Source of the DNA: Thalassotalea agarivorans
Lineage (GTDB): Bacteria > Pseudomonadota > Gammaproteobacteria > Enterobacterales > Alteromonadaceae
Direction: 5' to 3'
NCBI RefSeq assembly: GCF_030295955.1
Contig: NZ_AP027363.1
Span: forward strand, 1,736,001 to 1,800,000
Length of the DNA stretch: 64,000 nucleotides
Under the pieces are notes generated by a model. The model searched no databases. It had not been told where the DNA came from and saw nothing but the letters and a program-made list of their open reading frames with translations. Positions 1 to 64,000 of the stretch are shown here, piece after piece. Position 1 is the first letter of the stretch. The number at the start of each line of letters is the position of its first letter. Made by a program: the position numbers and the translations under genes.

Positions 1-83
1 TTATATGGTATGCCAAGTAGCTCTGCGGTTAATTTAACCTTGTAACAATTGCCAGAATTTACATCACCATAGATTGTGATCAT
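1..83 (-). CDS. Glutathione S-transferase, N-terminal fragment (runs off window)
   Basis: The reverse strand reads ATG at 81-83 and stays open to the window edge (27 codons). The residues begin MITIYGDVNSGNCYKVKLTA, the start of the thioredoxin-fold N domain of glutathione S-transferases, with the Ser/Cys-Tyr-Lys-Val helix-1 signature where the catalytic residue lies. The start overlaps the stop of the glycosyltransferase-like gene (ATGA), so the two are probably translated together. Only the first strand-helix unit is visible; the substrate class cannot be told. Confidence 0.75.
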   Translation of the reverse strand, partial: MITIYGDVNSGNCYKVKLTAELLGIPY

Positions 84-1270
84 AGATTATTTGTTTTGGT
101 TGCCTCGAATGGACAATCAGGATAACCGTTATCTCGTAAAAAGTGTATATATTTTAACGTTTTAAACGCATCGAACCAATGCACTAATTGCTTATCAAAT
201 TGAGATTGGGAGACATTGAGATTAGCGCTGACAAAGCGATGGATATTGAGCGCTTGTAACGCTTGCCGACTCACTTCGGTAAGCCCTTTAAACCATGAAT
301 CGAGATCATGCCTTTTAGCAAAGAGTAACGGAAAAGATTCAAGTAAAAGGCGTAATTGCTTAAATACGTCAGGGTGGTAATACAAATAGTCTTGCTGTTG
401 CTGTTTTAACGCGAGAATCTTTTGTACGGCTGGTCCAGTGCCAAAAGGTACTCGATTAGAAGGTCTTGCCTCTAGCTCAATATGAACCTTTGTTAGCGAC
501 TTAACCTCGCCTATTTTTGCCAATTTGTTAATAAGATAGAAGTCTTCCCCTGCACTGCGTTTGGGAAAACCGCGTACTTTGGCATACGCAGACATCTCAA
601 AAAACAAAATAGAGCCAATGGTAAAAAACGCATAGTGGCTTTTTGCCTCTATTAACCCATTAACGTAATAGCGCAGTGCTTGTTCATAGAGTTCATTGGC
701 TACATGTACCGCTGTGTTTGCGCTGTAATGATAAAACTCGCAATAACCAACAGACACGTTACTAGAGACTGTTTTTAGTTCGTTTACATAGTTGTTTGGT
801 AGGCTTGCGTCAGCATCTGTTGAAATAATAAAGCGAGAATCTACAAGGCCTTGAGCATATAATGCGAGCGAAATATCACATGCGATTTTCCTTGCTAAAC
901 CGACACCTTGTTTGTGTGGAATAGGCCTTGTAAACCTATCTACAACTAAAATGTCACCATGGCGCGAAGATATCAACGTTAAGTTATTTTGTTGCCAAAC
1001 TATTGGCCCTACAGCACATACAAACGATGCTAACTGTTCTTGCGCCTTTGAATCTGTAGCGTTATCTGGTTGATTGATAACAAGCACAAGTAACAGCCGG
1101 TTAGTTGTCCAGAGCGAAGAAGACAACAGCTGTTCAATAAATTGCGGCGTTTCTTCGTATGCGGGAATACAAACGGCTTGATGGTATGACTCTGCTGGAA
1201 AATTATCTAGCGAGGCAACTTCACTCTCAGCATAGTGCTGCAGATACTTAGCAATAACTCGTTTATCCAC
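80..1270 (-). CDS. Family-2-like glycosyltransferase, cytoplasmic
   Basis: A 396-residue protein with a GT-A-like pattern: an N-terminal CIPAYEE strand near residue 34, a DADAS acidic motif near residue 152 that would bind the metal-nucleotide sugar, and a GED motif near residue 243 (AGEDFYLINKL) resembling the catalytic-base region of GT2 enzymes. No membrane helix is evident. The start is GTG at 1268-1270, with AGGAT seven bases upstream. It lies 13 bp after miaE and overlaps the GST start, so all three probably share a transcript. The acceptor and sugar are unknown; calling it a glycosyltransferase rests on these motifs alone. Confidence 0.6.
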   Translation of the reverse strand: MDKRVIAKYLQHYAESEVASLDNFPAESYHQAVCIPAYEETPQFIEQLLSSSLWTTNRLLLVLVINQPDNATDSKAQEQLASFVCAVGPIVWQQNNLTLISSRHGDILVVDRFTRPIPHKQGVGLARKIACDISLALYAQGLVDSRFIISTDADASLPNNYVNELKTVSSNVSVGYCEFYHYSANTAVHVANELYEQALRYYVNGLIEAKSHYAFFTIGSILFFEMSAYAKVRGFPKRSAGEDFYLINKLAKIGEVKSLTKVHIELEARPSNRVPFGTGPAVQKILALKQQQQDYLYYHPDVFKQLRLLLESFPLLFAKRHDLDSWFKGLTEVSRQALQALNIHRFVSANLNVSQSQFDKQLVHWFDAFKTLKYIHFLRDNGYPDCPFEATKTNNL

Positions 1271-1283
1271 AACACCATCCTGA

Positions 1284-1880
1284 TTAATGTAGGGCCGCCC
1301 TAAAAGGAAGTTTCCTACAGATTTCTGCTTCAGCGTTCAGTATTTCCTCAAGACGAGTATATACTGTATTTTCGTCAAAGTACTCTAGAGCTAATTCAAC
1401 GAACAAATTGGCATGTTTTTCTTCAGAGCGCGCTATTTGCCAATATAATTCCTTTTCTTTACCTGGCTCTAGCGCATGGGCGATCAAAGAAAAACGTTCG
1501 TAGCCTCTTGCTTCGATAACACCTGCGATAAGCAAGCGATCTAGAAAAAATACGTCGGTACCACGGCGAAACAAGGCTCTTAGTTCATGAATATACGGAT
1601 CTTTTTGATCACGGCCTAACTGCTGTCCACGCGCTGTGATCAGTTTCAATACCTGTTTAAAGTGAATAAGCTCTTCAATCGCTAAATCTGTCATGGCTTT
1701 AACCACTGACTTGCGATCTGGGTAATGAGATAACATAGACATTGCCATACCTGAGGCTTTTTTCTCGGCGGCTGCATGGTCACTTAAGAACGCGTCAAAG
1801 TCGTTCATAACAGTTTCCGCCCACTCTGGCGGAGTTTGATACTTCAATTCAATCATTGTACTAACTAGTTTGGCTAACAC
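1284..1880 (-). CDS. miaE: tRNA 2-methylthio-N6-isopentenyladenosine-37 hydroxylase
   Basis: A 198-residue all-helical protein with the carboxylate/histidine ligands of a ferritin-like diiron site: AIEELIHFKQVL near residue 68 and RSEEKHANLFVELA near 152 give two E-x-x-H type pairs, with further Glu at 38 and in VIEARGYERF near 122. MiaE hydroxylates ms2i6A37 in tRNAs that read UNN codons, using O2. The annotated start is GTG at 1880; an ATG nine codons on (MIELKY) is equally possible because neither has a good ribosome site. It is the first gene of the small minus-strand group running towards the GST. Confidence 0.85.
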   Translation of the reverse strand: MLAKLVSTMIELKYQTPPEWAETVMNDFDAFLSDHAAAEKKASGMAMSMLSHYPDRKSVVKAMTDLAIEELIHFKQVLKLITARGQQLGRDQKDPYIHELRALFRRGTDVFFLDRLLIAGVIEARGYERFSLIAHALEPGKEKELYWQIARSEEKHANLFVELALEYFDENTVYTRLEEILNAEAEICRKLPFRAALH

Positions 1881-1968
1881 TCTGTAGATAATTGGCGCGT
1901 ATTCTACCCCATTAACGGTGTTAATTTAACTGTTGATGGTAATTTCCTTGTGCTCAATACTGGCTAGT

Positions 1969-2823
1969 TTATTGCTGCTTTTTGTGAGCAACTATCGCAA
2001 TGATATTGGCAGCAATAATGATGCAACCACCGGCAATGGTGTTAAGTGACAAAACTTCTTGCTCAAAGATAACGCTCAGCGCCATAGCAAATGGAATATA
2101 AAGGTAATAAATGACACTGGTAAAAGTACCTGGTAGCTCGGCACTAGCATGTACCCATAAGGTGTGCGCGAGTAACGTAGCAAACACCCCTAAAAACAAT
2201 AGTCCCGTCCAATCAAAGTTGGTTAGTTGCCAACCTTCAAACGTTGACAACACAGCAAATGGAATCAAGGCAAAAGCAAACTGCCCCCAAGCGCGAACAT
2301 TGCCTGAGATAGCTTTAAACTTGGTATTTACAATGGGTAAACACGCGTAAAGTAATCCACTAACCACACTCGAGACTAAACCAAGAAAATAATCAGACTG
2401 CCAATCAATTTTAGGACTTAGCAAAAATATACCAAGTAACGCTAACACCAGCGCCACAGCGTCTGCAGCTCGCAGAGGTTGGCGCAAAAAGATGGCGCTC
2501 AAAACCACTAAATGTATGCCAAAAGTAGCCACACCCAATGCCGCAACGGATGGAGTGGATAGTTTAATTCCAAGAAAATAAGTATACCAATGGGCTGCAA
2601 ATATCAGGCCTAAAGCGAGTAGCGCAAACCAATGTTGTTTTGGGAGCTGCCACCTAAAACCTCGAAAATAAAGCAAGAGCGTCAATCCAGCAAATGCTAT
2701 AGCAAGGCGTACCGCGCCAATTTCAACAACCGAGGCAGAAATCATTTTGACAGTAACGGGTACAGTGCTCATCAATATGACAGCGACAGCTGCCATTAAC
2801 GCGACTTGTGGTTTAATCGACAT
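1969..2823 (-). CDS. EamA/DMT-family inner-membrane transporter
   Basis: A 284-residue, ten-helix hydrophobic protein built of two repeated EamA halves (about residues 5-135 and 145-280), the standard length for drug/metabolite exporters. The N-terminal half carries the VRLAIAF and TYFLGIKLSTPSVAAL stretches and the second half the SVIYYLYIPFAMALSVIF stretch typical of the family. The substrate cannot be inferred. It is separated from prpF by a bidirectional-looking hairpin terminator and stands alone. Confidence 0.8.
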   Translation of the reverse strand: MSIKPQVALMAAVAVILMSTVPVTVKMISASVVEIGAVRLAIAFAGLTLLLYFRGFRWQLPKQHWFALLALGLIFAAHWYTYFLGIKLSTPSVAALGVATFGIHLVVLSAIFLRQPLRAADAVALVLALLGIFLLSPKIDWQSDYFLGLVSSVVSGLLYACLPIVNTKFKAISGNVRAWGQFAFALIPFAVLSTFEGWQLTNFDWTGLLFLGVFATLLAHTLWVHASAELPGTFTSVIYYLYIPFAMALSVIFEQEVLSLNTIAGGCIIIAANIIAIVAHKKQQ

Positions 2824-2917
2824 ATTTGTTGTTATTCAGCTTTTTCCTTCATTCTATCTAAATTGGCTTTGTATACCAATGCGTTGAATCGTTTAATTGC
2901 GCATAAACAGTCCAAAC

Positions 2918-2955
2918 AAAAACGCCCTAGCACGTAATCATGTTAGGGCGTTTTT
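2918..2955. terminator. Hairpin terminator between prpF and EamA gene
   Basis: A 12-bp arm (AAAAACGCCCTA) pairs with TAGGGCGTTTTT across a 14-base loop; both strands end in a T run. On the minus strand it lies just past the prpF stop, so it should end the prp transcript. Confidence 0.85.
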
Positions 2956-2972
2956 CATCGTTTTATTATCGG

Positions 2973-4148
2973 TTAGTCGTCTTGAGGTACACGCACATGC
3001 CCTTCCATAAGCACGCGTGCACTGCGACTCATGGTGACATGTTCAATAAACCAATTGTCATCAAGTTTAGTTGCCAGCGCTCCTACTTTTAACGTACCTG
3101 ATGGGTGCCCAAAGACAACACTACCAACATCATCTTTTTTGATTAACTGATTAACAAGTGTGCCTTCAATTGCTGCAGCTGAGGCTATTGCAACAGCGGC
3201 TGTTCCCATCATTGCATGATGCAACTGCCCCATTGAAAGCGCTCGAACATTCAAATCAATGTCGCTCTCTTCAACAACACGACCACTTGATGAAACATAT
3301 TGTTTAGGCGGCGACACAAACGCGATTTTAGGGGTATGTTGCCTAGTTTCAGCATCTTCTATTCGATTGATAAGTCCCATACGAAGCGCACCATATGCTC
3401 GAATAGTTTCAAACATCGCCAATTTTTCCGCAACGCTATTCACTTCACCTTGCAGTTCTGCGCCATGACATTGCACATCAGCCGCGTTAACAAATACGGT
3501 TGGAATGCCAGCATTAATCATGGTTACTTCAAATTCACCTACGTCGGGTACATTTAAGGTATCAACGACATTTCCAGTTGGAAAAAGTGGTTCAGTAGGT
3601 TCTACCGGCGCAACAAAAGACACTTCAACTTCGGCCGCAGGAAAGGCAACACCATCGAGAATAAAGTCGCCCGTTTCTTGCACTTGACCTTCATGCATAG
3701 GCACTTTAGCAATGATGGTTTTACTGATGTTCTTTTGCCAAATTTTTACAGTCGCTATGCCATTTTGCGGCACTTTATCACTGCTTACTAGACCATTTTC
3801 AATGGCAAAAGCGCCTACCGCTGCGGTTAAATTGCCACAGTTACCACTCCAATCAACAAACGGCTTGTCGATAGACACCTGACCAAACAAATAGTCAACA
3901 TCGTGACCTGGTTGTTCACTCTTATCTAAGATAACCGTTTTACTTGTACTAGAGGTAGCTCCCCCCATACCGTCGGTTTGTTTTCCATAAGGATCTGGAC
4001 TACCGATAATGCGCAAAAGCAACGCGTCTCTTACATCTCCTGCAACTTGTGCCGCCATAGGCAAGTCAGACAACTTAAAAAATACGCCTTTGCTAGTGCC
4101 TCCGCGCATATACGTTGCCGGGATTTTAATTTGAGGTTTAAATGTCAT
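2973..4148 (-). CDS. prpF: PrpF, AcnD-accessory isomerase (PrpF family)
   Basis: A 391-residue protein of the diaminopimelate-epimerase fold family. The opening IPATYMRGGTSKGVFF is the PrpF signature, with the conserved lysine that acts in aconitate isomerisation at about residue 19. PrpF accompanies AcnD: known work shows AcnD needs PrpF to complete the 2-methylcitrate cycle, by isomerising the methylaconitate product. It is the last gene of the prp operon, 20 bp after acnD, and is followed by a terminator. The two N-terminal Gly-rich motifs (GGTSKG, GGATSSTSK) are intact. Confidence 0.93.
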   Translation of the reverse strand: MTFKPQIKIPATYMRGGTSKGVFFKLSDLPMAAQVAGDVRDALLLRIIGSPDPYGKQTDGMGGATSSTSKTVILDKSEQPGHDVDYLFGQVSIDKPFVDWSGNCGNLTAAVGAFAIENGLVSSDKVPQNGIATVKIWQKNISKTIIAKVPMHEGQVQETGDFILDGVAFPAAEVEVSFVAPVEPTEPLFPTGNVVDTLNVPDVGEFEVTMINAGIPTVFVNAADVQCHGAELQGEVNSVAEKLAMFETIRAYGALRMGLINRIEDAETRQHTPKIAFVSPPKQYVSSSGRVVEESDIDLNVRALSMGQLHHAMMGTAAVAIASAAAIEGTLVNQLIKKDDVGSVVFGHPSGTLKVGALATKLDDNWFIEHVTMSRSARVLMEGHVRVPQDD

Positions 4149-4168
4149 CTCGCGATTCCTTTACACAT

Positions 4169-6772
4169 TTATGCGTTAGCTTCTAAAAAGTCTTGTGCAA
4201 AACGCTGTAAAACGCCACCTGCATTGTAAACCGATACTTCTTCTGCAGTGTCTAAGCGACATTTCACATTAAAGGTTAAGCTATCGCCATTGCTGCGATA
4301 CATGATCACTGTTAGTTGACCACCCGGAGATTTATCCCCGATAACATCAAAGGTCTCTGTGCCGTCAATATTGTAGGTATGACGAGTATCGCCACCAACA
4401 AATTCTAGCGGTAAAACGCCCATGCCAATAAGGTTAGTACGATGAATACGTTCAAAACCCTCAGCGATGATAGCTTCAACACCCGCCAAACGCACACCCT
4501 TTGCTGCCCAATCACGTGAAGAGCCCTGACCATAATCAGCACCTGCAACGATCACCAGCGGCTGTTTACGCTGCATATAGGTTTCAATTGCCTCCCACAT
4601 GCGAGTGACTTTGCCTTCTGGCTCGATACGGGCAAAAGAACCTTGTTTTATCTCGCCATTTTCAAGCACCATTTCATTTAAAAGCTTAGGGTTAGCAAAT
4701 GTTGCGCGTTGCGCAGTTAAATGGTCGCCACGATGGGTTGCATATGAGTTAAAGTCTTCTTCTGCCAAACCCATTTTAGCCAAGTATTCGCCTGCGGCAC
4801 TGCTCGCTAGAATAGCATTTGAAGGTGAAAGGTGATCGGTCGTAATATTGTCACCAAGTACAGCCAAAGGACGCATTCCTGTTAACGTGCGTTCGCCTGC
4901 TAGCGCGCCCTCCCAATAAGGAGGTCGGCGAATATAGGTGCTCATTTCACGCCAATCGTAAAGTGGATCTGTTTTCTCTCCAAAGTCTACTTTAAGATCA
5001 AACATTGGCTCGTAAACTTGCTTGAATTGCTCTGGTTTTACCGCTCTGCTTACTATTTCATCAATGGCTTCATCACTAGGCCAAATATCTTTTAGTCGTA
5101 CTTCATTGCCGTCTTTATCAAGACCTAACACATCTTGTTCAATATCAAAGCGCACAGTACCAGCAATTGCGTATGCCACTACTAATGGTGGTGACGCTAA
5201 GAAAGCTTGTTTTGCATGAGGATGGATACGTCCATCAAAATTACGGTTGCCCGATAGTACGGCTGTTGAATATAAGTCTCGATCGATTATTTCTTGCTGA
5301 ATGGCAGGATCAAGTGCACCAGACATACCATTACACGTGGTACAAGCGTATGCGACGATGCCAAAGCCCATGGCTTCTAGCTCAGGTAGCAAATTCGACT
5401 CTTCTAAGTATAACTTCGCAACTTTAGAACCCGGTGCAAACGACGTTTTAACCCAAGGCTTGCGCGTGAGTCCAAGTTCATTTGCTTTTTTAGCAACCAA
5501 ACCTGCTGCTACCACATTGCGCGGGTTTGACGTATTAGTACAACTGGTAATTGCCGCAATAATACAAGCACCATCTGGCATGTTACCTTGCCAATTGTTG
5601 GAGTCGACTTCATCAACTTTACCCGCTACACCTCGCTCAGCAAGCTGCGCTGTAGGTAAACGACGATGAGGGTTAGACGGACCTGCTAAATTACGTTCAA
5701 CCGTTGATAAGTCAAATGTTAATACGCGCTCATAGCGCGCTTCTTTCATATCATCTGCCCATAAACCAACGGTTTTTGCATATTGTTCGACTAATGCAAT
5801 TTGCTCTGGTTCACGGCCAGTTATTTTTAAATAGTCAATGGTTTGCTGATCAATGTAAAACATAGCCGCTGAGGCGCCATATTCTGGCGTCATGTTAGAG
5901 ATAGTAGCGCGATCGCCTATTGATAGCTTGTCAGCACCCTCGCCGAAAAATTCTAGGTAGGTAGAAACGACTTTTTGCTGGCGCAAAAACTCTGTAATCG
6001 CTAATACAATGTCGGTGGCGGTAATACCCGCTTTACGTTGGCCGATTAGTTTTACACCAACAATTTCCGGTAAACGCATCATTGATGCGCGGCCAAGCAT
6101 AACGTTTTCCGCTTCTAGACCACCAACGCCAATAGCAATCACACCTAATGCATCAACATGAGGTGTATGACTATCAGTACCAACACAGGTATCAGGAAAA
6201 GCAACGCCATCTCGCGCCTGAATAACTGGCGACATTTTCTCGAGATTAATCTGGTGCATAATGCCGTTACCTGCTGGTATTACATCGACATTATCAAACG
6301 CTGTTTTAGTCCACTCGATAAAGTGAAATCTATCTTCGTTGCGTCTATCTTCAATTGCCCTATTCTTTTCAAATGCGTCAGCTTCAAACCCAGCATGTTC
6401 AACAGCCAACGAATGGTCAACAATCAATTGAGTAGGAACCACAGGGTTTACCTTAGCAGGATCTCCCCCTTTGTCTGCGATGGCATCTCGCAAACCTGCC
6501 AAATCAACTAATGCTGTTTGACCCAGTATGTCATGGCAGACCACGCGAGCAGGATACCAAGGAAAGTCACTGTCTTGTTTACCAAAAGCAATTTGAGATA
6601 GCGCGGTATTGAGTTGTTCTGGTGCGCAGCGTCTTACTAATTGTTCAGCAAGCACTTTAGCAGTATAAGGTAATGTTTTATATGTATCTGGAGAGATATC
6701 ATTGATGGCTTGTTCTACGTCAAAATAGTCTAGTGACGTGCCATCTAGCGATTTACGATATTGAGTATTCAT
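4169..6772 (-). CDS. acnD: Fe/S-dependent 2-methylcitrate dehydratase AcnD
   Basis: About 867 residues of aconitase superfamily. The iron-sulfur cysteines appear in ITSCTNTSNP and CTTCNGMSGAL, and the swivel domain carries the GSSRDWAAKG substrate loop near the C terminus. AcnD dehydrates 2-methylcitrate to methylaconitate and works with PrpF instead of the PrpD enzyme, which is not found here. I place the start at the ATG at 6770-6772 (MNTQYRKSL); the frame is also open to a TTG five codons upstream. It lies 50 bp after prpC, within one minus-strand operon. Confidence 0.93.
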   Translation of the reverse strand: MNTQYRKSLDGTSLDYFDVEQAINDISPDTYKTLPYTAKVLAEQLVRRCAPEQLNTALSQIAFGKQDSDFPWYPARVVCHDILGQTALVDLAGLRDAIADKGGDPAKVNPVVPTQLIVDHSLAVEHAGFEADAFEKNRAIEDRRNEDRFHFIEWTKTAFDNVDVIPAGNGIMHQINLEKMSPVIQARDGVAFPDTCVGTDSHTPHVDALGVIAIGVGGLEAENVMLGRASMMRLPEIVGVKLIGQRKAGITATDIVLAITEFLRQQKVVSTYLEFFGEGADKLSIGDRATISNMTPEYGASAAMFYIDQQTIDYLKITGREPEQIALVEQYAKTVGLWADDMKEARYERVLTFDLSTVERNLAGPSNPHRRLPTAQLAERGVAGKVDEVDSNNWQGNMPDGACIIAAITSCTNTSNPRNVVAAGLVAKKANELGLTRKPWVKTSFAPGSKVAKLYLEESNLLPELEAMGFGIVAYACTTCNGMSGALDPAIQQEIIDRDLYSTAVLSGNRNFDGRIHPHAKQAFLASPPLVVAYAIAGTVRFDIEQDVLGLDKDGNEVRLKDIWPSDEAIDEIVSRAVKPEQFKQVYEPMFDLKVDFGEKTDPLYDWREMSTYIRRPPYWEGALAGERTLTGMRPLAVLGDNITTDHLSPSNAILASSAAGEYLAKMGLAEEDFNSYATHRGDHLTAQRATFANPKLLNEMVLENGEIKQGSFARIEPEGKVTRMWEAIETYMQRKQPLVIVAGADYGQGSSRDWAAKGVRLAGVEAIIAEGFERIHRTNLIGMGVLPLEFVGGDTRHTYNIDGTETFDVIGDKSPGGQLTVIMYRSNGDSLTFNVKCRLDTAEEVSVYNAGGVLQRFAQDFLEANA

Positions 6773-6822
6773 AATAGTGTCGTGCAATTAAGAGTGCTGG
6801 CCACAAGGACCAGCATAGTGGT

Positions 6823-7947
6823 TTATCGTTGTGCGATTGGCGTTACTTTGCGCGGTTCTGCGCCAATGTAATCTGCACTTGGGCGAATAATACGGTTGTT
6901 GTCACGTTGCTCCATGACATGTGCAGCCCAGCCTGTTAAGCGTGAACACACGAAAATAGGCGTAAACAATTTCGTAGGGATACCCATAAAGTGATAAGCC
7001 GAAGCGTGGAAGAAGTCGGCATTACAGAACAATTTCTTAGTGTCCCACATGTATTCTTCACATGCGACAGAGATATCATAAAGCAAGGTATCACCAAATT
7101 CGTGACCGAGCTTTTCTGACCACTTTTTAATGATATCGTTACGAGGATCAGACGTGCGATATACCGCGTGACCAAAACCCATAATTTTTTCTTTGCGTGC
7201 TAACATACCTGCCATCTGCTCTTTTGCATCTTCAGGTGATTTAAAACCTTCAATCATGTCCATTGCTGCTTCATTTGCACCGCCATGTAACGGGCCACGA
7301 AGAGAACCTATCGCCCCTGTAATACAGCTGTACATGTCAGACAACGTAGAAGCACATACACGTGCAGTAAAAGTTGACGCGTTAAACTCATGCTCTGCAT
7401 ATAAAATAAGCGATACGTCAATAACGCGGCGATGCAAATCTGAAGGCGTTTTGCCGGTTAACAACTTCAAAAAGTGTCCACCAATGGTGTCTTCATCAGT
7501 CACACAGTCAATATCTTCGCCATGATGAGAAAAACGATACCAATATGTCATGATCGCAGGAAACGCTGCTAATAAGCGATTAGCTGCTTGATTTTGTTGT
7601 GAAAAATCAACTTCCGGTTCGATATTACCTAAAAATGAACAACCGGTGCGCATGACATCCATTGGATGTGCATCAGCTGGAATACGTTGTAAAACTTCTT
7701 TAAGCGCCTGCGGTAAATCACGTAGTGGCTTTAATTCAGCTTTATATGCGTCTAATTGCGCTTGGTTTGGTAATTCGCCGTTAAACAGCAGGTATGCTAC
7801 TTCTTCAAACGTCGCGTTTTCCGCTAAGTCGGTAATGTCATAACCACAATAAGTTAAGCCAGTCCCTGATTTACCCACTGTACAAAGTTTCGTTTCACCA
7901 GCACTTTGTCCGCGAAGGCCTGCTCCACCAAGTTTCTTGTCTACCAT
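6823..7947 (-). CDS. prpC: 2-methylcitrate synthase
   Basis: A 374-residue, short citrate-synthase-type enzyme that condenses propionyl-CoA with oxaloacetate. The catalytic histidines are in GPLHGGANEAAM (near residue 217) and GFGHAVYRTSDPR (near 257), and the C-terminal Asp region is present (RIIRPSADYIG). The N-terminal KLGGAGLRGQSAGET is typical of PrpC rather than GltA. A GAGGAGAG ribosome site precedes the ATG. It lies between prpB and acnD, so the methylcitrate assignment is firm. Confidence 0.95.
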   Translation of the reverse strand: MVDKKLGGAGLRGQSAGETKLCTVGKSGTGLTYCGYDITDLAENATFEEVAYLLFNGELPNQAQLDAYKAELKPLRDLPQALKEVLQRIPADAHPMDVMRTGCSFLGNIEPEVDFSQQNQAANRLLAAFPAIMTYWYRFSHHGEDIDCVTDEDTIGGHFLKLLTGKTPSDLHRRVIDVSLILYAEHEFNASTFTARVCASTLSDMYSCITGAIGSLRGPLHGGANEAAMDMIEGFKSPEDAKEQMAGMLARKEKIMGFGHAVYRTSDPRNDIIKKWSEKLGHEFGDTLLYDISVACEEYMWDTKKLFCNADFFHASAYHFMGIPTKLFTPIFVCSRLTGWAAHVMEQRDNNRIIRPSADYIGAEPRKVTPIAQR

Positions 7948-7969
7948 GTTTCTCTCCTCAATATTCGTA

Positions 7970-8866
7970 TTATTTATTCTTGCCTTGTGCGAACAGGCTA
8001 TCTAATTTTTGTTCGTAATCGTGGTAACCTAAGTAGTCGTATAGATCCATGCGTGTTTGCATGTTATCTACAACCGCTTTTTGGTCACCATCTTTTAATA
8101 TCGTCTGATAAACCAGCTCTGCAGCTTTATTCATTGCTCTAAAGGCAGATAGTGGATAAAGCACCATTGCACAGCCCCACTCTCCTAATTGCTTTGCATT
8201 CCAAAGCTCTGTTTTACCAAATTCTGTAATATTGGCTAAGATTGGCACGTCTAACGCCTCAGCGAACGCGCGATAATGCTCTTCTGTTTGTACGGCTTCA
8301 GCAAAAATACCGTCTGCACCAGCTGCTACATACGCCTTAGCACGTTCTAATGCTTTTTCTAGACCTTCTTGCGCAAACGCATCTGTTCTTGCCATGATAA
8401 AAAAGTCTTTATCTGTGCGAGCATCAACCGCTGCTTTAATGCGATCTACCATTTCGCCTTGCGACACAATTTCTTTGTTCGGGCGATGACCACAACGCTT
8501 TTGCGCCACTTGATCTTCTATATGCACAGCAGCAGCACCTGCTTTTTCCATATCGCGAATGGTTTTTGCAATATTAAAAGCACCGCCCCAACCCGTGTCG
8601 ATATCTACCATTAAAGGTAGGTCACACGCTGCAGTAATACGTTGAACATCTGCAACTACATCGTTAAGTGAGGTCATACCTAAATCAGGTAAGCCATAAG
8701 ATGCATTTGCTACACCGCCGCCTGACAGGTAAATAGCTTGGTGGCCCAATTGCTTTGCCATCATCGCGCAATAGGCGTTAATCGTACCGACAATTTGCAG
8801 TGGTTGATTTGCTGTTAGCGCCGCTCTAAATTTTGCGCCTGGGGATAAGTGGTTTGTTTCTGACAT
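7970..8866 (-). CDS. prpB: 2-methylisocitrate lyase
   Basis: A 298-residue TIM-barrel enzyme of the isocitrate lyase/PEP mutase family. The catalytic cysteine motif KRCGH is at residues 123-127, and the metal-binding DIDTGWG loop at 88-94. It cleaves 2-methylisocitrate to pyruvate and succinate, the final step of the methylcitrate cycle. It is 14 bp downstream of the GntR regulator and is the first enzyme gene of the operon. Confidence 0.95.
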
Positions 8867-8880
8867 AATTGCTCCAACGC

Positions 8881-9564
8881 TTACGCGCTTACTTGTTGTA
8901 TCTTGTTTTCTATATTTTTGCGCGACGCTGCGATATGGCGTCGCATGAGAATTTCGGCAAGCTCACCGTCACGATCTGCAATCGCTTGCACTATAGCGGC
9001 ATGTTCGGTAAATGCTTTACTTGCACGCGGACTATTCATACCAAACTGGCAACGGTACATGCGAATAACGTGATAAAGTTGTCCAAGAAGTAGCTCAGTT
9101 AATTGAATATTGTGAGCGCCTTGAATAACACGATAATGGAAATCAAGATCGCCCTCTTCTTGGTAATAACCGACACCGTCTTTTAAATCTTGCTTTTCGC
9201 CATGTGCTTTCAACATGTTTTGCATGTCGACAATCTCTTCATCTGACATGTTTTGTGCCGCTAGGCGACATGCCATACCTTCAAGCGCTTCTCTCACCAG
9301 ATAAATGTCGAGTAAATGTTCGACAGAACAATCTATGACTCTAGCGCCAACGTTTGGTTTTTTTTCAATAAGATGGCACTTTTCTAGTCTAGATAAGGCT
9401 TCACGCAGTGTTGCGCGAGATACGTCATATTTTTTAGCCAGTTCTGGCTCACTAATTTTGGTACCTGCGGCGATATTTCCTTCAACGATATCGGACTGAA
9501 GTGTAGTAAAAATCTTATCTGCTGTTGTAACAATAGGTTGTTGTGTAGGATTGAGTAGAGGCAT
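8881..9564 (-). CDS. GntR/FadR-type regulator of the prp operon
   Basis: An N-terminal winged helix (about residues 18-80; [23 protein letters not shown] is the recognition region) is followed by a helical FCD domain with the metal-type histidines of that family ([24 protein letters not shown]). I choose the ATG at 9562-9564 (MPLLNPTQQ); a longer reading would start at a TTG that lies inside the operator palindrome. It leads the prp operon, so it probably represses the genes and itself until a cycle intermediate such as methylcitrate binds. The ligand is inferred from context. Confidence 0.88.
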
Positions 9565-9568
9565 TAAG

Positions 9569-9580
9569 ATTGTCGACAAT
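9569..9580. promoter_or_regulatory. Operator palindrome 1, downstream of the prp promoter
   Basis: ATTGTCGACAAT is a perfect 12-bp palindrome. It lies between the likely transcription start and the GntR start codon, so a bound dimer would block the polymerase. An identical copy lies at 9631-9642. Its size and TTGTC/GACAA arms suit a GntR-FCD dimer. Confidence 0.75.
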
Positions 9581-9595
9581 TTTAAAGTAAGTAGT

Positions 9596-9624
9596 AATAT
9601 AGACAGTTACATCGGCTTGGTCAA
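9596..9624 (-). promoter_or_regulatory. Sigma-70 promoter of the prp operon
   Basis: On the minus strand, TTGACC (9619-9624), exactly 17 bases, then TATATT (9596-9601). Transcription would start near 9589, some 25 bases before the regulator ATG. The promoter sits between the two identical palindromes, as expected for autorepression. Confidence 0.75.
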
Positions 9625-9630
9625 GCCAAC

Positions 9631-9642
9631 ATTGTCGACAAT
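9631..9642. promoter_or_regulatory. Operator palindrome 2, upstream of the prp promoter
   Basis: The second exact copy of ATTGTCGACAAT, 62 bp from the first (six helical turns at about 10.4 bp per turn), just upstream of the -35 box. The phasing would allow two dimers on the same DNA face and perhaps looping; that is inference. Confidence 0.72.
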
Positions 9643-9694
9643 TGCAATATTCTGCTTAGATCATGTTACTTTTGCCTGCTTAGCTGTAGATAAC

Positions 9695-9723
9695 TTGTGC
9701 AAAAGCCGTTTAAAACTTATACA
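9695..9723 (+). promoter_or_regulatory. Candidate promoter for plus-strand small RNA
   Basis: TTGTGC (9695-9700), 17 bases, TATACA (9718-9723) on the plus strand. No plus-strand gene follows until 19953, but a strong terminator lies 250 bases downstream at 9942-9976, which suggests a short non-coding transcript. Confidence 0.4.
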
Positions 9724-9729
9724 TAAGCT

Positions 9730-9976
9730 GTTAAGTAGTACGGCAAAGCAAACAAGATTTTATCGAATTTATGTGTTAATTCAGGTGGATAGGATTTTTT
9801 AAAAAATAAACTAGCAAAGTGCAAAGATTACACTACACTTAAAAGTATTAAAGTATTTAGATGTTCATCTAGTCGTAATACTTTCGAGAGATTTAATGAC
9901 AGAATTAGCGCACGGCTCAACCCCTTTGAGCCTTTTCCCTGAGCCCGGAACTGGATTTGTTCTGGGCTATTTTTTT
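9730..9976 (+). ncRNA. Candidate small RNA with three hairpins, unknown family
   Basis: In the 435-bp gap between the prp regulator and tatD, the plus strand shows three stem-loops in a row. The first pairs AAAGTATT (9850-9857) with AATACTTT (9877-9884) and has an inner TAGATG/CATCTA stem; a second copy of AAAGTATT sits just upstream. The second has GGCTCAA pairing with TTGAGCC (9914-9932). The third is a terminator. Both flanking genes are on the minus strand, so the terminator must serve something plus-stranded. No convincing coding frame is present: a 34-codon frame from 9896 runs through the terminator. The 5' end is uncertain. I do not recognise an Rfam family. Confidence 0.5.
9942..9976 (+). 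terminator. Rho-independent terminator of the candidate small RNA
   Basis: AGCCCGGAAC (9942-9951) pairs over ten positions, with one G-U pair, with GTTCTGGGCT (9959-9968), and ATTTTTTT follows. Strong and clearly plus-stranded. Confidence 0.85.
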
Positions 9977-10013
9977 GTGCAAAAGAAATTTATGCAGTAA
10001 AGATCAACACGCC

Positions 10014-10784
10014 CTAGGAAATGTTAAATAAACGTTTGAAATTCGCTTTGGTAATTTGTGCTATATGTTCAACCGATTGTCCGCGTACACTGGCGATAAA
10101 TCTTGCTACATCGGCAACATAAGCGGGCTGATTCTGCTTGCCACGATGTGGTACGGGCGCTAAATAAGGTGAATCAGTTTCGATGAGTAAACGATCATCG
10201 GGTATCTTCTTTGCAACATCGCGCAATGCATCGGCATTTTTAAAGGTAACAATGCCTGACAATGAAATATAAAAACCCATTGCTATTGCCTGCTCTGCCA
10301 TTTCCCATGTTTCGGTAAAACAGTGCAGTACACCGCCTGCTTGTTGAGCACCCTCTTCTCGCATAATATCCAAGGTATCTTGCTGTGCATCTCGGGTATG
10401 GATAATCAGTGGCTTGTTTAGTTTGTTAGCAACACGAATATGTTGTCTAAATGCGTCTCTTTGTAATTGAGCGGTTTCTGGCGCGTAATGATAGTCTAGT
10501 CCGGTTTCACCAACAGCAACTACTCGTTCATTAGATGCTAGTTCGCATAAAGTATCTTCATCTGTGACATCCTCTTGGTTAAGTGGATGCACGCCACAAC
10601 TGATCCAAACGTTACTATAAGGCTCAGTGACCTGCGCCATTTTTGGAAATTCTTTTAGCGTAACACTTACGCAAAGCATACCTTCAACATTGGCATCCTT
10701 TGCATTGGCTAGCACTGTATCTAGCCCATTTTCATATTCAGATAATTTGAGTCTGTCTAAATGACAGTGAGAATCTATAAACAC
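10014..10784 (-). CDS. tatD: TatD-family metal-dependent DNase (YcfH type)
   Basis: A 256-residue TIM-barrel hydrolase. The metal ligands are visible: IDSHCHLD at residues 3-10, GETGLDYHY near 97, H in IIHTRDA near 128, CFTE near 155, and ETDSPYLAP near 203. YcfH-type TatD proteins are 3'-5' exonucleases of DNA quality control. It is the last gene of the fab-tmk-holB superoperon, 12 bp after pilZ; the same order holds in E. coli (holB-ycfH). The precise paralogue is judged from position. Confidence 0.92.
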   Translation of the reverse strand: MFIDSHCHLDRLKLSEYENGLDTVLANAKDANVEGMLCVSVTLKEFPKMAQVTEPYSNVWISCGVHPLNQEDVTDEDTLCELASNERVVAVGETGLDYHYAPETAQLQRDAFRQHIRVANKLNKPLIIHTRDAQQDTLDIMREEGAQQAGGVLHCFTETWEMAEQAIAMGFYISLSGIVTFKNADALRDVAKKIPDDRLLIETDSPYLAPVPHRGKQNQPAYVADVARFIASVRGQSVEHIAQITKANFKRLFNIS

Positions 10785-10796
10785 TACTATCTCTAT

Positions 10797-11123
10797 TTAC
10801 ATAGTCATCGTAGGCTCAGAGGAATTAAGCATACGAGCAATTGATTTTTCAATGGTATTGCGCACGTCGTTTTTATCTTCAACAAACGCTATACCTATGC
10901 CCGCTGGTGTACCACTTTGTGCGCCTGGCGGCGTTAACCAGCATATTTTGCCGGCAATTGTATGTTCAATTGCTTCGTTAGGCAAATGTACTTTAAGTGT
11001 TACCTCTTCACCAAGTTCAAAACGTTCACCTGTTTTGAAAAATAGTCCACCTTGTTTTAAAAATGGCATATATGCTTGATACAAGTCTCTTTCAGTTGCA
11101 AATTGCATATAGATGTCTTGCAA
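10797..11123 (-). CDS. pilZ: PilZ-domain protein
   Basis: A 108-residue single-domain PilZ protein, sitting between holB and tatD as in Pseudomonas and Shewanella, where PilZ is needed for type IV pilus assembly. The core strands EVTLKVHLP and AGKICWLTPPGAQSGTPAG are visible, but the N-terminal RxxxR that binds cyclic-di-GMP is not, as in the founding PilZ. The start is the TTG at 11121-11123: GAGGAG lies seven bases upstream, whereas the next ATG is 21 bases away, and family members start with the same MQD. Confidence 0.85.
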   Translation of the reverse strand: MQDIYMQFATERDLYQAYMPFLKQGGLFFKTGERFELGEEVTLKVHLPNEAIEHTIAGKICWLTPPGAQSGTPAGIGIAFVEDKNDVRNTIEKSIARMLNSSEPTMTM

Positions 11124-11126
11124 GGT

Positions 11127-12056
11127 TTACTCCTCGTGATTTGTTATTGTTTTTATTTGGGTTAAGTATTTTTCCATCTCAAACTGATCATTGCTTTGAA
11201 TAAACGTTTTTTGATGTTGTATACATGATACTGTTAATTGATATAGTTGCCAAAGCTTATCTTTGCCTAACGTCTCGCAGGCTTGTTTAGTGATTAATTG
11301 CGCATCGCTGGCAGTTTCCCAGCCATTAATGGCGCGCTGCCAATCACTGCTAATTTTTTCAAGCCAGCGCCAATTATGTGGCGTTGCAAGCAGTATTGGC
11401 AGCACTTTATTAATTGGTTTCTGTTCAAATACAAACGCAGAAAACGCAGCAATAAATGCCTGATATTCTGTTGCTATCTCTTCATCTGACAATTCTGGTA
11501 AATGTGAACTATTCAGCGCGCTTGGCTTGTTTTGATCTGTTCTTTGTTCATCATGTATGGGCGCTTTAATGAAAACTTGTTGGCATCGGCTAACGATTGT
11601 CGGTAGCAGTGCATTAATATCTTGCGCCACTAAGATAAGAAAACTGTCGTCCGTTGGCTCTTCTAAGGTTTTCAGTAGCGCGTTAGATGCAGCAACCGTC
11701 ATTTTATCAGCATCTTCAATGACAACCGACTTGTAGGCCGATAGCAGTGGTGTTTTCTCGATAAAATTAGATACTTGCCTTATCTCATCGACCCCTATAT
11801 TACGGCCATTTGGCGCAATATGTTTGATATCTGGAAAGGTTGATTGCGCCACTAGCAAACAATGTTTGCATTGGCCACAGGCATTGTGCTCTTTTGTAGG
11901 CGTTAAACACGCAAGCAAAGATACCAACCAATTGGCTAAAGCTAATTTGCCAACATGTTGATGCCCCACCAATAACAACGCATGCGGTAGCTTTTGTTGC
12001 GCTATTTGGCTAACAAATTGCTGTTGATATTGGCTTATATTGGGCGTGTTAGTCAT
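11127..12056 (-). CDS. holB: DNA polymerase III subunit delta'
   Basis: A 309-residue clamp-loader subunit. The Walker A position reads [10 protein letters not shown], lacking the final Ser/Thr, as expected for the ATPase-inactive delta'. Zinc-module cysteines appear in ACGQCKHC with another Cys before it, and ALLKTLEEP matches the clamp-loader sensor region near residue 138. It overlaps the 3' end of tmk by eight bases and ends three bases before pilZ. Confidence 0.93.
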
Positions 12057-12681
12057 GGCGTGCTATGAACGCCTCTACAACGTCGATTATTTGCTCGTGC
12101 ACAGCTTCAATAGACTGGGTTGCATCGATCAAATGAATACTGTCATCTTGTTCAGCAATCGCTTGGTAACGCGCTCTAACACGTTCAAAGAAGGATAGAT
12201 CTTCTTGTTCAATACGGTCAAGTTCGCCTCTACCGCGCGCTCTGGCTAGGCCAATTTCTGGGGTAACATCTAAATACAAGGTTAAATCAGGCTTAAATCC
12301 CTTAAGTGTAATGTCAGCCATGGTGTTCATAATATCTGCAGAAATTTGTCTACCACCGCCTTGATAAGCTTGCGATGAAAGATCATGACGATCGCCCAAC
12401 ACCCAGCGCCCCTGCGCTAAACTCGGTTTAATTTTATTAGCCAGCAATTGGCTTCGACTGGCGTACATAAGCATAAGCTCTGTTTCTTGGGTAACGGTTT
12501 CACTAATATCGACAGATTTAACCAGTTCACGCATAGATTCAGCCATTGGCGTGCCACCTGGCTCTCGGGTTTTATCGAATGTGATGCCATGTTTGTTTAA
12601 CTGTGCTTCAACAACAGCAATAGCGGTTGATTTTCCTGCGCCTTCCATGCCTTCAATGACAATGAATTTTCCTTGGGTCAT
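12049..12681 (-). CDS. tmk: Thymidylate kinase
   Basis: A 210-residue dTMP kinase. The P loop is [10 protein letters not shown] at residues 9-18, the DRH motif [16 protein letters not shown] lies near 95-110, and the LID region [12 protein letters not shown] near 148. The Arg in the LID and not in the P loop marks the type II (E. coli-like) enzyme. It phosphorylates dTMP to dTDP for DNA synthesis. It starts two bases after mltG and overlaps holB. Confidence 0.96.
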
Positions 12682-12683
12682 GC

Positions 12684-13679
12684 TTATTTACCTAAAATAT
12701 ACTTACGCACCGCTTTATTGTGCTCGGCTAATGTTTTTGAAAAATAGTGTTGGCCGCCACCCTGGGCGACAAAATATAGATAATCGCTCTGCTCAGGGTG
12801 CAAAGTTGCTTCAATAGCTGTCAGCCCTGGCATGGCAATTGGTGTCGGCGGTAAACCATTAATACGATAAGTATTATAAGCGGTTTTTTCACGCAAGTGT
12901 TTACGCTTTATATCACCTTGATATCTGTCGCCAAGACCATAGATAACCGTTGGATCCGTTTGCAAGCGCATCCCTTTATTTAATCGATTGACGAAAACTG
13001 AAGAAATACGTGGCATTTCCTTAGTATACGCGCTTTCTTTTTCCACGATTGACGCCATGATAAGGGCTTCATAAGGCGATTTGTACGGCAAATCCTTTGC
13101 TTTGTTGTTCCAGGCTTGCTCGAGTACGGTTTTCATTTTTACATGAGCACGTTTTAGCAATGCTAAATCTGTAGTGCCTTTAGTAAATGCATAGGTTTCA
13201 GGGTAAAACCAACCTTCAGGGTTTGGGTTATCTATCGCCAATTTTTGTGCTATTTGCGCTACCGACATATCGCTTAGCGTTTGTTTTACTTCCTCGTGCT
13301 GCGCTAACACGTTTAACATGTCTTTAAACGTTGAACCTTCTATAAAGGTGATCGACCAGTGAAATTCCTTACCTTCTACTAGTTGCTCAAGTAATTGTTT
13401 TGCACTTGTGTTGGGCGTTACCATATAGCTGCCCGCCTTTAAGCGAGTAAGTTGTGGATGTTTCTTTGCATATATACGCAGCCATAAACGATTATCAACC
13501 CAGCCTTTCTCTACCAAGGTTTTAGAAAATCTATAAAAGCTTGTGCCCTTTTCAACATCTAACATGGTTTCACTCGCTAAGTTCATCGGCTTAGTCATGT
13601 GTTGTTCTGTTAAGTAGTTGATACTAAGCACTGCTGTGACAAAAAGCAGTATCAATACAATGATGATTTTCTTAATCAT
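12684..13679 (-). CDS. mltG: Endolytic peptidoglycan transglycosylase MltG (YceG)
   Basis: A 331-residue protein with one N-terminal membrane helix (residues 3-23) and a periplasmic YceG domain. The catalytic glutamate lies in [11 protein letters not shown] near residue 214, followed by [16 protein letters not shown] and [18 protein letters not shown], all diagnostic. MltG cleaves nascent glycan strands and sets their length. The start overlaps the pabC stop by eight bases. Confidence 0.94.
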
Positions 13680-14484
13680 GTAACACTATGTCCTTTTCTA
13701 ATTCCTGCTGTAGCGGCACAACCCAGGAGGTATCCAATATTTTATCATTAAGCTGCTTTATTGGCACGATACCTAAAAGACAATTGCACACCATTGCGCC
13801 TTCAATTGTCTGAATATCTTCAAGCGTTAATTCAACCTCTTCAATGTTTTCGTTTAAGGCTAATAAACGCTGCCTAACGAGTCCATTAACGCCACTTTGA
13901 TTCAACTTAGGTGTTACCACCTTATCTTTGCGCTTAAAGAATACATTAGCCATTGTTGTTTCAATGATGTGTCCCGATATATTGGTTACCAACAAGTCAT
14001 CAAACGCAGAGCTTTGCGCTTCTTTTTTAACCAGCACTTGTTCCAATCGATTTAAGTGCTTAATTCCTGCTAACGTTGGATTTATGCCTAGCTGCGCAGT
14101 AGCAATACCTACAGATAAGGCTAAATTATCGGAGTTTATATATTGCTTTGGGAATTCGCTGATGGTGACAATAACCGTTGGTTTAGCGCTGTCATCTCGC
14201 GCATAGCCTCGTTCGCTTTCACCGGCAGTTATGATGATTTTTAACGTCGCTAGCGGGTATTGCTTGGCCTGCTGGCATACAGATTCGGCCAAGGTATTAA
14301 AGTTGACGCCTTTTATATGCAATTGCTGGCAGCCACTGATTAATCTATCAAGATGATAACGCAATAGTTGTATCTTGCCGTCGACGATTTTAGCCGTTGT
14401 GAACAAACCATCGCCAAAAGCGAGGCCTCTATCAGAAACCTTGATAACGTCTTGTTGTTGACCATTAACAGCGCAAAAAAGCAT
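13672..14484 (-). CDS. pabC: Aminodeoxychorismate lyase
   Basis: About 270 residues, fold-type IV PLP enzyme. SDRGLAFGDGLFTT and the lysine in AGIKHLNRLEQVL (the Schiff-base lysine) are present. It releases 4-aminobenzoate and pyruvate for folate. I place the start at the ATG at 14482-14484 (MLFCAVNGQQ), since the longer frame would begin at TTG within the stem of a terminator hairpin. The ATG therefore follows the U tract directly and has no Shine-Dalgarno. The position between fabF and mltG is the standard one. Confidence 0.9.
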   Translation of the reverse strand: MLFCAVNGQQQDVIKVSDRGLAFGDGLFTTAKIVDGKIQLLRYHLDRLISGCQQLHIKGVNFNTLAESVCQQAKQYPLATLKIIITAGESERGYARDDSAKPTVIVTISEFPKQYINSDNLALSVGIATAQLGINPTLAGIKHLNRLEQVLVKKEAQSSAFDDLLVTNISGHIIETTMANVFFKRKDKVVTPKLNQSGVNGLVRQRLLALNENIEEVELTLEDIQTIEGAMVCNCLLGIVPIKQLNDKILDTSWVVPLQQELEKDIVLHD

Positions 14485-14489
14485 ATAAA

Positions 14490-14527
14490 ATAAAAAAGCT
14501 TGAATTCTGTTGCCAGTATTCAAGCTT
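14490..14527 (-). terminator. Terminator between fabF and pabC
   Basis: On the minus strand AAGCTTGAA pairs with TTCAAGCTT (nine pairs, 14-base loop), followed by a TTTTTTATTTT tract. It splits the fab genes from pabC-mltG-tmk-holB and ends only six bases before the pabC ATG. Confidence 0.8.
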
Positions 14528-14579
14528 TGTCATGTTAATTCAAGTGTTTAATTACAAGATGTGCTTGGATGCACACTAA

Positions 14580-15821
14580 TTAATCAGTCACTTTCTTAAG
14601 TAGCAAAGAACCATTGGTTCCGCCGAAGCCAAACGAGTTACATAATGCATATTCAAGCGATACGTCACGCGCGCCGTCGCGGATAAAATCTAGATCACAT
14701 CCTTCATCCGGGTTATCAACATTTATCGTCGGTGGTACTTTACCGTTTGCTATTGCTTGCGTGGTAAAAATTGCTTCTACAGCACCGGCAGCGCCAAGTA
14801 AATGACCTGTCATTGATTTAGTTGAGCCCATCACAAGATTATAAGCATGGTCACCGAATACTTTTTTTACTGCTGCTACTTCAGCAATATCGCCTGCTGG
14901 TGTCGATGTACCATGTGCGTTGATATAACCGATTTTACTGCGATCTATACCTGCATCATTAATCGCATTCTCCATAGCTTGTGCAGCACCTTCACCATTT
15001 TCTGGTGGTGATGTCATATGATGCGCGTCGCCACTCATACCAAAGCCAACAATTTCAGCAAAGATATTCGCGCCACGTGCTTTTGCGTGCTCGTATTCTT
15101 CAACTACCACAACACCTGCACCATCACTCAATACAAAACCGTCTCGGTCTTTATCCCAAGGGCGTGATGCTTTAGTAGGTTCGTCATTACGCGTTGATAA
15201 GGCGCGTGCTGAGCAAAAACCGCCAATACCAAGCTCGGTCGATGCTTTTTCAGCACCACCTGCTAACATGGCATCTGCATCGCCATACGCAATCATACGA
15301 GCCGCATGACCAATATTATGCACGCCTGATGTACAAGCAGTAACGATGGCAATATTAGGTCCTTTCAAGCCCAGGCGAATCGATAGATTACCCGAGATCA
15401 TGTTTAAAATGGTAGAAGGACAAAAGAAAGGTGATAATTTTCTAACGCCACCTTTTAGGTATTTGTTGTGGCCATCTTCAATTAAGGTTAAACCGCCAAT
15501 ACCTGAACCAATAGCAACCCCTATTCTACTCGCGTTTTGTTCTGTTACTTCAAGACCAGAATGTTCCATTGCTTGAAGACCTGCCGCGATACCATATTGA
15601 ATAAATAAATCCATTTTCTTAGTATCTTTTTTAGTAATGCCGTAGGCCTCACTATCAAAGTCTTTAACCAAACCCGCAAAGCGCGTTGGAAAGCTACTAA
15701 TATCAAAATGTTCTACTTCACCTATACCACTTTTGCCTGCTAATAGGTTTTGCCAAGTTGTTTCGGCATCATTACCAAGGGGTGAAAGCATGCCATAACC
15801 GGTGATCACTACGCGACGCAT
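14580..15821 (-). CDS. fabF: 3-oxoacyl-ACP synthase II
   Basis: A 413-residue KAS II. The Cys-His-His triad is visible: TACTSG with C163, [11 protein letters not shown] near residue 304 and [11 protein letters not shown] near 340. It elongates acyl-ACP with malonyl-ACP, and in E. coli it gives thermal control of cis-vaccenate. It follows acpP by 115 bp and a terminator, so the fabF level may be set apart from ACP. Confidence 0.96.
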
Positions 15822-15896
15822 GTAGAGGTATCCTCCTGAATATATTTATTGAATATGGATGTTTTAGAAAGTGTTTTAAAAAGAAGAAATGTGGGT

Positions 15897-15925
15897 ATAA
15901 AAAAACAGGCGGTTAATACCGCCTG
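15897..15925 (-). terminator. Terminator after acpP
   Basis: On the minus strand CAGGCGGT pairs with ACCGCCTG across four bases, followed by seven T. It lies 11 bases past the acpP stop and should let acpP exceed fabF in abundance. Confidence 0.85.
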
Positions 15926-15936
15926 ATTTCTTGTTT

Positions 15937-16170
15937 TTACTGGTTAGCTGTAATGTAGTCGATAGCAGCTTGAACCGTAGTGATTTTCTCAGCTTCCTCA
16001 TCAGGAATCTCAGTATCGAATTCTTCTTCTAACGCCATTACTAGCTCAACAGTGTCTAGTGAGTCAGCACCAAGGTCGTCAACAAATGAAGCTTCTGTTG
16101 TTACTTCATCTTCACTTACACCTAACTGCTCAACAGTAATTTTTTTTACGCGTTCTTCAATAGTACTCAT
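15937..16170 (-). CDS. acpP: Acyl carrier protein
   Basis: A 77-residue, very acidic protein with the phosphopantetheine motif [12 protein letters not shown]; the attachment serine is S37. AcpP carries all fatty-acid intermediates in the cytoplasm. An AAAGGA ribosome site precedes the ATG. The 176-bp gap to fabG holds a GCAATTTTT/AAAAATTGC inverted repeat at about 16189-16210, which may be a leader hairpin for a separate acpP transcript. Confidence 0.97.
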
Positions 16171-16346
16171 TTTTTTTCCTTTAATAGAAAATGCAATTTT
16201 TAAAAAATTGCGTGTAGTTTATTCGTCAACAGCCACGCCCGCAAGCTTTTAATTTTAGTTTTAGCCGTGGTCTAACCTGTTGCTGTGTATAGTTTTAATC
16301 TAAATTCATTAAAATTCAAGTAGCAAATGCTGATATATAGTGGCTT

Positions 16347-17081
16347 TTAAACCATATACATACCGCCATTTACGTGAACTGTTTCACCGGTAATATAAGC
16401 AGCAGCATCTGATGCAAGAAACGCAACCGTTTGCGCAATCTCTTCTGGCTTACCTAGACGGTTGGCTGGTACTTGTGCAAATATGCCGGCTTTTTGTTCA
16501 TCAGTTAACGTTTGTGTCATATCTGTGTCGATAAAACCTGGTGCAACCGTATTAACCGTGATACCGCGAGAAGCAACTTCTCTTGCTAAAGACTTAGTGA
16601 AACCAATTAGACCTGCTTTCGCCGTCGCATAGTTAACTTGTCCTGCGTTACCCATAGTGCCAACAACGGAACCAATATTGATAATACGACCGTTGCGCGC
16701 TTTCATCATTGGGCGCAAAACTTGCTTGCTGATTTTAAAAACAGAAGAAAGATTGGTTTCGATGATATCTTCCCATTCTGCATCTTTCATTCGCATAAAC
16801 AGATTGTCGCGGGTGATACCTGCATTATTAACAAGAATATCTACACCACCAAATGCACTTTTAATTTGTTCAAATAGGTTGGCAATTGACTCGTCTTCAG
16901 TCACGTTAAGCACCATACCGCGACCTTCACCTAAATATCCGCTGATATTAGCTGCGCCGCCTTCTGATGTCGCTGTACCTACAACAGTTGCACCAAGTGC
17001 TTGTAGTTGCTCTGCAATAGCCTTACCGATACCACGGCTAGCGCCAGTGACAAGAGCGACCTTACCTTCTAAAGAAAACAT
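16347..17081 (-). CDS. fabG: 3-oxoacyl-ACP reductase
   Basis: A 244-residue short-chain dehydrogenase. The NADPH motif TGASRGIGKAIA lies at residues 13-24, NNAGITRDNLF near 86-96, and the active-site Ser139-Tyr152-Lys156 type triad in GSVVGTMGNAGQVNYATAKAG. It reduces 3-oxoacyl-ACP in each elongation round. It follows fabD by eight bases. Confidence 0.96.
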   Translation of the reverse strand: MFSLEGKVALVTGASRGIGKAIAEQLQALGATVVGTATSEGGAANISGYLGEGRGMVLNVTEDESIANLFEQIKSAFGGVDILVNNAGITRDNLFMRMKDAEWEDIIETNLSSVFKISKQVLRPMMKARNGRIINIGSVVGTMGNAGQVNYATAKAGLIGFTKSLAREVASRGITVNTVAPGFIDTDMTQTLTDEQKAGIFAQVPANRLGKPEEIAQTVAFLASDAAAYITGETVHVNGGMYMV

Positions 17082-17089
17082 ATAATTCC

Positions 17090-18025
17090 TTACTCTACCA
17101 ATGAAAGTGATTTCTCTAACGAACCATTGTCGTTCAGAGAGACGCTCACTATCGATTTGTTTATTCTTTTAATTAATCCAGCTAATACTTTACCTGGACC
17201 TGCTTCAACAACGTTTTCTATTGATAACGCGCCAAAGCTTTCAATTGTTTCTGTCCAGCGTACCGGACTATATAGCTGCTTGATTAAAGCCTGTTTAATC
17301 GCCAAGCCATCTTTCTCAGCCTTAACATCAACATTGTTTACCACAGGAATAACCGGTGTATTAAAACTAATGCTTGCTAATTCATCGGCTAATTTATCTG
17401 CCGCTGGCTTCATTAATGCACAATGCGATGGCACGCTAACCGGTAATGGTAATACACGCTTTGCGCCTGCTTCTTTACACAGTTCACCGGCTCTTTCTAC
17501 TGCTGCTTTATGCCCTGCGATAACCACTTGACCTGGTGAGTTAAGGTTAACGGCAGAAACCACTTCGCCCTGCTCAGCTTGCGCGCATGCGTCAATAATT
17601 TGCTGATCGCCTAAACCGATAATTGCTGCCATTGCACCAACACCCGCTGGTACTGCTTCTTGCATATACTCGCCGCGTTTTTCAACGAGTTTTACTGCGT
17701 CTGCTAATGAAAGAACTTCAGCACATACAAGCGCCGAGTATTCACCTAAACTATGACCTGCTAATACAGACGGTTTTACGTCCGTTTGACTTGCCCACAG
17801 TCGCCACATAGCGACACTGGCTGTCAATAAAGCAGGTTGTGTGTAATTTGTTTGATTTAATTTATCTGCTGGTCCTTGTGACACAAGTTCCCACACGTCA
17901 TAACCAAGCGCATCAGACGCTTCTTTAAACGTATTTTGTACAATGTCATTGTCAGCAAAATCTGCCAACATACCAACTGTTTGAGATCCTTGACCTGGAA
18001 AAACAAATGCGAGATTTTTTTGCAT
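17090..18025 (-). CDS. fabD: Malonyl-CoA:ACP transacylase
   Basis: A 311-residue acyltransferase. The opening FVFPGQGSQTVGM and the nucleophile elbow GHSLGEYSAL with S92 are diagnostic, and the partner His lies in VSVPSHCALM near residue 200. It loads malonate on ACP. The upstream neighbour is plsX, not fabH, which normally lies between the two in enterics and Shewanella. Confidence 0.96.
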   Translation of the reverse strand: MQKNLAFVFPGQGSQTVGMLADFADNDIVQNTFKEASDALGYDVWELVSQGPADKLNQTNYTQPALLTASVAMWRLWASQTDVKPSVLAGHSLGEYSALVCAEVLSLADAVKLVEKRGEYMQEAVPAGVGAMAAIIGLGDQQIIDACAQAEQGEVVSAVNLNSPGQVVIAGHKAAVERAGELCKEAGAKRVLPLPVSVPSHCALMKPAADKLADELASISFNTPVIPVVNNVDVKAEKDGLAIKQALIKQLYSPVRWTETIESFGALSIENVVEAGPGKVLAGLIKRINKSIVSVSLNDNGSLEKSLSLVE

Positions 18026-18087
18026 TTTAAACCCTGTTTTTTATGATTTAGCCAGCAACAAGTCCACTTTTAGCTTGAATAAACCGT

Positions 18088-19104
18088 TTAAACGCTTTGC
18101 TCTAGCTTTTCTTGTATTTTTTCTGGTACTTGTCTTTCTACTTCTTTTACGGCTTCCATGATAGCCGCAAAAAATGCGTTTTCATTCGCATTACCGTGGC
18201 TCTTCACCACAATGCCGCGTAATCCTATCAAACTTGCACCGTTATACTGGTCGGGGTTCAGTGATTTGAACAGTTTTTTTATGGATGGAGCTAACAGTTT
18301 GCCTACTATTCGAGCAAAAACATGCTTTGAAAGGAATAACTGTAACTTTTTGAATAACATGCGAGCTACACCTTCACATGTTTTTAATGCAACATTACCT
18401 ACAAATCCATCGCATACAATAACGTCGGCTTTGTTTGTCAAAATATCATTACCTTCGACAAACCCCACATAATTAACCACTTGGCTTTCTTTTAACAAGT
18501 TGCCAGTTAATTTGATGTGGTCACTTCCCTTAATATCTTCTTCGCCCATATTCAAAAGCGCAACACGCGGATTGCTGATACCGTCGACTTCTTCTGCTAA
18601 CACCGCACCCATAATGGCAAATTGGTACAACACACTAGCATCACAAAAGACATTAGCGCCAAGGTCCAACATAAACACATTACGCCCGTCTTCATTTGTT
18701 GGTAAAGCAGAAATAAGCGCTGGCCTTTCAACGCCGGGAATTGTTTTTAGAACAAAGTGTGCGGTAGCGAATAATGCGCCTGTATTGCCAGCACTCACGC
18801 AAGCATCAGCTTGGCCATCAGATACTAGATCTAACATCTTACGCATAGAACTATCTTTCTTGGTTCTAAGTGCAATAGCGGGTTTTTCATCCATTGAAAC
18901 AGATTCACTGCAATGGAAAATAGAAAGTTGGGGGTGCGAAGCGCTGTTGTGTGTTTCCAGGTGTTTTGTGATTACGTCCTGATCACCACACAGAATAAGA
19001 TTTAAATGAGGCAAATACTCTACTGCTTTAATTGCAGCAGGGATTGTTATAAGGGGGCCTTTATCGCCCCCCATAACATCTAACGCCAGGGTTAGATTAG
19101 TCAA
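18088..19104 (-). CDS. plsX: Phosphate acyltransferase PlsX
   Basis: A 338-residue protein beginning with [13 protein letters not shown], the PlsX hallmark, with later blocks [18 protein letters not shown] and [14 protein letters not shown]. PlsX makes acyl-phosphate from acyl-ACP for phospholipid synthesis. The start codon is TTG at 19102-19104: the conserved N terminus leaves no other choice, and no clear ribosome site is visible. It lies 11 bp after rpmF. Confidence 0.94.
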
Positions 19105-19115
19105 AGCAAGAAAGC

Positions 19116-19286
19116 TTACTTATTAACTACTTTTACGCCTTTGTAAAAGCCGTCTGCTGTCACGTGGTGACGACGGTGAGTTTCACCAGATACTGGATCT
19201 ACTGATAAGTTTTCTGCTGTTAAAGCGTCATGTGAACGGCGCATGCCACGTCTTGAACGAGACTTTTTGCTCTTTTGAACTGCCAT
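19116..19286 (-). CDS. rpmF: Ribosomal protein L32
   Basis: Not among the longer frames, but plain on the minus strand: ATG at 19284-19286 and TAA at 19116-19118, 56 residues beginning [20 protein letters not shown] and ending VKVVNK. This is the bL32 sequence pattern of gammaproteobacteria without the zinc cysteines. It lies between yceD and plsX, its universal position. Confidence 0.97.
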
Positions 19287-19313
19287 TGCCTAACTCCTAA
19301 TTTAATCAATTAA

Positions 19314-19826
19314 TTACTTAAGTTGTTTTAAAACATCAAATGGATTGGGCTTATCAAGCTCTTCAGGCAGTTCACCCCAAACACTGTCAGCTTCCGCTTC
19401 ACAGTCTTCTGGAGCATGCCTAGGTATTAATGGAATCGCGAGCATTAACTCGTCTTCCACTAACTCTCGCAAGTGCACTTCACCATTCTCATCTAATTCT
19501 ATTCCGTCATAATATGACGGCAAATCAGCCTCGTCTTGTGCTTTCTTCAATGGCGTAAATGCAAACTTTGCATTTAAGTCATAGGGTAAAAGCCCATTAC
19601 AACGCTGACACGTCAGGTCAACATTTAGTGTTGCCGAGCCGGTAATAACTACCAAGCCTAATTCGTCAACATTAAAGTTTACCTTAACAAAAACTTGCTG
19701 ACTATCTGTACTACAGACAGACAGTAATCTTTCCATTGCCGATACGTCAAAGTATCCTTCGCACTCCAACCTGCGTTGAGCACTTTTATAAGGGTCTATC
19801 GTAATCGGTAGCTTAAGGTTTTGCAT
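19314..19826 (-). CDS. yceD: YceD (DUF177) 23S rRNA accumulation protein
   Basis: A 170-residue acidic protein. The DUF177 core appears around CQRCNGLLPYDLNAKFAFTP near residue 68 and PLIPRHAPEDC near 137. E. coli YceD is needed for normal 23S rRNA accumulation and is cotranscribed with rpmF, as here (27 bp gap). It heads the minus-strand superoperon; the divergent maf gene begins 127 bp away. Confidence 0.92.
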   Translation of the reverse strand: MQNLKLPITIDPYKSAQRRLECEGYFDVSAMERLLSVCSTDSQQVFVKVNFNVDELGLVVITGSATLNVDLTCQRCNGLLPYDLNAKFAFTPLKKAQDEADLPSYYDGIELDENGEVHLRELVEDELMLAIPLIPRHAPEDCEAEADSVWGELPEELDKPNPFDVLKQLK

Positions 19827-19952
19827 AAGGCGCGCATGATAAAGCCCCGATGTCCTTGTGTCAAAAGAAAAATCATAGTTTTTGGCTAAAAATTACGTAT
19901 TATTACGATATCACCGCCAATTTGTGCAATTTTATAACAATCAAGCGAGTTT

Positions 19953-20546
19953 ATGAACAAATTAACGCTAATTTTAGCATCTACTTCAATCTATCGCCGA
20001 GGCTTATTAGAAAAGCTTGGTATCCCTTTTATTTGTGAAAAACCGAATATAGATGAGACACCATTGGACAACGAATCACCAACCGATCTCGTCACCCGAT
20101 TAGCTCAACAAAAAGCAGAGGCTGTATCGGCGCCTTTTGATCAGGCGTTAATTATAGGTAGCGACCAAATTGCTCTGCATAACGATGCCATATTAGGTAA
20201 ACCGCATACGCGAGAAAACGCGATAGCGCAGCTAGCTTCATTTAGTGGACAATCCGTCACCTTTCTTACCAGTTTATGCCTATACAACACAGCAACAAAA
20301 ACGGCAGAAACAATTGTCGATGAAACCGTTGTCCATTTTCGTCAATTAACCGACGAGCAAATAAGCCACTATGTCGACGTAGAGCTACCACTTGATTGCG
20401 CCGGGAGTTTTAAAAGTGAAGGATTTGGTATTAGCCTATTTGAAAAAATCACCAGTAGTGACCCAAATAGCCTCATTGGATTACCCTTAATACAATTAGT
20501 ACGCTTGTTAAGCAAACAAGGTGTTGATGTATTGTCAAAGCAATAA
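19953..20546 (+). CDS. yceF: Maf-like nucleotide pyrophosphatase (YceF type)
   Basis: A 197-residue Maf protein. ILASTSIYRRGLLEKLG at residues 7-23 and the IGSDQIALHND metal-binding region near 70 are conserved. The YceF subfamily prefers m7GTP and acts as a house-cleaning enzyme. It is divergent from yceD, as in E. coli. The subfamily is assigned by position and by the STSIYRR motif. Confidence 0.9.
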   Translation: MNKLTLILASTSIYRRGLLEKLGIPFICEKPNIDETPLDNESPTDLVTRLAQQKAEAVSAPFDQALIIGSDQIALHNDAILGKPHTRENAIAQLASFSGQSVTFLTSLCLYNTATKTAETIVDETVVHFRQLTDEQISHYVDVELPLDCAGSFKSEGFGISLFEKITSSDPNSLIGLPLIQLVRLLSKQGVDVLSKQ

Positions 20547-20576
20547 AATCAACACCTAGCGCTCAGATACATACAG

Positions 20577-21560
20577 TTACGCGTTACTATTTTCTTTTGG
20601 GAAATTGCTTAAAACTTTAGATAATGCGTCGTCTAACGGCGCTTCTATTGTGATCATGTCACCTGACAATGGGTGTTCAAATGTGATACTTGCTGCATGC
20701 AAAAACAATCGATTTAATCCAGCAGATTTTGCCGCTTTATCAAAGTCTTCATGGCCATATTTTGCATCACAAGCAATAGGATGCCCTTGGCATTGACAGT
20801 GCACTCGTATTTGATGTGTTCTACCAGTCACCGGAAATGCGCGAACAAGCGTTGCACCTTTGAATCGTTTTAGCACTTTGTAACGTGTTTCTGATGCCTT
20901 GCCGTCGATATTATCAACCACAACGACACGTTCGCCAGATTTTAGATCGTTCTTACGCAGCCCTTCTGACACCTTGGTCAATTTATTAGGCCAGTGCCCT
21001 TTAACAAATGCATGATAGAACTTCTTCACACGTTTATTTCTTAATTGCTCGTGTAAATGCCTTAATGCTGAGCGCTTCTTAGCAACGACCAAGCACCCCG
21101 AGGTGTCTCTGTCTAAACGGTGCACCAATTCAAGCATTCGAGCATCAGGACGCAAAGCTCTTAACGCTTCAATCACCCCAAAACTTAAACCACTACCACC
21201 ATGCACTGCCATACCAGAAGGCTTGTTTATTACGAGCAAGCGTTCATCTTCAAAAAGAATGTGCTTTTCTAGTTCAGCCACGACATTAAGTTTGGTTGAA
21301 ATCTTATTGTTATCGTTTTCTGATATACGAATAGGTGCTACGCGAATTACGTCACCATCATTAAGTTTGTACTCAGGCTTAGTCCGTTTTTTATTGACTC
21401 GAATCTCGCCCTTTCTTAACAGGCGATAAATCATACTTTTTGGCACACCTTTTAGCGTTTTAAGCAGATAGTTATCAATACGCTGACCTTGATCTTCACT
21501 ATCAATTTCATAAAACCTTACTTTAGGTCTGTCTGTTTTTTGTTCGTTTTTTGCGTTCAT
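20577..21560 (-). CDS. rluC: 23S rRNA pseudouridine synthase RluC
   Basis: A 327-residue protein with an N-terminal S4 RNA-binding domain (residues 18-75; GQRIDNYLLKTLKGVPKS) and a RluA-family catalytic domain. The catalytic Asp is in VHRLDRDTSGCLVVAK near residue 145. RluC modifies U955, U2504 and U2580 of 23S rRNA in E. coli. It is divergent from rne, as in E. coli, which supports RluC rather than RluD or RluA. Confidence 0.93.
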   Translation of the reverse strand: MNAKNEQKTDRPKVRFYEIDSEDQGQRIDNYLLKTLKGVPKSMIYRLLRKGEIRVNKKRTKPEYKLNDGDVIRVAPIRISENDNNKISTKLNVVAELEKHILFEDERLLVINKPSGMAVHGGSGLSFGVIEALRALRPDARMLELVHRLDRDTSGCLVVAKKRSALRHLHEQLRNKRVKKFYHAFVKGHWPNKLTKVSEGLRKNDLKSGERVVVVDNIDGKASETRYKVLKRFKGATLVRAFPVTGRTHQIRVHCQCQGHPIACDAKYGHEDFDKAAKSAGLNRLFLHAASITFEHPLSGDMITIEAPLDDALSKVLSNFPKENSNA

Positions 21561-22105
21561 GCCAATAATTTTACCATGTGAATCACTTTTTTCGGTATTA
21601 AAACTTTAATTTTATTGCCTTATTGCTCATTTTAGTGGGATAATATAAAAACGCCTGAGTATAGAACCAAGGCGAATAAAAACCAGTTTTTACGAATTGT
21701 AAGAGGCCCATAGCGAACACATTTGCAAAGTACATAAAGATTGCACTTAGTGAAACGCTCTGCATTCAAGGTGAAACACCAGAAAAAGAATGCATACAAC
21801 AAAGTCCAGCGTGAATAACTGATGAATTTAACAGAACACCCGTTGTAGTTTCAGATAATCATCTAGGCAGTAGACTGTCTTAAACAGTGGGTGCAACGTG
21901 CAACACAAATGTTTGCACATAAAGAATTTACGTATACTAATGCCCGCTGCATTAGTAACAATTTGGTGAGATAAAAACAGATCATTGCAAGTGGCAATGA
22001 CATTGACATCCGTGAGGCTGACAAGTGCTGTTATCGACAAGATAAATTGCTTTGTGTCCAAGCAATAGTGTGTTGTGACGTATAAAAAATAGAGTCACAT
22101 TACCT
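21561..22105 (+). promoter_or_regulatory. Promoter and long structured leader of rne
   Basis: The 545-bp rluC-rne gap holds no gene. A plus-strand promoter candidate is TTGCCT (21615-21620), 18 bases, GATAAT (21639-21644), giving a leader of about 450 nt. Several hairpins lie within it: ACTAATGC/GCATTAGT at 21936-21956, GTGCAA/TTGCAC around 21892-21918, ACTGT/ACAGT around 21862-21881, and CATTGC/GCAATG just before 22003. E. coli rne has a 361-nt leader by which RNase E controls its own message; that this leader does the same is inference. Confidence 0.6.
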
Positions 22106-25027
22106 ATGAAGCGTATGTTAATTAATGCTACACAGTCGGAAGAATTACGTGTAGCGCTGGTAGACGGCCAGCAACTATATGACCTAGACATCGAAAGTCC
22201 TGGTCATGAACAAAAAAAAGCAAATATTTATAAAGCAAAAATCACTCGTATAGAGCCTTCTTTAGAAGCGGCATTTGTAGACTATGGTGCCGAAAGACAC
22301 GGTTTCCTGCCGTTAAAAGAAATCGCTCGCGAATACTTCCCTTCTGGTTATAACTTTAAAGGTCGCCCTAACATCAAAGACGTGTTAGTTGAAGGCCAAG
22401 AAGTTATTGTTCAAATCGATAAAGAAGAGCGCGGCCAAAAAGGCGCCGCGTTAACCACGTTTATCAGCCTTGCAGGTAGTTACTTGGTATTAATGCCAAA
22501 CAACCCACGCGCTGGCGGCATTTCTCGTCGAATTGAAGGTGAAGAGCGTACCGAATTAAAAGCATCGTTAAGTAAATTAAATCTACCTAAAGGTATGGGT
22601 TTAATTGTGCGTACAGCTGGTGTTGGCAAAGACTACGATGAGTTAGAATGGGATTTAAACGTTCTACTACATCACTGGAAAGCGATTGAAAACGCTGCAT
22701 CTGAGCGCCCTGCTCCTTTCCTAATTCACCAAGAATCAAATGTTATCCAACGTGCGTTAAGAGATTACTTGCGCAGAGACATTGGTGAAGTGCTTGTTGA
22801 TCGTCCTAAGACGTTTGAAAGCGTGAAAAAGCATATCGAAATTATTCGCCCTGATTTTGCGAGTAAGGTTAAGCTTTACACCAACGATGCGCCGTTATTT
22901 ACTCACTTCCAAATTGAAACGCAAATTGAATCAGCGTTTCAACGTGAAGTAAGACTACCGTCTGGTGGATCGATTGTTATTGATCCTACGGAAGCAATGA
23001 CGTCTATCGATATCAACTCAGCTCGCGCAACGAAAGGCGGTGATATTGAAGAGACAGCGTTTAATACTAACCTAGAAGCTGCTGACGAAATTGCTCGTCA
23101 ATTACGCTTACGCGATTTGGGTGGTCTAGTGGTTATCGATTACATCGATATGACACCAGTAAGACACCAACGTGAAGTTGAAAATCGCATGCGTGAAGCG
23201 GTTAAACAAGATCGCGCCCGAATACAATTAGGCAGAATTTCTCGTTTTGGTTTACTTGAAATGTCGCGCCAACGTTTACGTCCATCAATTGGCGAAACAA
23301 GCCAAAATGTATGTCCACGTTGTAATGGTACTGGCCAAATTAGAGGTATTGAGTCATTAGCGCTTTCTGTTCTTCGCTTAATGGAAGAAGAAGCAATTAA
23401 AGACAATACCGCACAAGTACAAGCACAAGTACCTGTACCTGTTGCGACCTACCTACTAAATGAAAAACGCCGTAGTGTTTTCCATATTGAACGTCATCAT
23501 AATGTTCATGTACTTATCATCCCTAATCCACATATGGATACGCCACAATATGAAGTATTGCGTATACGTAAAGATGAAACGGTTGATGATGCAAGTTACG
23601 ATCTACAAATAACACAACCTACGGTTGAAGAAGCCGTTATGCCTAAGTTTGACAAAACGGCAGTGAAGAAAGACGAGCCAGCATTGTCAGGTATGAGCGC
23701 TCCTAGCGTTAAGGCGCCTGTTGTTAAGAAAGAAACACAAGCGAAAAAAGCGGGTTTATTTGCCGGTCTATTCTCTTGGTTAGGCAACTTGTTTAAAGAA
23801 GAGGAACAAGAAAAGCCTAAACCGAAAGGTAAAGGTAAGCGTAATTATCGCAATGATCGTCGTCGTAAGAATCAAAACCGCAATCGTCGCAATCAGCAAC
23901 AAGATAAAGCGAAGGATTCAACGCGTTCAACGAAAGAGCCGCAAAAACAGTCTAAAGACAAAAAGTCGAACGAGAAGCCGCAAAATCGTAAGCCTAAGCA
24001 GCAAGACCGTAACCAAAAGCCTAAAGAGGAAAAGGTAGCGGAACGCAGGCAACGTCGTACCAATCGTAAAAAAGTACGTGTAGCGGATCAAAACGCCGAC
24101 AATGCGCAACAAACGCAGCAAAAAGCTAAAGCACCAGCTAAGAAAAAACCTGCGCAAAAACACGACGCTAAAGACAAGAAAGTTGAAAGCCAAGTGAATG
24201 AAGCTACAGAAACAGCTGTTGAAAACGAACAGGCAACGTCTGCGCCGGTTGAGAAGAAAGAAGAGCAACGCACACGCAGTCGCCGCTCTCCTCGCCATCT
24301 TCGCACGTCTGGCCAACGCCGTCGCAAGCAAGAAGGTAATGAGTCTACTCAGGCAAAAGATGATGCTGTTGAAAGCAGATACCCTGCAGAAAAAGAAGCA
24401 GCGCCAGTAATCGCTGAAGTGCAACCTGAATTACCGTTTGAATCTAACGAACAAGTATTAGATACAGCAGAGGTTCAAAGCGAAGCGCCACAGCAACAAA
24501 CACCATCGGTAGATGAAACTGTAGCTACCGAGCAAGCGCAAGCAGCAGTTGTCGAGCCAACACCAGAAGTTCCTGTAGAAGAAAGCAACGAAGTTGCTAC
24601 ACCTGCAGCAGAAGTTGAAACTGTAGAAGCAGAAACGTCTGAATCAGTGCAAGCAAGCGTAGAAAGCGAAACTGCGTCAGAAGCACCGGCAGAAGTTGCA
24701 GATGTTGAGCCTGCGCCAGTTGTTGAAGAGCCCGCAAACGTTGAGGTAGCGCCTGTAGAAGAAACACCTGTGAAAGCAGATGTAGCAGAAGCTGAAAGCG
24801 TAACTGAAACTGCGCCAGAGCAACAAGATAGTGCTTACGTGCGCGTTGCGTTCACTGGCCACGCTAGCTCACCAATGACCAAAGCAGCTGCCATCGGTGA
24901 AATAGGTGAACTACCGACTCAAGCTAAAGCAGACGAGCAACGTGCTGATGTTGCTAAGTCGCAAAAGCAAGCAAAAGTAGCTGACGCTACAGAGCATAGT
25001 AAAGCTGACGCTCACAAAGCTTTGTAA
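22106..25027 (+). CDS. rne: Ribonuclease E
   Basis: A 973-residue protein. The catalytic half (residues 1-520) has the S1 domain near 35-120, the DNase I-like part with IDINSARAT near 303, and the zinc-link CPRCNGTG near 405 that joins two dimers. The C-terminal half is low complexity: an Arg/Lys/Gln-rich RNA-binding part (about 575-760), then a Glu/Ala/Val-rich acidic part, ending in a short conserved-looking tail ([15 protein letters not shown]). This half should be the degradosome scaffold. [11 protein letters not shown] amphipathic stretch near 553 fits the membrane-binding segment. A strong terminator follows. Confidence 0.96.
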
Positions 25028-25041
25028 ACACTCGCGATAAC

Positions 25042-25072
25042 AAAAAAGCCGCTCTTTGTAGCGGCTTTTTTT
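25042..25072 (+). terminator. Terminator after rne
   Basis: AAAAAAGCCGCT pairs with AGCGGCTTTTTT across six bases and continues as T. It lies 14 bases past the rne stop. The following bases to 25296 show no gene or repeat that I can support. Confidence 0.9.
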
Positions 25073-25296
25073 ATGGGCGTAAAATATATGTTCAAATCTA
25101 TTTAGTTATAAGAGCTTGGACTTGAATTGTCTGTTTTAAATAATAGCCCTAAATCACAATTGGCAATCAAATTGATCGCATATTTAAAAAGAGGCTATTA
25201 CAGTTTTGTACCATTAGATAACCACTAGCAACCTCTAATATAATGGAAGTTTGATAAAGTATTCGGGAATGCTGTTGGTTAAACTTTTACCTTTGC

Positions 25297-25578
25297 CTAC
25301 GAAGTTAAAACAATGCCTACGATGAAGTAAAAAAGAATGCAGTTTAATGCTAAAACTAGCTTCAAGCTTACAATATTTATTTTTGGAAAGGTCTTTATTA
25401 AATTCAATGGATTGTAATAAAAAAAGAATACTTTCTTCGTGTGGTTGATTTCTGACTTTGCAAAAGATCCATCAAATACATCTTTGTACAAATTAGGTAA
25501 CTTATTCTTTAAGGTGAAATAAACATACATTTGTAATACAACCGAGAAGAGTATTAAACCTAATAAGTATTCAGTCAT
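25297..25578 (-). CDS. Small membrane protein of unknown function
   Basis: A 93-residue protein with an N-terminal helix (residues 3-22) and a C-terminal helix (about 72-92) around a basic middle. No family is recognised. Its first 45 residues resemble those of the next gene upstream: a membrane helix, then L-x-x-x-LP-x-x-(Y/F)-(K/R). The composition is more AT-rich and the codon use looser than in flanking housekeeping genes, a mild sign of accessory origin. The ribosome site is weak. Confidence 0.5.
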   Translation of the reverse strand: MTEYLLGLILFSVVLQMYVYFTLKNKLPNLYKDVFDGSFAKSEINHTKKVFFFYYNPLNLIKTFPKINIVSLKLVLALNCILFYFIVGIVLTS

Positions 25579-25619
25579 CTTAATCCGTTAAATTATGAGT
25601 TGATTATCGCTCAAAGCGG

Positions 25620-26018
25620 TTATTGAACTTCGCTAATCGCTTGATATAACTCTCCTAAAGTTAAATCATCATACCATAAACTTCCAAAGTCAATTCCAAA
25701 TTTTTGATACAAGTCATCAGCCAGCGTCTCAAATTCCATAGCATCCGCCTGCCATTTGTGAGGATATAGCTCACGATAAATTACTAATAGCTTGTCATTA
25801 GGTTCGAATTGCAATTTGTCTTTTCTATCGAAGGCAAAGGCATCCACAAAGAATATTAAAAATGAGCGAATGTCACTTGCGGAGTGTTCCGAAAACTCGG
25901 CTTTCCAGTGCTTTCCCATACAGTAGCGTTGGCGAAATATTTTAGGGAGTGTATCTTCCAGATAGAATGACCATACTAGATAAGTTGCCGCCATTGCTAT
26001 AATGATAAATCCTGTCAT
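25620..26018 (-). CDS. Membrane-anchored protein of unknown function
   Basis: A 132-residue protein with an N-terminal membrane helix (residues 3-19) and a cytoplasmic acidic domain. Its C-terminal 60 residues (DKLLVIYRELYP...ETLADDLYQKFGIDFGSL) loosely recall the acyl-carrier-like DUF1493 fold; this is a guess from pattern. A strong AGGAGGTGG ribosome site lies six bases before the ATG, so it is surely translated. It is the middle one of three small membrane-anchored unknowns. Confidence 0.6.
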   Translation of the reverse strand: MTGFIIIAMAATYLVWSFYLEDTLPKIFRQRYCMGKHWKAEFSEHSASDIRSFLIFFVDAFAFDRKDKLQFEPNDKLLVIYRELYPHKWQADAMEFETLADDLYQKFGIDFGSLWYDDLTLGELYQAISEVQ

Positions 26019-26166
26019 TAATTACCACCTCCTGACCGTCAGTTACTCGCTCCCTGCAGTCTGTCACGTCGCAAGCAACCCAGTCAATCATAGATACGAG
26101 TTACAACAACTTAGTATACTCGACTATCTACTCACTCAAATTAGCTGGCTTTGGGTAACCTAAACT

Positions 26167-26421
26167 CTATTTTTCTGTCGTATCAGCATCACTCAAACAG
26201 ATTCTAAGCAACCCTATCGCTAACCAAAAAAGCAATAAAACAACAAACAATTTAATCGACATGCTTATCCAATAAATCACTGGATCTTCTTGTAAGCTAA
26301 CTGTTCTTCCAAAACGTAATCTCGACACACCATTTATGTAACTATAGATAAGGCTTTTAATAATAAATGAGGCAAAAATTAAACTACTAGCGATGATTAA
26401 AATTACTTTAGAATTGGTCAC
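26167..26421 (-). CDS. Small two-helix membrane protein, unknown
   Basis: An 84-residue protein with two hydrophobic helices (about residues 6-28 and 53-75) joined by a polar loop. The start is GTG at 26419-26421, with GGGAAG just upstream. No family is recognised. It lies between the Bax-like gene and the other small membrane proteins, all on the minus strand with gaps of 80-150 bp, so they may or may not be one transcript. Confidence 0.5.
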   Translation of the reverse strand: MTNSKVILIIASSLIFASFIIKSLIYSYINGVSRLRFGRTVSLQEDPVIYWISMSIKLFVVLLLFWLAIGLLRICLSDADTTEK

Positions 26422-26502
26422 AAAACTTCCCTTTTATAACTTACCTTATACTTTAGGCCTAACTAATCAAATCAATCATATTTTTTGTGGGCTATTAGCT
26501 AT

Positions 26503-27387
26503 CTATTGGGTTACACCCTTTTGAATCACTATTACTTTAGTCTCTGGTTCGAAATAAGCGGCATTGTGACGCAACATTTCATTGAGCTCTATCACATAGT
26601 CTGTGCCACGCTGTGAATAAGGAATTAAGCCCGCGGTTAATACTTCTGGTCTTAATGTGTCTTCATGCGCGCGCAAATCAGCTCGAATGGCACGAAACAC
26701 ATTGTAAGGTCCATGCGTGTTGATATTGCGAATATACTTAACAACGGCTTCATCGACAGATTGAAAAGCAGCAACTTCGTGCTTAGCGCCACGATTTCTG
26801 CCATTTGGCACCATGCCACACCCTGGTTTGTAACACCACAAACCGAAAAAATTCAAACCTATTTTAGCAAAACGAGATGTCCCCCAAGCCGATTCATTTG
26901 CCGCCTGTACAAGCACGAGTTCTGTAGGAATGATATCGACTTTAAGTAATAATTCATCCAATTGTTGTAGTAATGAATACGAGGTATTGACTCGATACTG
27001 TTTCGCTAGCTTTGCAATAAACGCCAACTCATTGTCGGACACAGACTCTTCTAATACTACTTTCGACTTTATTGTAACGATCTCGGCTCTTTGCGATAAC
27101 AAGCGCTCGTTTTCTCGCTCAATTGCCGGCTTTAGGAAATTAAAGAAAGCGCGCTTTTTCTGCTTAACGTCTGTTATGGCAGCGAAATCTGGTAAATTAA
27201 CAGAATGTAATGGTTGTTCAACGGTTTTTTGTTCAACCTTTTCTTCTTTGACTTTGACTGGCTCTGCAACAATCTCTTCTTCGCCCTGCTCTGGCGTTAA
27301 AAAAGTAAAAGGCGCGATCACACCAACTGCTATTGCCACAAGGAGTAATAGTCTGAACAGTTTAGATTTTAACGTTCTTTTTCTCAT
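26503..27387 (-). CDS. Bax-like glucosaminidase (peptidoglycan hydrolase)
   Basis: A 294-residue protein with an N-terminal signal anchor (residues 10-30), a Glu/Lys/Val-rich linker and a glucosaminidase domain. The catalytic Glu lies in VQAANESAWGTSRFA near residue 166, and NFFGLWCYKPGCGM follows, which is the Bax/FlgJ-C pattern. It should cleave N-acetylglucosaminyl bonds in the periplasm. It follows a membrane-protein gene by five bases, which suggests coexpression. Confidence 0.85.
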   Translation of the reverse strand: MRKRTLKSKLFRLLLLVAIAVGVIAPFTFLTPEQGEEEIVAEPVKVKEEKVEQKTVEQPLHSVNLPDFAAITDVKQKKRAFFNFLKPAIERENERLLSQRAEIVTIKSKVVLEESVSDNELAFIAKLAKQYRVNTSYSLLQQLDELLLKVDIIPTELVLVQAANESAWGTSRFAKIGLNFFGLWCYKPGCGMVPNGRNRGAKHEVAAFQSVDEAVVKYIRNINTHGPYNVFRAIRADLRAHEDTLRPEVLTAGLIPYSQRGTDYVIELNEMLRHNAAYFEPETKVIVIQKGVTQ

Positions 27388-27392
27388 TGCAA

Positions 27393-28181
27393 TTACGCCG
27401 AAAATATATCGTCAGGTCTAATGTTGTCTTGTGGTGTCGCAAGCAGTTTTAAACCAAATATTTCGCGATACAACACGCCTTTTACGTTGTAGTAAAAAGG
27501 AATAAGGAAACTGAGCGCTATAATAAACAACGCCATACCAACCACGTGCATATCGGATTGAGCAAATAATGAAAGCGGCAAAGACGCCAAAACTAATAAA
27601 CCAACTAAAATGGCGTAGATGGCAAAGAGTCTAAACCACTGATGAATAGTCGCTCTAAATGAGGTTACTATCGCTTCAATAGGTGACATTTTCTTTTCAA
27701 TGACAAGTGGTACCGTCAAACTCAAGCTAACGCCAACGAAAATGCCTGGAATGATGAAAAGAGAAAAGCCTATATTTGTGAGTAAAGACACTAGCAGCGC
27801 GCAAATCGCCACCCAACTGCCACGGCGTAAAAACGCAAACACAAAACTTGGACGGGTTTTTATTTTGATGGCATGAAACACCCCCATCATTTCGACACCA
27901 CCTAAGAAAGGCCAAGCTATTAAGGTGATTACAAGCGATATAAGACTCAGTGACTGCGGGTCTTGTTGGATTTGCTCATATCCGCCAAAATACTCTACTA
28001 AATACATGCCTATACTTCCGGCAAGTATCATCACAAACAATACGCCAAGGTTAATAGATAAGCGAGATTGCTTAGTATAGTGCCAAGCTTCCTGTAATAT
28101 GCTTTTTACATCTAGCTGGTACTCGCCTCTTATTGCTTTTTCGACATTACCGCCGATCTGGACGATTTTTTGATTTTCCAA
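27393..28181 (-). CDS. Multispanning inner-membrane protein, BPSS1780-like
   Basis: A 262-residue protein with six predicted helices between residues 40 and 235, the arrangement of small membrane proteins with a DUF/BPSS1780-type core (IIPGIFVGVSLSLTVPLVIEKKMSPIEAIVTS recalls it). Function unknown. The start is TTG at 28179-28181, with AGGTG just upstream; no nearby ATG would keep the N terminus. It is probably cotranscribed with the Bax-like gene. Confidence 0.6.
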   Translation of the reverse strand: MENQKIVQIGGNVEKAIRGEYQLDVKSILQEAWHYTKQSRLSINLGVLFVMILAGSIGMYLVEYFGGYEQIQQDPQSLSLISLVITLIAWPFLGGVEMMGVFHAIKIKTRPSFVFAFLRRGSWVAICALLVSLLTNIGFSLFIIPGIFVGVSLSLTVPLVIEKKMSPIEAIVTSFRATIHQWFRLFAIYAILVGLLVLASLPLSLFAQSDMHVVGMALFIIALSFLIPFYYNVKGVLYREIFGLKLLATPQDNIRPDDIFSA

Positions 28182-28202
28182 AATACACCTTTTTAGATAA
28201 AC

Positions 28203-28223
28203 AAAAGGCGCTTTCGCGCCTTT
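28203..28223 (-). terminator. Terminator after LysE-family gene
   Basis: AAAGGCGC pairs with GCGCCTTT around a four-base loop, with T bases following on the minus strand. It separates the LysE gene from the membrane-protein/Bax pair. Confidence 0.65.
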
Positions 28224-28263
28224 ACATAACTTGCCATTATACAGAATTATACGACAATTGGGA

Positions 28264-28899
28264 TCACTTTAGGTCGCCAAAAATAAGCTCTAAAGCAAGG
28301 AGAAGCAATACCACGCCCATCAGCCTGTCTAGCCAATATCCTTTTTTAACTAGCGCACTTCTTATACGGTTATGGGTTAGCAATAGCGATAAAAAGCAAA
28401 ACCAAATACCCGTTGCTACCGCCATATAAAGACCATAGCCTAGCCTTACATCAAACGGCGTTGTTGTGGCAATTACGCCAGAAAAAACACTAACAAAGAA
28501 CAACGTCGCTTTAACGTTGAGACCATTGATTAAAAAGCCGCCTCGAAATGCTTTGAAGGGTGAAGGCGTATCACTTTGATGATGATACTGTTGACTAATA
28601 TCTTGTTCTGGCGCCTTTGCGCGAATCGCGTAAAACGCAATGTATAGAAAATAGGCTGCTGCGACGTATTTCAGTATCAGTAAATAATTTGGGTTACTTT
28701 GAATGACCAAACCAATGCCGATTAATGAGTACGTAACGTGAAGCAAAATACCTGTTGCTATCCCCAAGCTGCTATAAATAGCCGTCGCTCGTCCGTATCG
28801 GATGCTCTGTTTCAACACCAAAGCAAAATCTGGCCCTGGACTTGCTACCGCAATTAAATGTAAGGAAGCCACGAGTATAAATTCTTGTAAATACATCAT
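28264..28899 (-). CDS. LysE/RhtB-family amino-acid exporter
   Basis: A 211-residue protein with six helices. The family start is clear: FILVASLHLIAVASPGPDFALVLKQSIRYGR, with the PGPD motif at residues 20-23. Members export amino acids such as threonine, homoserine or lysine. The substrate is not evident. It starts one base after the DUF1415 gene, so they are an operon. Confidence 0.88.
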   Translation of the reverse strand: MMYLQEFILVASLHLIAVASPGPDFALVLKQSIRYGRATAIYSSLGIATGILLHVTYSLIGIGLVIQSNPNYLLILKYVAAAYFLYIAFYAIRAKAPEQDISQQYHHQSDTPSPFKAFRGGFLINGLNVKATLFFVSVFSGVIATTTPFDVRLGYGLYMAVATGIWFCFLSLLLTHNRIRSALVKKGYWLDRLMGVVLLLLALELIFGDLK

Positions 28900-28900
28900 A

Positions 28901-29425
28901 TTATTTTAAGTATGCCTCAAAAAATGCCGCGCCTTTGCGCCTTGCATTTGCAATATTATCGATAGGGATTTGTTCAGGTGACTTGTACGACTTTAACACT
29001 CGTTCCATTGATTCTTCGCGAATCAAATGCAACATTGGATACGGTGATCGGTTAGTGTAATGGCTGGTGTCGCTGCTTTCCTCTCCTTCAAACAAATAGT
29101 CAGGATGGAAACTCGCAATTTGATACACCCCACTGTAGCCCTCTTGTTCAATAAAACCATTGGCCAAATCAACCAAGTCTAAATATTGTTCAAAAGACTT
29201 AAAGCCAGTGTCAAAAATAAGTAGCGTTGTTTCACATTCGTTATGTTCGTCTAAATGTTTAAGCTCGAACGCCAATTGTACAAGCGCATTTTTTAGTTTT
29301 TTATGCTCACAAACACTGTAACGGATGGTGTCATTCACAAACTCTTTTTTGGCAAATGGGCATAAGTTTAATCCAATGATCACGTCTAAAAGCCATGCCT
29401 TTGTTTTTTTAACTACATCTGACAT
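28901..29425 (-). CDS. DUF1415 protein
   Basis: A 174-residue cytoplasmic protein matching DUF1415: it has VIIGLNLCPFAKKEF near residue 17 and QIASFHPDYLFEGE near 112, with the HLIREESMER stretch later. Function unknown in the literature I know. I place the start at the ATG at 29423-29425 (MSDVVKK), not the upstream in-frame GTG. It is cotranscribed with the LysE exporter. Confidence 0.82.
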   Translation of the reverse strand: MSDVVKKTKAWLLDVIIGLNLCPFAKKEFVNDTIRYSVCEHKKLKNALVQLAFELKHLDEHNECETTLLIFDTGFKSFEQYLDLVDLANGFIEQEGYSGVYQIASFHPDYLFEGEESSDTSHYTNRSPYPMLHLIREESMERVLKSYKSPEQIPIDNIANARRKGAAFFEAYLK

Positions 29426-29499
29426 ATCACTGCCTAACACCTGAAAAGAGCAAAATTATACCTAGGTTCGCTATCGTAAAGCGAGCGTTTTAAATAGTT

Positions 29500-30711
29500 T
29501 TAGGCTGCAATCAACTGTATAAATAGTGGGATCAGTGCAGCATTCACCAAATCAATAAAAAATGCACACACTAGCGGCACAATAATAAAACACATATGCG
29601 CAGGACCGTACTGTTTTGCCACAGCTGACATGTTTGCCATTGCTGTTGGAGTAGCGCCTAATCCATATCCACAAAAGCCTGCAGAAATAACGGCAGCTTC
29701 ATAGTTTCTGCCCATAATGGGAAACACAACATATTTAACCAAAAGCAAAATCAACAGTACCTGCCCTGATAGAATAGCTAATAAACTGCCAGCAAGGTCG
29801 AACAAGGTCCATAGTTGCATACTCATTAAAGACATAGCTAAAAACGTACCTAACGATATCTCCGCTACTAATGCCATTGAAGGAGACTTGCTTGGCCAGC
29901 CCCCTGAGAATATTTTAAAGAAGTGTTTTGGAAAGGCATTTGTAAAGATAATCCCCGCCATTAAACAGGTAACAAAAAGCGGTAATGCTAAACCAAGCTC
30001 CAGCAAGACATTATTTAAAACATACCCCAGAATAATGCACATATGTATCGCAAACACGGCTTCTAAGAAATCATAAGCATTTATTTGTTGATCGGCGGCG
30101 ATAACATCGCCTTTACTTTCTTCAGATGCTTGTTGCGGCAACGTTAGTTTGTTTGCATTAATTAAATGTTTAGCCATTGGGCCACCAACAACACTGGCTA
30201 GAATCAAACCAAACGTTGCACAAGCGACACCAACTTCCATGGCATTGTCTAAGTTAAATTGTGTGGCAATATTAGGTGCCCAAGCTATCGCAGTACCGTG
30301 ACCACCGATAAGCGATACACTGCCCCCCAACAGCCCGATGGCTGGCGAAAGATCTAACCCCTTAGCAATAGCAATACTGACTAGGTTTTGGCAAATCATA
30401 AATACTACGGTTATCGCTAATAACACCAGTAGTGGTTTGCCACCTTTAAATAAGTCTTGAATGCTTGCGTTAATGCCAATGGTAGTAAAGAAGTAGACAA
30501 GGAATAAATCACGTGCAGCTAAATCAAACGTTACTTCTACGTTAAACACGAAATACAACAAAGTAAGCAATATACAGCATAGCAAACCACCCGATACCGG
30601 CTCTGGAATACTATACTCATTGAGTAACTTAAACTTTTGCGTTAATCGGCGACCCACGAACAACACCAAAATACCAATTGTCACCGACATAAAGCCGCTA
30701 AATTCAACCAT
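29500..30711 (-). CDS. gltS: Sodium/glutamate symporter
   Basis: About 403 residues with 10-12 helices in two inverted halves. PEPVSGGLLCCILL near residue 36, LGGSVSLIGGHGTAIAWAP near 127 and GFCGYGLGATPTAMANM near 340 are the GltS reentrant-loop signatures. It imports glutamate with Na+. I choose the ATG at 30709-30711, since the N terminus then matches E. coli GltS; the open frame extends seven codons to a TTG. It is divergent from the antiporter gene. Confidence 0.92.
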   Translation of the reverse strand: MVEFSGFMSVTIGILVLFVGRRLTQKFKLLNEYSIPEPVSGGLLCCILLTLLYFVFNVEVTFDLAARDLFLVYFFTTIGINASIQDLFKGGKPLLVLLAITVVFMICQNLVSIAIAKGLDLSPAIGLLGGSVSLIGGHGTAIAWAPNIATQFNLDNAMEVGVACATFGLILASVVGGPMAKHLINANKLTLPQQASEESKGDVIAADQQINAYDFLEAVFAIHMCIILGYVLNNVLLELGLALPLFVTCLMAGIIFTNAFPKHFFKIFSGGWPSKSPSMALVAEISLGTFLAMSLMSMQLWTLFDLAGSLLAILSGQVLLILLLVKYVVFPIMGRNYEAAVISAGFCGYGLGATPTAMANMSAVAKQYGPAHMCFIIVPLVCAFFIDLVNAALIPLFIQLIAA

Positions 30712-30826
30712 AGTTTCTACACTTATATACAAAACTTGATTTACTTTATTATAACTTCTGCTAAAAATTAACTAGAAGATGTTGATATTTCGCGATTATT
30801 TCACCGGTTTGTTATGAGAAAAACAC

Positions 30827-32047
30827 ATGCATGAACATTCTTACTTGGTTTTAGCTTGCTTACTTATATTAATTTTTGGCCTTGTTTCCAAAAAAGCTGA
30901 AAACTCGCCCGTATCCGCTCCCATGTTTTTCTTAACTGTTGGTCTTATTCTAGGGCCTGTTGGCTTTGATATCATCGACGTCGACATCGAAGCAAGCGAA
31001 GTAAGGTTAATTGCCGAACTTACCTTGATTATTTTACTGTTTGTTGACGCGACCTTTATTAAAATTTCTGATATTTCCAGTAAAGTACGCGGCCTACCCG
31101 CCAGGTTACTCTTTGTCGGCTTACCACTGACTATGATCTTTGGCTTTGTCATAGCCTACTTTATGTTCCCACAATGGAATTTTTGGCTCATAGCCTTACT
31201 AGCCCTTATTTTATCACCAACTGATGCCGCACTTGGCCAAGCTGTTATAAAAAGCCCAAAAGTGCCTGAACGTATTCGCGAATCTATTTCTATTGAAAGT
31301 GGATTAAACGATGGCATTGCTCTACCACCAATACTTATTTGTTTAGCGGTACTGTTATCCGGCGATGCTGCCTTGTCGGGAGAGCGAGACTGGACATTAT
31401 ATGTAGTGACTCAACTCACCTTAGGTCCGGTAATGGGCTTGTTAATTGGTTATATTGGCGGAAGCCTGATTAATGTAAGCGTGCAAAACGGTTGGATGAG
31501 CCATGTTTTTCAACGCCTTTCATGTATAGCGTTAGCAATAGTTGCTTATTCCTTTGCAGAAGCAGTGGAAGGTAATGGCTTTATTGCTGCCTTTTGCGCT
31601 GGCGCCATGCTAACCGTTAACCAACAAGACGTACAAGAACGTATTCAAGACTATGGTGAAGCAGAAGGACAAATGTTAGCGCTATTCGTGTTTCTTATTA
31701 TGGGGCTGGTTGCAGTACCAAAATTTGCTGTGTATTGGACGTGGGAATATTTACTATACGCAGTATTAAGCCTCACGGTGATTCGCATAGTACCTGTATT
31801 TATTTGCTTAATGGGCAGTAAATTAGATAACTATACCAAGCTATTTATTGCTTGGTTTGGGCCACGCGGCATTGCTTCGATTCTTTACTTCATTATGGCG
31901 ATTAACTATCTAGGGCCTACAGGGTATGAAGAAGTCTATTCGATCATAGTGCTAACTATTTTAATCAGTGTGTTTTTACATGGCGCTTCTGCGGTATTTA
32001 TGAGTAATAAATTTGAACAAAAACAACACCAAGTTATTGATAAATAG
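30827..32047 (+). CDS. CPA1-family sodium/proton antiporter
   Basis: A 406-residue protein with about 12 helices. The ion-binding region reads SPTDAALGQAV near residue 135 and SIESGLNDGIALPP near 158, the CPA1 Asp motif, and WFGPRGIASILYF near 347. NhaP-like proteins exchange Na+ or K+ for protons. No C-terminal TrkA domain is present. It is a single gene between gltS and the sulfatase. Confidence 0.88.
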   Translation: MHEHSYLVLACLLILIFGLVSKKAENSPVSAPMFFLTVGLILGPVGFDIIDVDIEASEVRLIAELTLIILLFVDATFIKISDISSKVRGLPARLLFVGLPLTMIFGFVIAYFMFPQWNFWLIALLALILSPTDAALGQAVIKSPKVPERIRESISIESGLNDGIALPPILICLAVLLSGDAALSGERDWTLYVVTQLTLGPVMGLLIGYIGGSLINVSVQNGWMSHVFQRLSCIALAIVAYSFAEAVEGNGFIAAFCAGAMLTVNQQDVQERIQDYGEAEGQMLALFVFLIMGLVAVPKFAVYWTWEYLLYAVLSLTVIRIVPVFICLMGSKLDNYTKLFIAWFGPRGIASILYFIMAINYLGPTGYEEVYSIIVLTILISVFLHGASAVFMSNKFEQKQHQVIDK

Positions 32048-32208
32048 TCGAACACGAAACTGAACAATCGCATTTAAAAAAACGTTAATGTTTTGTGTTG
32101 AATATTTAACATTTGCACTATAAGCTTAATTTACTTACTTTTTTTGTTTGAACGGTCTTGCAAAAAATTGATTGAGTGAGTGAGTGAGTCAACAAGAAGG
32201 ATTTAATA

Positions 32209-33750
32209 ATGTTAAAAACTAATGTATTACGCAATCTTGCGCTGGGTTTAGGCTTTATGGCCGCCTCAAGTGCGATTGCGGCAGATAAACCAAACATCCT
32301 TGTATTTTGGGGAGATGATATTGGCGTAACAAACATTAGTGCATACAGTGACGGTATTATGGGTTATCACACACCTAATATTGATCGTATCGCTAACGAA
32401 GGTATGCGCTTTACAGACTACTATGGCGATCAAAGTTGTACTGCGGGCCGCTCCACATTTATCACCGGACAAGCTGGTCTAAGAACAGGTATGACAAAAG
32501 TAGGTCTACCTGGTGCTAAAGAAGGTATTCAAGACAGAGACGTAACCATTGCAGAAGTATTGCGTGATATGGGTTATGCAACAGGTCAATTCGGTAAAAA
32601 CCATTTAGGTGATCGTGACGAACATCTACCGACTAATCACGGTTTCGATGAATTTTTAGGTAACTTATACCACTTAAATGCAGAGGAAGAACCAGAAGAT
32701 CCGGATTATCCAAAAGATCCTGCGTTTAAGAAACAATTCGGTCCACGTGGTGTTATCCACTCTTATGCTGATGGAAAAATTGAAGATACAGGTCCATTAA
32801 CCATTAAGCGTATGGAAACAGCTGATGAAGAATTTGCTGCTGCAGCGATGAAGTTCATCGATAAATCAGTAAAAGCAAACAAACCATTTTTCGTTTGGAT
32901 GAATACCACAGGTATGCATTTTAGAACGCATATTGCGAAGAAACACATTGGTAAATCTGGCCAAGGTTTTTACAACGATGTTATGGTTGCGCACGATGAG
33001 CTAGTAGGTCAACTTCTTGACCAACTAGACCAATTAAACGTTGCCGACAATACTATCGTTTTCTACTCTACTGACAACGGCGTTCATTTTAATACATGGC
33101 CTGATGCGGGTATTACACCATTTAGAGGCGAGAAGAACTCTACTTATGAAGGTGCTTATCGTGTTCCGGCAGTGGTGCGTTGGCCTGGCAAAATTAAGCC
33201 TGGCACGATTTCAAATGAAATCATGGCGCACTTGGACTGGATGCCAACACTTGTAGCCGCTGCAGGTAACCCTAACCTTAAGCAAGAGCTATTAAAAGGT
33301 AAGCGTGTTGGTAACAAGCAAGTTAAAATCCATTTAGATGGTTACAACTTTGTGCCTTACTTAACAGGCGAAGTAGAAGATAGTCCACGTAACATTTATC
33401 ACTACCTAGATGACACAGCACTACCTGTTGCTATTCGTATTGGCGATTGGAAAATCATGTACGCTGAAAACGTTGGTCGTCGCATGGGTGTTTGGGCAGA
33501 GCCTATCCGCTGGTTAAGACTTCCTAAAGTGTTTAATTTGCGCCGTGACCCATGGGGCCGCGCGGAAGAAAACTCAAATGTTTACTGGGATTGGATGATT
33601 GGTAAAGCACCATACGTATACTTAGGTCTGTCTGAAACAGCTAAATTCTTGCAAACCTTTGTAGAGTATCCACCAAGTCAACGTTCTGGTTCTTGGTCTG
33701 TTGAAGCAATAACAGAGCAAATACTATCGCGTATACCTGAAGGTGAATAA
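32209..33750 (+). CDS. Exported arylsulfatase, type I (formylglycine)
   Basis: A 513-residue alkaline-phosphatase-superfamily protein with a signal peptide cleaved after SAIA (residue 24). The metal site starts with WGDDIG (D36-D37), and the modified residue is C77 in SCTAGRSTF, the CxAxR form of the sulfatase motif. KNHLGDRD near 130 and STDNGVH near 285 give further active-site residues. It should release sulfate from sulfated glycans or aryl esters in the periplasm or outside. No maturase is in the window. An AAGGA site precedes the ATG. Substrate unknown. Confidence 0.9.
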   Translation: MLKTNVLRNLALGLGFMAASSAIAADKPNILVFWGDDIGVTNISAYSDGIMGYHTPNIDRIANEGMRFTDYYGDQSCTAGRSTFITGQAGLRTGMTKVGLPGAKEGIQDRDVTIAEVLRDMGYATGQFGKNHLGDRDEHLPTNHGFDEFLGNLYHLNAEEEPEDPDYPKDPAFKKQFGPRGVIHSYADGKIEDTGPLTIKRMETADEEFAAAAMKFIDKSVKANKPFFVWMNTTGMHFRTHIAKKHIGKSGQGFYNDVMVAHDELVGQLLDQLDQLNVADNTIVFYSTDNGVHFNTWPDAGITPFRGEKNSTYEGAYRVPAVVRWPGKIKPGTISNEIMAHLDWMPTLVAAAGNPNLKQELLKGKRVGNKQVKIHLDGYNFVPYLTGEVEDSPRNIYHYLDDTALPVAIRIGDWKIMYAENVGRRMGVWAEPIRWLRLPKVFNLRRDPWGRAEENSNVYWDWMIGKAPYVYLGLSETAKFLQTFVEYPPSQRSGSWSVEAITEQILSRIPEGE

Positions 33751-33760
33751 AATACCATTT

Positions 33761-33793
33761 AAAAAAGGCCTAAGCATTGCTTAGGCCTTTTTT
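33761..33793. terminator. Terminator after sulfatase
   Basis: AAAAAAGGCCTAAGC pairs with GCTTAGGCCTTTTTT around a three-base loop. It separates the sulfatase from the cytochrome gene, so the two are probably not one transcript. Confidence 0.9.
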
Positions 33794-33842
33794 ATTTCAT
33801 ACACTAAATTCACAATGATTATAATGTTTTAGGCGCCTTGTT

Positions 33843-36074
33843 TTGTTAATCCGCTGTATTTTCCTTTGTTTGTTATTACCCGCCCTAACTTCTTACGCAT
33901 CTAACCCACACAGCGCCGAATTTGTTGGTAGCGAGGCTTGCCAAAGTTGCCACCAAGCTGAGTTTAAGCAATGGCAAAACTCTCACCACAAACAAGCTAT
34001 GCAGCATGCAAATGATGATTCTGTGCTTGGTGACTTTAGTGGTAAAGCAATAGAAATGCACGGTCAGAAAGTCAACTTCTATAAAAAAGATAAACAGTTC
34101 TTTGCCGCATTTACAGAAAAAAATCAGCCGTTGGCGCACTACAAAATTAAATACACCTTTGGTTATTATCCCCTGCAACAATACATGGTCGAGTTTGACG
34201 ATGGTCGCGTTCAATTAATTCCTTACGCTTGGGATAGCAGGCCAAAACAAGCAGGCGGGCAACGTTGGTTTAATCTATACCCGAATTTTGGCCCTAAAGA
34301 CGAATTCTATTGGAAAAATGTTGGTCAAAATTGGAACTATATGTGCGCTGATTGTCATTCAACAAATGTTAAGAAAAACTATGACGTCGACACCAATACC
34401 TATAACACCAGCTATAACGAGATAACGGTTGGCTGTGAGGCCTGCCATGGGCCTGCGAGTGATCATATCGAGTGGGCGAAAAAGCCAGATAGTAATGCTT
34501 TAAAAGGTTTTCAGTTACAACTTCATAAAGCCGTCACGCAGTGGCATGAAGTCGACGGTAACAATACGCTACAACCGAAGGAAACTGTAGAAACAGATCA
34601 AATGATGGTGTGCGCGCAATGTCACTCTCGACGCATGCAAATTTCTGAACAGCCAATGGCCGATATTGGGCATTTCGGCGAACGATACATGCTCAGCCAA
34701 ATTACTGGCGATTTGTATTATCCTGACGGCCAAATATATGAAGAGGTCTATGTTTATGGATCTTATTTACAAAGTAAAATGGCAGCAAAAGGTGTTTCTT
34801 GTACTAACTGCCACAACCCTCATACAGCTGAGTTAGCGATACCTGTTGAGGCCGTCTGCCAGCAGTGCCATGACGCCACAGCATACAATCAAGAAAATCA
34901 TTCTAGGCATGACCCTACTTTGCCAGGGGGACAATGCGTGGATTGTCACATGCCTGAAACAACCTATATGGAAGTTGATGACAGACGCGATCATTTTTGG
35001 CATAAACCCAACCCGCAAATAAGCAAAAGTAGCAACTCTCCCGACGTATGCCTGTCTTGTCACGAAGATAAAGACTCAAGCTGGTCAATTAAACAAACCA
35101 AGTTATGGTTTAACCAAACCCTTAATAACAAGCCATTTGCGCCGGTATTTGCCATCCACGATTCGGGATTGCAACCAATGGGCGATCAGCTAGCTCATAT
35201 CGCACAAAACTATAAGCATAATGACATCACAAGAGCGGCCGCTTTAACCCGCATTGGTGACACTCAACCTAATCAAAATACCGTAATTGCAGCGGCGCGA
35301 GGTGCAAAGCACAAGAGTGCACAGATTCGCTTAGCTGCCATTGAGGCAAGTAGCAATCTACCGCCGCAAGATCAATGGCGAATCATCTCTCCTTTATTGA
35401 CCGATAAAGTTAAAGCGGTGCGAATAGAAGCGGCAAGTAACCTGTCACAGCATTGGCAATCGCTAAGCTTTGAGCAACAAAATAAACTTGCTAAAGCGTT
35501 AGACGAATACCAAGCCTTTTTAGCCTTCAATTTTGACAGAGCATATGCACATGTAAATATGGCTAATGTGTATGTTAATCAGGGCCAGTACGATAAAGCT
35601 GAACAAGCATATAAACAGGCAATGACATTGGAGCCCTACTTTAGCAATGCCTATCAAAACTACGCTGAATTACATCGCTTGCAAGGCAATGAAAAAGCCG
35701 CAATAGACACTTTAAAACAAGGGATTAAACAAGTTAAAGAAAACGCCTCATTGCATTACAGCTTAGGATTAGCGTATGTCAGAAACAAAAATATGCCTTT
35801 AGCCGCTCAATCGCTATTAAAAGCGGCAGAAAGCGCAAAAACAAATCCTCAATATTATTATGTCTATGCCCTTTCAATTGAAAATACTGACATGCGCAAG
35901 GCGCAACAAGCGCTCTTTAAAGCCTACGAAATGTCGCAACAAGCCCAGTATTTATATACCTTGTGTGAATTTAAGCTAAAAGCAAAAGATGGTGACGCAG
36001 AGGCTTGTCTCAATAGTTTAGCCAGCTATGTTGATGCTGCTGTGATCAACAATTTACGCATGAGGTATAAATAG
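33843..36074 (+). CDS. Periplasmic octaheme c-type cytochrome with HEAT and TPR repeats
   Basis: A 743-residue protein with a short signal peptide (to about residue 20). Eight CXXCH heme sites start at C33, C168, C198, C257, C320, C339, C365 and C403. The first lies in the GSEACQSCH pattern of cytochrome c554-like domains. Residues 470-555 look like HEAT repeats and 565-740 like TPRs, so an electron-transfer head is joined to a protein-binding tail. The only possible start is a TTG at 33843, since TAA lies seven codons upstream in frame. The redox partner and substrate are unknown; it is not a NrfA (no CXXCK). Confidence 0.85.
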   Translation: MLIRCIFLCLLLPALTSYASNPHSAEFVGSEACQSCHQAEFKQWQNSHHKQAMQHANDDSVLGDFSGKAIEMHGQKVNFYKKDKQFFAAFTEKNQPLAHYKIKYTFGYYPLQQYMVEFDDGRVQLIPYAWDSRPKQAGGQRWFNLYPNFGPKDEFYWKNVGQNWNYMCADCHSTNVKKNYDVDTNTYNTSYNEITVGCEACHGPASDHIEWAKKPDSNALKGFQLQLHKAVTQWHEVDGNNTLQPKETVETDQMMVCAQCHSRRMQISEQPMADIGHFGERYMLSQITGDLYYPDGQIYEEVYVYGSYLQSKMAAKGVSCTNCHNPHTAELAIPVEAVCQQCHDATAYNQENHSRHDPTLPGGQCVDCHMPETTYMEVDDRRDHFWHKPNPQISKSSNSPDVCLSCHEDKDSSWSIKQTKLWFNQTLNNKPFAPVFAIHDSGLQPMGDQLAHIAQNYKHNDITRAAALTRIGDTQPNQNTVIAAARGAKHKSAQIRLAAIEASSNLPPQDQWRIISPLLTDKVKAVRIEAASNLSQHWQSLSFEQQNKLAKALDEYQAFLAFNFDRAYAHVNMANVYVNQGQYDKAEQAYKQAMTLEPYFSNAYQNYAELHRLQGNEKAAIDTLKQGIKQVKENASLHYSLGLAYVRNKNMPLAAQSLLKAAESAKTNPQYYYVYALSIENTDMRKAQQALFKAYEMSQQAQYLYTLCEFKLKAKDGDAEACLNSLASYVDAAVINNLRMRYK

Positions 36075-36148
36075 CGTAAAAAAATTGTTAAAAACAATCG
36101 AAAACTATGCCATGCTTAAAGCGTTGTTAAAATAAAGTGAGTAATATA

Positions 36149-37114
36149 ATGAGCGAAACATTACAAGCAATTCAACAGCTTAAAGAACAAATGGCGAGTG
36201 CCGTAATTGGCCAAGAGCATGTGGTAGATACTTTGATCATTGCCCTGCTTTCCAACGGTAACGTGTTGCTTGAAGGTTTGCCTGGAACGGCAAAAACCCG
36301 CTCTATTAAGAGTTTAGCTCGCAGTTTAAAAGTAGACCTTGGTCGGGTGCAGTTTACGCCAGACTTACTTCCTTCAGATGTAACAGGTACTGAGGTTTAT
36401 CAAGAAATCGATGGCAAGCCTACGTTAACCTTTCAACAAGGCCCTGTATTTAACAACTTATTGTTAGCCGATGAAATTAATCGCTCTCCGGCAAAAGTAC
36501 AGGCGGCGCTACTAGAAGCAATGGAAGAAAGGCAAGTAACTGTGGCGGGTAAAACCTACAAACTGCCAGAGTTGTTCATGGTTATGGCTACGCAAAACCC
36601 GGTAGAGCAAGAAGGTACCTATCCCTTACCTGAAGCCCAAATGGATAGGTTTTTGATGAAGATTAATGTCGACTATCCTGACGATGAAGCAGAAGCCAAA
36701 ATTATTTCTTTGGTAAGATCTGAAGAGAAAGCACAACAGAAAGTTGAAGCCATTGATCCTAATTTTATCTTCCAAGCACGAGAGCAAATTCAGCAAGTTC
36801 ATGTTAGTGAAGCCATGGTTGATTACTTGGTCGCTATCATTATGGCGACACGCGACCCTGCTCGCTATCAAGAGTCACAGTTGAAAGAATGGATCATGGT
36901 TGGCTCTAGCCCTCGTGCTAGTATCGCGATGGATAAATGCGCGCGCGCGCATGCATGGTTAAATGGTAAAGATTTTGTTGACCCAGAAGACATACGCGCC
37001 ATTGTGCATTCAGTATTAAGACACAGGCTAATGCTGAGCTATGATGCACTTGCGGATGGAATCTCGGCCGACCAAGTTGTCGATGAAATTTTAAAACAAG
37101 TTGCCGTGGCTTAG
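36149..37114 (+). CDS. MoxR-family AAA+ ATPase
   Basis: About 321 residues. Walker A is GLPGTAKT (43-50), Walker B LLADEIN (105-111), and sensor 1 lies in MVMATQNPVEQEGTYPLPEAQMDRFL; a C-terminal lid follows. MoxR ATPases act as chaperones with vWA partners. It leads a seven-gene operon with DUF58, DUF4381, two vWA, TPR and BatD genes. The ATG at 36149 is preferred; a GTG four codons upstream is possible. Confidence 0.92.
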   Translation: MSETLQAIQQLKEQMASAVIGQEHVVDTLIIALLSNGNVLLEGLPGTAKTRSIKSLARSLKVDLGRVQFTPDLLPSDVTGTEVYQEIDGKPTLTFQQGPVFNNLLLADEINRSPAKVQAALLEAMEERQVTVAGKTYKLPELFMVMATQNPVEQEGTYPLPEAQMDRFLMKINVDYPDDEAEAKIISLVRSEEKAQQKVEAIDPNFIFQAREQIQQVHVSEAMVDYLVAIIMATRDPARYQESQLKEWIMVGSSPRASIAMDKCARAHAWLNGKDFVDPEDIRAIVHSVLRHRLMLSYDALADGISADQVVDEILKQVAVA

Positions 37115-37122
37115 GTGCTCAT

Positions 37123-38046
37123 ATGGCAACGCCGTCTGCTAATATCTACGTTGAATTAAAAGCGTTACAGCAGCTTCAATTTCAAGCACGAGGCTTCTCG
37201 CTTAAGCCCGCTCAACCTGTCAATAGCGTGCTTACCGGAAAAAATGTCTCTAAATTAAGGGGACGTGGCTTAAACTTTGAAGAATTGCGCCACTACCGCC
37301 CTGGCGATGATATTCGTTCAATGGATTGGAAAGTTACGCAGCGCACGGGCAAGCCTCATATCAAGGTATATACCGAAGAGCGAGAACGCAATATTATTCT
37401 AGCGATTGACCAACGCTCTAGCATGTTCTTTGGTAGTCAAAACAAAATGAAATCAGTCATTGCTGCAGAGCTTAGTGCCCTGTTTGCTTGGCAAGTGTCG
37501 GCAAGTGGAGACCGTATTGGTGCAGTTATCTTTTCTAATGACAAAGTGAATGTCATTCCTGCAAAACGCGGCAACAACCATGTTACACAGCTACTATCAG
37601 AAGTCGCTAAATGTAATCACAAACTCAAAGTCGGTGAATCCGATCCAGATGCATCGCAATCGTTTAATCGCATGCTCAATAAGCTTAATAGAGTGTGTAA
37701 ACATAACGCGCTAGTCATATTAATTAGCGACGGTTATGGTTGGAATGAACAAAGCAGTGACGCAATAAAACAATTGCGACAGCATAACGAACTTATCAAT
37801 TGTCTAGTATTTGACCCGATTGAACGCGACTTACCAGAAATGACACAAATGGTGGTTAGTGACGGCAAATGGCAAATACAGTTTTCGTCAGAAGAACAAA
37901 CAACACAGGACAAGTATAAAGACGCATTAGAACAACAATTGCATCAATTTGAATCCGCGAGCAAAAAGTATCGAATACCGCTCATTGGCATCAATACACT
38001 TGAAGATGTTACCCATCAGGTAAGACATGCATTGGGAGGCCGCTAA
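37123..38046 (+). CDS. DUF58 protein (vWA-like, MoxR partner)
   Basis: A 307-residue cytoplasmic protein. GRGLNFEELRHYRPGDDIRS starting near residue 47 followed by MDWKVTQRTGKPHIKVYTEERE is the DUF58 signature, and the rest has a vWA-like fold (ILAIDQRSSMFFG near 93 in place of a full MIDAS). It lies eight bases after moxR and overlaps the DUF4381 gene. Known MoxR-DUF58 pairs work together; the target is unknown. Confidence 0.9.
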   Translation: MATPSANIYVELKALQQLQFQARGFSLKPAQPVNSVLTGKNVSKLRGRGLNFEELRHYRPGDDIRSMDWKVTQRTGKPHIKVYTEERERNIILAIDQRSSMFFGSQNKMKSVIAAELSALFAWQVSASGDRIGAVIFSNDKVNVIPAKRGNNHVTQLLSEVAKCNHKLKVGESDPDASQSFNRMLNKLNRVCKHNALVILISDGYGWNEQSSDAIKQLRQHNELINCLVFDPIERDLPEMTQMVVSDGKWQIQFSSEEQTTQDKYKDALEQQLHQFESASKKYRIPLIGINTLEDVTHQVRHALGGR

Positions 38047-38549
38047 TGGAAGGTTTTCCTATGCCTTGGGGCAATTATGTTCTAAAGCAGTTTATCGAAA
38101 CAAATGCACCTGATGCTGTATCTATGCTACCGCAAACTATGGGGTGGCTGTATTTATCTGTCGCCATTTTAGCCTTTATTACCTACAAACTGTATAAACG
38201 CTGGAAGATGTATAAAATCAACGTCTATCGCAGAGAAGCAATTAGTTGGCTGAACACGCTATCTGTCGATAGTGACGAACATAAACGCATAAAAGCCAAA
38301 GAATTACCGGCGCTATTAAAGAAAGTCGCAACACATGCTTACCCTCAAAGTCAGGTGCAAAGTCTACACCTGCAAACATGGGAAAAATGGTTAGATGAAC
38401 ATGTAGAAAACTGCCGGTTCTCTTCCACCTATACGGGCATGTTGGGGCAATTGGCTTATCAATCAACTTCACTTTCAACAGAGCAGATTAGCGAGCTAAT
38501 TAAACAAATTGCGCTATGGGTGAAGCAACACAAAGGTGAACTAGTATGA
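38046..38549 (+). CDS. DUF4381 membrane protein
   Basis: A 167-residue protein with one transmembrane helix (about residues 33-52: GWLYLSVAILAFITYKLYKRW) and a cytoplasmic helical domain. This is the usual third component between DUF58 and the first vWA gene in proteobacterial MoxR operons. The start overlaps the DUF58 stop (TAATG), and its own stop overlaps the next start. Confidence 0.8.
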   Translation: MEGFPMPWGNYVLKQFIETNAPDAVSMLPQTMGWLYLSVAILAFITYKLYKRWKMYKINVYRREAISWLNTLSVDSDEHKRIKAKELPALLKKVATHAYPQSQVQSLHLQTWEKWLDEHVENCRFSSTYTGMLGQLAYQSTSLSTEQISELIKQIALWVKQHKGELV

Positions 38550-39538
38550 TTGAGTTTGCCTTTCCATGGATGTTTTTATTATTGCCATTGCCTGTTTTAG
38601 TGGTGTGGCTCGCACCTGAACACAAAGAAAAGAAACATTCGGTACAGGTCCCCTATTTTAATCGTCTTGTGCAAGTGACAGGTGAAGCGCCTAAACAAGG
38701 TGCCGTATTAATTTCACGTAATAATATACAGCGCATTTTAATTTCTATTGCTTGGATCTGTTTAGTGACATCCATGGCAAAACCAGAATTGATAGGCCCA
38801 CCCAATTCACAAGAAAAGTCAGCTAGAGACTTAATGATAGCGGTAGATCTATCAGGCAGTATGCAAATAGAAGATTTTACCGACAGTCAAGGTAACAAAG
38901 TGTCTAGACTTACAGCGGTTAAGCAGGTTTTGACGTCTTTTGTTGAAAGCCGTGGCAAAGATAGATTAGGGCTAATTCTTTTTGGTGATGCGCCCTATTT
39001 ACAAGCGCCATTTACCGAGGATACCAATACTTGGTTAACTTTGTTGCGTGAAAGCGAAATTGGCATGGCAGGTCAAAGCACAGCTTTTGGTGATGCCATA
39101 GGGTTAGCAATTAGTGTATTTGAAAACTCTGAAACGCAAAACCGAGTGCTAATTGTTTTGACCGATGGTAATGATACTGGCTCGCGTGTTCCCCCTGTGG
39201 ACGCTGCGAAAGTAGCCGCCGCTTACAACATAAAAATATACTCTATTGCAATTGGTGACCCTACCGCCGCAGGCGAAGAAAAAGTTGATGTAGAGGTATT
39301 AGAAGACATAGCGAAGGCAACTAATGGTCAACATTATTTAGCCATAGACAACCAAGCCCTTAGCGATGTTTACCAACAAATCAATGACTTAGAACCAGAA
39401 AAGTTTGATAGCATTTCCTATCGTCCAAGAACAAGTGCTCATCACTACCCTATCGTCGTTTTTATGCTGATTTACCTAGTGTCGCTTACCTTGGTCAACA
39501 TACGCTTTTACTTTAAGCAAAGAAAGCAGGAGGCGTAA
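38546..39538 (+). CDS. vWA-domain membrane protein, BatA-like
   Basis: A 330-residue protein with N-terminal helices (residues 5-22 and 64-80), a periplasmic vWA domain with an intact MIDAS (DLSGS at 101-105, T in APFTEDTN, D in LTDGNDTG), and a C-terminal helix (about 305-325). The metal site suggests it can bind a ligand. It overlaps both neighbours by a few bases. The Bat name comes from Bacteroides aerotolerance; the function here is not known. Confidence 0.9.
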   Translation: MIEFAFPWMFLLLPLPVLVVWLAPEHKEKKHSVQVPYFNRLVQVTGEAPKQGAVLISRNNIQRILISIAWICLVTSMAKPELIGPPNSQEKSARDLMIAVDLSGSMQIEDFTDSQGNKVSRLTAVKQVLTSFVESRGKDRLGLILFGDAPYLQAPFTEDTNTWLTLLRESEIGMAGQSTAFGDAIGLAISVFENSETQNRVLIVLTDGNDTGSRVPPVDAAKVAAAYNIKIYSIAIGDPTAAGEEKVDVEVLEDIAKATNGQHYLAIDNQALSDVYQQINDLEPEKFDSISYRPRTSAHHYPIVVFMLIYLVSLTLVNIRFYFKQRKQEA

Positions 39539-40485
39539 TGGATTTTTCTCAGCTATTACACTTCCATTTAATGCGCCCTTATTGGCTCATTGCGATCGTG
39601 CTAACGTTTTTGATACTTAAAGCCTTTAAGAAACGTGACGATACACTAGATAAGTGGCGAAAAATCATGTCGGTGGAGATGCTAGATGCGGTCACCGTAA
39701 AAGGCAATTCTAATGCTTGGTTTTCACCTCAGAAATTGTCATGGGTGATGGTTATCTTGCTAACGATTATTTTAGTTGGCCCTACATGGAAACAACAACC
39801 GTCTCCTTTTACGCAAGACCAATCTGCGCTCATTATCGCGCTTGATGTATCTTCATCGATGGAACAAAGCGATATCATGCCGTCTCGATTGCTGCAGGCA
39901 AAACAGAAAATACTAAAACTATTAGCATTACGCGGGGATGCAAACACAGCCTTAGTTGCCTATGCAGGCAGCGCTCATGTGGTTATGCCGATTACCAACG
40001 ATAGAGAAATGATACGTCACTTTCTTGATGTTTTAGATGAAAGCATTATGCCAGTAAAAGGTAAATCGCCCGAAGCGGTCATCCCGATTGCAAACAAGCT
40101 GCTTACACCGACCAATGTCCCAGGAACACTTTTAGTGATTACAGACGGCGCGCCAGACGACGCTGCTATAGCCTATGATGACTATTTTAGCGAAGCGAAC
40201 CACCAATTAATTGTATGGGGTATTGGCAAAGAGAATGCTCCCGAAGGGTCAGTGTTAAGCCCTCTGCAAGTAGATAATCTAGAAGATATGGCAAATGAGG
40301 GGCGCCTTGTGTTGATTACACCGGATCAAAGCGATGTTGATAAGGTAAACCGCTATATTGAAAACAACCTTGTAGTGTTAGACGACGGCACAAGACCTTG
40401 GCATGACTCTGGTTACCCTGTTGTATTTATTGCTGCTGCGCTGTGGTTGCTTTGGTTTAGAAAAGGCTGGACATTACAATGGTAG
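39538..40485 (+). CDS. vWA-domain membrane protein, BatB-like
   Basis: A 315-residue protein with N-terminal helices (13-28 and 67-82), a vWA domain with MIDAS DVSSS at 103-107, a D in VITDGAPDD, and a C-terminal helix (about 290-308). It pairs with the previous vWA protein, presumably as a membrane complex. The ATG overlaps the previous stop, and its end overlaps the TPR gene. Confidence 0.9.
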   Translation: MDFSQLLHFHLMRPYWLIAIVLTFLILKAFKKRDDTLDKWRKIMSVEMLDAVTVKGNSNAWFSPQKLSWVMVILLTIILVGPTWKQQPSPFTQDQSALIIALDVSSSMEQSDIMPSRLLQAKQKILKLLALRGDANTALVAYAGSAHVVMPITNDREMIRHFLDVLDESIMPVKGKSPEAVIPIANKLLTPTNVPGTLLVITDGAPDDAAIAYDDYFSEANHQLIVWGIGKENAPEGSVLSPLQVDNLEDMANEGRLVLITPDQSDVDKVNRYIENNLVVLDDGTRPWHDSGYPVVFIAAALWLLWFRKGWTLQW

Positions 40486-41192
40486 CATTTAATTTCGTTA
40501 AGCCAATTAAACAATTTGCCACAAAATACAATGTGTCAACACGCAAGGTAGTTATAACCGGTATAGCCGCTATTTTGCTGTTCGTGGTGTTAAAACCACA
40601 AGCATTTCTCGACTTATGGTTAACCCGCGATCAACAAGGCGCATTACTGTTTAAGTATGGCTATTATGAAAAAGCTGCCAATCGATTTAACGATGTACAT
40701 TGGAAAGCATACAGCAATTATGGCGCCGAGAAATTTAAGGATAGCGCGCTGTTATATGCTCAGTTTAATAACGACGATGACAAAGTAGCTCAGGCCAATG
40801 CATACGCGCATGGCAGAGATTATGTTAAGGCCCGTAACCTCTACAAACAGGTGTTAAAGAATAATCCTGACCACGAAGCAGCAAATAATAACCTAGCTAT
40901 AGTTCAAGCATTGATAGATGAAGCCAATCAACTGGCTGAGAATCAACAGCAAGAATCGTCTGACGGAAACAAGGAGCTTGGTGACGAGCCACAAAGCAGT
41001 GACGGTGCAGAGCGAAAGCAACTCGAGCCGCAGCAGGTTGAGCAGCTTAGCGCCGAACAATTGTTACTTGATCCTAGTCTCAATGAAATGTGGCTGAGAC
41101 AAGTGCAAAAGAATCCTTCAAGGTTCTTAGCGCAAAAATTTTATATTCAGCAAAACTATCAAGCGCAGTCACAGGAGACTGACGATGAATAA
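40479..41192 (+). CDS. TPR membrane protein, BatC-like
   Basis: A 237-residue protein with an N-terminal helix (about residues 24-42), two TPR units (about 50-150; ARNLYKQVLKNNPDHEAANNNLAI is the clearest), and a Gln/Glu-rich tail. It is likely an adaptor for the vWA pair. It overlaps both flanking genes, which suggests tight translational coupling. Confidence 0.82.
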   Translation: MVAFNFVKPIKQFATKYNVSTRKVVITGIAAILLFVVLKPQAFLDLWLTRDQQGALLFKYGYYEKAANRFNDVHWKAYSNYGAEKFKDSALLYAQFNNDDDKVAQANAYAHGRDYVKARNLYKQVLKNNPDHEAANNNLAIVQALIDEANQLAENQQQESSDGNKELGDEPQSSDGAERKQLEPQQVEQLSAEQLLLDPSLNEMWLRQVQKNPSRFLAQKFYIQQNYQAQSQETDDE

Positions 41193-42477
41193 GTTGCTCA
41201 CTACCCTATTGATGCTATGCACTTCGTTTGCACTCAATGCTAATACTATTGAAACGCTTATCAAAAACAATGAACTCTCAGTTGAATTTAGTATTTCTTC
41301 TAAGCCTCCATACATGGTCAAAGAGCCGCTAATACTTGAGGTTACTATTGCTACTAATCGCTGGTTTGCAAAGGGAACAGATGTACGATTGCCGTCGATG
41401 CCAAATATTGTTTTTATGCCAGTGTCTGGACTTGCCGTAAACGGTACAAAACAAGTCAATTATGAAACTTGGGCGACGCAAACCCGTTATATTACTATTT
41501 TCCCGATGAGGGACGGCAACTATCAACTGCCTGCTTTTCGCATTTTCGTATCAGTAAATCATGACGAATTAGGCGTGGTCGAAGGTGAATATCAAACCCA
41601 GTCACTTGCATTTAGCACTGAGTTGCCAGAAGGCTTAACGGAAAACGATGCCTATTTTGTTAGTTCAAACGCGCGCATTAGTATTAAAGATGACTACCAA
41701 GCGGATAAAGAGTACAAAATTGGCGAAGCGGTTCAAAAGACCTTAACAGTGACTGCCACCGGCATACCCGCCATGATGCTACCAGAATTTACAGTAAAAC
41801 AAGTGGATGGCATTAGTATCTATCAGAAGCCTGCCGAACTATCAGATAAAAGTAATCGTGGCGATATCATTGGCGCTCGCACGGAGCAGATCACCTACAT
41901 ATTCGAACGACCTGGTAACTACACTATTCCAGCACAAGAGATCGTATGGTTTAACAATGAATTAAACATGGTTCAAACGCTCACTATTCCAGAAGAAACG
42001 TGGGAAATTTCCGGCGGTACGTTGTTAGACAGATTACGAGCTTACAAAGCTGCACCTTTAAGTCAGGTGCCTAAACAAGTAATTTTGACGGCGATTATCG
42101 CCATTTTATTTGTATTACTTCTCATTTATGCGTTTATAAAACGTAAACAGCTGGCGCAATTTTACAAGAAAATTACCCACTACGAACGCAGGCAACAAAA
42201 ATCGACGTATCTTAGCGCGATAAAAAGCAACAACTATCAAGGCGCGCTTTGGGCGCTTTATAGATACTATGGTAGCAGTCAAACGGCCACGTTAACCCAT
42301 CTATTTGCATCCGATACAAATAAAGCGGTGGTTTTCAAACAGCTACTAATCCTAGCTTATGGGAAAAGTGAAGAAACGCCTTTAAGTTTACAACAAGCAA
42401 AATTACTGATTGAAAAAACGCGGGCTAATATTAAGCACATCGGTTTTGCACAATATGAACAAAAAATTAAGTTATAA
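41185..42477 (+). CDS. BatD-like membrane protein
   Basis: A 430-residue protein with a signal peptide (about residues 1-19), periplasmic beta-rich domains of the BatD (oxygen tolerance) family (about 25-285), one membrane helix (about 298-318: VILTAIIAILFVLLLIYAF) and a cytoplasmic tail. It closes the moxR operon. The family normally ends such operons. The next gene starts 68 bp later with a different theme. Confidence 0.85.
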   Translation: MNKLLTTLLMLCTSFALNANTIETLIKNNELSVEFSISSKPPYMVKEPLILEVTIATNRWFAKGTDVRLPSMPNIVFMPVSGLAVNGTKQVNYETWATQTRYITIFPMRDGNYQLPAFRIFVSVNHDELGVVEGEYQTQSLAFSTELPEGLTENDAYFVSSNARISIKDDYQADKEYKIGEAVQKTLTVTATGIPAMMLPEFTVKQVDGISIYQKPAELSDKSNRGDIIGARTEQITYIFERPGNYTIPAQEIVWFNNELNMVQTLTIPEETWEISGGTLLDRLRAYKAAPLSQVPKQVILTAIIAILFVLLLIYAFIKRKQLAQFYKKITHYERRQQKSTYLSAIKSNNYQGALWALYRYYGSSQTATLTHLFASDTNKAVVFKQLLILAYGKSEETPLSLQQAKLLIEKTRANIKHIGFAQYEQKIKL

Positions 42478-42545
42478 AAAAATTAAGGCTCGTTACAACA
42501 TTAACCATATGTAACGTGCAAACCCCAAGGGACATAGGAGGTGAC

Positions 42546-42887
42546 ATGTTAGATTACTTCGCACTATTTATGGTGTTTTTCGTCATTATCGTGCTGTTTT
42601 ACGGCATTATAGTGGTGCACGACATACCTTATGAAATTGCACTTAAACGCAACCATCCACAAGCAGATGCCATTCATGTGGCTGGGTGGATAAGTTTGTT
42701 CACCTTAGGTGCTATTTGGCCATTTTTGTGGATTTGGGCAACCTTGTACAAACCAGGCAAAGGATGGGGCTTTGTTCAAGAAGAGGTAGACGAGCTCAAA
42801 CATGATGAACAAGAATTAAAACAACAACTTACAGCGCTTCAAGAAGAAGTAGCGGCGCTCAAAGCTGCGATAGCAGCGAAGGAGTAA
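42546..42887 (+). CDS. DUF3302 membrane protein, YiaW-like
   Basis: A 113-residue protein with two helices (residues 3-23 and about 48-66) and a C-terminal coiled coil (EEVDELKHDEQELKQQ). HDIPYEIA, AGWISLFTLGAIWPFLWIWA matches DUF3302. The start is the ATG at 42546: AGGAGGTG lies two to ten bases before it, and an upstream in-frame ATG has no such site. In E. coli, yiaW is paired with the HlyD-like yiaV, as here. Confidence 0.85.
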   Translation: MLDYFALFMVFFVIIVLFYGIIVVHDIPYEIALKRNHPQADAIHVAGWISLFTLGAIWPFLWIWATLYKPGKGWGFVQEEVDELKHDEQELKQQLTALQEEVAALKAAIAAKE

Positions 42888-42893
42888 TTAGCC

Positions 42894-44042
42894 ATGGATT
42901 TGCTCATCATACTAACCTACACCGCTCTTTGCGTGGGTATCTTTAAGTTATTTAAAATTCCTTTAAACAAATGGAGCGTACCGACCGCTGTACTAGGTGG
43001 CGTGGTAATAATTACCGCAATTATGCTGGTGATGAATTACAACCATCCTTATGCCAAATTCGGCAAAGATGCATTTACCACTATACCTATTGTGCCCCAA
43101 ATTACCGGCACGGTAGCAACAGTTAATGTCGTACCTAATCAACTCGTCAAGCAAGGCGATATATTGTTTACGCTCGATTCGACGGAACAACGCATTGCGC
43201 TAGCCAAAGCCAAAGCAGCGCTTGAAGAAGCAAAACAAGGTTCACTGGACGACTACGCAGCATTACAGGTTGCGACCTCAAAAGTTAAACAAGCCGAAGC
43301 GGAAGTGAACTCTAGAAGAGATGAATACGAGCGCTATGCCAGAGCCAGAGAACTTGGTGGCGAGAATTCACCTGTAACTGAAGCTGAAGTAGAAAACAGA
43401 TTAAATCGCTTGCTAGCGGGAGAAGCCTCATTAGCCAGCGCGATTGCCGACGAAGAACGCATACGCATTAATACCGAAACCAAGTTTAATGGCGTTGACG
43501 TTAATGTCGCACAATTACTTGCGGCGGTGGAAAAGGCCGAACTCGATTTAGAGCGCACAATTATTAGAGCGCCCGTAGATGGTCAACCTACCATTGTTGC
43601 CTTGCGCCCTGGCTACCGAGCAACTAATTTACCGTTACGTCCGTCGATGACATTCGTGCCTAAGGAAAAGCGTCGTTTTGGCGCAGTGTTTTTTCAAAAC
43701 TCACTTGGTCGAATGAAAAAAGGACTTCCGGCGGAGGTGATATTTGATGCTGTACCTGGCCACGTGTTTAAGGGCACTTTAGTGGATATTTTACCCGCGA
43801 TGGCTGAAGGTGAATATCAAGCAGATGGTTCGCTAGTTAGTGCGCAACGACTGATGACCCATGGTTTTGCTATTGGCGTAATCGAACTTGAAGAAGATTT
43901 AGATGATTATAATCTACCACTTGGTGTGCAAGGACAAGCGGTAGTATTTAATTACGATCACGACTATGTTCATGTTTCTATGGTACGGCGAATATTACTA
44001 CGCATGATGGCGTGGCTAAAATACGTATACCCTATCAAATAA
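42894..44042 (+). CDS. HlyD-family membrane fusion protein, YiaV-like
   Basis: A 382-residue protein with two N-terminal hydrophobic segments (4-20 and 28-47), then a lipoyl half (PQITGTVATVNVVPNQLVKQ near 65), an alpha-helical hairpin (about 100-210), the second lipoyl half and a beta-barrel (LERTIIRAPVDGQPTIV near 220). It is six bases after the DUF3302 gene. E. coli YiaV/YiaW form the same pair; the transported compound is unknown, and no pump gene lies nearby. Confidence 0.87.
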   Translation: MDLLIILTYTALCVGIFKLFKIPLNKWSVPTAVLGGVVIITAIMLVMNYNHPYAKFGKDAFTTIPIVPQITGTVATVNVVPNQLVKQGDILFTLDSTEQRIALAKAKAALEEAKQGSLDDYAALQVATSKVKQAEAEVNSRRDEYERYARARELGGENSPVTEAEVENRLNRLLAGEASLASAIADEERIRINTETKFNGVDVNVAQLLAAVEKAELDLERTIIRAPVDGQPTIVALRPGYRATNLPLRPSMTFVPKEKRRFGAVFFQNSLGRMKKGLPAEVIFDAVPGHVFKGTLVDILPAMAEGEYQADGSLVSAQRLMTHGFAIGVIELEEDLDDYNLPLGVQGQAVVFNYDHDYVHVSMVRRILLRMMAWLKYVYPIK

Positions 44043-44049
44043 ACAAACA

Positions 44050-44074
44050 GCGGCGATTTTCGCCGCTTTCTTTT
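44050..44074 (+). terminator. Terminator after YiaV-like gene
   Basis: GCGGCG pairs with CGCCGC around ATTTT, followed by TTTCTTTT. Confidence 0.8.
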
Positions 44075-44118
44075 ATAACTTACTATACCTGTTCGTTTTT
44101 TTTTGGCAGACTGAAGGC

Positions 44119-44655
44119 ATGTTAGCTTTTATCGCCACTTTACTCGATCGCGTATTGTTCACCATTGCATTTATCGCTGGTGTGCAATTGCCTGCCTTTA
44201 TTCAACAATATATCCAACGCTTAGCGGGGAGACTGGATGAGGCGCAATACAATTTGGCGCAATATCAACACATTGCCGATATTCATTACCAAGGGAGTTT
44301 AGATACGCTGGCACAGCGTTATTTAGCCAATAGCGACATTACAGTGGTTAAAGTAGGAGAAATCGTACAATCGCTTATACTGCGCGTCGATTACTTAAGT
44401 AGTCACCTTGACACATTGCAGCAAGCCAACCATGTTGAAAAGCTTTGGTTATTTGTCACGCAAGTAGACACCACCATTGCCCAAAACACACTGCACGACT
44501 ACAGTTTGTCTATCCCGATTGAATTAAACGCGTTAATCGCCGGCGGCAGCCTTGCTTTTTTATACATGGCAACAAAGTCGAGCTGCGCGTATTGTGGGCG
44601 TAAGGCAGTCTCAGCGGTAAAGCAAAGATCTTTAGCAAGAAAAAAGGCGGCCTAA
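44119..44655 (+). CDS. DUF2937-like membrane protein
   Basis: A 178-residue protein with an N-terminal helix (5-22: IATLLDRVLFTIAFIAGVQ), a long helical periplasmic part (GRLDEAQYNLAQYQHIAD near 40) and a C-terminal helix (about 132-150). The start matches the DUF2937 pattern as I remember it. Function unknown. Its stop codon lies in the loop of the terminator shared with ihfA. Confidence 0.6.
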   Translation: MLAFIATLLDRVLFTIAFIAGVQLPAFIQQYIQRLAGRLDEAQYNLAQYQHIADIHYQGSLDTLAQRYLANSDITVVKVGEIVQSLILRVDYLSSHLDTLQQANHVEKLWLFVTQVDTTIAQNTLHDYSLSIPIELNALIAGGSLAFLYMATKSSCAYCGRKAVSAVKQRSLARKKAA

Positions 44656-44668
44656 AGGCCGCCTTTTT
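44641..44668. terminator. Shared terminator between DUF2937-like gene and ihfA
   Basis: AAAAAGGCGGCC pairs with GGCCGCCTTTTT around TAAA, serving the two convergent genes. The TAA of the plus-strand gene is in the loop. Confidence 0.9.
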
Positions 44669-44688
44669 CGTAGCAACTGCAAAGTCAA

Positions 44689-44979
44689 TTAGCCGTTTCC
44701 ATCTTCAACGCGACTTTTTAACTTTTGACCTGGTCGGAAAGTAACTACCCTTCGTGCAGAAATTGGAATATCTTCACCTGTTTTTGGGTTACGGCCAGGA
44801 CGTTCACTCTTCTCACGAAGGTCAAAATTTCCAAAACCAGACAGCTTGACTTGTTCGCCACTTTCCAAGGTGTGTCGAATCTCCTCAAAAAAGATCTCTA
44901 CCATGTCTTTGGCGTCGCGCTTATTTAGCCCGACTTTTTCATACAAGTGTTCTGCTACTTCTGCTTTGGTTAGCGCCAT
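44689..44979 (-). CDS. ihfA: Integration host factor subunit alpha
   Basis: A 96-residue DNABII protein. [22 protein letters not shown] at the N terminus and [21 protein letters not shown] with the intercalating Pro in the arm (GRNPKTGE) identify IHF-alpha rather than HU. IHF bends DNA sharply in replication, recombination and transcription. It starts two bases after pheT, in the canonical pheST-ihfA order. Confidence 0.97.
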
Positions 44980-44981
44980 GC

Positions 44982-47366
44982 TTAGTCCCTCAGTGTTGCA
45001 TTAAACTCTGATTTCAATGTTGCCACAACTCGATCAACGACATCATTAATGTCTTTTTCTTCGAGCGTTTTCTCTATGTCTTGCAAGGTTAACGCAATTG
45101 CGAGGCTCTTATAGCCCTCTTCAATTCCTTGACCTTGGTACACATCGAACAATTTTAGACCAATTAAATAATTTCCGCCAACATTTTCAATAAGTTGTAA
45201 CACTTTTATTGCGTTTACGTCGTCTTTTACGATAACAGCAATGTCACGTCTATTGGCTGGGAATTTAGAAATATCCTGCGCAAGCGGTAATTCACGTTCA
45301 GTTAATGCACTTACCGACAGCTCAAAGACAAAGGCTTTACCATTTAAGCCAAGTTTTCTTTCAAGTTCTGGATGAACCGCGCCAACATAACCAACTAGCT
45401 GGTCACCACGTTTAACGGCAGCTGTTTGCCCTGGATGTAACGCATCAATTTCTGCTTTCTCAAACGTAAAGTCGTTACTACAAGACAACGATAGCAGTGC
45501 TTCAACATCACCTTTGATATCGTAAAAATCTGCCGCAGCTTTTTCCATCGTCCAGTGCTCTTCTTCGCGGCTACCACAAATAACACCCGCTATCATGGCT
45601 TCTTGCTTAACACCGTTTTCGGCAGAATCATCTTGAATAAAGCGTAATCCCGTTTCGAATAAACGAATACGGTTTTGCTGACGATTTTGATTGTAAGATA
45701 CCGCTTGCAATAAACCCGTGAACAAACTCACACGCATTGCCGACATATCTGCTGAAATTGGGTGAGGTAGAATTAATGCTTCTTGATTCGGATGCAGCTG
45801 AGATTGTACTTTAGGGTCAACAAAGCTATACGTAATTGCTTCCTGATAGCCACGGCTAACAAGCGCTTCACGTAATTTGTTAACAGAAAACTTAGCTTCA
45901 GGCTGAGCGTTCATAGCCAAGGTAGCTTTTGGCGATACATTCGGAATATTGTTATATCCGAAAATACGTGCAACTTCTTCAATCAAGTCAACTTCGATAG
46001 AAATATCAAAACGATATGGCGGAACAACAACAGTCCATACGTTGTCGGCAAAGCTTACATCAAAGCCTAAACGTGTAAGAATTTCTGTTACTTTAGCATC
46101 TTCGATATGAAAGCCGATACGGCCATCAAGTTTTTCACGACGCAATGTTACCGTTGTCGATTGTGGTAAATGCGCTTGCGCACTTGCTTCGACGATTGGA
46201 CCGGCTTCACCACCAACAATCTCTAATAACAAGGCTGTTGCACGTTCCATAGCATCACGTTGAAGCTCTGGATCAACTCCACGTTCATAACGATGAGACG
46301 CGTCTGTGTGCAAGCCGTATTGACGTGCTTTACCTAGAATAGCTAATGGCGCAAAGAATGCTGACTCTAAGAAAATATCTTTAGTCTCTGCGGTAACGCC
46401 AGTATGAAGACCACCAAAAATACCTGCCATTGCAACCGCTTTTTCAGCATCAGCAATCACTAAAGTATCTTCATTTAACTTTACTTCGTTTTCATCAAGT
46501 AAAACCAAAGTTTCATCTTTATGTGCAAAACGTACTTCAATGTCGCCTGACAATTTGGCTAAATCAAACGCATGCATTGGATGCCCCTGCTCTAGCAATA
46601 CGTAGTTTGTTACGTCTACCACAGGGTCTATTGCACGTACGCCACATCGTCTTAGTTTTTCAACCATCCAAAGCGGCGTGGTTGCTTGCGCGTCGATGTT
46701 CTTGATAACACGACCCAAGTAACGCGGACAAGCTTGCTCAGCGGTTAACGTAATACCACGAGTCTCTTCAATGGTAACTGGTGCAACTTCGATTACAGGC
46801 GCGTTAACTTCTAGACTGTTAAGAACCCCTACTTCTCTAGCAAGGCCTTTGATACCAAGACAATCACCGCGGTTAGAAGTTAAATCAACGTCAATGGTAA
46901 CGTCGTTAAGGTCTAGATATTCACGGATATCTGTGCCAATAGGCGCATCTTGCGGTAGTTCAATAATACCGTCTGAGCTGTCTGCTAATCCAAGTTCAGA
47001 TTCTGAGCACAACATGCCAAATGATGGCTGGCCACGTAACTTAGCTTTTTTAATTTTAAAGTTGCCTGGCAAAACAGCGCCAACAGTAGCAACCGCGACC
47101 TTCAACCCTAAACTGCAATTTTTTGCACCGCAGACGATATCAAGTAGCTCTTCACCGCCAACGTTGATTTTTGTTACTTGTAGTTTGTCAGCATCTGGAT
47201 GTTGGCCACATTCAACTACTTCACCAACTACAACACCAGTAAATTCACCCGCAACTGGATCGACACCATCAACCTCAAGGCCTGCCATGGTGATTTGGTG
47301 TGCTAACTCTTCAGACGTATTGGCTGGGCTTACCCATTCACGTAACCAAGATTCACTAAATTTCAT
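44982..47366 (-). CDS. pheT: Phenylalanine-tRNA ligase subunit beta
   Basis: A 794-residue beta subunit: tRNA-binding (EMAP/OB) domain at about 40-150, B3/B4 editing domain at about 210-380 ([22 protein letters not shown]), B5 at about 400-475, catalytic-like domain, and the C-terminal FDX-ACB anticodon domain ([12 protein letters not shown] near 705). It forms an alpha2-beta2 enzyme with PheS and edits Tyr-tRNA(Phe). It follows pheS by 12 bp. Confidence 0.97.
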
Positions 47367-47378
47367 TTGTTGGCATTC

Positions 47379-48407
<1,029 letters not shown>

Positions 48408-48503
48408 TTAAAAATGGAGATAGATTCTACACAATATTTATAACGAAATGTAGATAAACAATGGAATTATTTGTATTTTCTGTGGCTTTAATTCAGATGC
48501 TGG

Positions 48504-48527
48504 AAAAAAGGTAGCAAAATCGCTACC
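48504..48527 (-). terminator. Terminator after periplasmic DUF6746-like gene
   Basis: On the minus strand GGTAGC pairs with GCTACC around ATTTT-type loop bases, followed by six T. Confidence 0.75.
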
Positions 48528-48542
48528 TATTTCTGAATGATG

Positions 48543-48929
48543 TTATTTACAGCTCGCTGGAGAGGTCAGCAATGAAAGCGCTGTCAAATAGGTTTTACCT
48601 TGCTGCTGAACGGTATTTTTGTCGAGTTTTTCAGAAGCTAAATGAACTTCTTCTAGATCTGTTGCAGCCGCAGTTAAATCTTTTTGAATTCGCTGAATTG
48701 CGTTTTCTAAGGTGTAGGTTAATTCGTGTACCTTCACCATATCTTCTGCAGTCAATGTATCTTTAGTTAATAGTACTTGTAACTTTGCATTATATTCGGC
48801 CAGATTGCATAACGCCTGAGTCGTATTGTCAGCAGCTAACGCAGGAAAATGGTCATATCTCTCATCTGCATAGCTTGCGCTTGTATATGCGATTAGAGTA
48901 CCAGCCAATAATGAAACGATTTTTACCAT
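48543..48929 (-). CDS. Small exported helical protein, DUF6746-like
   Basis: A 128-residue protein with a signal peptide (about 1-21, SASYA). The mature part is helical; LCNLAEYNAKLQVLL and VHELTYTLENAIQRI match, from memory, a small periplasmic family (DUF6746). Two Cys, one near 41 and one two residues from the end, could form a disulfide. Function unknown. It lies 23 bp after the DUF1145 gene on the same strand. Confidence 0.65.
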   Translation of the reverse strand: MVKIVSLLAGTLIAYTSASYADERYDHFPALAADNTTQALCNLAEYNAKLQVLLTKDTLTAEDMVKVHELTYTLENAIQRIQKDLTAAATDLEEVHLASEKLDKNTVQQQGKTYLTALSLLTSPASCK

Positions 48930-48952
48930 AATAGAATTCTCCTGAGCATAGC

Positions 48953-49210
48953 TTACGTTGTTTTTTTAGTTCTTAATGGCAACCAATGACCAAATCCATA
49001 GAGCAGCGTTGGTATCATATGTTGCTTAGGTTTTTCTCGTAATACTGGCAATAACAAAAATTCTATCAAGTGAATGGTTATAAGTACCATAACGGCGAGT
49101 TGTAACCACGACGCATAAGGTTGCAAAGGCGTCCAAAATGGCGCTACAGAGGTTACGGCGTATAGGGAAAGAAGAAAGGCTTTAACTAATTTACAAAATC
49201 TAATCATCAA
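48953..49210 (-). CDS. DUF1145 (YhhL-like) inner-membrane protein
   Basis: An 85-residue protein with two helices (about 8-26 and 33-52). The pattern of a helix, PFWTPLQPYASWLQLAVMVLI, then HLIEFLLL and LYGFGHWLPL fits DUF1145, as in E. coli YhhL. Function unknown. It starts with two consecutive ATG codons. Confidence 0.65.
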   Translation of the reverse strand: MMIRFCKLVKAFLLSLYAVTSVAPFWTPLQPYASWLQLAVMVLITIHLIEFLLLPVLREKPKQHMIPTLLYGFGHWLPLRTKKTT

Positions 49211-49368
49211 TACAGTCCATCTAAATTATCTGATATTGTCCTTCGACGAGAATCGTGAGGATATAAAACTAATGATTAACATTCAAGCAGGAAATTTATT
49301 ACACCACTTTTACTTTTTATCACCAAATTTGTTGTTTACGAGTTTTCTGTTTCGTATTTTTTAAGCAT

Positions 49369-49394
49369 AAAAAAACGCCCCGTAGGGCGTTTTA
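49369..49394 (-). terminator. Terminator after purC
   Basis: On the minus strand AAAACGCCC pairs with GGGCGTTTT around four bases, followed by T; it lies 11 bases past the purC stop. Confidence 0.85.
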
Positions 49395-49404
49395 CAAGTG
49401 ATGA

Positions 49405-50511
49405 TTAGTCGGCAATCAAATCATACTGCTCTCGCAGTATTTCAATAATTTCTGCTTTTGGATTTTCACTCAGCGTAATTGTTTCGCCGGTGATCTTCTC
49501 TGCAATATCGGTATACGTTTTAGAAACAGCCATTAACACGTCTACAGGCAGCGCATTGTCTCTAGCTAACGCTTCGCGCTCATCCATACGTTCTTTGTTT
49601 AATAAAATGTCTGGATCAGGGAAATGATTAAGCAGAAGCTGTCTAAAACCTTCTTTTGAATTTTCTACAACCTTACCACCACGGTAAGATTCTCCATCCC
49701 ATATGCGGGAAGAATCTGGCGTACCAACTTCATCCATATAGATAAGTTTGTCGTTGCCATCAACGTCTTTGACGTAGCCAAATTCAAATTTTGTGTCGAC
49801 AAAGATTTGATCAAGCGCAGCTAAAGCATCACTAATGACCGCAAAGCCGTCTTTTAAAAGTTTTTCGTATAAGTCGATGTCTTGTTCTGACTTAAAGTTA
49901 AACGCTTCAAAATTATCTTCTATGTTCTTACGTGTAATATTGACGTCATCAGCTTCTGGCACGCCATCAATACCTTTTAAAATACCTTTGGTAGACGGCG
50001 TTAATAATAATTCTGGTAACTTACTATCTCTAGATAAACCCTCTGGTAATTCAATACCACAAAAGTCTCTTTCGCCTTTTTCATAAGCACGCCACATAGA
50101 GCCTGTAATATAGCTGCGGCAAATGGCTTCAATCATCACAGGTTTTGCTTTTTGGACAATCCAAACAAAAGGATGTGGAATATCTAGAATGTGGCTGTCC
50201 GCTAATTGATTGTCTTTAAACAGCTTGAACCAATGGTTAGCGATAGCATTAAGTGCGGCACCTTTACCAGGTACACCTTTTAAACCGCCCTCTCCATGCC
50301 AAATACAATCAAAAGCTGAAATTCTATCGCTAATGACCATGATAGCTAGCGGCGTATCCTTTGGTACTTGATAGCCTTTTTCTTCAATTAAACGCGCACT
50401 ATCTTCTGCCGTTAGCCAATATACACTGCGCACTTTACCGCTATGAACAGGAAGGTCTGTTTTAATAGGTAAATCATTGTTTACTGCTAAAACTTGATCG
50501 TTAAGACTCAT
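49405..50511 (-). CDS. purC: SAICAR synthase, long form
   Basis: A 368-residue phosphoribosylaminoimidazole-succinocarboxamide synthase. [10 protein letters not shown] near residue 24 (nucleotide-binding loop), [21 protein letters not shown] near 133 and [11 protein letters not shown] near 239 followed by [17 protein letters not shown] are diagnostic. The E. coli enzyme is 237 residues; this longer type, with an added C-terminal region, is seen in Vibrio and Alteromonadales relatives. It makes SAICAR in purine synthesis. It stands alone between terminators. Confidence 0.95.
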
Positions 50512-50591
50512 GAATAAATCCGAATGTCGTTTTTGTAAAAATTAAATCAAAACATAGCTCTTAGCTACATTGTGATTTAATCTCTAGAAAA

Positions 50592-50618
50592 AGAAAAGGA
50601 CGCTAATGCGTCCTTTTC
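50592..50618 (-). terminator. Terminator after rplT
   Basis: GGACGC pairs with GCGTCC around four bases, extended by AAAA/TTTT; the minus strand continues with TTTTC. It ends the infC-rpmI-rplT transcript. Confidence 0.8.
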
Positions 50619-50633
50619 ATATATCTCTACGTA

Positions 50634-50990
<357 letters not shown>

Positions 50991-51005
50991 CTAATCTCCT
51001 CTTAA

Positions 51006-51203
51006 TTAAGCGTTAGGCAGTAGACGATCTACTGATTTCACATCAGAAGCGGCAACCATGCTCTTAGCACGTAGATGACGCTTAACCTTAGTACGACGCT
51101 TAGTCAAGATATGACGAAGACCAGCTTGTTTGCATTTGTAACCGCCAGAAGCAGTTTTCTTAAAGCGCTTTGCAGCACCTTTATTGGTTTTCATTTTAGG
51201 CAT
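51006..51203 (-). CDS. rpmI: Ribosomal protein L35
   Basis: A 65-residue bL35: [20 protein letters not shown] is diagnostic. The 167-bp gap to infC is where E. coli has the L20 operator; here it holds an AATAACGT/ACGTTATT inverted repeat at 51335-51353. Whether L20 binds it is inference. Confidence 0.98.
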
Positions 51204-51370
51204 TTGAACTTACTCCATTCACTTGCATCGCTTGCGCCATGCAATTGCCATTTAAATTGAGTAATACAGGCGAGTTCGTACAAAGACCAACTACTTGTCA
51301 AGCCTACATTACCAGCGTAAAGATAATAGTGGTGAATAACGTTAAACGTTATTACTTGCTATACCAGTTA

Positions 51371-51910
51371 TTATCGTTTTGTAGGGGCTAGCACCATAAC
51401 CATTTGGCGACCTTCCGCTCTTTTAGGGAAAGACTCCACTTGGGCAAGATCTTCTAAATCACCTTTAACGCGCGTTAAAAGTTCAATACCAAGCTCTTGG
51501 TGCGCCATTTCACGACCACGAAAACGCAGTGTTACTTTGACTTTATCGCCACCTTCGAGAAAGCGTCTTAGGTTACGTAATTTAACCTGATAGTCGCCTT
51601 CATCAGTACCAGGACGGAATTTAATTTCCTTAACCTGAATCTGTTTTTGTTTTTTACGTTGCTCTTTCTGCTCTTTAGCTTTTTCATAAAGAAACTTGCC
51701 GTAGTCCATGGCTTTACATACAGGAGGCTTTGCCGTTGGGCTAATTTCAACTAAATCAACGCCCGCGTCATCTGCCACATCCATTGCTTCGTTTAATGAA
51801 ACAACCCCTAGTGCTTCGCCGTCAACGCCGATTAAACGCACTTCCTGCGCTGTAATTGCGCCATTTAAACGATGTGCTGGCTCTTTTTGCCCGCCTCTTT
51901 GACCTTTAAT
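51371..51910 (-). CDS. infC: Translation initiation factor IF-3, AUU start
   Basis: A 179-residue IF-3 with N domain ([22 protein letters not shown]), linker ([18 protein letters not shown]) and C domain ([33 protein letters not shown]). The start is ATT at 51908-51910: GGAGGAG ends six bases upstream, and the first codons read IKGQRGG, equivalent to E. coli IF-3, which also uses AUU to control its own synthesis. An in-frame TTG five codons upstream overlaps the Shine-Dalgarno and is not the start. Confidence 0.95.
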
Positions 51911-51954
51911 AGTCTGCTCCTCCAAAGAACGTAAAAAACATAAATGTCTGTTGT

Positions 51955-53865
51955 TTAACTACGGCTTGCAACTTCTTCCGTTAGTTTCTCAATAAATGCA
52001 TCAACTGACATTTTTCCTAAATCTTCACCACCGCGTGTGCGAATTGCAATTTCGCCCGCTTCCATTTCTTTGTCACCCACGACTAAAAGATATGGAACAC
52101 GCTTTAAAGTGTGCTCGCGGATTTTAAAGCCTATTTTCTCATTTCTCAAGTCTACTTTGGCTCTAAACCCATTTTGTTTCAATTTTTTTACAACTTGTTG
52201 ACAATATTCGCCCTGTTTGTCGGTAATATTCATCACAGTTGCTTGAATTGGTGATAACCAAGTCGGTAGCTTGCCAGCATATTCTTCAATTAAAATACCG
52301 ATAAAACGCTCTAATGAACCCAAAATTGCGCGGTGAATCATCACCGGCGTATAACGTTCGTTATCTTCACCAACATAGGTTGCGCCTAATCGCTCAGGTA
52401 ATGCAAAATCTAATTGCACTGTACCGCACTGCCATGCACGACCTAAACAATCCATTAAGGTGAATTCAATTTTAGGACCATAAAACGCACCTTCACCTGG
52501 TAAGTATTCAAAATCAATACCTGCTTCTGTCATTGCGTCCGCTAAACCTTTTTCGGCTTTGTCCCAAATCTCATCACTACCGATACGCTTTTCTGGTCGA
52601 GTCGATAATTTGACGACAACATTGTCAAAACCAAATGCACTATATACATCGTATACCATATCAATACATTTGCTTACTTCAGACTGCACTTGATCTTCGG
52701 TACAGAAAATATGCGCATCATCTTGAGTGAAGCCACGCACACGCATTAAGCCATGAAGCGCACCAGATGGTTCGTTACGGTGACAACAACCAAACTCTGC
52801 CATGCGTAGTGGTAAATCACGATATGATTTTAAACCTTGGTTAAATATCTGCACATGTCCAGGGCAGTTCATTGGTTTAATCGCGTACTCACGTTTTTCA
52901 GACTCTGTGGTAAACATGTTTTCAGCATATTTATCCCAATGGCCAGATTTTTCCCAAAGTACACGATCCATCATCAATGGACCTTTCACTTCATCGTAGT
53001 CATATTCGTGCAGTTTTTGGCGAACAAATTGTTCTAATTCAGTGTAAATCGTCCAGCCGTCATTGTGCCAAAACACCATACCTGGCGCTTCTTCTTGCCA
53101 ATGGAATAAGTCTAACGCTTTACCAATTTTACGATGGTCACGTTTTTCAGCCTCAGCTAGTCGTTGAATATAAGCTTTTAACTGCTTTTTATCTGACCAT
53201 GCTGTGCCGTAGATACGCTGTAACATTTTGTTTTCAGCATTACCACGCCAATAAGCACCCGCCACTTTCATTAATTTAAAATGGTGACAGTGGCGCATAT
53301 TTGGTACGTGTGGGCCACGACACATGTCGACGTACTCTTCGTGATGGTACAAACCTGGACGATCTGATTTCTCAATATTTTCGTCCAAAATTTCCATTTT
53401 GTATGTTTCGCCGCGTGCTTCAAACGTGTCACGCGCTTCTTGCCAAGAAACCGTTTTCTTAACAACGTCATAATTTGTTTTTGCTAGTTCAAGCATACGC
53501 TTTTCAAGCGCTTGCAGATCATCTTCACTTAGTGAGTGCTCTAGATCTACGTCATAGTAAAAACCATTGTCAATTACAGGACCAATAGCCATTTTGGTAT
53601 TCGGCCACAGTTGCTTAATTGCATGACCTAACAAATGCGCACAAGAATGGCGAATAATTTCAACACCTTCTTGGTCTTTATTGGTAATAAGTTGGAGAGA
53701 CGCGTCTTTTTCGATCAATTCACAAGCATCGACAAGTTCACCGTCAATACGACCAGCGATTGTAGCTTTTGCTAATCCAGGGCCGATATCTAATGCAACA
53801 TCCATTACAGATACTGCGTTGTCGAAAGAACGTTGACTACCGTCGGGGAGCGTAATTATAGGCAT
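51955..53865 (-). CDS. thrS: Threonine-tRNA ligase
   Basis: A 636-residue class II synthetase: TGS domain (1-62), the editing domain with [15 protein letters not shown] near 73 and CRGPHV near 182, the catalytic core with zinc ligands ([10 protein letters not shown] near 333 and H385, H511 regions), and the C-terminal anticodon domain. It is the first gene of thrS-infC-rpmI-rplT, with 44 bp before infC. E. coli ThrRS represses its own translation through a leader; the 145-bp gap upstream may hold such an element but I see no clear tRNA-like fold. Confidence 0.97.
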
Positions 53866-54010
53866 GATTTTTCCTTTTCACAGTGGCGGCGCATACGAAA
53901 CGTCGCTTGCTTTATTAAGTGCAAAAATTTTGTTTATAAAATGTGATGACAATCACACTAAAACATATAAAGTAAATTAGGTTCGGCAATATAGGGGAAA
54001 ATCAATTGTA

Positions 54011-54718
54011 ATGCAATGTTTGCGTAGTGTTTTCATGATAAAAATCATAGTGATTTGTTTCGCTTTGTGTCCTTTTATTGCCGCAGGTGAGCAAAGTGAG
54101 CGCGACTGGGAAATTCACAAAAAAAACAAACATGCAAGCGTCGCTTTTAGACCGTCTGAATTCGATAAACTTATTGAAGTGCAAGCGCAATTTACTATTG
54201 ATTCCACGTTGTCGGGTTTTTTATTGTTTTTGCAAGACACCGACCATATTCCCAATTGGGTTGCTTCGGCGCGCAAAAGCCACTTGGTTGAACAGCACAC
54301 GCCAACTAAAAACAGCTTTTTAACGACCTTTGATACCTTGTGGCCATTTAGTAACCGTTATATGTATGTCGATTCAGACATTGTCCAAAACCAAGATTTA
54401 TCGATAGAAATCAATGTACGCAATAGCAAGCACCCTATTCCAAAGCATATAGATGTTGAATCGCTTACGGCAATCGATGTAAAACGTGCAAAGTGGATCG
54501 TAAAACCAACGTCCGACAAAAAATTAGCGATAACCTATCAAATCGTTGCAGACCCTGGAGGTGTTGTGCCTTATTGGCTGAGTAACAAATTTGCACTTAA
54601 CAACATGTGGCGTTCAATTGTAAGTATCCAACAACAGTTACCGCAGAGTCGTTGGCAACAACATAGGCATAGCGCCCTTATTGAAAAAAAATTGATAAAC
54701 GCTACAGTCCCATACTAA
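54011..54718 (+). CDS. START-domain lipid-binding-like exported protein
   Basis: A 235-residue protein with a hydrophobic start (a second ATG at 54035, MIKIIVICFALC, gives a standard signal peptide). The rest fits a START-like fold: LSGFLLFLQDTDHIPNWVAS, then FSNRYMYVDSDIV and VADPGGVVPYWLSNKFAL, which recalls bacterial START proteins of Pseudomonas and Shewanella. Ligand unknown. It is a single gene, divergent from thrS. Confidence 0.75.
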   Translation: MQCLRSVFMIKIIVICFALCPFIAAGEQSERDWEIHKKNKHASVAFRPSEFDKLIEVQAQFTIDSTLSGFLLFLQDTDHIPNWVASARKSHLVEQHTPTKNSFLTTFDTLWPFSNRYMYVDSDIVQNQDLSIEINVRNSKHPIPKHIDVESLTAIDVKRAKWIVKPTSDKKLAITYQIVADPGGVVPYWLSNKFALNNMWRSIVSIQQQLPQSRWQQHRHSALIEKKLINATVPY

Positions 54719-54764
54719 TTGACTATACTTAGACTATTCCAAAGTCAAAGGATTGAACACATCC

Positions 54765-55631
54765 ATGTGGCATGCAATTGAGCAAGCGATTTCTGAGGCG
54801 ACAAACACCTCATTCACGATACAGCAAAAAACACCTGTACATGGCGGTGATATCAATCTAGCGTTTGAAATTTCAGACGGTAAACAGCCCTACTTCCTAA
54901 AACTTAATCACAAAGACAACAAAAAGCTGCTAAGTGCAGAAACCTTTGCTCTAAAGCAACTAAGCACATTTAAATGCATTGCCACGCCCAAAGTAATTTG
55001 TAGCGGAGAAACGCTAGACAAAGGGTTTTTGGTATTAGAGTTCATCGAATTTAGAAAAGGCAGCCCAGAATTTTGGCGAGCATTAGGTGAGCAGCTGGCT
55101 AACCTGCATGTTGACTCTGTTCACGGTCAGTTTGGCTGGCAAGAAGACAATTATATTGGTTCAACGTTGCAACCGAACCAGTGGAGTAGCAACTGGCGAC
55201 AATTTTTTTCAGAACAGCGCATTGGTTGGCAACTACAACTTCTTCGAGAAAAAGGTATTTCATTTGGCGATATCGATGCCATTGTGCAAAAAACACATGA
55301 TTTGATTAACCACAAAGCAACGCCATCATTGGTACATGGTGATTTATGGCAAGGAAATATTGGTTTTAGTAGCAACGGACCGATAATCTTCGATCCAGCC
55401 TGTTACTACGGCGATAGAGAAGTCGACATCGCAATGACAGAGCTCTTTGGTAATCTCCCCAAAGAGTTTTATGATGGATACGAGAAAGTTGCCCCGCTAG
55501 ATAATGGCTACAAAATCAGAAAACACGTCTATAACTTCTACCACTTACTTAATCACACTAACTTGTTTGGCGGCCTCTATCAGGCACAAGCGCTTGATTG
55601 TTGGGAAAAACTTCAACGCTTCGATATATAG
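54765..55631 (+). CDS. Fructosamine-kinase-family protein (YniA-like)
   Basis: About 288 residues of kinase-like fold. GGDINLAFEI near 29, the lysine in YFLKLN near 46, the catalytic loop VHGDLWQGNIGF near 198 and the metal Asp in IIFDPACYYGDREVDIAM near 215 are those of the fructosamine/ribulosamine 3-kinase family. These enzymes repair glycated proteins; E. coli YniA is its relative. I prefer the ATG at 54765 (MWHAIE), as in YniA, over the TTG at 54753. Confidence 0.9.
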   Translation: MWHAIEQAISEATNTSFTIQQKTPVHGGDINLAFEISDGKQPYFLKLNHKDNKKLLSAETFALKQLSTFKCIATPKVICSGETLDKGFLVLEFIEFRKGSPEFWRALGEQLANLHVDSVHGQFGWQEDNYIGSTLQPNQWSSNWRQFFSEQRIGWQLQLLREKGISFGDIDAIVQKTHDLINHKATPSLVHGDLWQGNIGFSSNGPIIFDPACYYGDREVDIAMTELFGNLPKEFYDGYEKVAPLDNGYKIRKHVYNFYHLLNHTNLFGGLYQAQALDCWEKLQRFDI

Positions 55632-55741
55632 GCTATTGGCGAAACATTTGTTCCGCGTTTTTAACGGCTAGAAAGATGGAAAATACAGTAAAACGATCCA
55701 TACTTAAAAGACAGCTGATGACTTCTTAAATAGGTAGCGGT

Positions 55742-55951
55742 ATGTCCAACTCCCTCGTCAATAAACGTATAAAATGTCCCCATTGCGGTCATCACCTTCA
55801 TTTGGCCATCGATTTTTCAGCCGGTGACCAAGACTACTACGATGAATGCCCAGCTTGTTGCAAAGATATCCACTTAAATTTGCATGTTGATGAGTATCAT
55901 CAAAAACTACAGCTATTTGTCGACGCCGACGACGAACAATTTTATAACTGA
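55742..55951 (+). CDS. CPXCG-motif cysteine-rich small protein
   Basis: A 69-residue acidic protein with two Cys pairs, KCPHCGHHL near residue 12 and ECPACCKDI near 35, probably binding one zinc. It matches the CPXCG cysteine-rich family (YjhX-unrelated). Function unknown. It is convergent with ribE, overlapping it by ten bases. Confidence 0.82.
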   Translation: MSNSLVNKRIKCPHCGHHLHLAIDFSAGDQDYYDECPACCKDIHLNLHVDEYHQKLQLFVDADDEQFYN

Positions 55952-56562
55952 TCCTTCATTCGTTTGATTGTTTCAACGATAGTCATTGTTTGCTGATCAA
56001 ACTCAATATTGACCTGATCGCCTATCTTTAGCGTGCTTAAATTAGTAATAGAAAGCGTTTCAGGAATAAGATGTACGCTGAACACGCCACCATCAACCTT
56101 ACCTAAGGTTAGGCTTGCGCCATTGATGGCAATAAAGCCCTTTTCAAAAATGTACTCTTGCCACTTTTCGTCAACGCTAAAGACTAATTCACAGTTTTCA
56201 GAACTTTCGTGCTTTTTGTCTAATGTCGCCGTAGCATGAATATGACCACTCACCAAATGCCCACCAAGTTCATCTCCTGCTTTTAAGGAACGCTCGATAT
56301 TGACAATGTCGCCTTGTTGCAACTGCCCTAAATTGGTCACGCGCAGCGTTTCATCGATTACATCAAACTCAATAAAACCCGTCGTTTCATTTCGCTGGCC
56401 AAAGTCCACCGCTGTTAAACAAACACCATTGTTTGCTACGCTTGCTCCTTTAGCTAACTGCGCTATATAGGCAATCGGTAATTCAACTTGGTAACTCATC
56501 GACGCCGATTTTTTTGTTAGGCTAGCAATAGTGGCTTTTGTTTGTACGATTCCTGTAAACAT
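55942..56562 (-). CDS. ribE: Riboflavin synthase
   Basis: About 206 residues. It starts with MFTGIVQTKATI, so the ATG at 56560-56562 is the start rather than one five codons upstream. Two lumazine-binding repeats are seen (about 1-95 and 98-195), with GGHLVSGHIHATA in the second. It dismutates 6,7-dimethyl-8-ribityllumazine. It is divergent from the MATE gene, as ribC/mdtK are in E. coli. I see no FMN riboswitch in the 136-bp gap. Confidence 0.95.
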   Translation of the reverse strand: MFTGIVQTKATIASLTKKSASMSYQVELPIAYIAQLAKGASVANNGVCLTAVDFGQRNETTGFIEFDVIDETLRVTNLGQLQQGDIVNIERSLKAGDELGGHLVSGHIHATATLDKKHESSENCELVFSVDEKWQEYIFEKGFIAINGASLTLGKVDGGVFSVHLIPETLSITNLSTLKIGDQVNIEFDQQTMTIVETIKRMKDQL

Positions 56563-56698
56563 GCATATTCTCATCAAACTGAATTACTAGCATGATGGCG
56601 ACTGGACATAAGTTTTTCAAGATAAACGCCAGTAAAATCTAACGTTATTGCGATGATTAGGTTACAATTTTAGCTAGCGAGCACTCTAGAACATAACC

Positions 56699-58078
56699 AT
56701 GACAGCGCAGAAAATTTTCAACGATATTAAAAGTTTATCCAAATTAGCTTATCCGATATTAATCGCACAGTTAGTACAGAACTTAATGGGTTTTGCCGAT
56801 ACTGTCATGGCGGGTCGAGTAAGCGCCACAGATATGGCTGCCGTAGCTGTGGCAAGTAGCGTTTGGTTGCCACTGATTCTACTGATATATGGTATTGTCA
56901 TGGCGCTTGCAGCAATTGTGTCGCAACTTGCTGGCGCGCAAAAATATGACGCTATAGCCAAGCCCGTAGCACAAGCAGGTTGGATTGCGCTTATTCTATC
57001 CCTGTCTCTCATTCTATTGTTTTATGGTCTTATCCCGAACTTGCATGACATTGTGAAGTTGGAAGATGGTCTTGAAGTATTGATGTTTGACTACTTGCTA
57101 TATGTTGTGTGGGGCGCGCCTGGGTTTTGTTTATATTTGGTATTGAGAAATTATGCTGAAGGCATGTCACATACCAAGCCAACCATGATTATTTCATTAA
57201 TAGGCTTAGCTATTAACGTGCCCGCCAACTACATATTTATCTACGGTGAATTTGGTGCACCTGCGTTAGGCGGCGCTGGCTGCGGTATAGCTACTGCGAT
57301 CGTCTATTGGGTGATGTTTATTGGCATGCTGATTTACGTGTTAATCAGTAAAAAACTGCAACAAGCGGAGCTTTTTAAACAATTTTATTGGCCTAATTGG
57401 GACGAAATGATGAGTATTCTTCGCATTGGTGTGCCAATAGCGCTGAGTTTATTGTTTGAAGTCACCTTGTTTGCTGTAGCAGCATTATTCCTAGCGCCCT
57501 TTGGCTCGCAAGTGGTTGCCAGTCATCAAATCGCGATTAACTTTTCATCGTTAGTCTTTATGGTACCGCTCAGTATTGCCATGGCAGTTACGATTAAAGT
57601 AGGATTTTCGGTAGGTAAACGAGAATTCGAACAAGCAAAACAAATGTGTGTGAGTGCATTAGTACTGGGCTTTTTAATCGCCTGTTTCACCGCGTCGCTA
57701 TCTGTTTTGTTTCGCCATCAAATCGCGGCCATCTACACCCATGAAGTACCCGTGATCGAACTTGCTGCAAGTTTGATGTTTTTAGCTGCCCTATTTCAGT
57801 TTTCTGATTTTATTCAAGTTATTTGCGCCGGCGCTCTCAGAGGCTACAAGGATACTAAAGCAATCCTGTACATTACGTTTGTCAGCTATTGGCCTATCGG
57901 ATTAGCAATAGGATGTATCTTAGGGCTTACCGATTATATCGTACCAAGCATGGGACCATCTGGATTTTGGATCGGCTTTATTGTTGGATTGACCGTTGCG
58001 GCGATACTGCTTTCTATTAGGCTTCGCTATATCCAAAAACAAATTGAGACAGGCAAATTAGTTGTGTCAATGACCTAG
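56699..58078 (+). CDS. MATE-family multidrug/sodium antiporter, MdtK/NorM type
   Basis: A 459-residue, 12-helix protein with two MATE halves. It starts LSKLAYPILIAQLVQNLMGFADTVMAGRVS, with the conserved Asp near residue 36, and ends with a basic tail. Being divergent from ribE matches mdtK in enterics. Such pumps expel cationic drugs in exchange for Na+ or protons. The stop is followed by the tRNA-Val promoter. Confidence 0.93.
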   Translation: MTAQKIFNDIKSLSKLAYPILIAQLVQNLMGFADTVMAGRVSATDMAAVAVASSVWLPLILLIYGIVMALAAIVSQLAGAQKYDAIAKPVAQAGWIALILSLSLILLFYGLIPNLHDIVKLEDGLEVLMFDYLLYVVWGAPGFCLYLVLRNYAEGMSHTKPTMIISLIGLAINVPANYIFIYGEFGAPALGGAGCGIATAIVYWVMFIGMLIYVLISKKLQQAELFKQFYWPNWDEMMSILRIGVPIALSLLFEVTLFAVAALFLAPFGSQVVASHQIAINFSSLVFMVPLSIAMAVTIKVGFSVGKREFEQAKQMCVSALVLGFLIACFTASLSVLFRHQIAAIYTHEVPVIELAASLMFLAALFQFSDFIQVICAGALRGYKDTKAILYITFVSYWPIGLAIGCILGLTDYIVPSMGPSGFWIGFIVGLTVAAILLSIRLRYIQKQIETGKLVVSMT

Positions 58079-58132
58079 TGGCGATAATTTGGTCAGTTGA
58101 ACAAAGTTCTTCACTTTTTATCGCAAATAGAC

Positions 58133-58161
58133 TTGCAAGCTAAACGGCAGATCGCTAATAT
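58133..58161 (+). promoter_or_regulatory. Promoter of tRNA-Val
   Basis: TTGCAA (58133-58138), 17 bases, TAATAT (58156-58161), then GC-rich bases before the start, typical of stable-RNA promoters. It lies 26 bases before the mature tRNA. Confidence 0.75.
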
Positions 58162-58187
58162 AGCGCTCCGTTAACACATAGTGTTTT

Positions 58188-58264
58188 ACGTTCGTAGCTC
58201 AGTTGGTTAGAGCACCACCTTGACATGGTGGGGGTCGGTGGTTCAAATCCACTCGAACGTACCA
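58188..58264 (+). tRNA. tRNA-Val (GAC), with encoded CCA
   Basis: A full cloverleaf of 77 nt: acceptor ACGTTCG/CGAACGT, D arm with AGTTGGTTA, anticodon stem CCACC/GGTGG with loop TTGACAT (anticodon GAC), variable GGGTC, T stem GGTGG/CCACT with loop TTCAAAT, discriminator A, then CCA. The body is nearly that of E. coli tRNA-Val(GAC). The first pair is A-U rather than G-C. Confidence 0.97.
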
Positions 58265-58532
58265 AATTCTAAAAGCTCGCCGATATGCGGGCTTTTTTCG
58301 TTTTGGGGCGTTTAAACAGATTTGAACAAACCGAAGGTGGTTCAACTAATTTGTATGGAACAAATTAGAACGCTAACAGCGGCCCTTTAGGGGCAAAATA
58401 CATGGACGTATTTTGTAATCCACTCGAACGTACCAAATTCCAAAAGCCTGCAGAAATGCGGGCTTTTTTCGTTTTGGGGCGTTTAAACAGATTTGAACAA
58501 ACCGAAGGTGGTTTAACAAAATTGCCGGGAAC

Positions 58533-58676
58533 TTAATACCAACTTACATCTAAGTTTAACTTCTTAGCGAATATTAAACGATTTATAGATAAGGCTTTGG
58601 CTGCAGGTAATGGTTTTCCATTATCAAGGTCAGTAACGCAATATATAAATTGTTTAATTTCACCCTTTGGGAACAA
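58533..58676 (-). pseudogene. Protein-like open frame inside the inverted-repeat element
   Basis: Read on the minus strand, the element is open from a TAA at about codon 12 before a TTG (58674-58676) to a TAA at 58533-58535. The 47 residues include QFIYCVTDLDNGKPLPAAKA and end in LNLDVSWY, which the left inverted repeat itself encodes. There is no ATG and no ribosome site. It reads like the C-terminal tail of a real protein. Either a captured gene fragment or chance; I do not recognise a family. Confidence 0.35.
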
Positions 58677-58798
58677 AATATCAAAACAATAACTGCATAA
58701 TATTTACTCGATGTAGAACACTATATCTTCGGAAATATTATTTGCTCTAATTCTGATATTGTAGTTCTAAGAAACTAAACTTAGATGTAAGTTGGTAT
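58536..58798. mobile_element. 263-bp element with 22-bp perfect terminal inverted repeats (MITE-like)
   Basis: The left end starts ATACCAACTTACATC (58536-58557 in full) and recurs inverted and identical at 58777-58798. It interrupts the second 171-bp unit. TA lies at both edges, consistent with a TA target duplication if the element proper starts at CCAAC. No transposase fits inside. The inside contains a minus-strand open frame that ends at the left edge (see next entry). Confidence 0.7.
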
Positions 58799-58916
58799 CA
58801 TGAACGCTAACAGCGGCCCTGTAAGGGCAAAATACATGGACGTATTTTGTATTCCACTCGAACGTACCAAATTCCAAAAGCCTGCAGAAATGCAGGCTTT
58901 TTTCGTTTTGGGCAAC

Positions 58917-58951
58917 AAAAAAGCCAGTCACTTCACTATGTACTGGCTTTT
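58917..58951 (-). terminator. Terminator after the second DUF1254 gene
   Basis: On the minus strand AAAAGCCAGT pairs with ACTGGCTTTT, followed by TT. It lies 33 bases past the stop. Confidence 0.75.
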
Positions 58952-58983
58952 ATCATGTTAGCTAGTAATATATTAACAATACT

Positions 58984-60087
58984 TTACTTAACCTCTTCAA
59001 GCGCTAGTAGATTGAATTTCTTGTCTACAACTTCCTGGCTTGCACCGTAATTACGGGTGGCAAAGTTAAACGGTTGGTTACCCGTAATCAAATTATTGAT
59101 TGCATCTTCGCCGCAGTTGAAGTGAATTGTTACTGTGCCGTCTTCATTCTTTTCCCATTCGTACGAATTAATTGAAAATCTATCCGTATCAACCATATAA
59201 CCATCTAAGTCATAAACAGTAATCGAGGTGAAGTATTTATTGTTCGGCTCTTCAAATGTTACAACATAACACTTATCTGCAGGAAAGTTTGCCGAGTTAC
59301 GATAAACGTTAGACACACCAACTTCCACTGGCATACCGCCCCAACCATTTGCATTTGACGCATTGATCAATGTTTGAGAAAGCGTTGTTTCTGGGCTTGC
59401 TGGATATGAATAATCTTGCCCTGCAAACTTGTCTTTGTAGTAAGCGGTGATTTCATCACGTTGCTGTGCATTAAAGTTTTTTGCTTGGTAACGTTTATTG
59501 GTGTCGCTATAGTCAGCATAAAAGCGATGCTGATTACCCAAAGCGTCAGTAAGATCTGTTTTATCTTCAACACCAGAGCGGAAAATAACAAAGGCCCATT
59601 CGCTAAAGATTTTCACTTTATGTGTCCCTACGCCTACTTTGTAAGCTGGCGCGTAGGCATATTCATCAAGCACATGTACCGACAAATAAATATCGTCTCG
59701 CACATCTTTATTTTCTTCGGTGCGTACAAATTCATTAATACCTACGGTGACATAGCCTTCTTCATCTGCGCGAATAACCGCCACGGAGTATACAGCATCT
59801 TGGTTCATTCTAACGACAGGTGCTTTTTTACCTTTCGGCGCTAGCACAGGTAAATGTACCATTTTTTGATCTGCACCTCTGTCAGTCCAGCGCTTGATCA
59901 TTTTAGCTGTTTCAGCTTCAGTGTAGTTCTCTTCCGTGACAGGAATGACATTATTTTCTACGACTGTTTCCGCTGCAGGCTGGGCAGGTACAACGTCAGA
60001 TTGCTCTGCAGTGCGATTATCCTCAGTCATTAAAAAAGCTGCGATTGCAACAACGAGAACAGCTATTACTAACATCACTTTTTTCAT
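58984..60087 (-). CDS. Membrane-anchored/exported DUF1254-DUF1214 protein, paralogue B
   Basis: A 367-residue protein with an N-terminal signal or anchor (4-20), a DUF1254-type segment (APVVRMNQDAVYSVAVI near 88) and a C-terminal DUF1214-type domain (ITVYDLDGYMVDTD near 290; IHFNCGEDAINNLI near 325). It resembles the next protein upstream throughout; they are tandem paralogues. Family members are of unknown function. The gap to paralogue A is 106 bp and lacks a terminator. Confidence 0.8.
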   Translation of the reverse strand: MKKVMLVIAVLVVAIAAFLMTEDNRTAEQSDVVPAQPAAETVVENNVIPVTEENYTEAETAKMIKRWTDRGADQKMVHLPVLAPKGKKAPVVRMNQDAVYSVAVIRADEEGYVTVGINEFVRTEENKDVRDDIYLSVHVLDEYAYAPAYKVGVGTHKVKIFSEWAFVIFRSGVEDKTDLTDALGNQHRFYADYSDTNKRYQAKNFNAQQRDEITAYYKDKFAGQDYSYPASPETTLSQTLINASNANGWGGMPVEVGVSNVYRNSANFPADKCYVVTFEEPNNKYFTSITVYDLDGYMVDTDRFSINSYEWEKNEDGTVTIHFNCGEDAINNLITGNQPFNFATRNYGASQEVVDKKFNLLALEEVK

Positions 60088-60193
60088 TGCTTGTTACTCC
60101 ATTGGTTTGGTTAATCTCTAATCTGGAAAAGATGCAACTAACTATCAAGTTAAAAATCAATTACTTAAGTATTTAGTTGCTTCACTTTAGTTG

Positions 60194-61378
60194 CTACTCA
60201 GCGTGGTTACTATTGTTTGCGTGCTTTGATAGGCGCATTGTTTTTACATCCGCCACACCCAATGTAGGTACTAGTCGATAACCGTCGATGACTTGCTGTG
60301 ATGGTTGATAATGACGCATTGCTAAGTTGAATACCCCAGTATTGTTATCAATTGGAATATTGTTAATCGCATCTTCACCACAACCAAACGATACCGTGTA
60401 TGAACCATTTTTATTTTGTTCAGCCGTCAAACTGTTGATGTTTGCTTTGTCGTTAAACATGAAGCCAAATTTGTCATAAACGGTGACAGACCAAAACGCT
60501 TTGTTTTTAGGGTCAGCAAAGGTCATTTGATAACACTGATCGTCTGCGTAGGTTGGTGATAGCTCATAAATATTATCAACTAACTGCGCACCACCCCAGC
60601 CAATTGCAGAACCCACTTGATATTTTTCTTCATCAAACATTGGGTCATTGTTATCGGTAAACATACCGTAGGTTACGGTGCCCCCCATTTCAGCGATCAT
60701 TTGCGGTGCTTTTGCTTTAAGTTGCTTACCGATATTTTCAAGTGACTCGCCATTTATCGGTTTTGCTTGATACGGTTGATCTGAGCCCGCCTCAATGATC
60801 ATAGCATCTTGAAGCGCATGGACTTCATCTTGGCTAAAGGTTGAATCAAAACGAATGATAAGTACTAAGTGTGTACCTGTATGCGTTTTCAAATCAAAGG
60901 TGCCAGCGCCGTATTTCATCGCTTGAATTCTATGATCTTCTGTTACAGCCATCACAGACATGTATTTGCCTTCTGGAATTTCAGGCATAGTAATCGATGC
61001 ACCTTTAGAGACATTAACCGTCGCCATAGAGTAATAAGTATCTCGATTCATACGTACTACTGGTTGGTTGTCTGTCGGTGTTAACACCCTTCTGTGGGCG
61101 AACTTATTGATACCTGCTTCATCCTGGTACTTTAATAACTGGCGAGACGTTTCATAAACTGGGTAGGTCTCGACAGTTACTTTCGTTGTACCAGCTAAGT
61201 AAGCTTTTTCATTTGCAACAGGGACAACTTGTTGCTGCTCACTGTGAGAAAGCTTTTGTGATTGCTCAGGTGCAGCTGTATTAACGTTTGCATCAGGTAA
61301 GTAGTTTGCAGCCATCGCAATGCCGAAAGTAGCAAGGATAGCTGAGCTAAGTAGTGTAAGTTTAACTGACTGTTTCAT
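60194..61378 (-). CDS. Exported DUF1254-DUF1214 protein, paralogue A
   Basis: About 394 residues. The start is the ATG at 61376-61378 (MKQSVKL), preceded by GGAG; an in-frame TTG upstream is less likely. It has a signal peptide cleaved near AMAAN (about 24), the motif QPVVRMNRDTYYSMATV, and a DUF1214 C domain (SVTVYDKFGFMFNDKANIN; SFGCGEDAINNIPI). It lies one base after a 30-residue membrane-protein gene, and precedes paralogue B. Confidence 0.82.
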   Translation of the reverse strand: MKQSVKLTLLSSAILATFGIAMAANYLPDANVNTAAPEQSQKLSHSEQQQVVPVANEKAYLAGTTKVTVETYPVYETSRQLLKYQDEAGINKFAHRRVLTPTDNQPVVRMNRDTYYSMATVNVSKGASITMPEIPEGKYMSVMAVTEDHRIQAMKYGAGTFDLKTHTGTHLVLIIRFDSTFSQDEVHALQDAMIIEAGSDQPYQAKPINGESLENIGKQLKAKAPQMIAEMGGTVTYGMFTDNNDPMFDEEKYQVGSAIGWGGAQLVDNIYELSPTYADDQCYQMTFADPKNKAFWSVTVYDKFGFMFNDKANINSLTAEQNKNGSYTVSFGCGEDAINNIPIDNNTGVFNLAMRHYQPSQQVIDGYRLVPTLGVADVKTMRLSKHANNSNHAE

Positions 61379-61379
61379 A

Positions 61380-61472
61380 TTACCATTCTCCAAAAATTGC
61401 CGCTAAAACGACAAAGAGTAAGACCGCGCAAAGTAGTACTGCGCCCATGACATGCATAATTGTGAACATCAT
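61380..61472 (-). CDS. 30-residue single-helix membrane protein, novel
   Basis: The minus strand has GAGGTGG (61479-61485), six bases, then ATG ATG and a 30-codon frame to TAA at 61380-61382. The peptide starts MMFTIMHVMG, has one strong hydrophobic helix (about residues 7-27, with a single Cys) and ends IFGEW. The next gene's ATG begins within four bases of the stop, which is tight operon coupling. It is too short for usual gene callers. I know no family for it; the size recalls CydX-type stabilising peptides, but the sequence is different. Confidence 0.7.
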   Translation of the reverse strand: MMFTIMHVMGAVLLCAVLLFVVLAAIFGEW

Positions 61473-61769
61473 TATTAACCACCTCGCTATTGATTGAGGC
61501 CATTATCAACTATCAAGAAATGCATTTGAAACAACTTACAGTCATGCGAGATATGCACATAGGTAATATTTAACCAGTCGAAATTGTCATACTTATGATA
61601 GGTGTCAGCTTAATTTACACCTTCAAGCAGACACGCAAAGTGGAAACCATTAATCCATTGAATAATAGGAATATTTTTATATAGGCACTATTTATGCATT
61701 AAACGCCATATAAAAGTAAAAAATAAATACCCAAGGTTTAATGAAGTAACTTAGGTTAAGGACCATAAA

Positions 61770-62399
61770 ATGGAAATTATTAAACGCATGGTTAAAAGCG
61801 TGATGTTTGCAATATTTGTAGTAGCATCTTTTTCGTCACATGCCGACCTTATACTTGGGGACGAATTATGTGACGTAAGCAACTTTGTTATTGCAGGCAA
61901 TAATGCAGATCAATGTTTAGGTAGATTCGTCCATGACTCGCCTCCTGGCAACGATACTGTTTTGTCGCCAGGTGATGTCAATATAGCCTACCCTGATGCT
62001 TGGGATGCCGATGGCGCATTCGGGTTTAACGATTGGGTTCATGTAGGCATATGGGAAGATGATGCACCAGGAAGCTGGGGCAACTTAAATTTTGCTAGCA
62101 ACGACGGGCCTGGTGGCACATTTAACGTGCTTAACGACCTTGTTGCAAATGGCCAATATTTGGTTTCTCTAAAGCAAGCGCAATGGGTTGAATTGTGGCT
62201 TTTTAATGATATCGAAAATGCGAATTCAGGTGCTTATGTTACTGATTGGTCGCATATCAATATTTGGACTCGAGGCGACGAACCATGCACTTTCTGTGAA
62301 CCTAGAACGTCGAACAGACCTGTGCCAGAGCCCAGCACTTTGCTTATTTTTGCGTTAAGCATCATCAGTTTATTGCTGGTTAGAAAAAAAGCGAATTAA
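61770..62399 (+). CDS. Exported PEP-CTERM sorting protein
   Basis: A 209-residue protein with a signal peptide (about 1-25), a small Gly/Asp/Trp-rich beta domain with four Cys, and a classic PEP-CTERM tail: VPEPSTLLIFALSIIS, then a hydrophobic stretch and RKK. The tail is cut by an exosortase and the protein is exported, often tied to exopolysaccharide. No exosortase gene is in the window, so it must lie elsewhere. AAGGA lies eight bases before the ATG. A terminator follows at 62431-62459. Confidence 0.85.
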   Translation: MEIIKRMVKSVMFAIFVVASFSSHADLILGDELCDVSNFVIAGNNADQCLGRFVHDSPPGNDTVLSPGDVNIAYPDAWDADGAFGFNDWVHVGIWEDDAPGSWGNLNFASNDGPGGTFNVLNDLVANGQYLVSLKQAQWVELWLFNDIENANSGAYVTDWSHINIWTRGDEPCTFCEPRTSNRPVPEPSTLLIFALSIISLLLVRKKAN

Positions 62400-62430
62400 T
62401 GTAAATCCAAATCAACTTGGAACACCTCAA

Positions 62431-62459
62431 AGGCCTATAGTTTCTATAGGCCTTTTTTT
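62431..62459 (+). terminator. Terminator after the PEP-CTERM gene
   Basis: AGGCCTATAG pairs with CTATAGGCCT around TTT, followed by six T. Confidence 0.9.
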
Positions 62460-62473
62460 GTAATGGTGCATAC

Positions 62474-63286
62474 TTAAACAATCAGCCTCTCAATGAGATG
62501 CCATTGGCTTTTTATTTGTTGCTTATAGTTTTTATCTGACTTTTGAAATTGCAGATACCATAAATAGTTTATCACTGCGCAGATTGGTAGATAAGCTTCT
62601 AGCAAATCGGTGTCAATTGGGGCGGCGTAACCTTTAAGAATACTTTCAATGGCATTGCGGCTAATGCAGCCATTGACGGTTAAACACATGGCCAATTCAT
62701 ATTCAATGGGTGCTAAACACGCAAATTCAAAGTCAATCGCTTTAGCTTGACCAAACTTATCTAAAATAACATTGTTGAAATTCAAATCACCATGACAGTT
62801 GGCTAATCCTTGGTCGCTATCACTAATGCGCTGTGCATCCAAAATATGTTTAATTAACTTGTACTCACGCTCAATAGGGTTTACCGCTATGAGTAAAGAA
62901 TTGGCAATATCAACTGCCGAAACTGGCATCAAATGTTCTGATATCTTTGAGCGGTGAATAGTCGAAGCAAGTTGCCCAACCAAGGTTAGTTTTTCTTGTA
63001 TCGATAGATGGGCAGTTGCCAACTGAACCCCCTCGATAAACTCAACAACTAACCAATGACTATCATGATAAACGACGCTGGATGTCACGTTTTCAAACAA
63101 GCGGTATATTGCCTTGAAGGCTATGCTTTCACTGCCAAACTTTGCAATGTAACTAGGTTGTTTGTGACCTTGAAGAGTCACAGTAAAACACGTGTTGTTT
63201 GATTCTTGATTTATTTTAGCAATGCAAACCTGTTGCCCTGCAAAACAGGGCAAGCGAATAAGAGAATGCGCTAGCATGTCAGTCAT
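62474..63286 (-). CDS. APH-fold phosphotransferase, putative vitamin kinase
   Basis: A 270-residue protein of the aminoglycoside/choline-kinase fold. The catalytic loop is NCHGDLNFNNVIL near 161-173 and the metal Asp in AIDFEFACLAP near 180. The N-lobe lysine is likely in YIAKFG near 47. It lies seven bases after a PnuC-type transporter, so phosphorylation of the imported compound (thiamine or nicotinamide riboside) is a fair inference. E. coli ThiK is the closest known analogue in kind; the fit is not proven. Confidence 0.75.
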   Translation of the reverse strand: MTDMLAHSLIRLPCFAGQQVCIAKINQESNNTCFTVTLQGHKQPSYIAKFGSESIAFKAIYRLFENVTSSVVYHDSHWLVVEFIEGVQLATAHLSIQEKLTLVGQLASTIHRSKISEHLMPVSAVDIANSLLIAVNPIEREYKLIKHILDAQRISDSDQGLANCHGDLNFNNVILDKFGQAKAIDFEFACLAPIEYELAMCLTVNGCISRNAIESILKGYAAPIDTDLLEAYLPICAVINYLWYLQFQKSDKNYKQQIKSQWHLIERLIV

Positions 63287-63293
63287 ACATATA

Positions 63294-63911
63294 TCAGGCA
63301 GTAGTAGCTATGGCTTGTGATTGAGTATAGCGTTGTCGCCAATGGATGTAACCGTAAATGGCAATAATCACATAAACCACAAATAAAAACGCCGTTGGTA
63401 TCAACCCTTTCTCAATATAGATATAGATAGACACTGAGTTGATCACTATCCAGTAAAGCCAGTTTTCAAGCACTTTCCTTGCAACAAGAAACGTTGTGAA
63501 TACGGCAAACACCGTCGTCGCTGAATCAATATAAGGAAAATCAGCAGGCGTATAGTTGGCCATGAAAAAGCCTAGGCCAAAAGAAAGCAGCGTTAATACA
63601 GCTATCGCCTTTACATGCGTAGACATAGACCATTGATGTATCTGTACTTCGCGGTCTTGTTGCTTTCCTTTTTTAGACCAAGCCCACCACCCGTAAATTG
63701 CCATAGCAAAGTAGTACACCTGTAAAAGGCCATCCATCCAAAGATATACATCATAAAAAATAGCTGTATATATTGCAGTGCTCACCAAGGCAGCTGGCCA
63801 ACACCAAATATTTTCCCTTGCGGCAAAAACGACGTAAATGATCGCCGTAAATACGGCGATTAACTCCCACATAGGTAACGTCGCAAAATAAGCATAAATT
63901 TCGTTTATCAT
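63294..63911 (-). CDS. PnuC-type vitamin transporter
   Basis: A 205-residue, seven-helix protein. ENIWCWPAALVSTAIYT near 29 and LQVYYFAMAIYGWWAW near 63, and NWLYWIVINSVSIYIYIEKG near 148 are typical of PnuC/PnuT. It facilitates entry of a riboside-like vitamin. The start overlaps the stop of the upstream gene (ATGA). I see no thiamine riboswitch in the 89 bases beyond, since that region is coding. Confidence 0.88.
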   Translation of the reverse strand: MINEIYAYFATLPMWELIAVFTAIIYVVFAARENIWCWPAALVSTAIYTAIFYDVYLWMDGLLQVYYFAMAIYGWWAWSKKGKQQDREVQIHQWSMSTHVKAIAVLTLLSFGLGFFMANYTPADFPYIDSATTVFAVFTTFLVARKVLENWLYWIVINSVSIYIYIEKGLIPTAFLFVVYVIIAIYGYIHWRQRYTQSQAIATTA

Positions 63912-64000
63912 GCCTTTGCTTCTACCTGTGAGCGGTCACCGCCAATAAATTTACAAACAAATACGGCGCTATTGGTCGTCTGATGCACTTTTTTGATTTG
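63908..64000 (-). CDS. C-terminal fragment of an upstream gene (unknown)
   Basis: The minus strand is open from the window edge for 30 codons to TGA at 63908-63910, with coding-like content ending in FIGGDRSQVEAKA. The stop overlaps the transporter start, so they form an operon. No family is recognisable from the tail. Confidence 0.55.
   Translation of the reverse strand, partial: QIKKVHQTTNSAVFVCKFIGGDRSQVEAKA

Follow-up and report, generated by a model that had tools for sequence, protein, structure and literature searches.

An SdsR homologue with a conserved upstream repeat array in Thalassotalea agarivorans

The sdsR locus and its neighbours

The window analysed here is a 64-kb stretch of DNA, positions 1,736,001-1,800,000 of the 3.35-Mb single-contig genome of Thalassotalea agarivorans. 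Around positions 9695-9976 it carries, on the plus strand and in 5' to 3' order, a series of 11-bp direct repeats, a sigma-S-type promoter and the gene for a small RNA, sdsR. As originally predicted, both flanking genes lie on the opposite strand: gntR, encoding a GntR/FCD regulator of the prp cluster (8881-9579, minus strand; Pfam GntR and FCD), and tatD, the convergent neighbour of sdsR (10014-10784, minus strand; Pfam TatD_DNase). We fetched 90 loci of the family, the window genome's own included, of which 83 fit the core pattern of the RNA and were oriented. Convergence of sdsR with tatD, present in 37 of these 83 loci, is the commonest conserved neighbour arrangement found. A prp-type gntR lies upstream of sdsR in 11 of the 83 loci, and at least four different gene families occupy this position across genomes. 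Co-regulation with the propionate regulator, which had been proposed for the small RNA, is therefore not a feature of SdsR; the sigma-S-like promoter described below is kept where gntR or the prp cluster is not adjacent.

The best-matching relatives of the window's gntR come from Colwellia and Thalassotalea. Two identical palindromes, ATTGTCGACAAT, probably serve the GntR regulator as operators; one sits at the gntR start (9569-9580) and the other upstream of it (9631-9642). A TTG start of gntR at 9579 falls inside one of the palindromes, and the ATG at 9564 is the likelier start.

Identification of the small RNA as SdsR

Across the 64-kb window, cmscan returned three Rfam matches over the curated cut-offs. 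The original prediction had described an unknown, structured small RNA and suggested a comparison with Rfam as a check. In the whole-window scan, plus-strand positions 9880-9975 match SdsR_RyeB (RF00111) with 60.6 bits (cut-off 38; E = 1.1e-8), and the match spans the full model, positions 1-100. The RNA thus belongs to a known family, while its description as structured and independently terminated is borne out. Its largest reading frame is at most 34 aa, which agrees with the predicted lack of a good frame. SdsR/RyeB is present as a single copy in the genome. Of the control genomes, E. coli alone gave a match, and it carries the reference SdsR. Among the family genomes sampled, 103 of 119 have an SdsR match, which is over the cut-off in 97; a wider class-level sampling found SdsR in 2 of 274 genomes, a figure obtained with strict filters and from mostly distant families, which carries little weight on distribution. 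The genome also encodes sigma-S (rpoS match, 458 bits) and Hfq (hfq match, 99 bits), both over cut-off. We regard it as almost certain that the 9695-9976 locus is sdsR and specifies a homologue of SdsR/RyeB, a sigma-S-transcribed, Hfq-bound and mRNA-pairing RNA. SdsR is a well-known stress and starvation small RNA in many related bacteria, and finding a homologue here is routine and within reach of Rfam annotation.

The window's sdsR has the same core and layout as that of E. coli. SdsR of E. coli and Salmonella shares with it the TTAGCGCACGGCTC-loop-GAGCC core, the pyrimidine stretch, the terminator hairpin with a U tail and a sigma-S-like -10. In contrast, the 5' segment in the window is different and longer (~60 nt ahead of the core), and positions 9845-9904 do not align to the enterobacterial 5' part. 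The flanks differ as well, being yebY and pphA in E. coli and Salmonella but gntR and tatD in the window.

The functional transcript might instead come from the minus strand, as an antisense RNA that opposes SdsR and is transcribed from a promoter of its own or arises by tatD read-through. In E. coli such a role belongs to RyeA/SraC, the antisense partner of SdsR, and the covariance model of this RNA (RF00101) matches the opposite strand of the window at 9979-9808 with 54.8 bits. However, since the RyeA model and SdsR overlap in antisense, this match follows from the SdsR match. On the minus strand, the stretch that separates tatD from sdsR (9977-10013) yielded no terminator, and read-through from tatD could therefore yield an RNA that covers sdsR in antisense. 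E. coli ryeA has a sigma-70 promoter just downstream of sdsR (PMC6610125), whereas a consensus scan of the minus strand at 9976-10956, which a weak promoter could escape, found no sigma-70-like promoter. We consider it unlikely that the functional transcript is a RyeA/SraC-like RNA.

Conserved core and terminator, variable 5' part

Returning to SdsR on the plus strand, the elements common to the aligned relatives are the TTAGCGCACGGCTC-loop-GAGCC core, the pyrimidine stretch and the terminator. TAGCGCA, GGCTC and GAGCC are invariant in 41 aligned sequences, the window's included, and TAGCGCA-C-GGCTC...GAGCC forms a near-invariant block. The conserved TTAGCGCACGGCT segment of this alignment (9905-9917), single-stranded up to the hairpin, is a putative seed for pairing with mRNAs. 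The core hairpin GGCTCAACCCCTTTGAGCC (9914-9932) has 7 bp, GGCTCAA/TTGAGCC, and is more stable than its shuffles (z = -2.41). Five of its base pairs are identical in 41/41 sequences; as they never vary, they are no evidence for or against pairing.

The 3' end, of the Hfq type, is formed by an intrinsic terminator with a U tail (9942-9976), which was identified by the terminator call, by shuffling and by the types of base pair among relatives. Its hairpin (9942-9968) has 10 pairs, 6 of them G-C, and is followed by ATTTTTTT. With z = -4.17 and 0/200 shuffles equally stable, it is as strong as had been claimed. When covariation was tabulated with every stem anchored at the U run, each tabulated position showed several standard pair types across the 83 loci (C-G, A-T and G-C at position 5, for example). 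The terminator is conserved with compensatory changes.

The 5' hairpin with the AAAGTATT arm (9850-9884) belongs to a lineage-specific part of SdsR. The AAAGTATT...AATACTTT stem can form, yet with z = -0.16 and 84/200 shuffles as stable, and the 5' segments of the relatives, 21-91 nt long, are unrelated in sequence. The doubled-arm hairpin was rejected as a functional element, being neither conserved nor more stable than chance. Three stems had been predicted, with paired changes among relatives as a check. Two of them, the core hairpin and the terminator, are conserved, but the doubled-arm stem is not, and paired changes appear in the terminator but not in the invariant core. The 5' part of SdsR is free to change. 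In sdsR of the Colwellia/Thalassotalea type (L005, L011, L025, L124, L133 and L142), the variable 5' segment contains TGCTCGC or CACTCGCTGTGA, and the window has neither.

Promoter and proposed function

A sigma-S-type -10 element, CTACACTTA, lies at 9833-9841 (hexamer TACACT, 9834-9839), at the same place as the -10 of E. coli sdsR, CTATTCTTAA. Upstream of the core, 63/83 loci carry CTANAMT and 29/83 carry CTACACT, where dinucleotide shuffles give 6.4 and 0.6, respectively; 19/83 loci have no obvious CTANAMT. When the loci are aligned on the -10, TTAGCA emerges 17 bp 5' of the hexamer as the majority sequence in 64 aligned loci, and the window carries the -35-like CTAGCA at this spacing (9811-9816). 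The -10 directly upstream of sdsR is thus accompanied by a conserved -35-like element, as in a promoter of the sigma-S type. From CTAGCA and CTACACTTA, transcription is predicted to start at about 9845 (+/- 2) and not at 9729, giving an RNA of ~131 nt (9845-9976) instead of the 150-245 nt once estimated.

The promoter named in the original prediction, TTGTGC-17-TATACA, does exist as a string at 9695-9723, but it is absent from the list of the promoter scan and is not the conserved promoter; it lies within the 11-bp repeat array. It is therefore highly improbable that an unrelated, unknown small RNA starts at about 9729: the hexamers and three stems are present in the sequence and a 248-nt version folds too (z = -1.90), but the Rfam match is full-length, the array accounts for the string, the shorter RNA folds better against its shuffles (z = -2.90) and relatives keep the downstream CTACACTTA instead.

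E. coli sdsR is experimentally sigma-S-dependent, is transcribed in vitro chiefly by sigma-S polymerase and yields an RNA of ~100 nt (PMC6610125). In cells starved for a long time, the E. coli RNA engages in many Hfq-mediated contacts, and it helps growth recovery (PMC10954441). From E. coli and Salmonella, we infer that the SdsR studied here depends on sigma-S, binds Hfq and acts on mRNAs in antisense, a function carried over purely by homology. On growth arrest or stress, sigma-S RNA polymerase would start sdsR at CTAGCA-17-TACACT and transcription would stop at the terminator at 9942-9976. Hfq would bind the U tail and the A/U-rich parts of the ~131-nt SdsR, and the RNA would pair with mRNAs mainly via the conserved UUAGCGCACGGCU, thereby altering their translation or stability.

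Of the known SdsR targets yeaG and tolC, yeaG was discarded as the gene is absent, with no PF06798 (yeaG/PrkA) homologue in the window genome. AGCCGTG, complementary to the SdsR seed, occurs upstream of tolC in this genome (L175:1389-1395). tolC was nevertheless rejected as a target, since a check of 29 relatives showed no conservation of the site and the pairing energy is unremarkable (z about -1.3 against 144 gene starts). A genome-wide search for complements of the seed with up to two mismatches gave 214 matches, compared with 153 for the reversed control, and singled out no target.

A conserved repeat array upstream of sdsR

The unexpected part of the locus is the array upstream of the promoter, which is strongly conserved. 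It consists of five 11-bp direct repeats, GCTGTAGATAA/CTTGTGCAAAA/GCCGTTTAAAA/CTTATACATAA/GCTGTTAAGTA, at 9683-9737, which resemble the DnaA-box-like motif TGTGNATAA. The array is one-directional and 11-bp-phased, and it ranks first both as a three-box and as a five-box array in the 64-kb window, both strands considered. The window's copy is degenerate, its best box being one mismatch from the consensus, with no exact match.

In the family, an exact TGTGNATAA box is found 90-330 bp 5' of the core in 41/83 loci; dinucleotide shuffles give 1.0 and the opposite strand 2/83. As the box was picked after viewing these sequences, the exact-motif count is optimistic. Distances between boxes are 11, 22 and 33 bp. 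Besides the opposite strand, two further guards against the post-hoc choice of motif were applied. A permuted consensus with the same letters gave a mean of 15.6 loci, compared with 70, and the unselected neighbours of each best box still read C-Y-T-G-T-G-N-A-W-A-A. Within ~3.3 kb on both strands, the best three-box array falls in the upstream zone of sdsR in 69-70 of the 83 loci, compared with ~3 by chance, and its position is the same whichever gene lies upstream of sdsR. In 31 of 42 genera every sampled member shows this placement, and in 39 at least one member does; such genus counts correct in part for the non-independence of the relatives. An exact two-box pattern was also tried as a detector and rejected; it is rare and not found at the sdsR loci, whose arrays are built of degenerate boxes. 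The E. coli sdsR intergenic sequence contains no visible counterpart of the array. We found no report in the literature of such an array at sdsR, and, judged by title and abstract, none of the papers naming both SdsR and DnaA links the two.

Candidate proteins for the array

The array resembles a track on which a DNA-binding protein could dock, and a specific protein bound there would provide a second layer of control on sdsR beside sigma-S. Response regulators of the OmpR/PhoB family use ~11-bp direct repeats with CTGT-type half-sites, and the array could be bound by one of these and not by DnaA. In both repeat length and half-site type, the array suits this family. The array and the -10 also tend to lie in phase (period 11-11.5; by genus, p is about 0.002-0.003, with several periods tried), as expected of a regulator that touches RNA polymerase. 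However, the adjacent repeats show a preference for G following TGT (55%) and for AWAA, so that TGTGNATAA fits them better than the PhoB half-site CTGTCAT, and the exact boxes favour TGTGGATAA, the strong DnaA box (22/44). We hold binding by an OmpR/PhoB-family regulator to be plausible, at somewhat short of even chances.

Read on the opposite strand, the consensus of the array is the DnaA box TTATNCACA, and 9-mers of the TTATNCACA type, in the same orientation and with 2-bp gaps, occur family-wide as the consensus, the window's copy being degenerate. The low-affinity DnaA-box arrays at E. coli oriC likewise consist of 9-mers separated by 2 bp (PMC6727663), and the sdsR arrays share with them one near-consensus box with degenerate neighbours. 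Unlike them, the sdsR array is located upstream of a sigma-S promoter and not at an origin, and its boxes are putative DnaA sites. Tentatively, and with some doubt, we propose that sdsR in this family carries a conserved DnaA-oligomerisation array, ~95-150 bp 5' of the -10 in the window, and that DnaA or its ATP/ADP state may tune SdsR. If so, DnaA control of the main stationary-phase small RNA would couple post-transcriptional stress control to the replication cycle.

That the array is a chance or compositional pattern, with phased A/T tracts giving curved DNA and no protein binding it specifically, is improbable: the repeats are degenerate and their A/T half can be followed further out than the TGTG half, but the counts of exact boxes against shuffles and the opposite strand, and those of the consensus against its permutations, stand against it.

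In the whole genome, the two-box pair at sdsR ranks second of 38. The strongest TGTGNATAA two-box pair lies elsewhere (G000:C1:3276032-3276051), has one mismatch and may be an origin-related DnaA site.
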